Below are positions 1 through 64,000 of a stretch of 64,000 bases of DNA, one piece after another. A program made the position numbers and the translations under genes. The stretch's first letter is position 1; every line of letters starts with the position of its first letter. The stretch covers positions 558,001-622,000 of the forward strand of contig JAIXMP010000028.1 of NCBI GenBank assembly GCA_025677815.1. Direction: 5' to 3'. The notes under the pieces are model-generated. The model saw only the letters and a list, made by a program, of their open reading frames with translations. It was not told where the DNA came from and ran no database searches. This DNA comes from Phascolomyces articulosus. Its lineage: Eukaryota > Mucoromycota > Mucoromycetes > Mucorales > Lichtheimiaceae.

Positions 1-200
1 CTTATTAATTGTACGAACACTCTTTTTGTGTATATTATATAATAATTATAGTTTTTATTATAAACATGCTAATTCCATTTGCATATTGCTGATAAATAAA
101 ATATGCTATAAATATATAAACACGACTGATGCTTTTTTAATTTCGTTGCTGACTATTTTTATGCGCTTTCATTTTTATTGATCTTCACTTTTTCAGGCAT

Positions 201-430
201 TAGGCAAATGCAGAATTAAATTAGAGTCATAAAACATAAAATTTTTAAATTTCATCCTTTGATTTTATTTTCTTCAAGTTTTGTACCAAAAATAATATGT
301 TTAAATGTCATAGAAAGCATGACTTAAATCATAAAACATAAATTATAATATATTTTTTTCAGCAAACTTGGAATTTAGCTGGCATTTTTTTTATGTTTTA
401 TGATTATGATTTTGATTCTGAATTTGCCTA
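201..430. repeat. Imperfect inverted repeat, about 43-bp arms
   Basis: The arm at 201-243 (TAGGCAAATGCAGAATTA, then TCATAAAACATAAAA) reappears in reverse complement at about 386-430 (TTTATGTTTTATGATT, then GAATTTGCCTA). A third copy of the core ATCATAAAACATAAA lies between them at about 331-346. The arrangement resembles a small MITE or a cruciform. No target duplication is obvious, so a mobile origin is only inferred. Confidence 0.5.
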
Positions 431-3166
431 TTATCACTGACCGTAACAATTGTTTTGATCCAAAACTTTCTTTAGTTTATTTTTGTAAAAATACTCTATG
501 GATTTGATGCTCATGATGTATAGGACCAAAAAAATTGCCAGAGATGGATTTTACTGAGGCAGTTAATTAAGTTTCTTTTCTGTTTGATTCCACTGCTGAT
601 CATTATTAGTATTTGGCAGGATCAAGTTATGGTCCTCAGTGAGCGGGACCAAATAACGCTTTTTTTTCTATTTCTTTATTATTATTCACAAACACCATAT
701 TACTCACTTGTGAATCTTTAACAGATGTTTTCCGAAGATCTATACATATGGCTTAACTAATCAGCACTTAATATATAGTACGAGTATGAAAGGCATGAAT
801 GGGCGGTAATAATGATACTGAACATGGTTTTCTTCAAACTTTTTGTAGAACTTAATTGGTGGTAAAAGCTTTCATCACATCTATTTATTTTTCCTGTCAC
901 ATATTATTTGGATCAGCTACTCTTACTCCTGCTATATTTTTAGTATTCTTTTTTATCAATCAGCGGGTACTACTTACTGCTTACTGAATAATAATAGCAG
1001 CAGCTCTTTATTTTTGATCAGTGTTAACTTGATAACACATTAACGAAATATGTGTAATGTATTGACAAAATCGAATAAAAAAGGGATAGAGAAAAAAAGC
1101 AAGACAGTGCGCACTCTAATAAAAGAAACGAGGTAGATGACATACAATGATCATAATCCATGGTAACCAATAATAGCGATGAATACTAACGCCGTACACG
1201 TTTTTTAATTTTTATTTGCGACACTTCTTTAAAAAATGAAATAGCGAGTAAATCTAAATACGACGCGCTCAATCGGAACTGGGGCCCCATTCCAAATGCT
1301 GCTGAAACAACAATCACTAGAAATTCTCATGAGTTGCTGTAAACAATCCATATAATGAATAGATAGCATATTTTCTAATCAAAATAAAAATCATGCAAAG
1401 AAAAATACAGGCGTTTATAAAAAAGACCATATGTACTTTGAACCCAGCATCCGCTGGCTGACAACGTGAACTAGAATTAGTGACACGTCAAAAAGTACTC
1501 CATTGAGGAGGGAGAGAGAAAGAGGGTAAACTATATAAGCTGATAAATGGAGCAATGAGTTTATATTAGTTGAGTGATCTTCAAATACTACATCTTCTTA
1601 AACGGTTTACAAAACTATAAACTTACCAAAGCAAATTAAAAAAAAAACATAGAAGAAATGTGCAAAAAGAAAAAGTTCTAATAGAAGAGAATTAATCATT
1701 AGAATACATAGATAAATATCAATATTCACACATTAACTTGATGATTAACCTCTCCAATACCCAACTAAGCATCATGATAATGAAAGTCATACATATTTTG
1801 AAATAAGCAAAAAAAAGGGCGAGTTTAAAGACATCCCGGGTCAAAACATGACCAAAAATAGACAACAGGGTAGATATTTCAGTAGGAATGACATGATACG
1901 GCAAAGGATTAAACCAACATATATGATGAAAGATGGATGATATAGCATGATGATAAATCGATAAAGCATACATGATAAAAGTTTGTTCAGGGTAACTTGA
2001 TCAACGGGTATTCATGATGCAACATAAAGTAGAACCAAAGGTCAAAGATCATGCGACACAACAAAGAATTACCAAAGAAGGATGGCTTGACACATGGTAG
2101 TAGTAAATAATCTCATAGTATATACGATCAATGGAAACGTACAACATGGTGCATATTATAGATGATCGAAGGAGATTGATACAAGAGAGCAGCAACTTGG
2201 ATGACTAATAAAGAAGATGGATAATACAAAAAAAAAGATTTGTAAGTATTATCAACAGGTATAATACACATTATAAGTATAATACGATCACGAAAAAAAA
2301 GGTATCAAAAGAAATCCAATAACATACCATAATATATCGTACCATGTTTGGGAGGAAAACAACAGGAAACAATGTTACATGACCAAAAAGATGAGTGTGA
2401 CGGCTGCCGCAGTAAGGATGGATGGATGAAACGATCAACAAAACGGTGAATCAGAGCAGAAACATCTAGACAAGGATGATCATAAAAAGTTTACCAAGAG
2501 AATGAAGGGACAGATGAACCATGGGAGTTTGACCGGATGGATTGGAGCCAGAGAACCATGGATGGATTGAGCAAGACCTTGCTGCATGATGGATTGTGAT
2601 GAAAAGAAATAATGATGGATGATAAATGATTGGATGATTAAATAAAAATAAAAAAAAATAAAAAAGAACCCTTTCTATACTTTTTCAACATTGAAACAAT
2701 GAACCATTTTTCAATCCTTTATAACTTTATCAATTTTGATCGATATAAGACGAGATGAGTCTTGTTTTAAAGCTAATAACTTAGACTTTATTGATATATG
2801 TTTTTCATTATAATGATATTTGATGATATAGTTATATTTTTATTTAAAAATAATAAAGTAATATTTTGACAAGATGATCGTATGACAACTTCTAAAAACA
2901 GAAATTTCAAAATAGTTGTGACATCTAAACGGAATATTTTTTTATTGGATGGGTAATAAAGTAGATAAGAGAGACTTGCTTTTATTTAAAAGAGTATACT
3001 GGATGATTGATGTATTGATTAATAAGAGAATGGTATCATTTCTATGTACGTAATTAAAGAACAATAAGCATGTTCTTTATGTATGTCGGGCAAAGATGGG
3101 GAAGCATTGAACTCAATTGAATTTGTTGACATGACCTTACTAGACATTCAATAATAAAACTGACAT

Positions 3167-3800
3167 GATTAGAAAGAGAAAGAGATAGGCTTTCTGCCAA
3201 TATGTCATTACAGATCTAAAGTGAATGTTTTTGTTGAGTTAAAAAGTATTTGAAATGTCATGATTATGGATTACTCATTAACAAAAGTAGAAAATCATTA
3301 TTATGAAAACAATGACGAAAATGATTAATGATATCGGATTCAATTTAATAAAGAGATAATGTGATGATATCATCTTGTCAAACGTAATTGTTTTCAAAGA
3401 AAAATCATGCATAATAGTGAATCTTATCTTCCAGCCAAAACAGGATGATTGTAGAAGGATGGGAGGATGTTTTTTTTTAAAAAAAAAAAACAAGCCATTG
3501 AACAAGATCGTGTTAATCGACGTGATGTTACAAAGTAACCATTAATAAAATTAGAATGATTAGAATGAGAAAAAGATGGATTCTTTGATGATATATATAA
3601 TACATAAATGTAGATAATGATTTAAAATTAAAGACTTTTTTATGATAGCAGATCATTAATTAACAAAAATAGAAATAGAAAAATATCTTACCTAATCATG
3701 AAAACAATGTCAAAATGGCCATTAAAAACGAAAAGGATTGTGTGCTTTATTCTTTTTTTAATTGGATACCAAATGATAGTAGCAAAGAGATAGAAGACAC
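3167..3800. repeat. Diverged direct duplication, about 200-240 bp copies
   Basis: Segment A (about 3167-3370) and segment B (about 3558-3800) share the same order of blocks: GATTAGAAnGAGAAAnAGAT, then TCATTAAnnAACAAAAnTAGAAA, then ATnATGAAAACAATG, then GGATnCnAnnTnAnnnnAGCAAAGAGATA-like sequence. The copies are degraded and have no shared open frame. I infer an old local duplication; the sequence type is unknown. Confidence 0.4.
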
Positions 3801-4750
3801 GTAATAAGGAACAAAATGGAATATAATGGAAATATAATTAATATCTCAGAAAAAGGATCTTTCTCATGCTATTAAAAGGAAAATGCATTGGGTTTGGTGT
3901 TCAGTGTATTATATAGTGAGGCTATTATAATAAAAAAAATCATAGAGTGAGGTGACCCACACTAATATATGATAGATCCACTCATTCATAAATAATCGGT
4001 TAAAGATGATACACCCAATGATACACTATATTACTCTCGATTTGCTGTTCATTATTAATAATTTGGAATACAAAAGAAAGATTATGAAGAATAGAAAAGA
4101 AGTAAACTGATTACTAAACAGGACAATAAAAAGATATACCTACCAGTATCATTTTTTATTACATTCAATTTCATCTCATACAGAAATAATAGTTTTTTAT
4201 AAGATTCTTTATCGTGACTCTACTATAAAAGAGGACATGATGCTCTTTCAAAATGCTCACTCTTCCACATGTGCCTAATCATTGCATTCAGATAATTTAG
4301 AAACTGTGGTGTCCTAGAAATAAGAATGTAGAGTATTCGAAAAAAATAGGGTTCGTATCCCTGATAATATTGTAAAATACCTGTACATAGAACAATAGAA
4401 ATAAACTTTATCTTTGATATTATCTTTATTCACAATATATCGTGTTTCAAAAGACCTCTCTTTTTTTTTGAACTATCTATTCTACGTACAATACAGAAAC
4501 TTAGAAAAACAAACATTATTTGAGTAGATCAAACCTCTCACCATTAACTATATTATATATTCGTCATTATATTTCTTGCTTTCACCATTACGGTAAGACT
4601 TAGAACAGACAGCAAACACATATAGGGTGCACACCTTTTTAACTTGGTTTATTTTGAAGATCAAGTCTTTTATATGCAAAATGGTGATGAGTATTTTTTT
4701 TTACTTCATTGCTTTTTATTTCTAATATATACACTGTTGGTTGCCAATAG

Positions 4751-5065
4751 ATTTACATCACTATTTCCATAAATGGAAGGCGTTACGTTACAGACAGACA
4801 ATCAAACCTCAACTCGCTACCAACCAAACGACCAACATCCGATTCAAAAAAACGATACTGGAAATATATTTGGCCTCGACTTACTAGACTTATGAAAGAA
4901 ATTGACCGCCTATGCCATGACGATGACTTGCGAGAAAACGACTCAGATCAATCACTCAGCATCAAAAATGATTTCATAATGTGGATTGATCAACCAAATA
5001 CAGATTCAGCTCACAGATCACCCTCTACTTCTCAATATACTCTTACACAACATTCTTCTGATTAA
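4751..5065 (+). CDS. Orphan coding-like exon, unknown protein
   Basis: A stop-free frame of 105 codons begins just after an acceptor-like CCAATAG and ends in TAA at 5063-5065. It has no early ATG, so it would be a last exon. Its composition is unlike the surrounding DNA: it carries a basic/aromatic stretch (KKRYWKYIWPRLTRLMKEID) followed by an acidic, serine-rich tail. No domain is recognised. A GTAAGA donor near 4591 could belong to an upstream exon, but I cannot find a convincing start codon. It may be the 3' exon of a small gene or a relic. Confidence 0.33.
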   Translation: MYITISINGRRYVTDRQSNLNSLPTKRPTSDSKKRYWKYIWPRLTRLMKEIDRLCHDDDLRENDSDQSLSIKNDFIMWIDQPNTDSAHRSPSTSQYTLTQHSSD

Positions 5066-6812
5066 TCTTTCCCCTTTCTTTTCCTATATCTCAACTATAT
5101 TAGTATCTACATCAACCAAAAAAAAAAAAAAAAGCAAAACATACATATGCGTTAACCAAGTTCATTCTTTAAATATATAACAATACCCATATTCTTATCC
5201 TTGTTTTAGCACTTTATTTCCCTTCAGCTAGCATTTTACCCTTACGATAGTTCACTTTTTCTTCTTTATTCATTTTCCCCCTCTATCTTACGGGGTTTTT
5301 TTAATCAGTCCTTGAGATCCGGCTTTAGCGGGTATGCGATTTGCGAAGCGCTTTTTTGAAGCCTTTATTATTTTGTAAATGATAAATAAAATATATTAAG
5401 TTTGATCCAGACAGGCAGCCAAACCAAATCCTAAAGGCGCTTTTCATACTCCATATAAAACGCCTAAAAAAAGTAAAGAAATGTTAAAATTACTTTGTTC
5501 TGCGCGTGATTCATTATGAATAGATCAACGGCAGAAATCGGGCCAATGCATATGGGGAAACGTGAAAAATAGAGTTTTTTTATTATTGAAAAAAAAATTA
5601 CTTGTAACAAAAAAAAGAACCAAATATAATATTTATACTTTATAAATAGTTTTATTGTCATATATTATTCTATTCATGACTTTAATAATTAAGAACAAGA
5701 TGAGAACAAGTTGAAAAATCTCAAGATTGAACATGTCCCACGGAATGCAATCTTGATGACCATGGGGTTTTTGAACCGCGGAATCAAGTCTACTCGTTTT
5801 GCATGATGGTGACACTCTTTATTAAGTTTTGAGATATGTGTAACTCTGGATCTGTTGCGATGATTGGATAGCATTAGAAGTTGCCTCTTTGGTCATTCTA
5901 GATAAAACACTGAATAATCAATGGTGTGGGGGAGAATGTCTTTTATCCTTACTTCTTTGTTGTAAAAATAAAATGGATCCGCTCTCTCCCGTTATGTGCA
6001 TATGAATCTTTCGTTACAATAAATGAGTAATACAATATCATCGTTTCTTTTTTTTACTTACATAAACTTCTTCCTCCGCTCTTCTTTGGACATCTTCTTT
6101 ATAATAATTTCTCACCCGATTTTCTTTTTATCCCTTATTATTATTATTGACAACGGGTCATGATGAAACACTTTTAAATGCATGTTACTTTAAGTCAAGA
6201 ATTCTATATATGTAAATTTAAAAGATAACAAAAAAAAATATCGAAATATTCCGTTTTAAGGTAGTCAGCAACAGAGACTAGTGGCAAATAAAGTAATAAA
6301 GAGATCTTTATGAATATTGTAAAGTTAAAAAAACGTGTGTATGTGTTGCGCGTGTGTATAAATTCATGTGATGAAAAGTTTTCAACTAATAGTAAAAAAA
6401 AATGCCTGCTTCAAATGTAAGTTGGTTATTTTATGGTGTTTTGGTACGATTTTTTGACATTCCGGAATTTTACGTTTGGTTTCTATGATTTCATGCGCTG
6501 GAGGTTACACAATGAGATCTTCAGAAGCTGGACATGTTTTGAGGGGGATGGGCGTAATAATCACATAACTTACAATAACATAAAAAAAATTCTTCTTGCT
6601 TTGAAACATAAAAGCTGTGAACTTGTCTCCTATTTTTGTTATTATATATCTTTCTTCTCTTCTTCTTTTTCATTTTTTCATTCTTCAGCTTTGTATTAAA
6701 GGTATATATATATACCATCATCAGATCTTTTTAAAAAAGAGTTGTTGTCACTATTGCATATTATGATAATGTATACTAATACATATTCTAATTTTATTAG
6801 ATTAATATCATA
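5066..6812. other. Intergenic region upstream of the F-box gene
   Basis: No gene supported. A small GC-richer patch at about 5310-5375 contains a GCG..CGC hairpin-like sequence followed by a T run, but it matches no RNA gene I know. The last few hundred bases presumably contain the promoter of the F-box gene at 6813. Confidence 0.5.
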
Positions 6813-8675
6813 ATGAATATAACATCATTTCATTCTCTCCCAGTAGAAATTCTGTTACTCATAGCAGATCAGCTTAGTATTGGCGATTGTTATCATTGTA
6901 GTCATGTCTCACGTCAATGGTATCGGATATTCCGTCCACGATTATATCGCTCTGTAGATATTCATGATTCAAAAACACTTGAGTGTTTTATGCAAATGAT
7001 ATCCAAAGAACAAGAGTTACAAGGAGAATCAGCAACAGCATCACTCATGTTTCTCCCTGTCTCCCGATGTGTCAAAGCTATCGAGTTATCGAATGTTGAG
7101 ATTCCCAAAGAATTAAAGGAAATTCCTGTCCAATCGTTGGCTTGGCGTTATGTCGACCCCCTTATGTCGATGATTAACCAAACAATGGCGTACTACGGAG
7201 GCATCACTAGCCTGACGTTAAAATTTACCAAGAATGAGGCCACCCCATCGTTCGATATTTACATCCTGATTAGGCAGATGCCTCGATTGAAATCTTTGGC
7301 ATTATCTGGTTTATTCAAGGAGTTGGCAACAGATGACCTTGAAGAGTTACAAAATCAGGCACCAGAATCACTTATGAGACTTGATCTTGAGGGTGACACG
7401 TTGGCAACAGATAATCATTGGGGACGATCCAACCCTTCTTCATCGATTCAAGATTTGCGATTGGCGTATCGATGGCCCAACGCAAGAAATAGTGCCATGT
7501 GGTTAATGTATCTGACACGCAAATATCCCCATGTTCGTCGATTACAATTGGAAGGTCGTAAAGGTGCTGCCACTGTCGTATCTACCTCATCCAGACTTTC
7601 TGGCCGTGGTGATGAAGAACAAGATTTGATGGAAGTGGATCCACTTTGCATTCAAGCATGTAATATATTCTCACGATCTCACCCCGATCTCGAACATGTC
7701 CGACTGGTCAACTTGGGTCTTCACCCAAGTCTTTATCAAACAATGCTTAGCGGTTTGAATAACTGCCGTGACATTGATCTTGCCGGTGTGGAAGCTCCTT
7801 TGTCGTATAGTAGTGAGGAGAAACAGCAATGGCTGGAGGATCTGTTTGCCAGTTTTCAAGGAAGAGTTGAACGATTGAACATCAAGTTGGTATATCCACG
7901 AATTGTCATGTTGGGATTGAGTCGGTGCAAGAATTTACGCCAACTGACCCTCAGTCGAACGTCTGGGTTTATTACAAGTCGTGATCACCATTGGCAATTG
8001 TCATTATCTAATCTTCTCAAAAGTTGTCCACGTCTTGACGATCTTACTTTACGGCAATTAACAGTCGCATCACCAATCTCTGGACCAACCAATGATACAA
8101 ATATCCTCCACCCATTACGAGTACTGCGTCTTGAACATGTTGCTTTACCAGCCTCCGCGTTACAAAGTCTTGGAACACAGTGTCATCAATTATGTCAACT
8201 TTATATTCACCACTGCAAATGGTTAAGCCAAAATCACCAGCTTAACCATGTTGGCCTTTACATGTCTGAACAAACGTTAGATCTTGTCGAGATCATCAGA
8301 TCTGGTGATGTTTATACCCTTGAACCACACAATTTACTTACAATCCATACTACATCTAAACATCACTGGTATCTCAACACATCGTCATTATCATCATCCA
8401 CAACACCTTCACAGCCCGCCTTATCTCAAGCCAATACATGGAGTCAAATCCGGTCAATGGTCAACGTGCAAAAGTTAGAGTATATGGATGAGTATAATGT
8501 CACGATGCTCGAACAGCATATGGAAGAGCTCGCCATCGCACGTGCACAACGAACATCCACATCATCCACTGGTCCATATTCACATATCAAGACTGCTTTA
8601 AGCCACGGATACCTGGCATTCCATTGTAAATCAATCGACAAGTTTTATTTTAATGGAACCAAAGTTTGTCTTTAA
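6813..8675 (+). CDS. F-box/LRR-like protein (620 aa)
   Basis: Likely a substrate receptor of an SCF ubiquitin ligase. The N-terminal F-box is clear at residues about 5-45 (SLPVEILLLIADQL, then CSHVSRQWYRIF, then LYRSV), which would bind Skp1. Most of the remainder has irregular leucine-rich repeats (LKSLALSGL, LRLAYRW, LEHVRLVNLGL, LRQLTLSR, LRVLRLEHV) of the kind that bind substrates. The gene is a single intronless exon with a clean ATG, and T/A-rich DNA follows the TAA stop. It runs convergently toward the thioesterase-like gene, with about 135 bp between the two stops. The substrate is unknown. Such F-box/LRR proteins are numerous and divergent in Mucoromycota, so no orthologue can be named. 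Confidence 0.85.
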   Translation: MNITSFHSLPVEILLLIADQLSIGDCYHCSHVSRQWYRIFRPRLYRSVDIHDSKTLECFMQMISKEQELQGESATASLMFLPVSRCVKAIELSNVEIPKELKEIPVQSLAWRYVDPLMSMINQTMAYYGGITSLTLKFTKNEATPSFDIYILIRQMPRLKSLALSGLFKELATDDLEELQNQAPESLMRLDLEGDTLATDNHWGRSNPSSSIQDLRLAYRWPNARNSAMWLMYLTRKYPHVRRLQLEGRKGAATVVSTSSRLSGRGDEEQDLMEVDPLCIQACNIFSRSHPDLEHVRLVNLGLHPSLYQTMLSGLNNCRDIDLAGVEAPLSYSSEEKQQWLEDLFASFQGRVERLNIKLVYPRIVMLGLSRCKNLRQLTLSRTSGFITSRDHHWQLSLSNLLKSCPRLDDLTLRQLTVASPISGPTNDTNILHPLRVLRLEHVALPASALQSLGTQCHQLCQLYIHHCKWLSQNHQLNHVGLYMSEQTLDLVEIIRSGDVYTLEPHNLLTIHTTSKHHWYLNTSSLSSSTTPSQPALSQANTWSQIRSMVNVQKLEYMDEYNVTMLEQHMEELAIARAQRTSTSSTGPYSHIKTALSHGYLAFHCKSIDKFYFNGTKVCL

Positions 8676-8810
8676 ATATATACCCCTCCTCTCTCCACAC
8701 ATATTCTATTACTCCTATCTGCATTAATTACTATATCCTTCCAGCTTTTGTTGTCCCCTTGCATATATCTTTTCATTGTATTTATTTTAGTTTGCTTCTT
8801 TTTTATTATT

Positions 8811-10062
8811 TTATAAACTTGGCTTCTTTTCTGTGAGTGCAATATGATGTCTATATAATCATAAAATTTATAATAAATCGATCAGTTTCCTTAACAGAAC
8901 AAAAAGTACAATAGTTTTTTTTTTTTTTTTTTTTTTTTTTTACCTTGCTGTTCCCAAAAGATAGCCATCCTGATCAAACAACCATCCATCAGCATCCATG
9001 ATCCCGTCTACAATATTCTCCATAACAATTTTAAGTAATACGCGTTGAGTTGGCTTTGGAGGCGGTACACGGTATTTTACTTCAAATTGAAGCGAAGCTC
9101 TCATGGCGTACATCATATCTTTATGAACAAACGGCCGGGGAACTGTTGAAATATCAGCAAAACAAGCAATACTCTTGGCATCAATAGGTTCACCATTAGG
9201 CCATTCAAAGGCATGCCATACTTCTCCTTTGTTCTGATTGTCGAGATTCTCGTATATTTTTAAAGTGTTTGGACCTCCTGTCAAACCAAACTTGCTTGGT
9301 TGCATTTTATTGAAATCTAATGCAATAGGTTGCATGTTTTCGAGTGGCGCAAATGAGAATCCATCGGGTCTGCTAGTCGTAGTAATGATGGTATGTAACT
9401 TGGTAATGTAGGCTGATGGATCGTAAGTGTCAATGGTGTTCAACGGTGTAGGTGTAGATAACTGTTTGAGAGCGACCTGCGAAACACAATATCCATTTTT
9501 GCTGGTTTTCAGCTCCTCTAATTCAACAATGCAGGGTCCCACCACGCTAAGCTTGAAAAAGAATGCATTGAATGCAACAGCACGGTGACCTGGTGCTCGT
9601 TGAAGTACTGCATCCATCAATATAGCATTCAAATAACCTATGATATTGATTTTATGTTTAAGCTTTACTGTATATTGTTATTTTTATCACTGACGCTGCT
9701 ATTTCCCATGGTTACTACCAATGATTCCATGGATTTTATTGACAACATACCACCCTAGAAATATATAAGGAGAAACAAGATTTTAATATTATTAAAAAAG
9801 AATTGGTAATAAACTAATCGAGAAGAAAGGATGGTATACTACATACCTGAGGGTTATTATGAGCCATTCGAAAATCCTACATACATTTTTTTATAAAGGT
9901 TACTGTTACGGTTATGTTCTTATTTTATTTTTTTCGCTGACAAAACATATATATATATTTCAGAATTTTATATCATACAGGATCTATTGCGCCAGCAAAG
10001 ATTGCTTTGTTATTGGAATTTCCGAGGTATTGTGTACGGGTTGCTTCACGGTAACTAGACAT
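8811..10062 (-). CDS. Acyl-CoA thioesterase-like hotdog protein (283 aa), five exons including a 4-nt microexon
   Basis: Exons on the minus strand: 10062-9979, 9876-9847, 9751-9754 (GGTG), 9637-8944 and 8850-8811. Together they give 852 nt in frame. The product resembles the TesB-like double-hotdog thioesterase superfamily. It has an N-terminal DFRMAHNNPQGGYLNAIL segment (family pattern: GGY at the start of the first hotdog), PSKFGLTGG, EWPNGEPIDAKSIACFAD, and a C-terminal DADGWLFDQDGYLLGTAR then HHIALTEKK. Without the 4-nt exon, exon 2 would join exon 4 at CAG-GTT-ATT-TGA, an immediate stop; with it the conserved GGYL is restored. Its flanks are TTCTAG and GTATGT. The last intron contains a long poly(A) stretch on the coding strand. 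The substrate is unknown. The family call is fairly sure; the microexon needs transcript support. Confidence 0.78.
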
Positions 10063-12113
10063 TATTTTATTAAAAAAAAAAAAAAAAAGAAAAAAAAAGG
10101 TAAAGAAAGAGAAGAGTGACCCAAAACAAGGCAGATCTATTATATAATTAAATTTGTAATTGAGGTTCAGGTCTTGTGAAACCCCCATCTGCTATCCTTT
10201 TTCCACATCATCGACCGCGCCGTATTATGTATAAGAGAAACAAACATAGTCACTTTTATTCAAAAATGACTTAATGAAGCATACAACATAGTATTTTATT
10301 ATGAAGAGCGCCATTTTGCTTATATTTATTTGTTCATTTTGTTAATGGATGTATTTCGGCTTATCTCAGCAACATGCTTTTGGTTCCTGAGTTACGTTGT
10401 GTCACAGACATTGAACACCGATGGGAATATCATAAGGCTGAAAACTCTTAGTTTCTGTTGTATTCTGTCAATGTTGGTTAAAATTAACAACACTTCTATT
10501 ACTGTATGATGCAAGCATAGTTATACCTTCATGTAATCATGATAAAGTAAATTTAACCAAATTGAATATTGCAATGGTATGTTTTGATGGTAGCACTATA
10601 ATTATCTTTAAATCATTACCCAATCGTATTATATTTACAGTATTGTTTTTTTTAGCTACTTCGATATTTAATTTCTTTAAACATTCCTATAGTCTAGCCT
10701 TTTTATTTGCTCGAATTACTGTGATTCCATTATCTTTATATACGCATAAAAATTATAAATTCATTGAACCATTATTACCATTTTTTATTCTTTACCGTGG
10801 TGTTCTGTACCATGTAATAGCTAATTCGTAAAAAAGCAAATCATCTTGTTCTTGTGATATTTTGAGAAACATCCGCAGCAAATTTGCTTCATGATGATGC
10901 ATAAAAATATCATAGAATGGTGAATGGTGGACTTTTATTTATAGTCACGTTCGATGAACATGGACGGGAAGGATTATTGCTCTATTTTGATATATAATAA
11001 TAAATCATGGTAAAGTTCAACAATATTTAAAAGATGAAAGAAAGCCACCATATGTGAAAGTTTGCACTATTTATATTAGTGAGTGAATCTTCGATGATGA
11101 GTATATTAAAATGATATTATGCTTACTGCCTGGAATCTAATCTAGTTTCAAATATTTTTTAGGAAATGTTGTCGTAGTTGTGCTGATAATTGTGTTTATT
11201 AAACAGGTATATATTATTATTGAACGGGCTTTGATGTGACTACAATATATATGTAGTGGGAGAAAGAATGATGTAAATAAACAAACCATCAGTGTATTTT
11301 CGTGGTAATTAATATACTCCATTGCTTATTTACTATGTTTATGCAGTATGCGCCGCAAATTTGTGCCACATGTAATACAGGCCTTGAAACAAACAATAAA
11401 TACTATATAAAGATCAAAGCAATTATGACTTCTACGATGATGATGCTTAGCAAACTGATGAGAAATGTATGTTTATGGTCAAATTTGGTAATATTGGTGA
11501 GATACATAGAATCTGATTTTAAATGATGAGTATCATTGTACATGATTTTACTGAAAACTGAACAATTGTGACATCTTTCAGTGCAGCGCTACAAGTTTTA
11601 GGCGATAAGCTATTGGCTGCTTAAATCTACTTTAAGCACACGTATAAAATAAAATAAAATAAAAAAAAAACTATTCTAGATAATATATAAAAAGTGATTC
11701 TTATATATTAATTAAAGTTGCTGATGGATATACGTAATGGTATTAAAAAGCAGTGGACTCTTTGTCTACACCTAAAATTTAATCATGTACCAGACTCTTG
11801 TTTTCTTTCTTGAAGAAAATTTTTCTTTTTCTTTTTTTTTTTTACTCTTCCCAACTTGCAGTATTTTCCACGCTTTTGTTTCAATATGTTTCCACAAAAC
11901 AGAACTGTAAAAATTAAGATCATGTAATATGCCATAAGTGAAATCCTGTGTATATATGGAGTAGTCATATAACCATCCTCACATGTAATATTCAGTGTAA
12001 TATATAAATTTATAAAAGATAATAGTGATATTAAATATTAAACTATTAATACTATGTAAAAAGTGGATGAGATGAGGAGGCTGGTGCTTGTGTGTATATT
12101 ATGATTATTATAT
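10063..12113. other. Intergenic, no gene seen
   Basis: Two kb of AT-rich DNA between the start of the thioesterase-like gene and the 3' end of the 684-aa gene. The longest frames (fewer than 90 codons) are hydrophobic read-through of A/T tracts with no recognisable motif. It includes short A-runs and an AAAAT repeat near 11648-11670. Confidence 0.6.
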
Positions 12114-14168
12114 TTACAAATCTGTGCTTCCTGCACGTAATTTATCCAAGAGATTATCTAATTCGACCATTTCTCGGTCTTGTTGTAGTTGCTGTTGTTG
12201 ATGTAATTGTTGAGAATTACTCTGCTGTTTTTTGCTACTTTTATAAGTAACTCGTACATTCATGACATTACTGGGTTGATATTGTGGTCTTGAAATATTT
12301 TCTTGTTCTCCATTTTCCTGTTCTCCTTGTTCATTTATTTCTTGCCCAAACTCATTTTCCATCATAGCAGCTAGTTCACGTTCCATTTTTCGACGATAGT
12401 CTAATTCATCTTCATGTGTTGCGCTCGCTGTTTGTACCATTTCATCATTTCCTCCATTCTCTTCAACCATATTATCGTCGTCATCATCGTCATCAAAGTT
12501 ATACTTTCGTAATGATAAACCGGCGGATGCTTGAGTAGATGGAGCCCCTGTAGCATTTCTTAACCTGGATACCAAGTTGCGTTTTCGTTTTGTTGGTAAT
12601 TGTTGTTGGGATGATGATGAGGGTATTGAAAATGAAAACGTATCCCGTCCCATTTTTTCTGATGAATAAGTTGGTTCATTGGAAAATGTGGGTGCAGATG
12701 AAGGTTGCGATCGATCGAATGAGGTACGATGGAAAGTGCTAACAAGAATTTCTGGTGCAAAACGGACGCGTTTTTCGGATGGTTTTGCTGAAGCTTCACT
12801 TTTGGATTTTTTTAGAGGCGATGGCTTCCCTGGTTGTTGTTGTTGTTGTTGTCGCGATAGTACTTTGGCTGTTGAATTCATATTCACTTGGGATGAACTT
12901 CTTTTCAACGGCTTGTTACCCCGTTTACTAATTGAAGAGGATGAGGTGTCGGAAGATCTGGTGGACACAATTTTAAGTTCTACAATGTTGCTACTATCTT
13001 CTTCAGGAAAATCAAAAACATCCAAGGACGTATCGGCATTCTTTTTTGGTTTAGCTGTTGATGATGACGAAGGTGATGCCCTTGCTGGCGACTTGTATGT
13101 TTTTGTTACTTTTGGTATATCATTTGCTGGAGGGAAATCAAAGACATCGTATTCATCAGCTTTGTTTTCTTTGGTATTAAATGACTGTTGTGATGATTGT
13201 CTTGTTATAGGATGGCGTGTTGGAAGTTCAGGAATTTCAAATATGTCAATTGAGGAGGGAGTAGAGGTAGGAGTTGAAGTTGTAGCATTCGAGGTAGCAA
13301 TATTTTGAAATACGGATAGTGCTACATCTCGACGTTGCAATATATTGGTATCATTGCTAAAGCCATTTGCATCAATCATAGGTTGTTGCTCCTGTATTAA
13401 TGATTGAATAGGAGTAAAAGGCGTATTATCTCTATATATTGATCCTGATGCATTATTTATTTTTTCAATATTGCCTGCTAAAGGAGTAAATTGCTGTTGC
13501 TGTTGCTGTTGTTGTTGCATTAAGAGTGTATCAGATACAAGTGAAGTTGATGTGTTTTGTCCAAATGATCCTATAGATGGCTGATCTAATTGTGGATTTA
13601 ATAATGACGGTAAAGATTGCGATGGAATAGTAAACGGCGCCTCCATTACTTGCTGTTCATATTGGATTGGTTGTTGATAAACTTCGTAAAGATTTGTCAA
13701 TGAGTCCATTTCCAATAAATTGTTATTATTGTTTGGTATGGACGGGTTTGAGAACGATGTGAGTTGCAACTGTTGTTTCACTGAAGATTGAACAAACAAT
13801 GGTAGTGCTGGTTGTTGTGATTGAACCTGCAAATGTGGTGATAGTGGTGGTTGTGTTGCTATTACCACTTCTTGTTGCTTTATCTCCTCAAAAGAAATAT
13901 TATAACTTGGTCTACTTTCTTGCAGTTTCTTATCCAAATAATTCGATATTGGATGCTTTACAACTGTAGTACCGTTACTATCGTCGTCATTTATGATATT
14001 ATTATTTCCCAGTTTACGATTCGGTGACGATCGAATATTGCTATTAATAGTAGGTTCGTCCAAATCGGAATCGTCATCACTTGGGAATGCTTCAACCTTC
14101 TGTTTGAGGGGTGCACGCCTATATGTTGTGACAGTATGTCCTGGTTTTCGTACATAAGGACCAAACAT
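12114..14168 (-). CDS. Low-complexity Q/S/N-rich protein with DVFDFP-type motifs (684 aa)
   Basis: A single uninterrupted exon starting MFGPYVRKPGHTVTTYRR. Most of it is disordered: poly-Q tracts, serine runs, an acidic DDDDDDDD block and basic KRKR-type nuclear-localisation candidates. A motif recurs three times: IDIFEIPELP, YDVFDFPPAN and LDVFDFPEED. A KRVRFAPE segment lies mid-protein. The C-terminus (REMVELDNLLDKL) could begin a helical domain but ends shortly after. I do not firmly recognise the family. The N-terminus and repeated motifs remind me of N-terminal regions of fungal WAPL cohesin-release factors, but no WAPL domain is encoded here or in the 2 kb downstream. That resemblance is speculative, and a truncated gene is possible. 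An ACGCGT box about 145 bp upstream would suit a cell-cycle-regulated nuclear protein. Confidence 0.7.
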   Translation of the reverse strand: MFGPYVRKPGHTVTTYRRAPLKQKVEAFPSDDDSDLDEPTINSNIRSSPNRKLGNNNIINDDDSNGTTVVKHPISNYLDKKLQESRPSYNISFEEIKQQEVVIATQPPLSPHLQVQSQQPALPLFVQSSVKQQLQLTSFSNPSIPNNNNNLLEMDSLTNLYEVYQQPIQYEQQVMEAPFTIPSQSLPSLLNPQLDQPSIGSFGQNTSTSLVSDTLLMQQQQQQQQQFTPLAGNIEKINNASGSIYRDNTPFTPIQSLIQEQQPMIDANGFSNDTNILQRRDVALSVFQNIATSNATTSTPTSTPSSIDIFEIPELPTRHPITRQSSQQSFNTKENKADEYDVFDFPPANDIPKVTKTYKSPARASPSSSSTAKPKKNADTSLDVFDFPEEDSSNIVELKIVSTRSSDTSSSSISKRGNKPLKRSSSQVNMNSTAKVLSRQQQQQQPGKPSPLKKSKSEASAKPSEKRVRFAPEILVSTFHRTSFDRSQPSSAPTFSNEPTYSSEKMGRDTFSFSIPSSSSQQQLPTKRKRNLVSRLRNATGAPSTQASAGLSLRKYNFDDDDDDDNMVEENGGNDEMVQTASATHEDELDYRRKMERELAAMMENEFGQEINEQGEQENGEQENISRPQYQPSNVMNVRVTYKSSKKQQSNSQQLHQQQQLQQDREMVELDNLLDKLRAGSTDL

Positions 14169-14302
14169 TTTTTTAATTATAAGTGAAGACAGGAATTATT
14201 GGGTCGTATGTGTTCGCAAAATGAAGGAAAAAAAAAAAAAGAAAGAAAGAAAGAAAAATGGTCAAGGTAATACAAAGTAAGGGGGAAAAGTTAATGTAAA
14301 AA

Positions 14303-14330
14303 ACGCGAACCACGCGTATCAGTACCGCGT
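14303..14330 (-). promoter_or_regulatory. Clustered CGCG motifs including an MluI cell-cycle box
   Basis: The motifs AACGCGAA (14303-14309), ACGCGT (14312-14317) and ACCGCGT (about 14324-14330) cluster within 28 bp of otherwise AT-rich DNA, about 135-160 bp upstream of the ATG at 14168. ACGCGT and CGCGAA are the core sites of MBF/SBF-type G1/S factors in fungi. The functional role is inferred. Confidence 0.45.
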
Positions 14331-14584
14331 TTATTTCTTTTCGTAGCAGGAAATAAAAAAATTTCAGTCACAACAAATATTACGTGCGGGGGAATTAATT
14401 ACCATCATGTTCGAATTGCTTTTGGTGACAACTTTTTATTTTCAAAAGCACTATTTAATATTTATGTGCAATAATGAAAGAAGGAATGGATTTTTGTTTT
14501 GAGGGGTGAAAAGAGGGTGTGTGTTAAAATGGGGTATATATGTACAAAATGTGTGTAATTGCTTTTTATCCTGAACAAAGTTTT

Positions 14585-16912
14585 CTAACTTTTAATAACA
14601 GGTTGGCCATTGGCTGCCATAGCCATCATATCCAATCCTTTTCTGAAACTTGCGGATACGACCTTATTTTCATCCAATTCATAAGAACCAAATACTTGAC
14701 GCCACCAAAGATACCATTCACGTACTTCATCATAATTGACACGATCTCTTGATAAGGTAAGCCACTTGTACAAGACATCCAACCATTTGGTAAAGAATTC
14801 ATTCTCGATCAACTGAGATAAAATAGGTTCTGAAATAATATCCTTCCAAGCCATACACCAAATTAAGGGATCCAATTGCTGTTCTCGTGGGTTGACGATA
14901 AATTCGTCTCGCATGATGCGTGTCAATTTTGGTAAAACCGATTTGTTGATGAAAGATTCCATTTGTTGTCGTGTCCACACCTCCTTCCATGGCATAATAA
15001 TATGTAAAGCTGATTCATCAGACGGGTGCCAGACTCGTAAGACAACAGCCAATTTGTGTCGAATTGTCGTAAATAATTCGCCTAATCGCCAGGCTTCCAA
15101 TACAGGTAACCATGGATGAATCCATGTATGGATCATTTCGGGATCGTTGCGTGGATCCCAATCTGAAACAGCACGAGAAATTTTGGGTAAGACTAATTGA
15201 TTGACAATATTTTCAAAAATAAAGCGTGGTAAAAGCGGTTTCCAAGTCTCCAACAGTTGGACTAAGGGATCAGGGTCACGAATATTCCATTGATTACTAT
15301 TGGTAATAAAAACAGATACCAAATTATGATTAGTTTTTTCATTGATCTCTGCCCAAGAATAACATACGCTTTATTTGATGAAAAAATAATCCATATATAA
15401 AATGAATAAAACAGATACTTACTTTATAGCACTACGTACTCGAACCAACCAAATTGTATTCATCATGGTCTCATAAGGTGTTGCTTTAAGTGTTTCTTTA
15501 CTTTTAGGTCGAGGTACTAATAATCCAGTTTCATCTCTCACAGGATCATCATTGCTCACTAATAAAGATCGCCATTTCTGTACATCAGCCGCTCCCCAGG
15601 TCGGATCTACCAAAACGTCCCAATGGGCTGACTTGAATTTCATGATAGGTGCCCACACTGCTACCACTAATTGATCTAACCCAAGTTGTTCAATTTCCGT
15701 ACTGTATTTTTGTTGCATTTGTTCAAACACATGACCAAACAAGGCTGTAACATTGGCATGTTCATAACCAACTGTTGCAAGTGCATTCCTGGAAGCATTT
15801 TTCAAATCCAAAGCCATCTCTTTGACATCTTGGATTTTGGTCATGCGGGTCTCTTCTTCCGTTTTTCGATGACGTATCACTTCGCATTCCTCTTCCATGG
15901 TTTTCATACGTAACGCATTGGATTGTTTGTCTCTTGACAAGTTTTCAAGATCCCCCTTAGCAAGATCCACAATCAATCGTAGATTATGACGTAATTCTGG
16001 TAACCGTGTGGTGGTTTCTATCCAAGTAGCTGATTGTTGCAAATCAGCCATGGTCACTTCTTTAATTTGTGGTCCTGTCATGTCAATAATTTTTTGTTGC
16101 GTGGCAGGTTGTTGTAAATGGTGTTGATCATCATTGGTTGATTCGGCAAGGATAGCCGCAGCTGTCTTGAATACGGATTTGGGTTTTCGTGATTTTCGTT
16201 TCCAAGCTTCACGCTTAGCAAGTGGTTGTTTTCCTCCAGCAAAATCACCTGGTAGTGCCGTTGCTTCTTCCATATCTTCATCCTCATCACTGGAACCCAC
16301 TTCACCACGTCGTTTAGCTTCCTGCTTTTGTTCTTCTGTACGTTCACTGAATCCTCGGAAACCAATACCCATTTGTTTAGGTCGCAACTTGGTTTCAATA
16401 GGGTTGACAATACCCGAACCTGATTCACCCAAACCTTCACCTGTTTTCCAACCCATCTTTTCCAACATGCGTTGACCAAAACCTGTTGAATACGCATTGA
16501 ATTTTCCAAAATCAGAACTAGGCTGTGCTTTCATTTTTCGTTCTTGTCGTTTATTCGGTGTCAATGTCGATGGTTCTGGTGATGCGGATGTGGATTGAGG
16601 TGATGCCGTTGCTGATTTCGTATTTGATTTAGCTGTTGTAAAATTCATAAATTTGGCCATGGGAGAAACAGTCGAACTACTACTGCCTGCACCAAGACCT
16701 AATCCTCCATGCATATATGTTTCTTCCTCCTCTTGTTCGTCATCGGTATAATCTTCACCAAATCGTTTTCGTTTTTTATTTGTTTTGTGTTGGCCATAAA
16801 ATCCTTCTGCTTCTTCTTCCAGATCTTGATCCGTAATATCAAATCGAATGCGGCCTCCTTCATCGTCAGAAGAATCGTCACCATCGTCCATGTATTGTTT
16901 TCGCCGTCCCAT
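14585..16912 (-). CDS. TFIP11: TFIP11/Spp382(Ntr1)-type G-patch spliceosome-disassembly factor (757 aa)
   Basis: Exons are 16912-15423 and 15368-14585. The 54-nt intron runs from GTAAGT to AAATAAAG, and phase is preserved. This family recruits and activates the DEAH helicase Prp43 to disassemble the lariat spliceosome in the nucleus. Visible features, in order: an acidic N-terminus typical of the family (GRRKQYMDDGDDSSDDE, then IRFDITDQDLEEEAEGFYG); a G-patch at residues about 138-186 (GFGQRMLEKMGWKTGEGLG, then MGIGFRGF); a basic stretch; and a long helical GCFC-type domain in which W-rich repeats dominate (LLETWKPLLP, WDPRNDPEMIHTWIHPWLPV, WHPSDESALHIIMPWK). Length fits fungal and animal members (about 700-840 aa). 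It ends soon after the helical domain, so the C-terminal extension of animal TFIP11 seems absent. It is divergent from the kinase gene. Confidence 0.93.
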
Positions 16913-17672
16913 GGTTTATAATATTGTGAAAAAAGTTTCAAAGAGAGAAGTTTTACCGCAGTGAATTGTCGGTTGCTAAAAAAAATGAATACGACATTTT
17001 CCTGATTTGGAAATAAGTCGCCATGGATACTCTTTTATTTTTAATGGTAGGTTAAAAATAATAATAAATGATAACGTACGTACATGTGTTTCAAGAAAAG
17101 CGTTGCGATTGAGCCAATGGTATCATAGGTCTAAAACGACGATCCTTTAATTATTAATGAAGAATGAGAGAAAGAAAAAGAAATAGGTGATATTCTATTA
17201 TGGATGATGAGGCTGTGAGATAGTGAAGGATCCGACAATATGGTAATTAGATCTTTTTTACTACTTTGGATTTGTCATATATTAAGTTCTATTTTGGAGA
17301 TCCAAAGTGAAGTACTTTGGTTTTACATAGTTCATGTGAATGTATTTTGTAGAAACATTAATATAATGTATTTGACATTATTAGTTACAAAATCAATGAA
17401 TGAATTGATTGGTTGATATCGGTGTGCGTATAGTGATGATGAATTTCTTGACTCGCTAATCCAATGTAACTTTGATGATATACAGTCGGAGTAACTGAGC
17501 AAACTGGTTCTAATAAATTAAAAATCAATAATTGACATATAACTTACCAAACTCAAAGGTGTTACAACATTCTCTCAATCACATCCTCTTCCTCTTCTTT
17601 CTTCTCTTCTTCTTTCCTTTTATTACTTTTATTATTACTACTTTTTTTTATATAATTTAAATATAACTTCAA
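16913..17672. promoter_or_regulatory. Divergent promoter region, TFIP11 (-) / YANK kinase (+)
   Basis: A 760-bp interval between two start codons on opposite strands. It contains a CCAAT at about 17114-17118 and, just before the kinase ATG, a pyrimidine-rich tract (17570-17650, CTCTTCCTCTTCTTTC-like) typical of fungal leader or promoter DNA. No TATA element can be called with confidence in such AT-rich sequence. Confidence 0.4.
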
Positions 17673-19550
17673 ATGGGAGGTGTATGTTGTAAACCAGAGG
17701 AAGTTGATTTTGCTGATGAAGGTACTTTTAAAAATTTACATAACCCATTTTTATCTATTTATCTATCTCCCTTTTTAATAATATAATACTAAAATCTTTT
17801 TTTTTTATAAAAGTGGAATTATTCCATTTTTATTTGATACGAGTGATTGGTAAAGGAGCATTTGGCAAAGTCCATCAAGTACAACATAAACGAACATTAC
17901 ATGAATATGCATTAAAATGTATCAACAAGAGTCGATGTGTTGAAGTACGAGCTGCCAATAATATGGTAGCAGAACGACGTCTTTTGGAACGCATCGAATA
18001 TCCTTTAGTTGTGAATCTGCGTTATGCTTTTCAGGATGACGACCATTTATTTATGGCCTTGGACTTGATGTTGGGAGGCGATTTACGTTTTCAATTGGAA
18101 CGACTTGGAAAATTGACCGAGATGCAAGCTCGTTTTTATGTTGCTCAAATTAGTTTGTCATTGGGTTATTTACACAAACGACGTATTGCTCATCGAGATA
18201 TCAAGCCCGATAATATTTTACTGGACGAACATGGACATGCCCATCTCTCCGATTTTAATATTGCCACTCAATTTCATGATAAAAGACCTTTGAGATGGAC
18301 AAAAGCTGGATCATTAGCTTACATGGCACCTGAAATCCTTGACAAACGAGGCTATGCTACTTCTGTTGATTGGTGGAGTCTTGGTGTTTTAGCCTATGAA
18401 CTTCTTTTTGGTCAAGTAAGTTTTTTGTTGTTTTTTACGATATTTGACTTTTCTAAAGTTGGATTTTAGTGTAACCTTGTGGATAATGATGATGATTCTT
18501 CCTTTCATGGCTCTCCCCCAAACTCCCACCTTTCATAAGCTGATCTTTATTCTATTATATAATATCTATTTTCCTATATTTATAGCGACCATTTAAAGGA
18601 AGTACCAATGAAGAATTAGTTGAAGCTATTTTAACTGAACCATTGAAATTCCCTAATAATGTACATGAACTTGTATCTGAGGAATGCATTGATTTAGTTA
18701 CCAAGGTAAAAACAGCGAAAAAAAAATGATAATCAATTAATATTAAAAAAAAAAGAAGGGGGACCAGGGTAAAAAAAAAAAACTTGTATGAGCTGACTTT
18801 TTTTTATTCAACTATTTAATCACCAGCTACTCGATCGAACACCATTTGAACGGATAGGTTGTGGTCAAGGAGGTTTTGAACAGTTTAAACAACATCCTTG
18901 GTTTAGCCAGATTGATTGGCATAAACTAGAAACAAAAGAAGCAACACCTCCTTTTACTCCTAGTGTAAGTTTCTGTTTAATAATATATATATAAAAATAC
19001 AGTATTATTACTTTTTTTCAGGTTAGAATTCAGCAAATACTAACTTTAATCCAACTTGTAGAAAAACGAGTCTAACTTTGATGCTGTACATGAATTGGAA
19101 GAACTATTATTAGATGGTGAACCATTACGCGCACGAAAGCGAGCCTCCAAATCAACATTAGTAGCCGAGATTGATCAAGAAAGTGAAGCAGCCCGCGCAC
19201 GACAATTATTAGATGATAAGTTCTTACCTTATGATTGTACAAAACAAGAAAGTTGGGGGCAATATGGAGGAGGTTATAGTCGTCATCATGACGAAGCATC
19301 CTCTACATCATCAACACCTGTATCGGCAACCACAGCAGCAGCGGAGATGAATACGGGTAGAGAATTAGGAGAAAGTAATAATAATGAGATCCGGCTATTA
19401 CGAAGAATTGGTGGAGCATTGAATGAACATTTAGATAATGCAAAATATCGTGGACAAGGTTATATGCCTGCACCGTCAATAGTCGATGATTTAGATGATT
19501 GTGATCCTATTACTTTGGTTGCTGGCAAAGGTTTAGATAAATCAGCATGA
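17673..19550 (+). CDS. YANK/STK32-type AGC serine/threonine kinase (465 aa)
   Basis: Exons: 17673-17721, 17814-18415, 18586-18705, 18827-18964 and 19062-19550 (1398 nt, in frame). The first exon encodes MGGVCC, a classic N-myristoylation (Gly2) plus palmitoylation (Cys5/6) signal, so the kinase is probably membrane-tethered. Kinase motifs: GKGAFGKV (about residue 29), the ALKCINK lysine (about 51), HRDIKPDNIL, DFNIAT and MAPEI. Asn in place of Gly in the DFG motif (DFN) is diagnostic of the YANK/STK32 family. Exons 3-4 supply the C-lobe, including LLDRTPFERIGCG and HPWF. The C-terminal tail is acidic and serine-rich. Intron 1 has an unusual GTACTT donor. Intron 4 has a perfect TACTAAC branch point at 19038-19044. 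Substrates of fungal members are essentially unknown. Confidence 0.92.
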
Positions 19551-19911
19551 TAATAATAGATGATTTACATATGCGCCCTCCCCCTTTCTTCTAATTCTCA
19601 TATAATAACCGAAAAAAACACCCATTTCATTTCTGTGCATGATACCCTTCCCTTCACCCGTTCTATTTTCACAATAACTCGCTCTTTATTTTTTGTACAC
19701 AATAACAATTGCATACCACCAAATTTTACCTTTTTTGGTCCTCTTTCTCCTCCATTAATTTTTGTACACTATTGTAACGCAACAACAAAAACCCCACATT
19801 CACACATATATGATAAAGTGTAGTATATATAGTTAAAATAATTTTAGTAATAATAGTAATAATAGCAATTTTCCTTTTTTTTAGATGATTAAACTTTTTT
19901 TCTTCTTTCTT
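19551..19911. other. Convergent 3' intergenic interval
   Basis: Between the stops of the kinase (+) and the BAHD gene (-). It holds T-rich and C/T-rich tracts and AATAATAGTAATAAT repeats, consistent with 3' UTRs and polyadenylation regions. No gene is seen. Confidence 0.5.
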
Positions 19912-21450
19912 TTAACATAAAATTCGATGGGTATATTTTGTAATGTCAGGATCATTCACAAACCGTCGCATAGATTCAGTATCCATTTGTAGTTGAACAT
20001 CAAACATGGCACCTTTATTTTGATCATTTCGACCAAATAAGACAAGGCATCCATTTCCACCGGCTGTGATATATCCTCTTACCCGATCTGGTTTGCCAAA
20101 CCCAAAATCCAGTCGCCAATAAGGTAACATACTTGCATCACTAGTTGTCAAACGGATACTTGAATTGGGTTGGTAGCACAAATAATGCACTGTCATATCC
20201 TGATGAATGGTATACAATTTGCTAATACCATGGAATAAGGATGCATCGAGCGATGCCATTTTTTGACGAAACGCAATGGCTGTGTCCACTAATCTGGTTT
20301 CACTTGCTTCTTGTTTTGTTAATGATACTGCTCGTGTTCTATAACATTTCCAAAATTATATACGTATTCATAAATACATAGGAGCATAACAAAAACATCA
20401 GAAATAATATGCATTAATGAATAATAAAGAAAGGAGAACCTACACCATCCAATTGCCAAAATATAAATCCAAGCCCCTCATTTTAGAACGCCCATTAATT
20501 CCCATGACCATTTTGACAGCTTGATCAGGCTCCAAATCACGCGATCGAACAATGGCTCTAAGTAACATGGCAAACAAGGCATCTTTTGTTGATAACCAAA
20601 TCTTGTTTTTAATCATATCAGCCGTATGAGCATCTCGTTTACACTGATGTAATCCATCCGAATAAAACTCCAATATAACGCTCTTTAAAGGGATGGGTCC
20701 ATTGGGCGATGTCCGTGCATATTTAGGCTGGTCCTGATCGACCATTTTTCCATAATTGGCTGCAATACTTGCTGCTACATGATCTTTTGTTGTTGTCCGA
20801 TGTTCATCACGATAATAATCTAACACTTCGTCAGTGACAGCTACATTTGGTGGTACAGTCACCAATTGTCGATCAAAAGTAGCAACATGATAGGCAAGAC
20901 CACGTGCTTTTTTACTCCATGCTTCTAAAAACAAACATTGGGAATATTTATCTGCAATTTTATGTAAAAACATAATCCCCATGGCCACCCCACCGTCTTT
21001 AAATCGAGTCACTTGGATAGCTACTAATGGATCGTGATATTTGGTATAAAAATGAATGGGGAACATGCGATGATAATCCATTTGGTTGGCTAAATAGCCA
21101 TGGGTTCGAAATTCTTCCAATGTACGGTGATAATTTGCTTCTTGGTATAGAATGCCAGTATCGTTACAATCGATTGCATCTCGTCCTTGTCCTATATCAA
21201 CCAATCGTCCCGCGAGTGGGTAAAAGTCAACAAGGATGTCCGCCAACGAACCCGTTAATTTTTCTGTATTCATAAAATCCGAAATATTCCCTGGGTTGGT
21301 GTAAAATAATAGAATCGGTGTATAGGATTTGAACATCACCACATCCCAATCTGATAAATGGACATAACCATCGTGTACTGTAGGTATAGAAGGTGTGATA
21401 TAGGTTCGAAACGTAGGTTCAATATGTGGTTGTTGATTAATATTTAGCAT
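19912..21450 (-). CDS. BAHD-family acyltransferase (477 aa)
   Basis: Exons are 21450-20444 and 20338-19912; the intron has a GTAGGT donor and an ATAG acceptor. BAHD enzymes transfer an acyl group from acyl-CoA to an alcohol or amine. The catalytic HXXXD motif is HKIAD (H163, D167) in GIMFLHKIADKYSQ. The structural DFGWG motif appears as DFGFG near residue 413. The N-terminal LSDWDVVMF and LPLAGR-like FYPLAGRLV segments are typical of the family, as is the length of about 450-480 aa. Trp-to-Phe in DFGWG is a mild departure. The acceptor cannot be predicted. It is upstream of, and in the same orientation as, an SGNH esterase, about 515 bp away, which may reflect linked ester metabolism. Confidence 0.88.
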
Positions 21451-21965
21451 TTACAAAAAAAATGAGTGTGATTGAAAAAGAAAAGAAGAAAAGAGAAGCA
21501 AATGATATTTTCGATTTGTTATCTCTTATTGTTAAGAATCTTTCTTTCCCCCACCCTTTTCCTCCTCTTTTTGCCTTTTTTTACCTATATAATAACATGA
21601 ACTCGATATGATTTCCTTTTGTTTATTTTTAATTTACAATAAGAAAGAATAAAGTATTTGCATAGAATTCGGTAAAAACGTTATTTCGTTTGTTTATAAC
21701 GCGGCCAATCTTGAGTCAGCCCGTTTTAGTATGTTTGTTAACACTGTATTGAAATCTCAACTGACGTTTTTGTACTTTTTTTGACGTGCCATTTATGACG
21801 GTGACACCTGATCTCTATTACCTTTAAGTTGGTATGAAAAACAAAATCTTGTCATCCAACCTTCTAATAATTCAATCCATCGATTATATAGTATATGACT
21901 GGGTTTCTTTTTTTTTTATTCCATATACTGTGTTTATTAAATAGATAACTCTGAAATATGTATTT

Positions 21966-23272
21966 CTATTGTTTTAGTAATGGGAATTGTAATGATTCTT
22001 CAAAGTTCTCCCTTGGAAGATCACGGAATCCAGGAAGTTCCATCTCTAGATTATCTGGGTGAATGTCGGGGAAATGGTGTTGAATTGTTTGTATCAACAA
22101 CTCATAAGTAAGCTAAAGAACAAATAACACAATATTAAAATCGATACAACTTATTCCATCTCTATCATAGCCTTTAAACCAAATTATTTATACCTTATTT
22201 CCATTGGCATTCAAATGCAAACCATCCAAAAGATATTCATGCAAATTATCCATACCAACATCCATCAATTTTGTCCATAGATCTGCCAGTATGACGCCAC
22301 GTTCCTGCGCGACATCACGTACAGCTTGTGCGTAATCTCTTGAGTATTCCCAAGTACGATTGAGAGGTCCACCTTGATCATCACAGCGTTTCTTCCATTG
22401 TACCTCATTCAATGGAGGAGGAGTAATCAATACCAAACGTACATCTGGGTTATATGAAGGTGATTCAGGTGATTTGAACATGGAAATCATTGTATTCAAG
22501 TTTTCTTTAAATTTATCCAAGGGTACATGTTGTAAAGCAAATGGTAAAGCAGAATCATTGGCACCAAGAAATATAGTAGCTAATAGGATTTTAGCAGGTG
22601 TTTGTTTTTGTTTTTCAACAGTAGGTAGAAGCTGGCGTAAAATAGGTAAACCCCATTCGGTATTGTAACCTAGTAGTTATAAATCCATAAGATGTTTTTA
22701 GCATCCAGTTGTCACTATCCACATATAAGTATCTAGGAGAAATATTTTGGATTTTATTGTACCTGAAAAGCCACGGTTTACAACATCCACTTTACGTTGA
22801 TAAGCCTAAAAAAAAAGTCGTGGTTACTATATGGTCCATTGATCCTTATTACTCTTTCACAGCAACCCAAGTAACTCTTCTTACGTTAGCGAGGCTGGCA
22901 CCAAACCCGACGAGTTCTGGATCAAAACTGAACTACAATATGATAATATCAATAAAGAAGAATAAGTCATTGTCGTCGTCCGGACCCACTCTCATTTTAA
23001 CGTTTGTCAATGTGTATCCTCGTACCTGAGTGATGGAGTCCTAGTTTTTTTTTTTTTTTTTTATAAAATAAAAATGTTAATTCCCTTTTTATGTTCTAGC
23101 ATTTTTCAACATGAGCATTGAAAATATAGAAATGAAAACTTACGCCGAATAAAAGAATTTGATTGTAAGGATGATCCATTAGAATAAGCTTGGGAGATGA
23201 ATCGAGCAAGTTATTGCGGCTATAAATATATGCAAAAACCGCTCCGGAGCAAAGGAACAAAAGTCGGCGCAT
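21966..23272 (-). CDS. SGNH/GDSL esterase of the isoamyl-acetate hydrolase (IAH1) type (285 aa), six exons
   Basis: Exons on the minus strand: 23272-23144, 23040-23026 (15 nt), 22932-22885, 22805-22763, 22669-22194 and 22112-21966; total 858 nt in frame. The family hydrolyses short-chain esters such as isoamyl acetate. The GDSIT motif is split: G43 ends exon 1, and the 15-nt exon 2 encodes DSITQ, including catalytic Ser45. Other family blocks: RKVDVVNRGFSGYNTEW, IFLGANDSALP (the N of SGNH) and LLDGLHLNANGNK (catalytic Asp-x-x-His). The N-terminus (MRRLLFLCSGAVFAYIYS) is hydrophobic, suggesting a signal anchor or signal peptide. Exon boundaries have GTAAG/GTACG donors and standard AG acceptors. 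The predicted exons restore every conserved block, so confidence in the model is good. Confidence 0.88.
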
Positions 23273-23670
23273 AGGATCTTATTCCTTGTCTGGTCACAAA
23301 AAAAGCCCTTTTTCAGGAAAAATTCTACGACATCTTGACATGCTTGTCGTTGTGGCACGCTTAAATCTTGACAACTGATATTTTACAGCGTTATTATAGT
23401 ATTCTCCATCACCAGCCAAAGTCACTAACTAAGATATTAACATCAAGATAAGTACAATTACCAGTATATAGTCTTGCACCATATTCCACAAATTGGCCTT
23501 CCATTACAATCCACATATCAGATCAAGATTGTGGCGCTCTTGAATTTTAGTTTAAAGTTACCACCATTGTAAAAAATGAAAATGAGCATAATTTTAACCC
23601 AAGCCAAATTATACAAATTTGAGCTATCTAATGTTCAAAATGAATACAGCCCTTTTGTTTCTGTTTTTTT

Positions 23671-23950
23671 ATGAATAGAAAGGTATGTATATATAGATAC
23701 CTTATGATGTTTAAAAAACAACAAAAAATTAAAGTGCTTTTTCACCAGCCAAGCATCATTTCCAAAAAGTCAACCGCTAAATTTAGTATTAAATCTTATA
23801 GACACAGGTTCTTTTTTGTTAACAATATCTTTAAGCTTGGACCAAAATTCCTCGATTGGGTTTTGAAACGGACAATATGGTGGACGATAAATAATGAATG
23901 ATTATCAGCATTATCTAAGCATGACATCAGTATGGAAGATTGTGGCTACG
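23671..23950 (-). pseudogene. Decayed Tc1/mariner-type DDE transposase fragment
   Basis: On the minus strand, YRPPYCPFQNPIEEFWSKLK (about 23830-23890) matches the hallmark C-terminal block of DDE_3/Tc1-mariner transposases (PPYSPxLNPIExFWSxxK). About 15-20 residues upstream, in another frame, lies LDNADNHSL, matching the second catalytic-Asp block (xDNAxxH). Frameshifts and stops separate and follow these blocks, so the copy is dead. A further fragment at about 25130-25254 (minus, RYGRNETPLICGEGTLK) could be more of the same gene on the far side of the foldback element. Confidence 0.72.
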
Positions 23951-24134
23951 ATGTTGGTAAGTGAGCACCTAGCCACTTCCATATTTTCAAGTTGAATTGT
24001 GTATACTTATGCTTCATAAATATATGATACTCGTCCTGTGTATACTTTCTCTGTTTATCAATATCTATATAACAATTCTTGTTCTTGGCTCCAGTCTTAT
24101 TTTGTTAAGTTTTTAAATTTATTTTTCGATTTAA

Positions 24135-25124
24135 TACAGGATATTGAATTCAATACCGGACACAGCAATTTTTTTTAGACTGTAGGTTTTTTTTTTAACA
24201 AATGGGGTTTTTTTTTAGTGAGTGGGAGGAAAACTTAATGAGTGGGGAATTTTAGTTCAGATTTGGCCAGCAGCTTTCACTTGTGGGCTAAAGGTTTGGC
24301 AAACGACCTGAAAATTTAACAAACAGCCTGAAGATTTGGTATACAGTTGGATAACTTTCACTCTTAGGCTTCCATTTAACATACGGCCTGAAAATTTTCA
24401 CTCATAGGCATTTTTAATTTAACACAGAGCCTGGAGATTTTCACTCATAGGCTTTTTAGCTTAGCATATGGTCTGAAAATTTTCACTCGCAGGCTTTTTA
24501 ATTTAACATACGGCCTGACAATTTGACACAAGGTCTGGAAACTATTGCTCATGACTCCTGTAGTGAAAGTATTTCATTCGTTAGTAAGATTTATTTGATC
24601 ATTTATAAAACCATAAAGTAGCCAAAGGCAAACTATGTATTATCTTGCTTAAAAATAAAATGACCGATTATGAAAGTTTTTTGGCCATATATCAAAATCA
24701 GAACCCATGAGCAAAGGTTTCCAGACCTTGTGTCAAATTGTTAGGCCGTATGTTAAATTAAAAAGCCTGCGAGTGAAAATTTTCAGACCATATGCTAAGC
24801 TAAAAAGCCTATGAGTGAAAATCTCCAGGCTCTGTGTTAAATTAAAAATGCCTATGAGTGAAAATTTTCAGGCCGTATGTTAAATGGAAGCCTAAGAGTG
24901 AAAGTTATCCAACTGTATACCAAATCTTCAGGCTGTTTGTTAAATTTTCAGGTCGTTTGCCAAACCTTTAGCCCACAAGTGAAAGCTGCTGGCCAAATCT
25001 GAACTAAAATTCCCCACTCATTAAGTTTTCCTCCCACTCACTAAAAAAAATCCCATATGTTAAAAAAAAAACCTACAGTCTAAAAAAAAATTGCTGTGTC
25101 CAGTATTGAATTCAAAATCCTGTA
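24135..25124. mobile_element. Foldback (long inverted-repeat) element, about 990 bp
   Basis: The left arm 24135-24553 and right arm 24706-25124 are reverse complements of each other over 419 bp each, with only a few mismatches. A 152-bp spacer lies between them. The outer ends are TACAGGATATTGAATTCAAT and its complement ending ATCCTGTA. The flanks fit a TA (or TAA) target duplication, as for Tc1/mariner-type elements: TTAA-TACAGG on the left and CCTGTA-TAATAA on the right. There is no coding capacity, so the element is non-autonomous. It lies about 200 bp from a dead Tc1/mariner transposase. The high arm identity implies recent origin or ongoing gene conversion between the arms. Confidence 0.85.
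24378..24546. repeat. Internal 42-43-bp tandem units inside the foldback arm
   Basis: Units start at about 24378, 24421, 24463 and 24505. Each follows the pattern AACATACGGCCTGAAAATTT, then TCACTCATAGGC, then TTTTTAATTT. The inverted copies lie in the right arm at about 24713-24885. Related but shorter GCCTGAA/GACCTGAA blocks precede them from about 24285. Arrays of subterminal repeats like this are typical of foldback transposons. Confidence 0.7.
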
Positions 25125-27218
25125 TAATAAAGCAAAAATTCGACTTATCAATTCTTTTCAAATAAATTTTGAGGGTCCCTTCGCCACAAATCAAAGGGGT
25201 TTCATTCCTCCCATATCGTAAACGTGTCAGGAATTTCTTCTGATTCAAAAGCAAGCATTAATATAATCACCAAACTGTTTCTAGGTAGGCATATTAGAAA
25301 TATATACGTTTTCCTTGAGCGAATTTCAAAAAAAAAAAAAGTAATATACAGGCTTACGTATTGAAAACAAAATGTTTTTTCTTTTTTTCAAAAACACTTT
25401 TTCTATACATCCAGCATTTACTTTATCCACAAACGTCATTACTAGGTATTATTAAATAACAAAATTTTATTTTTTTATATAATAAGGATGTTGTCAGTTT
25501 TGTCAACAAGTCAACGAATGTATGTCTAGCTTGCCACATTAATCTGTCGAGTATGTTGCTATATAAACTAGGCTTGAAGGATCTTTTCCGAAATGATAAT
25601 TAACTAAAAATATCGGCTGATTGTTAGTTCGTACAATACTTATACTGACACAGTAGTCATAGAATATCTTCATTTGAACATCTTCGATTGGATTAACTGG
25701 ACTACATTATGAACCAACGCTATAAAATTTCATCAGGTTGTTGTGGAAACACTAAGTAATGGTTTATTAACGGAATAATCTAATATGAAGCTATTTTGTA
25801 CATTGAGTATTTTTTATGCACCTTTGGAACGATAACTGGTGAGACATGTTTTATGTGTTTTGCTGCTATAACTATGGATATTGAGGACTAACATACAAAT
25901 TCATACGTGCCACAATGGAGCGATTTTAAGAGATCTGCTGCATGATATAAACGAGAAGCAAGGATACAACTCAAGGATCAATTATCAAATATGCTTACCA
26001 CTTACATTCGAATCCTCTGTCGACGCTGGCTATGCCTATACCACTCCATCCGTCTGTTGCGCATCTGAATTTTATCAGACCAGGCTGCTGTGATTTGCCT
26101 TTTGGGAAATTTGTCAAATCAGTGGGGGCACTGAGTTACTAGGTGAAGTAACAATACCATCACAGCAATCTGCTTAACACCTATATAATAATAGTCACTT
26201 AACGATATTTAATATAGTATGTATTCGTTCTCTAGTCACGGCAACTGATACCACAGAGCCTCTTGCAAATCAAGCACAACACCAGGAACACACTACAAGC
26301 TTGAGGAACAGAGAATATCAGTAAGTTTTTTTAAAAAAAAGTTTGAAAAGTTATGATTATCTTATTTCCTAATCATCATTTGAACTTAATTATTAGACCT
26401 TATTATTATTATTATTATTATTATATAGGCACTAATCGATGTTCCGATGGGAACAACAAAAAACAATCAAACATCATCTTGAGTACCAGGACGAGGAAGC
26501 CCAACAAGGCCATCCGGAAGCGACCGATCCTAAGAAGGTCATATAACAGTGCTAAGCACTATACACACAGAATATGTATCTGAATAATTATCAGGATGTG
26601 ATGTGTTTTTTTCTAAAGGAGCAAAAAAAAACTAATTCGTTTTTTTTTTTTTTTTTGGAAAGGTGCCTTTGGTTTTTTGTAGCATATGGAAATACCTAAT
26701 GATTAACTGTGCGTAATACTCTGGAAAAACATGTTAATAAATTAGTTAGCCTATTATCTGATTAAATGATATCCTAGTAAATTTTGCCTGCTATGCGCAT
26801 ATTCTTTCCTTGATACAAAAAACGTGAATAAAAAATTTAGTCTTAGTAGTATGTATGAAAATTGGGCAAAAATGAAGCTTCTTTTGACGAGGACATCTAG
26901 TACGTTGTCAGTCGATTGTAGTAAAAGGCCTAAGAAGGTCTTAAATTCATAAATATAGTTACGAAAAACATGGACTATTATATTACACAAAACATAACAA
27001 ATATACATATGAAAATTGCATAAATAAAAACGACTGTGCAACAACATATTGACCAGGCGAAATCAATTTCTTAAATTTGAACGCAATTTATGCAGTGGGT
27101 CTTGAGGTTATGCTTTGTTCGTGATTGAGGTTACATAGTATTTGAAAATCTGATTTTCATTGTTCTGATCTTTTCTTTGTACCTCGTCCGAATCTACTCT
27201 TTCTGCCTCGAACAAATA
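25125..27218. other. Intergenic with coding-like relics
   Basis: No intact gene. 25130-25254 (minus) may be transposase-derived. The + strand at about 25880-26095 carries a 70-codon frame with no known motif. A possible spliced pair is seen at about 26235-26320 (TATDTTEPLANQAQHQEH) ending in GTAAGT, followed by a TATTATTATTA tract and an acceptor at 26428-26429, but the downstream frame closes quickly. A (TTA)n tract lies at 26400-26425 and a T run at 26640-26656. I see no function. Confidence 0.45.
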
Positions 27219-29947
27219 ATGACAATTTCTCCAACAGCATCACTGAGTAATTCAATGGAAAGATCATATACTCCTGTAGATCTTAATACCACTGGGAATG
27301 TATTTGAGCAAGGAAAACATGCCTACGCAGAACAAGATTACAATTGCGCCATTGAGTTATATTCTCATGCCCTTGATCAATCACCCACCAAAGTAATGAC
27401 TTTTGATCTAATTTTGCATCGTGCCATTGCTTACGACAAGCAGCAACACATCAACTTTGCACTTGCTGATTATTTTAACGCGTACTCTATAAAACATGGT
27501 CATGATAACGTTAACAGCAGTAGTATCACTTCACCATCAACGACAGCACATGTAGCAACAGTAGCTGGTACGACCACTCACCCATCATCATTATCATGCA
27601 ACAGGCGAGAAAGACAAAGACAAAAAGCTCTATTGTGTCTAGAAGGTGCTAATGATGATTCTATTGAAGAATCATTTCGAGAGACACTAGCACAGCATGG
27701 CAGGAATATTATGGATGATTTGGATGTTCATAACCAATGGTTGTTTCGCCACTTATCCTATGATGTTGTGATTCAAATTCTTTCATTCCTTACCTATTGA
27801 AAGGATCGTAGTCAACTTTCGTTAACATGTCGTTTTTGGAACAAGTTTATACTGAAAAATTGGGATAAAATGTGGGAAACCATCGACGATTTCCTTCCAA
27901 GAAGAAGAATAGGTCACAAAAACTATGACTGGGATCCGAGAAACTTAACTCCCATGCCAAAGGATGAACATGCTGTTGGCTTATACCTGGATGGTGTTAT
28001 TCCTGATTGTGTCAAACATATCAAGTTGGATTTAAATAAATATAATCGAAGATCCCAAGTCATCATCCCTAAAATATTGGATTTACCTTTGAAGAATGTT
28101 GGATCATTAGGTAAAGTGAACTGAATATACTTTTTTAATTCAATTTCTCTAGTTGGGCGCAGATGTAAAGAAAAATATAGTTTTCATTTTGATAATACAG
28201 ACTGAATGAAAGGGCACAAATAAATAATTTTTTTATATGTGTATTAATAATCGCCTATATTATTACATTTATAGATATTACCCTTACTACCAACGAAAGA
28301 TTACCTCAAATGCTACGAATGGGTATCAACACAATAACTGCAGCAACACTCCGTTACAGCACATTTCCACACGTGGTTCAAGAATTTAGCAGTTATGGGG
28401 ATGCATTAGTTATAGCATCTCAAATGTGTCCAAATATCCAAACCATCACTCTTTATGTTACTGAATACCAATTTGAAGTTGCGGCCCATATTCAACCTAT
28501 TCAATCGACACTACAATCCTCAAATTAATGTCTCGACGAGCTTATGCTTAGCTCTTCTCCAACAGAAGATGCCATTCAATCCATTGGCGAACTTCTTGAT
28601 AGAAATCCAACGTTAACTCTGTTTGAACTTCACAATAAACATCATCATGAGCAAGTATTAGAAACTGTTTCGAATCATTGTCCACTGTCTCTTCGAGAAT
28701 TATTCTACGGTGATCAAGAATCTGTTGGTTTGGTAACTCGGTACATTCAGCATGCTTCAAGTGAATCGCTATCATCAACATCATCATCATCCATTACTGC
28801 ATCTACACAACCAACTGGCTTGAAATCATTGAGTCTTTCATTCAAATACCTATTCTCCCGAAATGAAGATCACGATTTAACTGCAACAGACTTGGACGAA
28901 ACAATTGGAAATTTGTTGATGAAACATGGTAATACATTGGAAGATTTGACGATTTTGTGGAAACCACTTCATTTCAAGGATCGTACATTGTTTTTCAAAC
29001 TTGCAAAAAATGGTGCGCCACATTCACGATCACTTTATCTTGATGTCAATGCTTTTCCAGTAAATGCCAACAAATTCAAATACGCCAAGCTCATCGCCAT
29101 GCTGATTGAAGCATGTTCTGCGCTTGAATCAGTTCATTTGAACAATATTTGCCTTCTGGATGAACGAGTCTACCATTCCCTTGGTCAACTTAAACACCTC
29201 AAACGATTTGGCATTGAAACTCAATCATATGATCAAATAACAAGATACAACTCAATTATTAACGACTACGGTGATTACTACAATCCAGTATATCCAATGA
29301 TACCAATCAGTGGAATGGGAATGTTTTTTGAAAAGACGGTTGGATTGGAACGTTTTTATATTACTCAACCATTTACAACAAAAAGTGCACAAGAGTGTAG
29401 TGTTCTTATTTGCAGCGATGTTTATTCCTTGACAAGTGGCATTAGTGCATGTCCAACATTACGCGAACTTGATATTTCTTACATTGTCCTTGACAATGTC
29501 CTGTTTATCATTCTTCTTGAAAATATAAAGAAGGATGTACCATCTGGTCTAACAAAACTAATCATCAGAGTGCCATCAAATGGAGTCCATGAACAAGAAA
29601 TAAAAGCATTGGCATCCATTGGCGGTACCGGTATACTACAGTATCTCATTATCCATGACCATCTTTATTGTTTTGATGAAGGAGGAATCAACAAATTGGT
29701 CCAGATATTTGAAGCTTATCAAGGACTGGAGCCATTTTTAATCCATGTGAAATTGATACAAGGTGGTCATTTTAGTAGTTTCTGTAAGGAAAGGTCGTCG
29801 TTATCTTCATCATTGGAAGAATCTCCAAGTATCAAGTGTTGTTTATTCAAGAAATATAATATTTCTTCCTCAAGATATATGAATGAAATCAAACTTCACC
29901 AAGCGCAAGTCTATTGTAAAGAATGTATGTGCCAACATGCCGCCTAG
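27219..29947 (+). pseudogene. TPR/F-box/LRR (Dia2/Pof3-like) gene with two in-frame stops
   Basis: The reading frame runs from ATG 27219 to TAG 29947, with one normal intron (28111-28274, GTAAAG to TTATAG, phase 1). It is broken by TGA at 27798-27800 and TAA at 28526-28528; the same frame continues as clear coding after both. Order: TPR-like repeats (EQGKHAYAEQDYNCAIELYSHAL; LILHRAIAYDKQQHINFALADY), an F-box (LSYDVVIQILSFL, stop, then DRSQLSLTCRFWNKF), and a long LRR-type region. TPR-F-box-LRR order is that of yeast Dia2 and fission-yeast Pof3, SCF receptors active at replication forks, although orthology is unproven. The first stop lies in the F-box, so a functional F-box is not expected. 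Both stops could arise from a C-to-T change (CGA to TGA, CAA to TAA). This looks like a young pseudogene. Sequencing error is the alternative. Confidence 0.82.
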
Positions 29948-30626
29948 ATTATTGTTCAAGTAATCATTATTATAGTATCATTCTTATGTTATATAATATA
30001 TATTCTACCGCTGAACTGCCATTATTATTACTATAAATAATAATTCATATTCATCATTGGCTTGTTCTAAGATCTTTTATAATAATAAAGTCATGATTTA
30101 GTGCTTTAAATTTTGTTCCGCCTCTTAGTATGTTCTATGATAACTGTAGTATGTCAAAGATACAAAGCCAAATACTTTTCACTGGAAGTATCCCAGAAAA
30201 AAAGGAATAATATTATATATAGACTACGTATGTGGGTACGAACCGCCTCAACCGCCTTCAATAGCACTACCGACGATGATGGTAGCAATAATACTAATAA
30301 AGGCGAGGGCTATAAGATTCTAATCGTAATCCATTTTCTATATCTTGATCCAACCTTTACGGAATAAAAATACAGTGATAACAGTTTACCCAGTAAAAAT
30401 AATTAATGCATTTGTTTGTGTTTGCGTGATACCTGATCCTTTACCACCATCGCCGCTATTAGTTCCCACTACTGGAAAATGTTGTATTCATGACTATTAT
30501 ATCGAAATATGACATAAGAACGTGTAGGGCAAATTATAGTACTCACACATAAAAAAATATGTCAATTATAAACATCTTTGTCAATTTTCATCCTATATTC
30601 AATGTTGTCGTTGTTATCATCCTTTC

Positions 30627-30667
<41 letters not shown>

Positions 30668-30984
30668 TCCATATAATCATTATTTCCACTAAAGGCTACT
30701 TTGACCCCAAAAAATGCTGAGAATAATACACGCAACTCAAGGTTTAAATTTATTGATTATAAAACTTTCATTGTCTCGTTCATTATTTTATTGTTGCTGT
30801 TATGCCTCTGGATGAATTACGTGATCTACCGAAATTCGTCATTCCCATATCCATATCATGGTGACACTCCAATCCTTGAATATTTATTAAAAAAAAAAGG
30901 AGAATGGTAAGTTTTTATCCATATTTTGATGGGTAGGATAACTATGATGAATTATGACGCGAATATGAGAGCAAGGACAGCGCC
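29948..30984. other. Intergenic, no gene seen
   Basis: AT-rich DNA after the F-box pseudogene. It contains a (TTA)n tract at about 30626-30667 and a hydrophobic 69-codon frame at 30701-30910 without recognisable motifs. Confidence 0.5.
30626..30667. repeat. (TTA)n microsatellite
   Basis: About 14 uninterrupted TTA/ATT triplets. Confidence 0.9.
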
Positions 30985-31331
30985 CAATCGAGATATTCTC
31001 TAATCATTATTTTCGAACATGGTAGTGCCTCGCCTTAACCTATGAGCTGGCAAAGTGGCTTTATATATTTTATAATGACTTTTTTTTTCGAGTTGACTTT
31101 CGACATTCTATGGAATAATAATGAGGTCCTTTTAATCCACACAATGAACACATGAATGTGGCTGATTTTTGACAACAAGTACATAATATAGGTTCATGAT
31201 CGAGTGTTGCTTGAGATTATTCTTCTATTTCTTGTGGACACTCATGAGGAGTGGACGCGGTGATAGTTGTTGGTGCTACTATCGCTTCATCGACAATGTC
31301 ATCATGTAAGGTAATGGAACTTCTGGACTCT
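30985..31331 (-). pseudogene. Decayed MYND-type zinc-finger gene fragment
   Basis: After a poly(T)-AG acceptor, the minus strand from about 31331 encodes a frame containing CTCCQKSATFMCSLCG (C-x2-C-x7-C-x2-C), then HYYSIECRKS. It continues in another frame with SHYKIYKATLPAHRLRR. This is the layout of a MYND zinc finger (CxxC, 7 residues, CxxC, YC, xxxC, H, xxxC). Decay is visible: the canonical YC is YY, the final Cys appears as Leu, the helix is frameshifted, and an in-frame TAA (31216-31218) lies just upstream. MYND fingers mediate protein-protein contacts, often in chromatin or SMYD proteins. Only this fragment is recognisable. Confidence 0.62.
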
Positions 31332-32079
31332 AAAAAAAAAAAAAAAAAAAAATAAATAGCGAATGGTGTGTGTCATGCAATAAATTTCAATCCGTTTCAA
31401 AACAACAATAAGGGATAGATTGTCTCATGTTGAGCTGACAGTTGTCAATGCATAGTGTCAGTTTACACTCTATTGCTAGTTGTTCATCCATTATTTTTTT
31501 TCAGGGTTTTGGCTCTGTCACCAGAGTTGACGATCAAGTAAATTTCTGTTTATGGTCTTTTTATAAAGTAACCCCATCGCCATTAAGTATTGAAATAATA
31601 ATTATAAAATATATCTGTTTTGCTACCCAACCGTATAAATCAAATCATTTTTTACTTTATTTCTTCATCAAATAAAAAAAAGATAAGGTTTCTATTCATT
31701 CAATATTAAATGGAGTTGTTGGTACGGCACTTGTAGCTTTGAGCAGATAATAAACAAGGAATCCAATTGAACATTTGATAGTATGCCATTCTTGTTGTGA
31801 TAAAAGGAGTAGCCTTGAATAGCAAAACATCCACAAAGTATTCAAAAATGCGACACTGTTGCCGAGATACCCTTTAACCATATGGATAGAAGATTATCCC
31901 GTTGCCCGGGATAAACCACGAGGAGGTCTTGTCGCATATAATCCCGTAGAAAACTGGGCAAGGCCAGTCATTAGAAAAATAAAAATAAAAAAAAGAGTAT
32001 ATGATTGTCGTTGTAGTTGTTATGTTGCTGAAGATATATAAAAAATATAGAAAAACGTATCAAGTGATACAAAAAGAAA

Positions 32080-32680
32080 CCCGCATCATCGGGCACTAGT
32101 TTTGCTCTACACCATCATCATCACCAGCAATCCCAAGTGTTATTCCCAACGATACTCGCAGTGCTCAAAGGCCAAAGACCAATGATCCGCTTATAAAATA
32201 AACTTCATCGTCGACTTTAGATTGCAAAGTCTGCCGGGAGCAAAGCGACCGTACAATTTATACCTTCTGTCCGGATCACGTCCAGTACAGCCTTGATGAA
32301 GCCCACCCATTGACTAAACCTTTTCCAATTATACCAATAGCTAATGTTGAGAAAGGGACCCGGTCAACAAGAGCCTGGAATAAAAGGTTAAGGAGACGCC
32401 ATAGGGTAAAATAAAAAAAGATAAAAAACAATAAAGAAAAATGACTCGATCCCTTTTGTTGTAAAAAAGGGTCCGTGCGTTGAACAACACAAAGAACCCG
32501 CGCCCCCGTCAAAGGCAGACAATGTCTACCCTGGTTCCCTGAACAGGTACTTAAATGGGCCCTAAGGTCACTCGGCGTGCTGCACTCGACATTCCTCCCG
32601 ACAGGAATTCGACGGTTTCCGCCTCATAATAGTCAACGGAATAAACCATTAACTACTACATCGCTATCCATACCCCGGCA
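32080..32680 (+). pseudogene. GC-richer, coding-like decayed tract of unknown origin
   Basis: This 600-bp patch is visibly less AT-rich than its surroundings. On the + strand, one frame reads SAQRPKTNDPLIK, stop, then TLDCKVCREQSDRT, then YTFCPDHVQYSLDEAHPL, then KGTRSTRAWNKRL. CxxC with CxxH is zinc-ribbon-like. Later parts shift frame. I recognise no family. The changed composition and many stops suggest a degraded insertion or gene relic. Confidence 0.35.
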
Positions 32681-32705
32681 CAGCGATTCTATGTGTTGCT
32701 ATGCT

Positions 32706-32836
32706 ATCGAGTGTTGGGTTTTTTTAATCGAGTGTTGAGTTTTTTTAAATCGAGTGTTGAACTTTTTTAAATCGAGTGTTGAACTTTTTTAAATCGAGTG
32801 TTGAACTTTTTTAAATCGAGTGTTGAACTTTTTAAA
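32706..32836. repeat. Six-copy 21-22-bp tandem repeat
   Basis: The unit ATCGAGTGTTGAACTTTTTTAA starts at 32706, 32727, 32749, 32771, 32793 and 32815. The left two units carry GTTGGG and GTTGAG variants, while the right units are nearly identical. The array directly abuts the right edge of the GC-richer tract. Confidence 0.92.
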
Positions 32837-33899
32837 TTGTTGTGCATCTACCAATTTACTAATAAAAAGGAACTAAGATCAATAAAAGAAACAAGAACAA
32901 ATGAAGAATGCATTTTGAAAGACTTGCCGTTTTTTGGCGTTTTTTTGTTGCTCACGAAAGAAAGAAAAAGGGCTTATTTATACCCTTTGAATGTTTAAGA
33001 TCAGATTGACATGTGAAGTTCTTTGTGGCCAATAAAAAACCTCCAACCAAAAAAAAAATTCTTTGGTTACGTGTTCCTTCGATCAATACTTTCTGATGTG
33101 ACATAAACAATCGATATGATAAATACTATAGTAATAAAAAGATATTTAATATAGTGTAAATACGTATAACAGTGTTTTGCTTGGTAATAAAACACATGTA
33201 TTATGTTGTAGAAAAAAAGAAGAATTGTGCGATATTACCATGTATTGTATGCAAAATGATCTATGAAAAAAATAGTCTTTTGTATGTACTGTGTTTTTGG
33301 TATTTTTTTTTTTTTTTGAAGTAACCAAACTTTATCAGGGGCACGCAAACATCTCCTCATAAGACTTAAACGTAAAAAAGTAATAACCAAAAAAAAACAT
33401 ATGATGATTTAGTGTAACTTATCTTAAAAATATGTGCAAATGTATGTTTTTGTTATGTTCTACGTTTATGTATAGATATTTGAGTATCCTTAGTTATACA
33501 TGTCAGCAACAAATTAAAAGGGGACTTGACTATTATTTTTTGCCGTACTCATTTCTCTCTTTTTTTTTCTGCCGTAAAACAATATGATGTCTTATTATTG
33601 TTGATTTTATCTAATATACATCGTAATATATGATTTTATATCAAATAATTCCCATTATTTATATATATATATGTGTGTGTGTGTGTGTGCGTGGAGTATG
33701 GTGATTTATATCAAAGCAAGTAAAATTTTACTATTACACTTCGAGAATTAAAGAGTCATAGTAAAACTTCTAATCTGTTGATTATATATAACGGCGCAGC
33801 CTGTTGGAAGAAGTTTTTAAACTTGTTGCGTACATATATCATTAAAATAGCAATAATAATCGTTGTCTATCATCTTCATTTCAATACTACATAAACGTT
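32837..33899. other. Intergenic, low-complexity
   Basis: No gene seen. It contains T runs (33301-33317), a (TA)n(TG)n tract at 33659-33690 and several A-runs. Confidence 0.5.
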
Positions 33900-34955
33900 G
33901 AAAAATATAAATCCATGCAAAGTGATACTATTGAGAGGACTGGACAATCTAAAAATAAAGAATCTTTATTGATATTCTTCTTGAAAATCATGTAATAGGA
34001 GATGACTTGCTCTTCCATTCCATGAAAATCAATCCATCTCAAGGAGCACACGTTATTTGTTATACTTGCGAAACATTGGGCGCCACAGTTACAAACACAT
34101 GAATTCACTGTCAATACCCAAAATGTTATTGATAGCCGAGAATTTGACCACACACTGTGAGTGCGATATTGGTTGAAGGATGTCCAGCACTAAATCGGTT
34201 TGCTTAAACACTTTATGCTTTCTGGATGAACAGGTGTATTGTTCTCTGAGAAAGCTCAAACAACTTCAACAACTCAAAACTGACATCTAAAAAGTTGTGG
34301 AAACTTATAGAACGAAATTCACTGCTGAATATAAGAATCGGGCATTACCACCCAACTGGAGAAACATGCTTTTCCAGAAGATTTAGGAATTGCGACACTT
34401 TTATATCATCACCCATTGATATAATCCTAATAATGTTGCTTTCCTTTCTGATTTATCCATGAATACCTTGTCAAAATGCATTAGCACCTGTTCAACAGTA
34501 CACGAACTTGGTCAACCCACTGTTATCCATCAAATGACAAACTGATGAATAGCATTGACCATATAAAAAGGTGCATTCCTGCCAAATTAACAAAACCTGC
34601 TATTAGGATACCAAAGAACAAAATCCATGAAAAGTAACTTGAATTATTTACATCCCTTGGAGGTATAATTGATGTATCACAATCACTAATAATCTATGAC
34701 AATCATCATTGTTTCAACAACGGAATCGGTAAGTTGGTACAAAGGTTTGAAGAATACCAAGAACTCAAGCCATTTTTGATCCTGTTCAAGTTGGAACAAA
34801 GCAACAATTTAAGTTGATTCTGCAAGGACCGATCTTCTATATTTGGAGAGTATCAAGTATATGCACAAAAAATATAATACATATCTCCTCTTTCGAATAT
34901 CACATTAATAAATGCTTCTGCAAAGTATATTGTGATGAAGAGTGAATGTGTTATC
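33900..34955 (+). pseudogene. Ancient decayed paralogue of the TPR/F-box/LRR pseudogene
   Basis: Collinear similarity to 28900-29930 without any open frame. Matching blocks: TCTCAAGGAGCACACGTT with TTCAAGGATCGTACATTG; TTGCGAAACATTGGGCGCCAC with TTGCAAAAAATGGTGCGCCAC; CTTTCTGGATGAACAGGTGT with CTTCTGGATGAACGAGTCTA; and a 3' block around 34730-34800 (GGTACAAAGGTTTGAAGAAT, then CAAGCCATTTTTGATCC). Stops and indels are numerous and the N-terminal half is not recognisable. It is inferred to be a dead copy much older than its neighbour 5 kb upstream. Confidence 0.75.
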
Positions 34956-35444
34956 ATACCGAGTACTACGATCAAGAATACCTATTGGTCGGTCAGACAG
35001 ACAATAATAAGAATAATAAACTAGTTAATAATGCTCGAATTATTATAAATAAATAACAAAATATTTTACAATTGTAATTCTCTATATTTTTTTCCTACGA
35101 CTCATGAACGATAAATTTAGATTAAGAAGCATCACATCTTCAACACACCCCTTCCAACAACTTTCTTATGTATACTAACTTAGTTCTATAATTTTATGTG
35201 TGTTCTCGATGATAATCAATTATTATAATACTTGTTATTTTGTATAACTTTTTTCTGAACTAGACTTCAAATTAAAAAAGACAGCTTTTTGGTTCCTGAA
35301 AAATAGAATTTGATCTTGCAAGAACAATTATAACAATTCAATAATCCAAAACGGTAAAATAAAACACCGAAATTCAACTTTTTGGGTGAGGCTCGCAGCT
35401 TACAGCTCTTGCTCTGTTCCTTTTTTCTTCTTCGGAAACCCCCA
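34956..35444. other. Upstream region of SET1
   Basis: No gene seen. A/T-rich DNA is followed by a C/T-rich stretch (35400-35440) immediately before the SET1 start codon, which I take as the promoter or leader. Confidence 0.4.
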
Positions 35445-38400
35445 ATGGATTCGCAATGGTGTGTATATATCTATTTTTTTCATTTAATGTTATTAATAAT
35501 ACATATTACTTTTCTTACTCATCATCGTATCAAATAAATAAATAAAAACCTGTCCTTCCTTCTTCTCTCAACTTTTTCTGGTAGCAAGCCAAATAAAGAA
35601 TCTCAATCTTCTGGCAAAGACTCTGGTACAACGAAACAGCGCACATACAGAGTAGTTTACGATCCTGAACTTGATCAAAGCAAACATAAACAGAATCAAC
35701 AAATTATACGTAAATTTGAAGACGATGATGTAAGTTATTTTTTTTTCTTTATTACCATTGCTATGAAAAATAATGGAAAACTTAATGACATATTTAAAAT
35801 AAAAAAGCAAACTTCCGATCCTCCTCGAGATCCTCGTTTAAGCGTTCTTGGCTATGGTAAAAATACGTCTAAAGGAAACAAAACATATAGGCCCAAGTTG
35901 ATATCGGTTCAGTTTTTGGTTCGTCATTAGATTATTTTTTTTAATTGACTGTAATCTACTGTAAGAATGCGATTTTAACTTGAAAAGTTATTTTTTTTAA
36001 GGTGGACAGTAATTCAGTAGTGACCAAACATCCTGTTGCGATTGTTGTATCCAATTTATCACCATTAGCAACAGAAACACATATTACAACACATTTTTCA
36101 AAATATGGTGAGGTCATGTTAGTCACAATTGAAAAGTGCCCTACGACAGGCGGTTCTTTAGGTGTCGCACGAGTCGAATTCGATGCCAATGTCAAAGAAG
36201 CTGCAGCACGAGCTGTTGAACATAGTAATGGTCGATATATGGGAAGAGCGGGTCCGCTTCGCGTCGAATTAGATTCTTCTGGCGATAAATTAAAAGCGAT
36301 CGTAACAGAACGAACGATGCGTGGCAACAACAATCATAGTAGTACAGCCAGCAATAGCAGTAGTAGTGGTAACAGCAGAATGGAAGACACGAATGTTATT
36401 GGACGCGACAGTGGTGGTAGTAGTAATTCACTCAAACAACAACGAACTGATAGTATTAAATCGTCATCATCGCATCATGAAGAAGGTGAAGTTGTTGACG
36501 ACGAATTGTCGCCTACTACTATGAAGTATAGCAATAGCAACAGTGGTGCCACTGGCAGTGGTTCTAGATATGACATGAAAAATATTCCGCCACCTCCACC
36601 ACCTCCAGCACCCATAGCGCCACCACTATCTCATCATCCATATCATCATCGTTCTTCTTCTTCTTATCGATATGACAATTATCGTGGGTATAGAGGTGTT
36701 CCTCCACCTCCACCACCTCCCCATGTATCACCTGGTACAACTCCTCCACCGCCACCACCGCCACCACCGCCTTACGCTTCACGATATCCACCACCACCGC
36801 CACCACCTTCTTCACGTCATTTAGATTCAGATCATTATGAACCTACATCACGAAGTAATCGACCACCACCGCCACGTTGGAATAGTCGAGGTAGTCCCAG
36901 TGGCTCACCGAGTCCAGGATATCGTAGTCGAAGTAGAAGTCGTAGTAGAAGTATTGGAAGGGAACCTCGTGGTTATTATGCAGATAGACGGTGGGATGAA
37001 CATGATTATGAACGAGAACGAGACCGTGAACGTGAACGAGATTGGGACAGAGGTCGATATCGTCGAAGGAATGAATACTGGGGACCTGCTCAAGAAAGAC
37101 GACTAAGAGAGGTAAATGAACACCATCCTTTTTTTTTATCTTCTCCTAAAAATACATATTTTTTATACATACATCAGCATTTACCTGTGAAGAGAAAATA
37201 TGTGTTAATTTTTTTCTCTATTAAACTTAAAAATTATATTAATAGGATCGAGATCAGCCATCCCTTGTTATTTCTCGACAATGTTTACCATTTCAACGTG
37301 GTATTTTGGAAGATCTACGTAAATTGTTTTATTATTATAATTGTGTTGATGTAAGTAAATATATTTCTGGAGGAGGGGGGAGGAATCCATGATATATCTA
37401 GAAAAAAATCCTAAAAAAAACAATGGGAAATATAGTTATACCATGATGAAGAAAATTGGCATATTGTATTTGATTCAACGAGTGCCGCAAAGCGTGGATT
37501 TACAGCAGCTAATGGACAACAATTGATGGGATATACATTGACAATCACATTATCAGACCCAACTGCTTCATCATCACCCTCTTCTCGACGTGACCCTACC
37601 ATCAAAGATCGATCGGATGAACCACGTAGAGATAGTGATAGTGCATCAGAAGCACCTCCTCGTTCTACTGCTTCTGTGAGTTCAGTAACACGTAGCAGTG
37701 AAGAAGTTAGAAAATCCAGCACCCCTAAACCAGATGAAGAAAAGCCAACAACATCTACAAAAACAAACGAAAATAAACCCATTAAAGAACAAGCAAAGGA
37801 TTTGTTGATGGAGGAATTGGCGAATGTATTTGTAAAAGATTTGAAAAGTCGTGTTGTGGGACCTGCCATCAATGATTTTCATAATCCTGAACTTCGTAAA
37901 TCACGTGAAACACCAGGACCTCCTCCTTCTTCATCCAGTGGACATGTTTCTCGACCAGTGACACCTTCTGAAACAGTACCTAATAATACAGCAACTATAA
38001 CTTCAGCATCAGACACACATGTAACAGCATCAGTAGCAACAGTTCCTGTATCACAGAATGACCGAGAACCCTCAAAAACACTGCTACCTTCTACTTCGTC
38101 ATCATCCTCATCTGCAGCTCCATCATTAAAACCTACAGAAGGATATTTACCTTCGATTAGCAAGCTGCCACGAATAAAAAAACGACCTTCATCACGCGTT
38201 CATGAACCAGATGGAAGTAAAATAATAAAGAAACCACGCTATTCATCCGATGAAGAATCGGATCAAGATGAAGAAAGTAGTCGTACTGCAACACCACCAC
38301 CACGTCATCGATCGTCTTATTCTGAACAACAATCTCATACACCCATACGTCGAAAGCGTGTATTTATGTCGAGCTCGGACGAGGAAGAGGAACTACCTGT

Positions 38401-40136
38401 TGAAAATGGTATAAACTTTAATCACAAACGAGAAGAGGATGATGAAGAAGACGAAGAAGAAGAAGGACGTATTCATCTTGCCAAATCTCGAAGATCACAT
38501 AAAAAGCAACAGCAGAAACAACAAAGGCCACGTACATTACGTGATTATCTCAGTGATGAAAGTGAAGTCGATCAAGAACATGATCTATTCTTACAACAAC
38601 TACAACGACATAATCACAGTGATGACGAGGACGAGAATGATGATGAAGATAGAGAAGAGGTACTAAAAGCGTCGGACAAAACGAAGGATCGAGAAATTGA
38701 GAGAAAGAAAAGCAGCAATCCACGAGATACTGTTGAAGTGGTGGATACACCTGATTCTTTACCTGACATCCATATGGATAATAGCAATACCATCAAAAAG
38801 AACGACCGGACTATTGCGACAAAATCAAGTCGACATCAGTCAGCAACAGCACCTGAACGCGACGAAGATCAACAACCACAACCGGTTGAGGAATATGACT
38901 TTTTCAAGGACCCTGAATATATTACACATAAACCTATCAAACGACGAAAGCGTGCTCCAGGTCGACCCAAGAAAAATGCTGGATCTGCTGAAAAAGAAGG
39001 AACGCCCAATCAAGCTCAAATAGAAGAAGAAAAGCGTGCACGTGAGGAAGAAGCAGAACGACAGGCACGCGAACAAGAAAAATATGAACAATCGCTATTA
39101 GATTCGGATGATTCAGATGATGAACTATTATCTAGGACTGGGTTGGAGAATGGTGTTGTAGAAGATGTCCTTCACGCTGTTGAAAAACGTGCTGAATGGG
39201 ATCCGTTTCAACAAGTCCAAGATGGTGAAGATTTTGAATTCTTACGTATGGCTATCCTTGAAAAAGTACGTCCAGATCAAGTGGTATTACGTGACGATCA
39301 TTTGAATGAAAATGACCCACAAGAAGGTGGTAAAAGGAAAGATGGATGTGCGCGGGCGCGGGGATATTATCCTATTCCAGATTCTATCAAAGCAACATAT
39401 TTACCGCGTAACCGAGCCGTCTTTGATAATCCAAGTGTCAATGGTCGTACCACTTCCCGTACCAATCGTGTCAACAATCGTCGTTTATTGGTCGGCATGG
39501 ATATGCAAAAGAAATCATTGGCTGATTCAGATATTCTCAAGTTCAATCAACTCAAGAATCGCAAGAAACAACTGCGGTTTGCCAAATCACCTATCCATGA
39601 TTGGGGTCTGTTTGCAGAAGAACGAATTGATGCCAATGATATGGTGATTGAATATGTGGGTGAAATTATTCGACAGCAAGTGGCAGAAGAACGAGAAAAG
39701 AAATACGAACGATGTGGTATTGGTAGTAGTTATTTGTTCAGAGTGGATGATGATACTGTCATTGATGCTACGAAAAAAGGCAGTATCGCTCGATTTATCA
39801 ATCACTGTTGCTCGGTAACTATTTACAATTTTTTTGAAATTATTACAAAAGAGAATATACTCACTATATTTTATATTATAGCCTAATTGTAGTGCAAAAA
39901 TTATTACTGTCGATAAACAAAAAAAGATTGTCATTTATGCCAATCGGGATATTGAGCCTGGTGAAGAAATTACATACGATTATAAATTCCCTATTGAAGC
40001 GGATAAGATACCCTGTTTGTGTGGCAGCAAGTTCTGTAAGGGAACGTAAGTTGATTTATTTTTTTGGTGATATACTAATATACATACTTTTCAAGATTAC
40101 TAACTTTTTTTTTATTGTTTCTTTAGACTCAATTAA
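35445..40136 (+). CDS. SET1: SET1 histone H3K4 methyltransferase, COMPASS catalytic subunit (1345 aa)
   Basis: Eight exons: 35445-35458, 35585-35729, 35808-35918, 36002-37111, 37246-37350, 37436-39814, 39882-40045 and 40127-40136 (4038 nt in frame). It methylates histone H3 lysine 4 in the nucleus within COMPASS. Visible parts: an N-terminal [10 protein letters not shown] block; RRM1 at about residues 98-175 ([25 protein letters not shown]); proline-rich and RS-rich linkers; a second RRM-like SET-associated domain at about 466-545; an AT-hook-like RAPGRPKKN; an N-SET around 1085-1150 ([12 protein letters not shown]); and the SET domain from about 1205 ([46 protein letters not shown]). It ends [13 protein letters not shown], the classical post-SET terminus. 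Oddities: the first exon is 14 nt and the last is 10 nt, and NHSC reads NHCC. A TTACTAAC branch point precedes the last exon. Confidence 0.95.
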
Positions 40137-42084
40137 TAGCCGCTTCATATATAACATAATAATAAATAATAACCCTCCCAACCTTTTTTTTCTATATTTC
40201 CTGTATAGTTTTAATTCATCTATGGCTTCTTTTCCTTCTATTACTTCCGACCCCCCTTGCCTTTGTTTCCTGTTTTTCACTCATATTTAGCAATAACTAA
40301 AACTTACCTCTATTTACCAACAAAATAATTACAGCTGTGTTATTAGTTAATATGAAAGAAAGAACAGAACCCAATGTATATTCTTATGGCGCGTCGTATT
40401 TATGAATGTAATAATTTTGTAAAGGAATCAAGGACTTGAATAATACGCTTCTTCATCGACGAAATATAACCACAATTTACAGCTCTAGAAGTTAAGACTG
40501 TCTATTGAAAAAAATATTGAGCTATCTAATAACACCATGATAAGCACAATATCATGGCTTACTAACACGAGCAATCAACAATAGTGGCAGAGAATAGAAA
40601 TATATCTAATAATAGTTTAATAATATATTACAACAAAAGAGGAACCAGAAAAGAAATCATAACTCCAAGAAGGTTGCTGTTGGTATTATTTTTTTACGAT
40701 CGATATTTTTAATTACTACTTTACCCAACATTAGCCAAACAAAAAAAAAACTAACATGAGAGAGCAATTACAGTCTATATATCCTCCTGTTTGGATTAGG
40801 GGAAGACACGTATTTTTTCATTTTTTAAAAGTTTACTGATGCATTTTTCCTTGTAAAAACAAAATGCCAAAGGGAATGGATAAATTATCGAAATGAATAA
40901 ATACCTAAAACTTTTTGATTTGGGCCACTTCACCTCTTGTCATTATCATCATCCAACACGATCTTAAGTCTTTTTCAGTGATAGAATATAATATAAAATA
41001 ATCCTTCATTATCATCTGTATAGAATCTATAATATATTTATATATAAATACCGGGTCTACCACCGACAGCATGGTCTTTTATTTAATTAAATTGAACCAT
41101 GTAGGGCCGAATAAAATGACTGTGCTTATTCTCTTCATTTAAAAAAAATGAGATAGAAACATACATGACTGGATGAGAAAGGTATATATTTTTAACACCA
41201 CGGGAAGATTTCAGAACATTCAGAACACATCCACGGCCGGACTGATTGAGCTGGACCTTTCGTCTATCGTCATATAAAGCTCTACATCGAATCGAACAAA
41301 AAACATACGTGTCACCTTTGCATAACCGTATATATTGGTGGTGGATACGTGAGAATGATTTTTTTTATTAATACCCTATAAATATTTTTCATTTTTTAGA
41401 TTGTTTCCTCTTAACACTGCACGTCGGTAGAAAAATGAAATGTAGCTGAAACAATGTCAAATCATTCGTTACACTTGGAAATCTACGACAACACTGCTCT
41501 ATGGTCAAAAATCATGCGGAAGAGATTGAGCAACAAAACTAATTTGATGTATATAAACAACTGCTATTATCATCATATAATAGTTATAAAGACACAATTT
41601 TTATGGGTTTACAAAATAAAAGATTTGTATGAAACTTTTTGAGAAAGGAAAATATTTTTTTTTCTTATAACTAATTCACGCACCATGGTCTACACGTTAT
41701 AAAAATCAGAATGCATATTAATTTCTGGCAACAGGAGGGATAATCATATTTCCATTGTGAGTCTTGATCCGCTTTTGAATGGAATGAAATAATTTATTAA
41801 ATGCATGAGTTATCAGAAAAGAAAAATAAACTTGAACCTTTGTTTCCTTCCTGCATTCCATCTATTTTTTAACCATATAAACTAAAGTTAAAATGTATCG
41901 TCAAGAAAGAAAAAATGTTCTACTTGCCCCGTTTACTATTGATATATTATTTGCTCTCCAAATACAAATGAAGAGGAGGAATTGCTAATAAGTATGGGTT
42001 GATATAATATTATATGTTTTTATAATACAAGTGATATTATTTTTTTTATGACAATATGATTTACATAACGGATAAAAAGAAGTA
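40137..42084. other. Intergenic, no gene seen
   Basis: Two kb between the 3' ends of SET1 (+) and the F-box/LRR gene (-). It is stop-dense on both strands; the longest frame (62 codons, 41454-41642) shows no motif. Confidence 0.55.
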
Positions 42085-43644
42085 CTACTCCTTACAACTT
42101 TTACTATGAATCCTCTTTGCTCTTTCATTCCTTCTATACTCAACATGAGTAATTTTCTGATCCACTTCATCTCCACGACAATCTCGTACCAATTGTATTT
42201 CTTCATCCGGCATAGCTATGGAATATTGCCATTCTTTGGCACTGGAGTCCAACTTTTGAAGAAACCGATCTACATCATGCTTGGAAGGATAGTCCAAGGA
42301 TGAATCAAACACAAAATGAATATACAATTTTTCCATCTTATGATTCTTTTTATTTTGTTCCACAAGTTGACGACGACGTGCATCCAGAAATTTTTCCACA
42401 TCGGCCAAGGCCAAAAAATCATATTGAAAAGCTTCAATGGTCAATTGTTCCAAATATACCAATGTAGTGGCAATGACATGTAATACTCTTGGTGTCAAAG
42501 CAAATCCAGATTGTTCAATGGTAATGGTACGTAAATGACGAGCCAATCGTGTCAGAAATTGAATCATCCCTGTGGTAGTGATTCCTTGACAATTATCAAA
42601 CAAAACATGTTGTAAATGGGGACACGAGGAAGCCATATCATCCAATACCATATCTACCACAGCATCCAAATGACGAAATGCGATATGTGTTAAATTGGGG
42701 AGTGAAGCACCGCTAGGACGGTGATAATCAAAGATGGATCGTAAACCATCCACATTGGCCACATCCCATGGTGATGTTCCCTTGAGCGCAAGATATTGGA
42801 CAGAAGGTAATGTTACTTCCGAGAGTCGTGCTAATACATCATCATTGACACTGCCGGATCCAGCAAGATCCAAGGATACAAGTTGATGATTGTTGGATGC
42901 TTCAAGTATAAGAGGTATTAAAATATTAGATGACACGTCGCTATGAAACTCGTTATCGTGAAATACAATATGCTGTAATCCTTTTGTTGGTTTTTGTGGT
43001 TGCTGTTGTTTGGATACTATTAGAGTGGATGATATTGTTTCTGGAGTTTTGGTGGTATCGTTATCATGGTCATTATTATTATTATTGCTGCTTATGAGGA
43101 TTTTCTCTCCAGCCACTGCTGGAAACCGATCATCATTAGCATCTCCTTCCTCGTTCTCATTATTAATACTAATATCCATACTATCAATTTCGTATCCAGG
43201 ACGTTGACGAAGAACAAAGGTTTTGAGATCTGGACAATAAGTACGAATGAGTTCAGGAAAGACTTGACTATCCGTGGATGTCAGATTCTCCACACATAGG
43301 CATAAACGTCGTAATTTAGGTACAGTTTGCAGAAAAGCGCGTGGATTAAAATCGATATCATCCAACTGACACAATAAATCAGTCAAAGCTTGATGTTGAA
43401 ACCCTGTCAGTCCGGTGACCCAACCTGGATCAAGTAATGACCCTTTGAAATGGAGTTTTGTCAGATTCGGGCAACTTTTTAATATGATATCGGGCCAAAC
43501 TGTTGTCAGATCTTCTTGATCCAATCCAACCAGTGTGATCTCTGTCAAAGCTTGACCACATACATTAGCTAGTTTGATAAAATCTTCCGCTGTAAACCAG
43601 CGAGTATTTATATATGCTATATAAAAAATGGATAGGTTGGCAAT

Positions 43645-43681
<37 letters not shown>

Positions 43682-44010
43682 CAAACCTCGAGTAATAGCA
43701 TACAATTCTTGCTTTTGGATAAAATGAATAGCACTTTTCAAATTGGCCTCGTCTTCACCTCCATGACGTAAAAAGAGTTGTTTCACCACACCACGCCTGA
43801 TAAAATACTTGTAGGGAAGCATATCAGGTACAATAAACCGGTTTCTTTTTGTTGACAAGCAACGCCAAACGATTCCAAGCTAAACACCATTAGGCGCCAA
43901 CTTTTACATACGCCTGCTACCTGCCAACGTTGTCGTAATGAAAGGTATTGTAAAATACAGTGTTGAATTTCAGAAGGTAAAGTGGGTATCGTTTTGACAT
44001 TGTATGGCAT
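42085..44010 (-). CDS. F-box/LRR protein with an apparent frameshift in the F-box (about 618 aa)
   Basis: The ATG at 44010 opens an F-box (TLPSEIQHCILQYLSLRQRW, then VCKSWRLM). Between about 43870 and 43891 the frame must change to continue into IVWRCLSTKRNRF, which is the expected end of an F-box (the usual LLWRxL). The exon then continues to 43687. An intron of 70 nt (43617-43686), containing a 35-nt poly(T) on the coding strand, joins it to 43616-42085. The rest is leucine-rich repeats (LTEITLVGLDQ, LTKLHFKGSLL, LRRLCLCVENL, VQYLALKG, LQHVLFDNC) with a low-complexity insert. Role: likely an SCF substrate receptor. Combined exon length is one base short of a multiple of three, as expected for a 1-nt deletion (real or a sequencing error). 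A cryptic intron from GTATGT to TTTAG (32 nt) would also restore frame but removes VCKSWR. Confidence 0.72.
43646..43680. repeat. 35-nt poly(A) run inside an intron
   Basis: Uninterrupted A on the + strand, poly(T) on the coding strand, immediately downstream of the GTTTGC donor of the F-box/LRR intron. Its length is unreliable in most sequencing chemistries. Confidence 0.9.
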
Positions 44011-44288
44011 GATCAATGGTCATTAAAAAAAAAAAAAAGGAAAAAAACCGTGCGAAAAAGAGGCAGAAAAAAAAATGAACTGGGTGACATGGTTACGGTT
44101 ACCATGCATCTTAATTTTATGGGACCAATAATTTTTTTTTGATACATTATGATTCATGATTATTCCTATTATCTTCCTTTTGAATAGAACAAACGGAAAT
44201 GCTTGTTTCAATTTATACAATAATATATTTTGTATTATTTTTTTTTATTATTTGTTATAAAAAAGTGATGCTATTTTTATTTTATATA

Positions 44289-47200
44289 TTATGCAGAAAG
44301 ACATTCCAATGAAACATTGACGACACAGCATACAACATAGATACCAATCATCCAGAAGCCCAACTTTTCATTTATACAATATCCATTGAGATTCACCACA
44401 ATCAGTGTGCTTAATAAAACGGTGATCAATCCAGCGGAAGAAATCATAATGGTAGGTGCAATATCTAATTCAAAAGGCTGACCGGTTTTGAATATTTGAT
44501 AAGAGGATGAAATGCCAACGCCCAACACCATATCTATGTAAATACATGGATTCGTTCATTAGTTTATATATATTCACATGTTGAGAACAATTAATTTATA
44601 ATACTTACTCAAAAGAGGACCAGCATAGCATGCAGAAATAGCCATAGTCGGGAAACCCATCTATAATAAAAAAGAAAATCAGATGAGTTTTTCTCTTCGC
44701 ATAAAATAGAGAACCTCTCCCCTTTGAATCCCACAGCTATTTATATAATAGATATACAAACCTTTGCAATTGCAGTATTGGCTACAAGATCACCAATACT
44801 ATTACCCAAAGCAAACACTGTCAAACCCATAATGGCATCACTAATATTAAAGACCATACCAATAGCCTTGAGTAATCCAACCACGTTATTGGCAAGCAAG
44901 AAAATCCAGTTGAGTGCTACAAAAAAACCAACAAAAGAAAGCATCCAGCGCCACTTGGGTGGTTTATCGGCACTTGTACCAGCCATTACAAGAACTGCAA
45001 CCATACAACCAACAGTAAATCCAAATACAACATGCCATGGTTCAATAAATTCATTGACTATAGAGAGAGAGAAAAATTGGTTAACATTATAGTAATATAT
45101 AATTTAAATGTATATATTTCCATTATAACGCACTTTATAAGAATACTTACTGGCCATGATAAATGCAAGAAAAGTAGAACCAAAAATAGCTTGAAGAGCC
45201 AACAACCATCGACACCATTCAAATTGTTGATAAGCATCTTGAGGATCCATCATGGATAACATATCATCTTGGGACATGAGAATACTATCATTTTCAAAAG
45301 CGGATGCCACACTGAGATAATTTTTCGAACCTACACCACCTGTAGGACCCACAGCTGCACTATCTGGACTTAACAAGGACATATCATCCTCATCCGTCAT
45401 ACCACCCGGGTGATGATGATGACTTTGTTGATCACCATCTTCCAATACTTCAATACCATCCACCTTGACATCCTCTGGTTCAGCCACGGGCAATGTTAAG
45501 GTAAAAACTAGCACAAGAGGCACGGCCACAAACGAACTGAGTTTTGCAAGAAATGATTTGTCACACCAATCTTGCATGGTAGGAAATAATGTTTGTCCCA
45601 CGCTGTCAACAAATGCAACAACATGTGTAAATACTTGGTAAGAAGATGCGGGTCGTGCGAATTGTGCATCTAATGTTTGTTGAACAAAGGGATAATTTTC
45701 TCCTCTTCCATTGTTTTGAGGATGATTATGTTCTTCGGCATTAGATAAAATGATGGAGATGGATCGAGGATCAGCATAGTGCTGTTGTTGATGTTGGTAT
45801 TGATGTTGATGTAATGTATTATACATGGAAGGGGAAGGGGTCACCGCAGGACTTTGACGTGCAGATACGAATATTTCTTCTTCGGTATTGGCAATACTTG
45901 GACTGGGTGGCACCACTAGACTATTACCCCTACTTCGATTTCTTGAACGAGGGGTTGTATTGATGGGCGAGGTGCAGTTAAATTGTCTCCGTGGAATGTT
46001 ATTGTTATTATTATGAGTAGAGTAATTATAATAGCTTATATTCTCTTCTTCCTGATGTTGTTGCTGTTGATAATAGGGTTGTTGAGCAGGAGTAGGACTT
46101 GTTGATGTAGATGACATGAGATTATTAGGTGGTGCTAATCTAATTTCTGGTATCATGAACTCATGATTGGGTTCAGTGGCTGTATGGTATTGCTGATGAA
46201 TGGGGGAATGATGATGATGATTTTGTGATGGTTGATTATCTGTAGCAGTAGATGTGGATGTAGTGGAAATTTCAAGGGGAAATTGCTTTTGTTGCTGATT
46301 GTTGGCAGATAAATAAGTGAAATAATCTTCTGCTAAACCTGTACTACTGTGTGTACTATCTGGTGTAGTGACGGTAGTTTGTTGACCACCTCCACCACCA
46401 CCCTGCTGCTGTTGTTGTTGCTGCTGCTGTGGGTGGTTTGAATACGCGCTATTGTTATAATTATTGTATCGATGGTAAGGTGACCCTAATCCTAATCCTC
46501 CTCGATTCATTGTAGACGACGCTGTAGTTAATAATTGGTCGCCTGTTACTGTAGATGCACGCGGACGACCACCCCCTACGACGACGCCTATGGCGTTATA
46601 GTTCTGATGGTTATTGTTATTACTATGAATATAATTTGGAGAATTATTATTGGTATTCTGATTATTTCGGTATGGAGAAGCGGATGGAGAACGTTTCCAA
46701 TGAGGCATAGAAATTTGTCGACGTCGAATATTATTATGACTGTTAGCAGATTCAGGCTGGTTCATATAATGTGTACTGTTAGCACGACGAATGGCGCTGA
46801 CATGTTGTTGAAACTATATTACAATGAAAATAATAATAATTGGATGAGTTTAAAATGAATCGTAACTTTTTTTTTTTGGGTTCTATCATCCCCATCCTTT
46901 GAACCACATATAATTATATAATAATACATGCATAAAGGGGGAAAATCACTATTATTTTGTAAAATATAGATTCTCAGCTCCAAAAAAAAAAAAAAGAAAA
47001 CTATAACTTTACCTCTATGGCGCCAAATAAGGATGTTCTTATACCAACGCGAGGAGTCATTGGATAACGAACAAGTCGTGAGGATATAGAACCATTGGTA
47101 CTTGTAGTTCGTGGTATATTCAATGAACCAGTTTCAATACGAAGTGAATGCCGTGAAGGTGATCTTGCTGTCATTGGACGGATAATATGACCTAAGTGAT

Positions 47201-49085
47201 GTTCATAATCAGCCATACCACCACCAGGTGTGGCAAATCCATAAACAGGGATAGATAATCTAGGTGGTTTGGACTGTTTCGTTGCTGGACCTACTAAACA
47301 AACGATTACCATAGATATAAATCCATTAAAAGAAAAAAGAAAAAGGAGAGAGATCAGCTTTTTTAGTGTACATTGTTTAATGCCAATAATCTCGATGCAG
47401 AAATTATTGTATATCCATCATTATCATAAAAACTCAAAACATTTAATGAACTCGTCGGATAGTAAATATATATGGAAAACAATAACGATATGATTATATA
47501 TTAGTTGATATACTTGCCTCCAGGGGCACCTAGCAGTCGTGTTGTTTCGTCAATCAACTCCTCAGTGATAGATTTAGCTTCATACTTTGAATGTGAACCT
47601 GTCCCCTGAAAATTGACGGAGCCCAACATGACTACGGCAACATAAATCAGGTAATAAGCAACGAGACCAACGCCATGGTACCAATAAATTCGTTGATGAT
47701 AGACGATCCATGTCATCATAATGACAGCACCTGTTAAAAAAGTAGCATCTCTCATAAATGTAATTCGTTTTGATCGAAAAGGTCGTATAATTCCCATGGA
47801 TCCAGATACGATAGCAACAATAAAGAATGCTGCTCCAATTAATTCTCCAACGGCTAATGATCCCGATCCCGAATTCATGGCACTATTTATTTATATACAT
47901 ATATATATCAATATTTATCATTTTCATTATGAATAGAAAAGCCGATTTACCTGAAAGTACTAAACAAATCTGGACTTCCATTACCAAATGCTAAAACAGT
48001 TACACCAGCCTAAAGAGATAAACAAATCAAGTTGTGTGTTATTTTTACTCCGCTTGTCATTTCACCGTTTAAACGATGATATGGATGGAAGGAAATCCCT
48101 TTTTACCATGCTTTCTGAAAGTTGTAGTTTCGACGAGATTGTTTGTAAATTTGGACCTGAAAATATATATTTACAATCATTGCAATTTTTTTTTGTTAAT
48201 AAAAAAAAAAAAAGAAATGTCAGTTGAGGAGAGAGACACCGATTCCCAATCTATATCAATGTATAAATTACTTACAAAAGAAATCAGATGCAACGATACT
48301 GATGGCACCAAAAAATAGTATTAAGATAGCACACTATAGTCATCAAATAGACATGAAGATGACCACCATAGAGACATGACATCCCCCGACAAATAGAAAA
48401 CAAAAAAAAAAAAAGTAAAAGAAAAAGGCCCACGAGTTTAGTAATTACAAAACGAGTTAAAAAAAAAATAAAGGGAAAATGGATGTGATTAAAATAATAA
48501 GAATGAGCGTTCTTCTTTTTTTTTTTTTACCATAATTATCACTGTGATAGGTTTCCATAAGGGAGAACAATAGTAAAACTTGAGATACATGCCACTGAAT
48601 CCATGACATGCCAACTGAACAAACGCGCATTGGTCATCATATGTTTCAATATCTGTACATGTCTATTTGATATAATAAATTATAATTATTGTTTTTTAGA
48701 GTAAGATTCTTTTTTTTTGTTTCCATTCGTAAAGCAATGGTGTCAATTTGCAAAATGACACAATGTTGCAGAAAAAAAGAAAGGAATGAGCGATCTCTAT
48801 ATTTTTTTTCCTTAAAAAAAGAATAGGTGCTATATTGTGATATGGTATGTGTCTATGATGTTTTACCGGTGTTTGATGATGATTATGACCTAGTGCAACC
48901 ACAAAATGATCAGTCTTTTCGTGATAATGATGATGACTTGAAAGAGATTGATTAGAAGCTGTTGTATCGGATAATAGAGATGGTGTAGTAGTATTGTTGA
49001 TGATAGTATCTGCTTGAACAGATACAAAAAAGAAGAAACAAATGAATAATAAAAAACGATTACGATGTCGACGCAGCATCATCAT
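44289..49085 (-). CDS. NCLX-type Na+/Ca2+ (cation/Ca2+) exchanger (1139 aa), 11 exons
   Basis: Exons on the minus strand: 49085-48867, 48662-48531, 48333-48276, 48156-48107, 48009-47951, 47882-47518, 47293-47013, 46813-45151, 45057-44762, 44660-44609 and 44533-44289 (3420 nt in frame). A membrane cation/Ca2+ antiporter of the NCLX/SLC8B1-like branch; fungal members are often vacuolar or endomembrane. Features: a signal peptide (MMMLRRHRNRFLLFICFFFF, cleavage near VQA); a lumenal Cys-rich segment (TCTDIETYDDQCAF, then YYCSPLW); the alpha-1 repeat AGVTVLAFGNGSPDLFSTF; a very long cytosolic loop rich in Q, N and H (residues about 390-900); and the alpha-2 repeat GLTVFALGNSIGDLV, continuing into MAISACYAGPLLN. 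The intron after 47518 has a GC donor (GAG/GCAAGT). An upstream in-frame ATG at 49166 is possible; I chose 49085 because it gives a standard signal peptide. Confidence 0.9.
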
Positions 49086-49268
49086 AGCAGCATGAATGAT
49101 CCGAGAAAAGAAGAAAAGTGAAAGAAAAGAAAGAGAATTCCGACACATCCCTTTCTTTATCTGCATTGTCAAAAAGAGGGAGGGAAAAGATATAATTTGG
49201 GCGTAAATAATAAGAAGAAAAAACTATATAATAAGAAATAAATAAATAAATATAAAATGGATTATCAG

Positions 49269-49269
<1 letters not shown>

Positions 49270-49323
<54 letters not shown>

Positions 49324-49324
49324 T
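49270..49324. repeat. (TTA)n microsatellite, about 18 copies
   Basis: Uninterrupted TAT/ATT triplets just upstream of the exchanger start, possibly within its 5' leader. Confidence 0.92.
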
Positions 49325-50444
49325 ATAATATGTATAAATATGTGTGAATCAACAAAAAAAAACACATACAGACACAACCACGACTATTGACTTCTCCTTG
49401 GAACGATTGGATGTGAATGAATGATAATAATATATGAAATGAAAAAGAAGAAGAAAAGAAAAAAGGGGACTAAAATGATGAATTATTATAATAATGAAAA
49501 AGGGGTGGAAACAAATACATACCCAAAGTAATGATATGCAAGCAATTATTTTTTCCTTTTTTGGTGAAAAAAATAAAAAAAAGGTTGTATCTCATGACCT
49601 TAATACGATATAAATATAGATTTTGCCTTTTTATTTCTGAATAACCCCGAATTAAGAGTATTAAATAACCATATTGATCATCCTTTCATCATCATCATCA
49701 TCATTATTATTATTATTATTATTATCGTCATCAAGTAAAAAAAAAAATAAACCTTTTTATTATTATTATTATTATGATGAACAATATATAAGAATTGACA
49801 ATCAGGTACTTGGACCTATTTATATACAATTGGAGGAGTGATTTTATTACAAAGTCACCATGAATAATATATCAACAATTATTAATAACTAATAAGGCTG
49901 ATGATACATGCATTTCATTACTATAAACCACGCGGGTCTTACTATTATACCTAACTAGTAGAACTACTATGTACTTATCTGCATCATGTAAATAATGAAT
50001 AGTAGAGAAAGAGAGTATAATTATATAGAACGAACGGATGCTATATAAATTTACAGTTTATACATCATTGACAAGGTGCATACACATACATATTAGCGTC
50101 TTTTTTTTTCTTTTTTTGATAAATAAATAGACTTATAGTATGAAACAAGCAAGGTTATAGAAAACAACAGCAACAAAAAAAAAAGAGTGAAAGAAAGAAG
50201 AAATAAATTAATAATACATTAGGTATAACTTCTTTTTATATGTTTTATTATCTAATTTTATATATGAAAGATAGTTTACACACTACATTACATTTACATG
50301 TTATTATACATAGGGAACATCATTAGGGATTATTCTATAGAGAGAGAGAGAGAGAGGGAAGAAGAGGAAAAAAGATAAGGGAGAGTTGAGTTTTATCCCT
50401 GTAGAAATGCTTCCCCTCTCATTCTCTTAGAAGACACTGCATAA

Positions 50445-50445
50445 C

Positions 50446-50487
<42 letters not shown>
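50445..50487. repeat. Compound (TA)n(TG)n microsatellite
   Basis: ATATATATATATAT is followed by about 12 TG dinucleotides. A similar compound tract lies at 33659-33690. Confidence 0.9.
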
Positions 50488-50778
50488 TTTCTTATGACAC
50501 GAGGTATGTAACGATTACCTTGTTTGCTGAGCTTGCAAATTTATATATATGTATTATGTACTGAGCTTTATGTACTGTACTGCAAAATGTACCTTAACAC
50601 TTTTACCATCTCATTTATAAAAGAAGAAGATGTATGTTCGGACTATAAGAAAGAAAGAGTCCCTTGATACTTCCTTCCTTTATTTTATATAATATGTATA
50701 ACGTAGTAAAATAGGTTGCCCTTTTTCTCTTTTTTTATTATTTTTTTTTTTTTTGATTCATTGAAAAAAGAAAAAGTA

Positions 50779-52159
50779 ATGATCATTCAAACAACTTCTT
50801 TATTCATCTTCTTTTTATCCATCTCCAATGCTCAACAACCAAATCAAATCATAGTACCCAATACATCAGTAGATGTCACAGCATCTCCAGCAAATGCAGT
50901 TTCCGGTGATGATATTATTGACGACGCTGATCCAAACAAATCTGCAGATGAAAGCAACAGTCATCCATCTCCTCCGGGTGGTAAGTTGTTTTTTAATTTA
51001 GCACTTAAAAAGCATATAAATATATATGCATGTATAACTACTTTATTATAATACTTGCGTTTTGTTGTGATGTTTGTTGTGGACTAAATAGTTGTTGATA
51101 TGTAAAATATTTCTTACATTCAATCACTTTTAAAAAAAAGCCCTTCTTCATCATCAAATAACAAAAACCTTTTTACTTATGATTCTCTCTTTGCCCCCCT
51201 TCATTTTTCTGTTCTTCTTTTTTTCCTTGAACTTTATCTTCTATATAATAAGTATTATTATTTCTCCTTAAAAAAAAAAAGAAATTTTATTAATTTTTAT
51301 ATGTAAAATATATAATAATAATTAATCATAGTCGGTTTACCGATTGGGACATGGTCTATTCTTCAATTAAGCGATAATGACCGGGAAACAGTATGCAAGC
51401 AACAAATGGGCTTTTGCGCAGTAATGTTATTTTATTTACTTGTTTCAATGTGTCAGAATTATTATCAACCTTTTTTTTTATATATCTAGTAATAACAATA
51501 ATATTTATCTATTTTAGAATGAATGTGGGGGACTCGATATGACGTCGATAAAGTAAAAGAGTTGTTTTATTGATAAGCCACATCAAAACATAATAATAAT
51601 AATAATAATAATAATCTGTAACATTTTTTTATTTGTTTAAAATTTATAGTTTTTGTAATCAAACAACCATGGCATGGGGTTGTAATTGTCGGGTAATAGG
51701 CATTATTATTATTCATGCCAGAAGCAAAATAATAATAATAATAAATAAATAAAGAAGGCAACGGCAATAATGCACGAGATTCATATACTAACAACTATCC
51801 ATTATCCGATTATCCATTAGAACAAAGTACCAGATAGTCCCCCTTATCAATGGCCAGTGACTTTAGCTGAATGTACGGGTAAAGAACGAAATTGTGAAAT
51901 TGGGTGTAATGATCAACCAGCCAAAGATTTATGTATTGAAGGTTGTAACAAGTATTTCCGTTGTAATCGACCTGGTGGACCTCAAAGTCGACTTCAAACT
52001 CTTCATCCAGATATAGCACCTAATTATGATACTACCACTGCCAAATCAAATACTTTATCACCATTATCTGGTGGTCTTCCTTTATTATTATTACTATTAT
52101 CCATTATTATTATAATGTGCTTTGTAGGTGGTGATAATATTTTACATTTCTTATCATGA
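50779..52159 (+). CDS. Secreted, probably membrane-anchored cysteine-rich protein (235 aa)
   Basis: Exons: 50779-50980, 51332-51420, 51518-51552, 51650-51692 and 51821-52159 (708 nt in frame). It has an N-terminal signal peptide (MIIQTTSLFIFFLSISNAQQ), an acidic/Ser linker, then a Cys-rich domain with spacing like VCKQQMGFCANECGG, FCNQTTMAWGCNC, TLAECTGKERNCEIGCN and CIEGCNKYFRC. A hydrophobic C-terminal segment ([16 protein letters not shown]) follows, with a short tail. The cysteine layout resembles the fungal DUF7707-type extracellular domain, but I assign that tentatively. It is likely exported to the cell surface or wall, with a C-terminal transmembrane anchor or possible GPI-type signal. 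A TACTAAC branch point precedes exon 5 (51787-51793). Function unknown. Confidence 0.75.
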
Positions 52160-55100
52160 AAAAAAAATGAATTATATCTATAATGAATTTGAAGAAGTAT
52201 AATAATGTGGCAGAAACTAATATGCATATTCTCCATAACAAAAAAAAAAGCAGAAATAACGTGTCATCTAATTTACTTCTGTTCATTTGAAATCTAATTC
52301 TTTATTTTATATATATACCACCCATCATCATCCATTTTCCACTTTTTTTTTATATACACCAATGCAAATTTATTAATAACAACAACATCTTTTAAGGATT
52401 TACTTCAAACTGAAATGTTTTTTTTTGATTTACCTAAAAAGTGGTGTCATAATAAATAAGATAAACCTCTTTTTTTGTGTATCAGAACTTTATTTTGTTT
52501 ATGTTTGTAAATATTTATGGATTGATGGCGAATCACCATTTTGTTTCAAAATGTTGACATAAAAATATTGTAACCGAGTATGTGTATCGTTTATACAAAC
52601 TTAAAATCTTGATAAGCATATATATAAAATGAATATATCACGAGAAAAATTTATAATAGGAATGAATACATATGGTTGGATCGCTGTGTGGATACTTTTG
52701 ATAGATGTGTCGTGATAATTATGGCGGATCAATACCAAGCCAATAGAAATGGAGATAACAGAAGAGTAGTGATAAAATAAAGAGTAACGTGAACGATATC
52801 GTTTATTGTTTTAATGATCAGGGGTATTTATATGTTTTCTAACTACTTGTAATAATAATAAATTATATAATAAAACTAATGATAATAATATGTATACGTG
52901 GAATAATGGAGGATGCTATACGTGTTCATGACTGTCAATTGAATACGTGTTCGAATAATTAATAAGATGATGGATGATAAATACATGGCATAATAAAATG
53001 CAAACACAATAGCAGCGATAAGGTGTTACCAAAATAAATCAAAAAAAGGAAATGGTAGTAACCCTTATTTTTAGTTACGACAGATGCATTTTTTTTTTCA
53101 GTTAGTTGGATTCTGCTTGAGTTTTTCAGTGAAACCTTATGAGTTCAAAAGTGATACGAGCTTAATCAATTGGGTATCTTGCGGAATAAAGTAGTAATTT
53201 TTTTCTTATTATACATATATTCCATTTTTTTTATTCATATACAAAAAAAGTATATCATCAGTCCATGCAATCGACCCCAGTTTTTTTATATATTTAAAAT
53301 TACTGGAGAAATTTAATTCTGAAATATGTCATGAATTATTGTCGCGGTGCGTATAGTTTTTTATTCATCTAAATTTGTTCCTTCCCATAAAACCCATACT
53401 GTAAACACATCCAGTGAATCCAAATTTTTTTATATACACATCACTAGACTGTTGCCAATGTACCAATGAAAGCTCTATAAAGATATATTTAAAGTGGGTG
53501 GAGAAAATTACCTCTGAACTCTGTCACATATTTTTATCGTGGTAATTTATCAGTGATTTATTATTTTTTTCAGTCATATGGAAAGCATACCATTACTGCA
53601 AGCAACTTACTCTAATTTTTATACAAAAATGTTTTTTTTTAAGTTATTCAGGATTTACGATAAAAGTTTGAAAATGATAATACAGATAGAGTATATGAAG
53701 AAAAATGACTTTGAACAATGCCACGCATTTTTATCGCAGATTTGAAATTTCACTGTTGAATACCATTTCTTTTGTAAAATTATAATTATAATCATCAATT
53801 CCATGTATTGAAAAGCACAAGTTGTTATCCTACAAACCAAAAACATAGCTATTCATTGCCATAATCCGAATAAGGTCGTTGTCTTTACGGGACATTACTT
53901 TATCATATTAGTACGAAATACGGTTATTATTCTTTTGCGTCGTAATATTTTTTATACACTATGTAAGAGGTACTAGATAGTAGTAGAAAATGACTCAATT
54001 TTTCATTATTTCCAAGAATATATATATATAATGCCTGTTGTTCTAAATAATAATAAAAAGTAGATATATACCTGCAGATGTACTATACTGATCTCGGTTC
54101 TATTGGTTATGGATAATCTTAATGGTGTTGTGTACTATGACATACATCACGTAGTAAGGGAACAACAAAAACTATTAAAAAAAGAGCGGGACGCCAATTA
54201 TGAAGTTGAGCTTGATTGAGAATCTTGTGAAAAAAGGTGCACTACAATACTGTGTGAGCATGATGATATGAGATTGTGGTTATTATTGTTGAATTTTTAG
54301 GCAAAATTTGACACGAAAACTAATTGAGAAAGGAACGCCAGCTTGGTTTTGATATAAAAACTGGAGTGCCTTGATAGTGAGTTTGGTTAATAGCTCCCTG
54401 CAAATACAGGGGAAAAAAATTTTGACCTTTGGAAGCACTTTGATGAATATAATTCAACTTTTTATGAGCCTCTCATTTTTCTGTGCTTACCTTTTCTGTG
54501 CTCGGTTATTCCAAATAGTCTTGATTTCCAAACATTGTATCAATAGATAGTTAGCATGCATAAAACTTCAAGAAGTATTAGAGTCATTGAATACATGCCA
54601 GACGATATCTAATTCTGTATATTATTGCTATGCATTTCGCGGCTATTATCGATTGCCTTTGAATGCATTTCACGCTGTTTCAATTTTATGATGGACCTGT
54701 CCTTCAATGTTCTCCTTGCTCACATTTCACCTGATAAGAAATTTTGAGAACATAGGTTACGTTATATTAGAAATGTGTTATATAGCTGTTGCTATTATAT
54801 AAGTCTAATTATAATATATATAGTTTGATCAAATTTACAATGCTTTATAGCACATCAACATTGGAAAAAGCTGTAGTATCAATGGTAAGAAGAAAAATGA
54901 AAGCAAGATACTACTACTATTGTTATTCATTAACTAAGCATCTGAAGGTCTATTATAATGGCTGCATATACATTTATATTTTCTCTCTAACCAGTTTTTA
55001 CAAGTCAAAAAAAGCAGTAATAATAATTTAATGATCGTCTCCTATTTTTCTTTGATAATGATGAATATTATACTTAAAAAGGACAAAGTAGAAGAAGGGG

Positions 55101-56556
55101 ATTTACAATCTAGACTATTATATCATTTTTGATATATTTCTCCTTATTATTATTCATGACTTTTTTTAGATAGAAAGAAGAAAAAACAATAACATCAAGC
55201 TCCCTTTCTTGTTTTCTTCTAACTATGATTACTATTCTTTTTTTCTTTATACTATAATAATGTTCGAATTTATATATCATAAGGAGAACCTTTTTTTAGT
55301 GGTTATTACTACTATTACGAGTTAACACGCGTTTTTTTATTGTTACTAGAATGAATACATTACTACTACTAAGCACATTATTCTCTTTTTTTTCGCACGG
55401 TCTCTGTTACATCATGATTTTTACTGCTATTTTGTTTGAATAATAATGTAACATACTTCTTTTCTACTTGTTTTTCTTCTTCAATATATTGACCACCTGG
55501 CTATTTTTTGTTTAAAGAATCTCCTTTCTCTTTTGCTCCCATTGCATAAAATTATAATCAGCCTGCCATGTTTTTTTTTCTCTTTAAACCTCCTGCTTCT
55601 GTTTTTTTAAAAAAAAACTATTGACAGAGAAAACGATACATCATTATAAAAAGAAAGGGAAAAAAGAAACCCTTGGTCCAAATATGAATGATCCATCACC
55701 TTTTTTTTTCCAAGACAAATATTTGAAAGAATAAATAATAATAAAAATGGATTTTCAATATAAAAATGACGTTATTTGACTGTGGCAATATATATAAAAG
55801 AAAAAACTCATGGAATAGTAATAGAATGACTGTAACATTTAAAAAAAAAGATGTGACCTTATTTTTCATAAGGGTACTACTATAAAGGATTCATATATGA
55901 AGAAGTAGAAGATCAAAATGTAACATTACATTATATAGTTTTACTATCTAACCTGTGATAACAATAGTTGTACGAACATTACACTATTTTTATAATAATA
56001 AAAAAAAATGATCCCTTTTTATATATATAATATAAAGAAAATAAAATGCATATCAATCAATGATCCACTGTACATGACAGGTACGACAAACGTGGTGTAG
56101 TAAAAATGATCATCAGGGTTTTTTATGGTTACACGATTGAATTGATCCAACAAATGAAGGGGGGAGAGATAGGAAGGTTTGCATTAATAAAAGAAAATAA
56201 GCAAGCTCAAATAATAATATTATGCTATGTAATGTATATGTGTATATATGTAGGTGAATGTGTATATATTAGGATGACGATTAAATGAAATTATATGACT
56301 GTATGTTGTATATATATGTAATAATAGTAGTAATAGTGAGGAATAATAAAAGTAGCAACAAAAAATGATGTATAATAAGAATAAGAGAAATTACGTGTAT
56401 GTGAATTTTTGTAGTAATAATAATACGTCTTTTTTATGCGAGAGAGGAGGGGAAAAGAAATAGAATGTTTTTTGGATTGATAATGACCGAAATGATAAGA
56501 AGGATGAAGGAGAGGGAAGGATTTTCTTGGATTGAATTTCTTGTATAAATATATTA
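52160..56556. other. Long noncoding interval
   Basis: No gene supported over 4.4 kb. It contains the approximately 196-bp degenerate repeats listed separately, long T and CT-rich tracts (55060-55700), and no frame above 100 codons with recognisable content. The stretch at about 54180-54480 is slightly less AT-rich but has stops in all frames. Confidence 0.55.
53296..53745. repeat. Degenerate approximately 196-bp tandem repeat, at least three copies
   Basis: A recurring block has the form GGAGAAAnTTAnnTCTGAA, then TGTCA, then TTnTTnTCGnGGTnnnTA. It is seen at about 53303-53350 (AAATATGTCATGAATTATTG), 53499-53545 (AACTCTGTCACATATTTTTA) and 53696-53742 (AACAATGCCACGCATTTTTA). Spacing is about 195-198 bp. 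Each block is preceded by a T-rich stretch with ATATAC/TATTTA. The copies are strongly diverged. Confidence 0.5.
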
Positions 56557-57129
56557 TCAACAAATAATACAACAGACACATTCTTCTTCTTCAGTCATAC
56601 AACGTGTTGTATTTGGGTTTGTGGTTGATGATGATGTTGGCAGTTGAATACTTCGACGTTGTTGTGAAGGTCGACGAATATTATGATCAGAAGCATGTAA
56701 TACAAAATCAATCATATCATCTGGAATCATCGAGCCATTATTATTATTGCTGTTGTTATTATTAGAAAAAGAAAGTCCATTACTATTATTATTATTATGA
56801 CGACTTCTGGATTCTTGCTGTTGTTGTAATAAAACATTAGGTGACGGTGGTAAAATAGCGGCTGTACTGTCCACCAAAATCAATGTGTCTAAGCTACAAT
56901 TACTTTCACTTTTACGTAACGACGGGTGACGATAAAGACCGTAATGAATGTCACCAGCTGTCATTGTGCCAAGAAATGGATCTGCCATGGCAGTGACATT
57001 ACCAAATGCTTGATCGTCTGAAATCTCGACTCGTGCTCGACGTTCAAAAGCATGATCTAACATATCAAGGTGGCGAGTGGAAAGTCGTTTATGATCCATA
57101 CCATCTGTTGAATACCAATAAGATGCCAT
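56557..57129 (-). CDS. Small low-complexity protein with a C-terminal cysteine cluster (190 aa)
   Basis: A single exon with a clear ATG. The N-terminal half is compositionally normal (MASYWYSTDGMDHKRLSTRH, then LDHAFERRARVEISDD) and could fold. The middle is Q/N/S-rich with NNNN runs from ATT/TTA-type triplets. It ends TRCMTEEEECVCCIIC. Five cysteines in the last 14 residues, four of them in a CVCCIIC terminus, suggest palmitoylation or another lipid attachment, and hence membrane tethering. This is not a canonical CaaX box. I do not recognise the family. The start codon is supported by the change from coding-like to AT-rich sequence just upstream. Confidence 0.65.
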   Translation of the reverse strand: MASYWYSTDGMDHKRLSTRHLDMLDHAFERRARVEISDDQAFGNVTAMADPFLGTMTAGDIHYGLYRHPSLRKSESNCSLDTLILVDSTAAILPPSPNVLLQQQQESRSRHNNNNSNGLSFSNNNNSNNNNGSMIPDDMIDFVLHASDHNIRRPSQQRRSIQLPTSSSTTNPNTTRCMTEEEECVCCIIC

Positions 57130-59771
57130 TATTATTGCTATTTAGTATTTATATTATGATAATAATAATTTATGGTGTGATATATTACTATGATCGTGAA
57201 AATATTGAGGTGATTGAATACTGAAACAAATAAATATATATAATATAAAAATGTGTGAGAGAGTGAGAGAGAGAGAAGAGAAGAGAAAGAATTAAAAAAT
57301 GAATTTAGACTTCTACTTTATTATTTACACCACCACGGAGCATATATAAAAAAAAAAATAAAAAAAAAAAAGAAGAGGTAACGAATTAGGGAGACCCTTC
57401 AACTTTTATTATTATTTTTTTAAGGTACATTTTTCACGTATTATTATTATTATAAATGTTTCACTCTTCCTATGTGTTTGGTTAAATTATTTCAAGAAAA
57501 TAAAGTTATTACAGAAATACATACAACAATATATTCTATTATTCTCTCATTATTATTAGTATAACTATATACAATAACTAAAAAAAAAATAATGAATAAA
57601 CAGGTTCATTCCAAACACTCACATTTTGTTGTTATTGTTGTTTGTTCCTATTCAGTATATGTAAATATAACATCATTATTATTCATAATAACTTGATGAG
57701 TTGTTGTCATGGATAGAAAAAAAACAAGCACTAAGTCGATTACTTTAAAGGGGAATATATTATTATTATTATGTATATGATTCATGAGGAGATTCATAGG
57801 AATAAAACAACCAAATATTAAGTTTGCTGGTTTTTTTTTTTTTTTTTTACCGGTTGGGTGGTCGTGTTCTTATCATGAAGTAAAATTTTATTTTTTATTA
57901 TTAATGGCATGGATGATTACTCCTATAATACGAATCTCAACTTTTTTTGATCTGCTCCCATGTGGCTAACACTTATTCATAGCTAGAGAGTACATTTCTT
58001 CTCAAAACGCCGTTGTTGCTTCAAAAAAAGGGTTTATATATATAAATATATCATTACTGCGTACTGCTATGCATATTATATTTTATTATCATTATGATGA
58101 TGCGTGTGTGGGACGTGCATTATTTTCTTTTATGGCTATTGACCGAACGCTTTTTTCTTTTTTATCACCGCACAGTTATACATAGAAATATCAAAATGCT
58201 TGTGCGTTTTTTTTTATCCTTTTCCTCGCTCCTTTTATTATTCTTTTTTTCTTCTTCTTATATGCATTCTTTATATGATCATTGAGAATATCTTATGTAG
58301 GATTATATGTAACTTTCCCTTCTTTCCTTCCCCTTTGGATTTGTAATAAGTCATCTTTGTACAATATCCAAAGAGAAGAATAATGAATTCTACTATAAGC
58401 ATGAACTTATTCAAACATCTTTTAGTTAGTGCACAAGTAGTTTTAGATAATAATCATTATCATTTCAAATCTATGAAAGTCAACTTTCTTTAACTATTTA
58501 ATAATAGATGTATATTATGCTGTTTACTAATAATTATCAGTAATAACAGATATAGTAGTTATTGAAGTCTTGACGTTTGAGGGATAATATAATAAGTAAT
58601 GCTACGAAAGAAGAGCGTCTCTTCTTTTTGCAATAAAGTAAAATATAAAAAAAGGAGCTAGAAGAAAGAAAGGTATATTAATAGTAAAAGCTCCTTGTTG
58701 CTGAATCATCCCTCATTTTGAAATTTCCTTTCTTATCCACTGATCCACTCTATTTTCCTTTGCTCCTTTTTTTATTACTTCGTTACTTGCTCCTTGTCGC
58801 GAAAAAAAAAAGAAAGGATTCACTTGCCACTTATTAGTAACCACCACCACTCAACACAAACAACAACAACCACGTTGTATTTTTTCCATTACTTATTTTC
58901 TCTCGTGAGATTTTTTTTATGGAGTGTATCTTTCTCTGTCGCGTGGTAGCCACGTAAAAATGATGAAATAAGGTTTCTCAGATTCCCACTTGTTGATATA
59001 TTCTTTCGTCCTATTGTCTTCCCATTCACCCCTATATATACAATTACTAAACTCTATACTATTATTATAAAATTGCATTACGAAGAAAAAGAAATAACCC
59101 TAGTGGATGACCATATACTTTCTTTTTCTTGATTATTATATACAAGAGTGAAAACTGTAGGATAGACAACCATCATCCGTCTTTTTTATCGGTCTAGCCT
59201 TACCCTAAAAATAAAGCCCTTCCCCTGAAATCTTTCAGGATATTAATAACAAAAAATGGGATCGACAAAAAAGTAAAAAAGAACAAGAGATGGAAGAGAT
59301 AAAAACCCTCTTTTTTCTACATTGGCAAAAGCCAGGTTCTTCTTTTTGAACCCTTTATCTAATATTAAAATTGAATATAAGGTTTATCATTCATTCATAT
59401 ATCTATCAAAATATATCATGGATCCATCATTTCAACTCAGTATATATTTCACATGAATAGGTTTTAGCAAAGGTCTTTACTCTTGATGATCTTTGTTTTA
59501 TAGAGTATTACTCTCCAAATACATTTCCATTCAATTCTCGATAATTCAACATATCACTTTTTGATATTCTCACCAACAATTCATTATTGATGGTACATCT
59601 AATCGCTTCAGTGTTTCTTTTTCTTTACATATGTCCTCATATAACGCGGCTTTATTAGGGAGAAGAGAAAAAAAGAGTGAGAGAATTTAACTTTTTTTTT
59701 TCCTCATCTTAGTATAATGAAGATAATAATTAATTAATAACGAGAATAAGAAGGGTAGTGTAATAATAGGA
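57130..59771. other. Intergenic, no gene seen
   Basis: 2.6 kb between the 190-aa gene's start and the POLD2 stop. It contains (GA)n at 57245-57290, A-runs, and pyrimidine-rich tracts around 58680-58960. A CGCGTGGTAGCCACGT palindrome-like patch lies at 58939-58954. Frames are short and hydrophobic. Confidence 0.5.
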
Positions 59772-62178
59772 TCATACGTCTATACAGATTTCAATGCAAT
59801 CTAATGTACCCAAATTGACAAGGACAATAGTGCCTGTTTCTGAGAATGATGGTACCATAATCACCCTTGTTTTTTGTCCTTCTGGCCCTGTTTTTAAACA
59901 CAAAATATATTAGTCAATCATTATCATTAGAGATATATCTTAGGGAAATCATTGAATAGATCTGGGTTGCGCGGGGAAACGGGAGAGGAGATAAAGGGCC
60001 TTTTTTTTTCGTAGGATAGATGAAGGAGGAAGAGGGAAAAAGGAAAACATATGATGATGCTTCTTTTTTTTACCTTCGATTATACTTTGTTCAAACTGTG
60101 GTTGATTGCCAATAAAATAGACATGCGGACTATTTTCTAATATAAATGGATCATTCTCCTGGAATGGATAACACCCTAAAAAAACCCCAAAACCATGTAT
60201 AATCCATTGATATATGTAAGAATCTCTTTGAGTACAATGGCTAGATTAAAAAGAACTTACACAGGGTATCAGGTGCAGAGGGTGCCATATGTCGCCAAAA
60301 TAAACATCGTTCTGCCATTACAATATGATCATCTGAGTCTGTATATTTGAATATATCGTCCACATTTTGTCCAGAAGTTCCCAAGAAACTAATACATTAC
60401 ATATTATACATCGAAAGAATTAAGTAAATCTCTCTCTCTCTCTCTTTCTGTATTTTATATCTTAGCAACTCATCCAGTAACTTACGTGACTCCATCCACT
60501 TTACACCAATAGGGATTTGTAACACTACTCAATGAACCAACTTCTTTTGCCTTTGTGAATAAGGATGGATGAAGTGGTTGTTGTGGTAATTGACAATTAA
60601 CAGGATCTTTGGAACCAGGCATAATATCGACAGGAACACTTGCACATATCTCTTCCAGCAAGTCATCAAATTGTGCTAATGGTCCAGAATCATATCGCGT
60701 AGAATCGTATCCATATTTTTTCTATAGGATAATATATACACATATAAAAATATATACTTTTAATTTCTCTTTCTATTTTCTCATAGTATTCCTTATTTTT
60801 CTTCATGTACTTACTGTTTTTTTATCCTCTTCGATCAATTGTCGAGTACCAATAGAATTACCAGCAATGATAAGTCGACTGATTCTTGAACTAAATTCTT
60901 GTGTCTAATAGTAATAGGTAAATTTGATAAGAAATAATTTTGTATCAGAGACCTTCTAAAAAAAAACTTGAATGATTTATCTATCCCACCAAAAATATAT
61001 TCTTCTCCTCTCTTATTATTTAAATACTTACAGCATTTGTTCCCAATTCACCTGTAATGTATTCTGTAAGTAATTGTAATTTTAATTCCGTTGCTGCATC
61101 GGCGCCAACATTTAATCCAGATACAAGTGCGACATATTTAGGGTTATCTAATCAATAATAATAATATATAAGTTCATGTCTTTTTGATAGTCCACCTTCA
61201 CATTGGTTCCTATTTCATAAATATATTTTACCATTGAGTGGAAAAGGTGGTTGAGGTGCTATGCCCGGATAACATACTTCTTGTACTTCAAAGGCACCAG
61301 AGGATGTTTCTTTTCCGAGTAATCCAACAATAGTACCTAAAATAAACACCCCGATTCTCATGAGTCAATAACAATTCATTTAAAAAATAGTTTTCATTAC
61401 TTATGATTTTTACCTGTAACCCAGAATTCTTTTTCTAATACTGCACCGATTAACTGAATACGACCCGATTCATCTTCAATTGAAATTTTATCTTCTGTTC
61501 CTTTATATTTTCGTGGTATAGTTGGAGCTACTAATGAGGTCTAAAAATAAAATCAGCATTAAGTATACCATATCACATTCTAATGGATCCACTTGTTGAA
61601 AAGCATTATATATATAATTTACCTCCTGTGTAAGGTCATTCAATACATTGGGTTTCAATTGCATATCGACGTAAATGGTGCCAACAATATAACATCGTTT
61701 CATACCAGCGTCAAGTACTTTGGGTACGAATTTTGGGTTATCTATATACATATATTCGTATGTACCAATATGGAATAATTGATCCCGTCCACCCTCATAA
61801 TAGTCAGTGAATGATAAATTTATATGATGTATGTATCATAAATCGAGTCTATCCATAAAAAAAATCATCATATATGTATATACCAGGCAAATTTCCCCAA
61901 CGAAGCTCGGCTTGTTTTAACACAGCAGGACGTAATTTAAGTAAACGTACAAAATATAAACTGGCATATTGTCGATGAAACGATCTCGATTCAATGATTA
62001 AACTGTTAGCAAGATCAGGGAGATCTTCAAACGTTGATTCGGCACGTTCTGTAATTTCACTTTTTAATATGGACTAGCCCATGTGAGTTATAATTCTCTC
62101 TCTTTCCAATAACAATAAATAGGTTTGAATCTATTTTAATATAAAAAAAACCTACACTTCAAGAGAACCACTGGCCAT
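59772..62178 (-). CDS. POLD2: DNA polymerase delta small (B) subunit, POLD2/Pol31/Cdc1 family (449 aa)
   Basis: Eleven exons on the minus strand: 62178-62158, 62073-61884, 61741-61623, 61540-61414, 61336-61232, 61147-61032, 60904-60815, 60721-60486, 60388-60261, 60175-60074 and 59887-59772 (1350 nt in frame). It bridges the catalytic subunit and other subunits of the replicative lagging-strand polymerase in the nucleus. Features: an N-terminal helix (SFHRQYASLYFVRLLKLRP); an OB fold at residues about 75-185 (RCYIVGTIYVDM, RIQLIGAVLEKEFWVTGTIVGLLG); and an inactive calcineurin-like phosphodiesterase domain (YVALVSGLNVG, LIIAGNSIGT, VDIMPGSKDPVNCQLPQQPLHPSLF, FLGTSGQNVDDI, PHVYFIGNQPQF). The first exon is only 21 nt and uses a GTGTAG donor. 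Length is slightly below human (469 aa). Confidence 0.93.
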
Positions 62179-62241
62179 TGTTATTATAAAGGGAGGGAAA
62201 TGAGAAAAAAAGGACTGGTGTGGATAGAAATAAAAAAAAAA

Positions 62242-62304
62242 GGCGCGAGAACGACACGAAATTTTTGAAAAGCGCGTCTCTCACTCTTTTGCAATCCAAC
62301 CAAT
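62242..62304 (-). promoter_or_regulatory. GCGC motifs and CCAAT box upstream of POLD2
   Basis: GGCGCGAG (62242-62249), GCGCGT (62272-62277) and CCAAT (62300-62304) lie 64-126 bp upstream of the POLD2 ATG in otherwise AT-rich DNA. GCGC/CGCG cores resemble E2F/MBF-type sites that drive S-phase genes. The functional role is inferred. Confidence 0.4.
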
Positions 62305-62879
62305 CGCCATAATGATAGGAGCATATTGAAAAATGAAATGTATTTGGTCGCTGACAGGTGAATCAACCTTGTAAATTTTTTGACAGTTTAAAAAAATCAC
62401 TACCTTGATCTCTTCACCTTCCCATCTTTTCCCTATCTTTGATATAACTAAAAAAAGGTGTACTTTGCTCAGAAAACTGCAGTAAACATAAGAGTAAGAG
62501 GAGAATACTACAATGAAAGTGTTACAAACAACAGCAACAGAAGCTGTAACAATCGGAACTGTTGTAGCTTGAATTTAACAACAACACAACTCTCATATAA
62601 AAGCTATGAGCAATATCTCATTAACAACAAAGAGCTGTGTCATGATTGCCGACACGTATAAATTTTTGCATGACATTATTATTATTGGATCATGGTTCTT
62701 AATAAATTTAACAAAGACAATAATCAACACCTCAATATACGTATAAGTATATAATGTGATTAAAAAGAGTAGTAATAGAAGTTGTTTTTTTTTTACACCT
62801 GTAATAATGGTGTTCTACGCATTTCTGCTTACAGAGTATCATTTTGTGGTTGTTTAAAAGTTTCGTAATCGACCAAAAG

Positions 62880-63990
62880 GTATTACCATTGAAAAAATTA
62901 CTTACTCATATCCTCTACTTTTACCAAAGTCAATAAAAATCGATATGGGTATGTCTTATTAGGTATATCGCGTGCCATCCCATAGCAACGAATGCCATAA
63001 TTATGTTTAAAATTTATTATGAAATTATACAAGTTATAAAGAAAAAAAAATCTGTACATTATTATATGCAAACAATTTATTATTAGCACACCTCATTAAG
63101 AATCTAAAACTTCAATTTTCCCCATATAAATAACTCCCAGTCAGTATCATCATTGCTCTTCATCCAAGTTGTACGATAATGAATCCAAAGCAATCGTTGA
63201 ATATGAATAGGCAAATCAATAAATTCATGGATATATGACGTGACAGTATTGACCAGCTTATTTCTTCTTTTATCATATGTGCAACAGTGTTCATGCTGAG
63301 GCTTGATGTGGTAAAATCCCATCGATATATTTTCAAATTACCGCCTCTATTACCTTGTGTCTTGGTTTTTTTTTTTTTTCAAATCTTTAGGATGGCGTGG
63401 TATGCGATATTTAATCCAAGTATATAAAGTTTTTCCCACATTATTAACACTACAAGTTGTCTTGGTAAGACCATGAGTTCCAAAAAAAAATTAAAGTCAA
63501 AGTTTTTGATTGCATATACTGTTCCTTAAGACCTAGCAACACGATTATCCGAATCATCATAATTTCATGTTGTTCAATATGATCGCTGCATCCAATGTCT
63601 CAATGCCTGATATACTCAAACATCCTTCTGTAATGCAGACCTCTTCATCATCAATAATAACTTGACCACAAAGTACTTGTGTATATTTAAGCCTATCAGC
63701 TGGTGGTGACATTTTTCTGTTATACATGGTCGTATTGTGGTATTCAATAAATAAAGACGACTATGACACTTTTTGATTACATTGGTGTTGTCTACTGCTT
63801 TTTTGATGCTTTAATGAATCTCTACATTATCCCAAAAACTGATGCTATTGTACATATGGATTTAGCAGAGTCATCAAAACGAACCTGTATACGTCAAATC
63901 CTGAACAATCAAATCGTATTTCAGCGATCCTAGATTGCATAATGGTATTATTAATGCCATATCCATTTGGATTAGATCCATATATAAAAA
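62880..63990 (-). pseudogene. Unresolved coding-like fragments at the window edge
   Basis: The minus strand carries several coherent peptides in different frames. In 5' to 3' order: GINNTIMQSRIAEIRFDCSG (about 63900-63960); a second-frame VRFDDSAKSICTIASVFG (about 63830-63885); SPPADRLKYTQVLCGQVII, continuing to GIETLDAAIIL (about 63575-63710); HEFIDLPIHIQRLLWIHYRT and TDWELFIWGKLKF (about 63118-63230); and RDIPNKTYPYRFLLTLVKVEDMSK (about 62898-62975). Stops lie between them. They could be exons of a multi-exon gene extending beyond the window, or a transposon-derived relic. I do not recognise the family. Confidence 0.35.
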
Positions 63991-64000
63991 TTTCACTTAG

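Follow-up and report, generated by a model that had tools for sequence, protein, structure and literature searches.

The window, that is, the whole 64-kb stretch of DNA that was analysed, sits on contig C32 and carries an inverted pair of 419-bp arms spaced by 152 bp (24135-24553 and 24706-25124). Together they form a foldback of 990 bp in total, 85% of which is arm sequence. Its ends, of the TACAGRATTTTGMATT type, read TACAGG...CCTGTA. As judged from open frames, the foldback is intergenic, with a Tc1/mariner transposase relic about 240 bp away. The features of the locus, together with two further foldbacks from the same genome, are as follows (positions are those of the window unless a locus is named):

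23732..23895, minus strand: relic of the C-terminus of a Tc1/mariner transposase (PPYCPFQNPIEEFWSKLKD), L020 family; a neighbour, outside the foldback
23984..24134, plus strand: left part of the older repeat hosting the foldback; matches the empty site on contig C23
24135..25124, no strand: whole foldback including both TA target copies; the element proper is 24137-25122
24135..24136, plus strand: left TA of the probable target duplication
24135..24157, plus strand: left conserved terminus, family 1, TACAGRATTTTGMATTSAATACC
24135..24553, plus strand: left arm, 419 bp
24275..24524, plus strand: left subterminal array of degenerate units of about 20-22 bp, TTTCACTCATAGGC-like and TTTAACATACGGCC-like
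24554..24705, no strand: spacer between the arms, 152 bp; no further copy in the whole-element genome search
24706..25124, minus strand: right arm, 419 bp, repeating the left arm in inverted orientation
24735..24985, minus strand: right subterminal array, mirroring the left one
25102..25124, minus strand: right conserved terminus
25123..25124, plus strand: right TA of the probable target duplication
25125..25171, plus strand: right part of the older repeat hosting the foldback; matches the empty site on contig C23
L082:788-1532, contig C15: foldback with family-2 ends and TA edges, 743 bp, self-alignment 80% identical
L084:1500-1836, contig C15: foldback with family-2 ends and TA edges, 335 bp, self-alignment 78% identical

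A gapped comparison finds the arms 7 substitutions and 2 one-base indels apart, in agreement with the near-perfect 419-bp inverted arms and 152-bp gap reported in a preliminary description of this DNA. The ungapped comparison gives 22 mismatches, because the two one-base indels, located in T runs, shift the register. Two other statements of that description also hold: there is no gene inside, since no stop-to-stop frame lying wholly within the foldback exceeds 46 codons, and the adjoining transposase fragment fits a decayed neighbourhood. The single strand of the foldback is predicted to form a hairpin of -750 kcal/mol, compared with a shuffle mean of -215 (SD 8, n = 20). The runner-up inverted match in the 64-kb window measures 42 bp at 86% identity (201-241 with 389-430; self-comparison, E up to 1e-3), and this short best match outside the element, taken with a fold energy far below that of the shuffles, excludes a chance origin of the mirror. 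The architecture is that of a foldback element, with long inverted arms, short tandem units and a scant interior. The possibility that the foldback interrupts the Tc1 relic of the left flank was considered and rejected, as no corresponding relic pieces lie to the right of it.

A paralogous site that lacks the insert exists on contig C23. Linked through a single TA, the flanks of the foldback align with C23:988596-988803 at 77% identity across the junction. None of 5000 shuffles and none of 4992 random 60-mers of the window reached the homology of the right flank to C23; for the left flank, none of 5000 shuffles did. The foldback thus jumped into an older, diverged repeat, an empty copy of which survives.

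The preliminary description had left the target as TA or TAA, and the flanks of the window do read TAA on both sides. The best fit to the empty site is obtained with one TA, which leaves a 1-bp indel (the join is 1 base longer); the two-TA join leaves 3 bp, and by hand count a one-TAA join falls 4 bases short of the C23 site. The alignment thus favours TA over TAA, as a preference and not as proof, given the other indels and the 23% divergence. A table of 14 two-ended elements was also compiled, comprising four non-coding ones (the foldback, one on C47 and two on C15) and ten coding elements with the DDE_3 transposase domain. TA stands at both edges in 14 of 14, a figure that is in part a product of the table itself, whose entries were aligned on TACAG-like arm edges, and next-3-bp agreement occurs only in the window. 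It is therefore more likely that the duplicated target is TA, as in Tc1/mariner elements, the TAA alternative being disfavoured by the 13 other elements together with the C23 site. The recurring end described below, the paralogous empty site and the TA edge bear out the description of the locus as a TA-type foldback transposable element.

The TAA variant corresponds to a PIF/Harbinger-type foldback that ends in TACAGG and duplicates the 3-bp target TAA. PIF/Harbinger elements duplicate a 3-bp TWA target, to which the TAA|TAA arrangement of the window conforms, and the genome contains 51 matches to their transposase domain PF13359. However, a 3-bp flank match is seen in none of the three other non-coding elements (C47 and twice C15) and in none of the ten DDE_3 elements, so the TWA pattern does not hold overall. 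The one-TAA join being 4 bases short of the C23 site, against 1 base too long for the one-TA join, points the same way, weakly in itself at 23% divergence. A PIF/Harbinger origin is thus improbable.

The 23-base terminus of the element (family 1), searched with up to 3 mismatches, has 13 matches in the genome, two of which are the window's own; the reversed pattern has none. Eight matches at seven loci were accepted as ends (C1, C19, C31, C35, C47 twice, C86 and C89), the matches on C17 (twice) and C22 being excluded as their TACAG edge was changed or unlike. With an end on C12 added, the terminus recurs at eight loci outside the window. Two ends were counted in spite of an altered edge: the one on C12 (TGTAG) and the one on C31 (TGCAG), the latter with no array visible behind it. 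Arrays are present behind the family-1 ends at L066, L067 and L068, and none is evident at L071, L074 and L078. On C47 two family-1 ends alone form a 52-bp palindrome (L060:1501-1552), and on C89 the end pattern has a palindromic match of 26 bp (L074:1501-1526); each is a possible minimal derivative. At L005:4175-4340 the C12 end lies 16 bp behind a tRNA-Asp gene and stops after about 70 bp, before retrotransposon-like frames that look gag- and RT-like by eye.

The arms themselves have no second copy in the whole-element genome search, which skips very common words, so that their single-copy status holds at its sensitivity. The sole arm match elsewhere in that search comprises 69 outer bases on contig C12. 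For the 42-bp unit, a 25-base piece searched with up to 3 mismatches gave six matches in the genome, all six within the foldback. Only the ends and the unit motif recur elsewhere. The foldback consequently does not belong to a multi-copy family of identical elements, and the many near-identical short copies typical of a MITE were not seen at the sensitivity of the search.

Tandem Repeats Finder detects a 42-bp unit in both arms, with 4.0 copies in 24356-24524 and another 4.0 in 24735-24903 (76-77% matching). About four units of 42-43 bp per arm, as first described, are thus present, but they are better split into half-units of about 20-22 bp: the strongest period of the arms is 20, followed by 40, 42 and 21, which makes the 42-bp unit a doublet. 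A unit matrix was built from 27 units of three other family-1 ends, with the window sequence excluded. On the left-arm array it finds 7 units scoring at least 5 bits (shuffle mean 1.16; 7 reached by 0 of 1000 shuffles), and none of 1000 shuffles and none of 780 window pieces attained the sum of the five top scores. For the best single unit score of the window arm, 24 of 1000 shuffles do as well.

The genome also contains ends of a second family, TACAGGTTTTTTCRTAAGAARTTKACCATAG, with 11 matches and none for the reversed pattern; this family carries a unit similar to that of the foldback. With the same matrix two family-2 arms score 42 and 46 and the window 49 (raw scores for family 2). Both foldbacks on C15 belong to this family. 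Three long family-2 copies (L086, L087 and L088) have about 1.1 kb in common, counted from one end, beyond which they diverge; in a fourth, L081, the contig runs out after 0.95 kb of the shared sequence. Neither a second end nor a gene was found in these four copies. A DDE_3 match lies on C92, 5 kb from a family-2 end.

The DDE_3 (Tc1/mariner) profile has 93 matches in the genome, and 30 loci (L006-L035) were cut out and examined. An inverted repeat spans the gene at 19 of the 30 and is lacking at 11; ten elements were tabulated, the loci left out being L008-L014 (arm to the locus edge), L026 (uncertain end) and L033 (31-bp repeat only). All ten have a TA edge, and their 20 ends comprise 17 CAG, 1 CAA and 2 TAG. 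The ends of Tc1-like elements begin with CAG, as do those of the foldback. The DDE_3 domain was found in all five transposases scanned. Compared with solved structures, the L020 transposase matches only Sleeping Beauty at E up to 1 (E 0.001), and relatives of the L024 transposase in Circinella, Lichtheimia and Rhizopus are annotated as Tc1-like. Seven of the loci, L008-L014, share the same 377-codon open frame with near-equal scores, which may mean recent Tc1/mariner activity.

Six of these elements (L015, L020, L024, L028, L030 and L031) resemble the foldback in their TA|CAG ends, long arms and mostly 19-23-bp subterminal period. They differ from it in coding for a DDE_3 transposase and in their shorter arms of 85-180 bp; in L015, L024, L028, L030 and L031 the inverted arms measure 138-180 bp and are 75-98% identical. 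Periodicity was assessed in 14 arms, one from the window, three each from families 1 and 2 and seven from DDE_3 elements, among which L015 and L030 belong to one family and L016 and L020 to another. The top period is 19-23 or its double in 13 of the 14 (the exception, L028, has 14), and its strength beats all 200 shuffles in 12, L067 being equalled by 31 of 200 and L016 by 6 of 200. For the DDE_3 arms alone, the top period is 19-23 or its double in 6 of 7, and likewise 6 of 7 beat all 200 shuffles. Within the window, positions 32706-32837 contain a direct tandem array with a 22-bp unit, ATCGAGTGTTGAACTTTTTTAA (6.1 copies, 94% matching), the period of which equals that of the subterminal arrays of the Tc1/mariner-type elements of this genome; no TACAG end lies within 32640-32900.

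On five DDE_3 families the family-1 unit matrix scores no higher than on random window pieces (mean 10.8, SD 9.5), the best-strand values ranging from -5.5 to 19.2 for arms that are shorter; the units of L015, L020, L024 and L028 differ from those of the foldback in this respect. Among the DDE_3 loci examined, no coding element turned up that bears family-1 or family-2 ends. The L024 family includes a solo end, L046 (89% identity over 293 bp), which agrees with family 1 at 15 of the 16 outer bases, compared with only 12 of 16 for the own ends of L024; since L046 was found by the family-1 pattern search, the likeness is partly selected. The end on C1 was examined as part of a possible coding family-1 element and rejected, the DDE_3 match 2.9 kb inside it lying in a relic; with up to 3 mismatches allowed, C1 shows no family-1 end on the opposite side.

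The preliminary description took the high arm identity as a mark of either recent activity or conversion. All 9 differences between the arms fall in the outer 75 or the inner 37 columns of the alignment, and the 308 columns between them are identical, an arrangement with P = 5e-5 under uniform placement of the differences. Since the arms fade out in the region of the inner differences, the outer ones are more telling: 4 substitutions in 75 columns versus 0 in 308 (about 0.001, hand calculation). With 308 identical columns amid diverged ends, conversion between the arms after insertion would explain their identity better than a recent jump. Constraint on the array would be a less likely cause.

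Taken together, the foldback is very probably a non-autonomous, foldback-shaped DNA transposon of the Tc1/mariner type. The designation "Tc1/mariner-type", and not membership of a named family, is used because no coding element with the exact ends was found and the unit matrix is negative in the five DDE_3 families tried. The arrays would offer several binding sites each to a Tc1/mariner-type transposase that acts in trans. Such an element could originate when one end with its array is copied in inverted orientation over the interior, leaving arms only. A transposase made elsewhere would then bind several units of each array, pair the two ends and cut at TA; the units of about 20-23 bp, about two DNA turns apart, are presumably lined-up transposase sites, and arms-only copies would retain everything such mobilisation needs. 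After insertion, gene conversion between the arms, or template switching, may have homogenised their inner 310 bp or so, a process that would keep the hairpin near-perfect while the outer ends age.

The hairpin, if transcribed, could feed RNAi, and the genome has four Piwi-domain (Argonaute) loci and five RdRP loci. These genes and the very strong predicted hairpin would also suit a hairpin RNA locus that is kept because its RNA yields small RNAs and whose transposon origin is incidental. An arms-only transposon would nevertheless give everything observed anyway, and the arms match nothing in the whole-element search except the C12 end, so that a target is not evident; this explanation is very improbable. 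In shape, with long arms of short tandem units and little else, the element also recalls a classical Foldback/Mutator-type element such as FB or Tm1, the latter as portrayed in excerpts of PMC3169594, in which case 9-bp duplications would be expected and the TACAGG ends would be coincidental. The flanks, CGATTTAA and TAATAAAG, show no 8-10-bp duplication, and such an assignment is scarcely credible. Large palindromes are a known class of assembly artefact, yet a chimeric inverted copy made in the library or assembly is just as hard to credit, because the mirror stops at a terminus motif that recurs at other loci and, at the level of the assembly, a paralogous empty site exists without the whole insert; the arms moreover differ by 7 substitutions.

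Long, internally repeated arms are already known from Galileo, Tm1 and Bari, as excerpts of the respective papers attest. According to the available text of PMC4877112, the Bari2 and Bari3 elements and Bari MITEs of Drosophila (Tc1/mariner) have inverted repeats of about 250 nt and non-coding derivatives, and three 18-nt direct repeats per end serve transposase binding. Compared with these three repeats, the foldback has a near-continuous array of units in each arm and arms amounting to most of the element. Galileo, a Drosophila element of the P superfamily, has long terminal inverted repeats (TIRs) of varying length, some internally tandem-repeated; its arms-only copies were initially filed as Foldback-like, and multiple transposase sites are considered a convergent trait (PMC3573991, in the parts available). 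It differs from the foldback in its P-superfamily transposase and in its tandem unit of about 210 bp versus about 21 bp here. Tm1 of root-knot nematodes (Mutator/Foldback) has composite arms of 13-15-bp tandem units, 93% identical on average, and MITE-like members, but, unlike the foldback, 9-bp duplications and a Mutator-type transposase (PMC3169594, again from excerpts). Among the matches listed, the fungal-transposon literature, in the extracts available, contains no report of a foldback Tc1/mariner-type element with arrays of about 21 bp in a mucoralean fungus.

Foldbacks are usually classed by shape; here the TA edge, the ends and the empty site tie the one in the window to Tc1/mariner-type transposons, in parallel with the earlier assignment of Galileo to the P superfamily. 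Within a single genome there is a graded series, from long-armed coding elements through foldbacks of 990, 743 and 335 bp to a 52-bp pair of ends, which lets one ask how subterminal arrays grow, homogenise and feed silencing. A wider and rather doubtful conjecture is that several divergent Tc1/mariner-type families of this mucoralean genome share TA|CAG ends and arrays of about 20-23-bp units, the foldbacks being arms-only derivatives kept as exact mirrors by conversion and maybe persisting as hairpin templates for RNAi against their own mobiliser family. The element itself illustrates how arms-only elements may arise.
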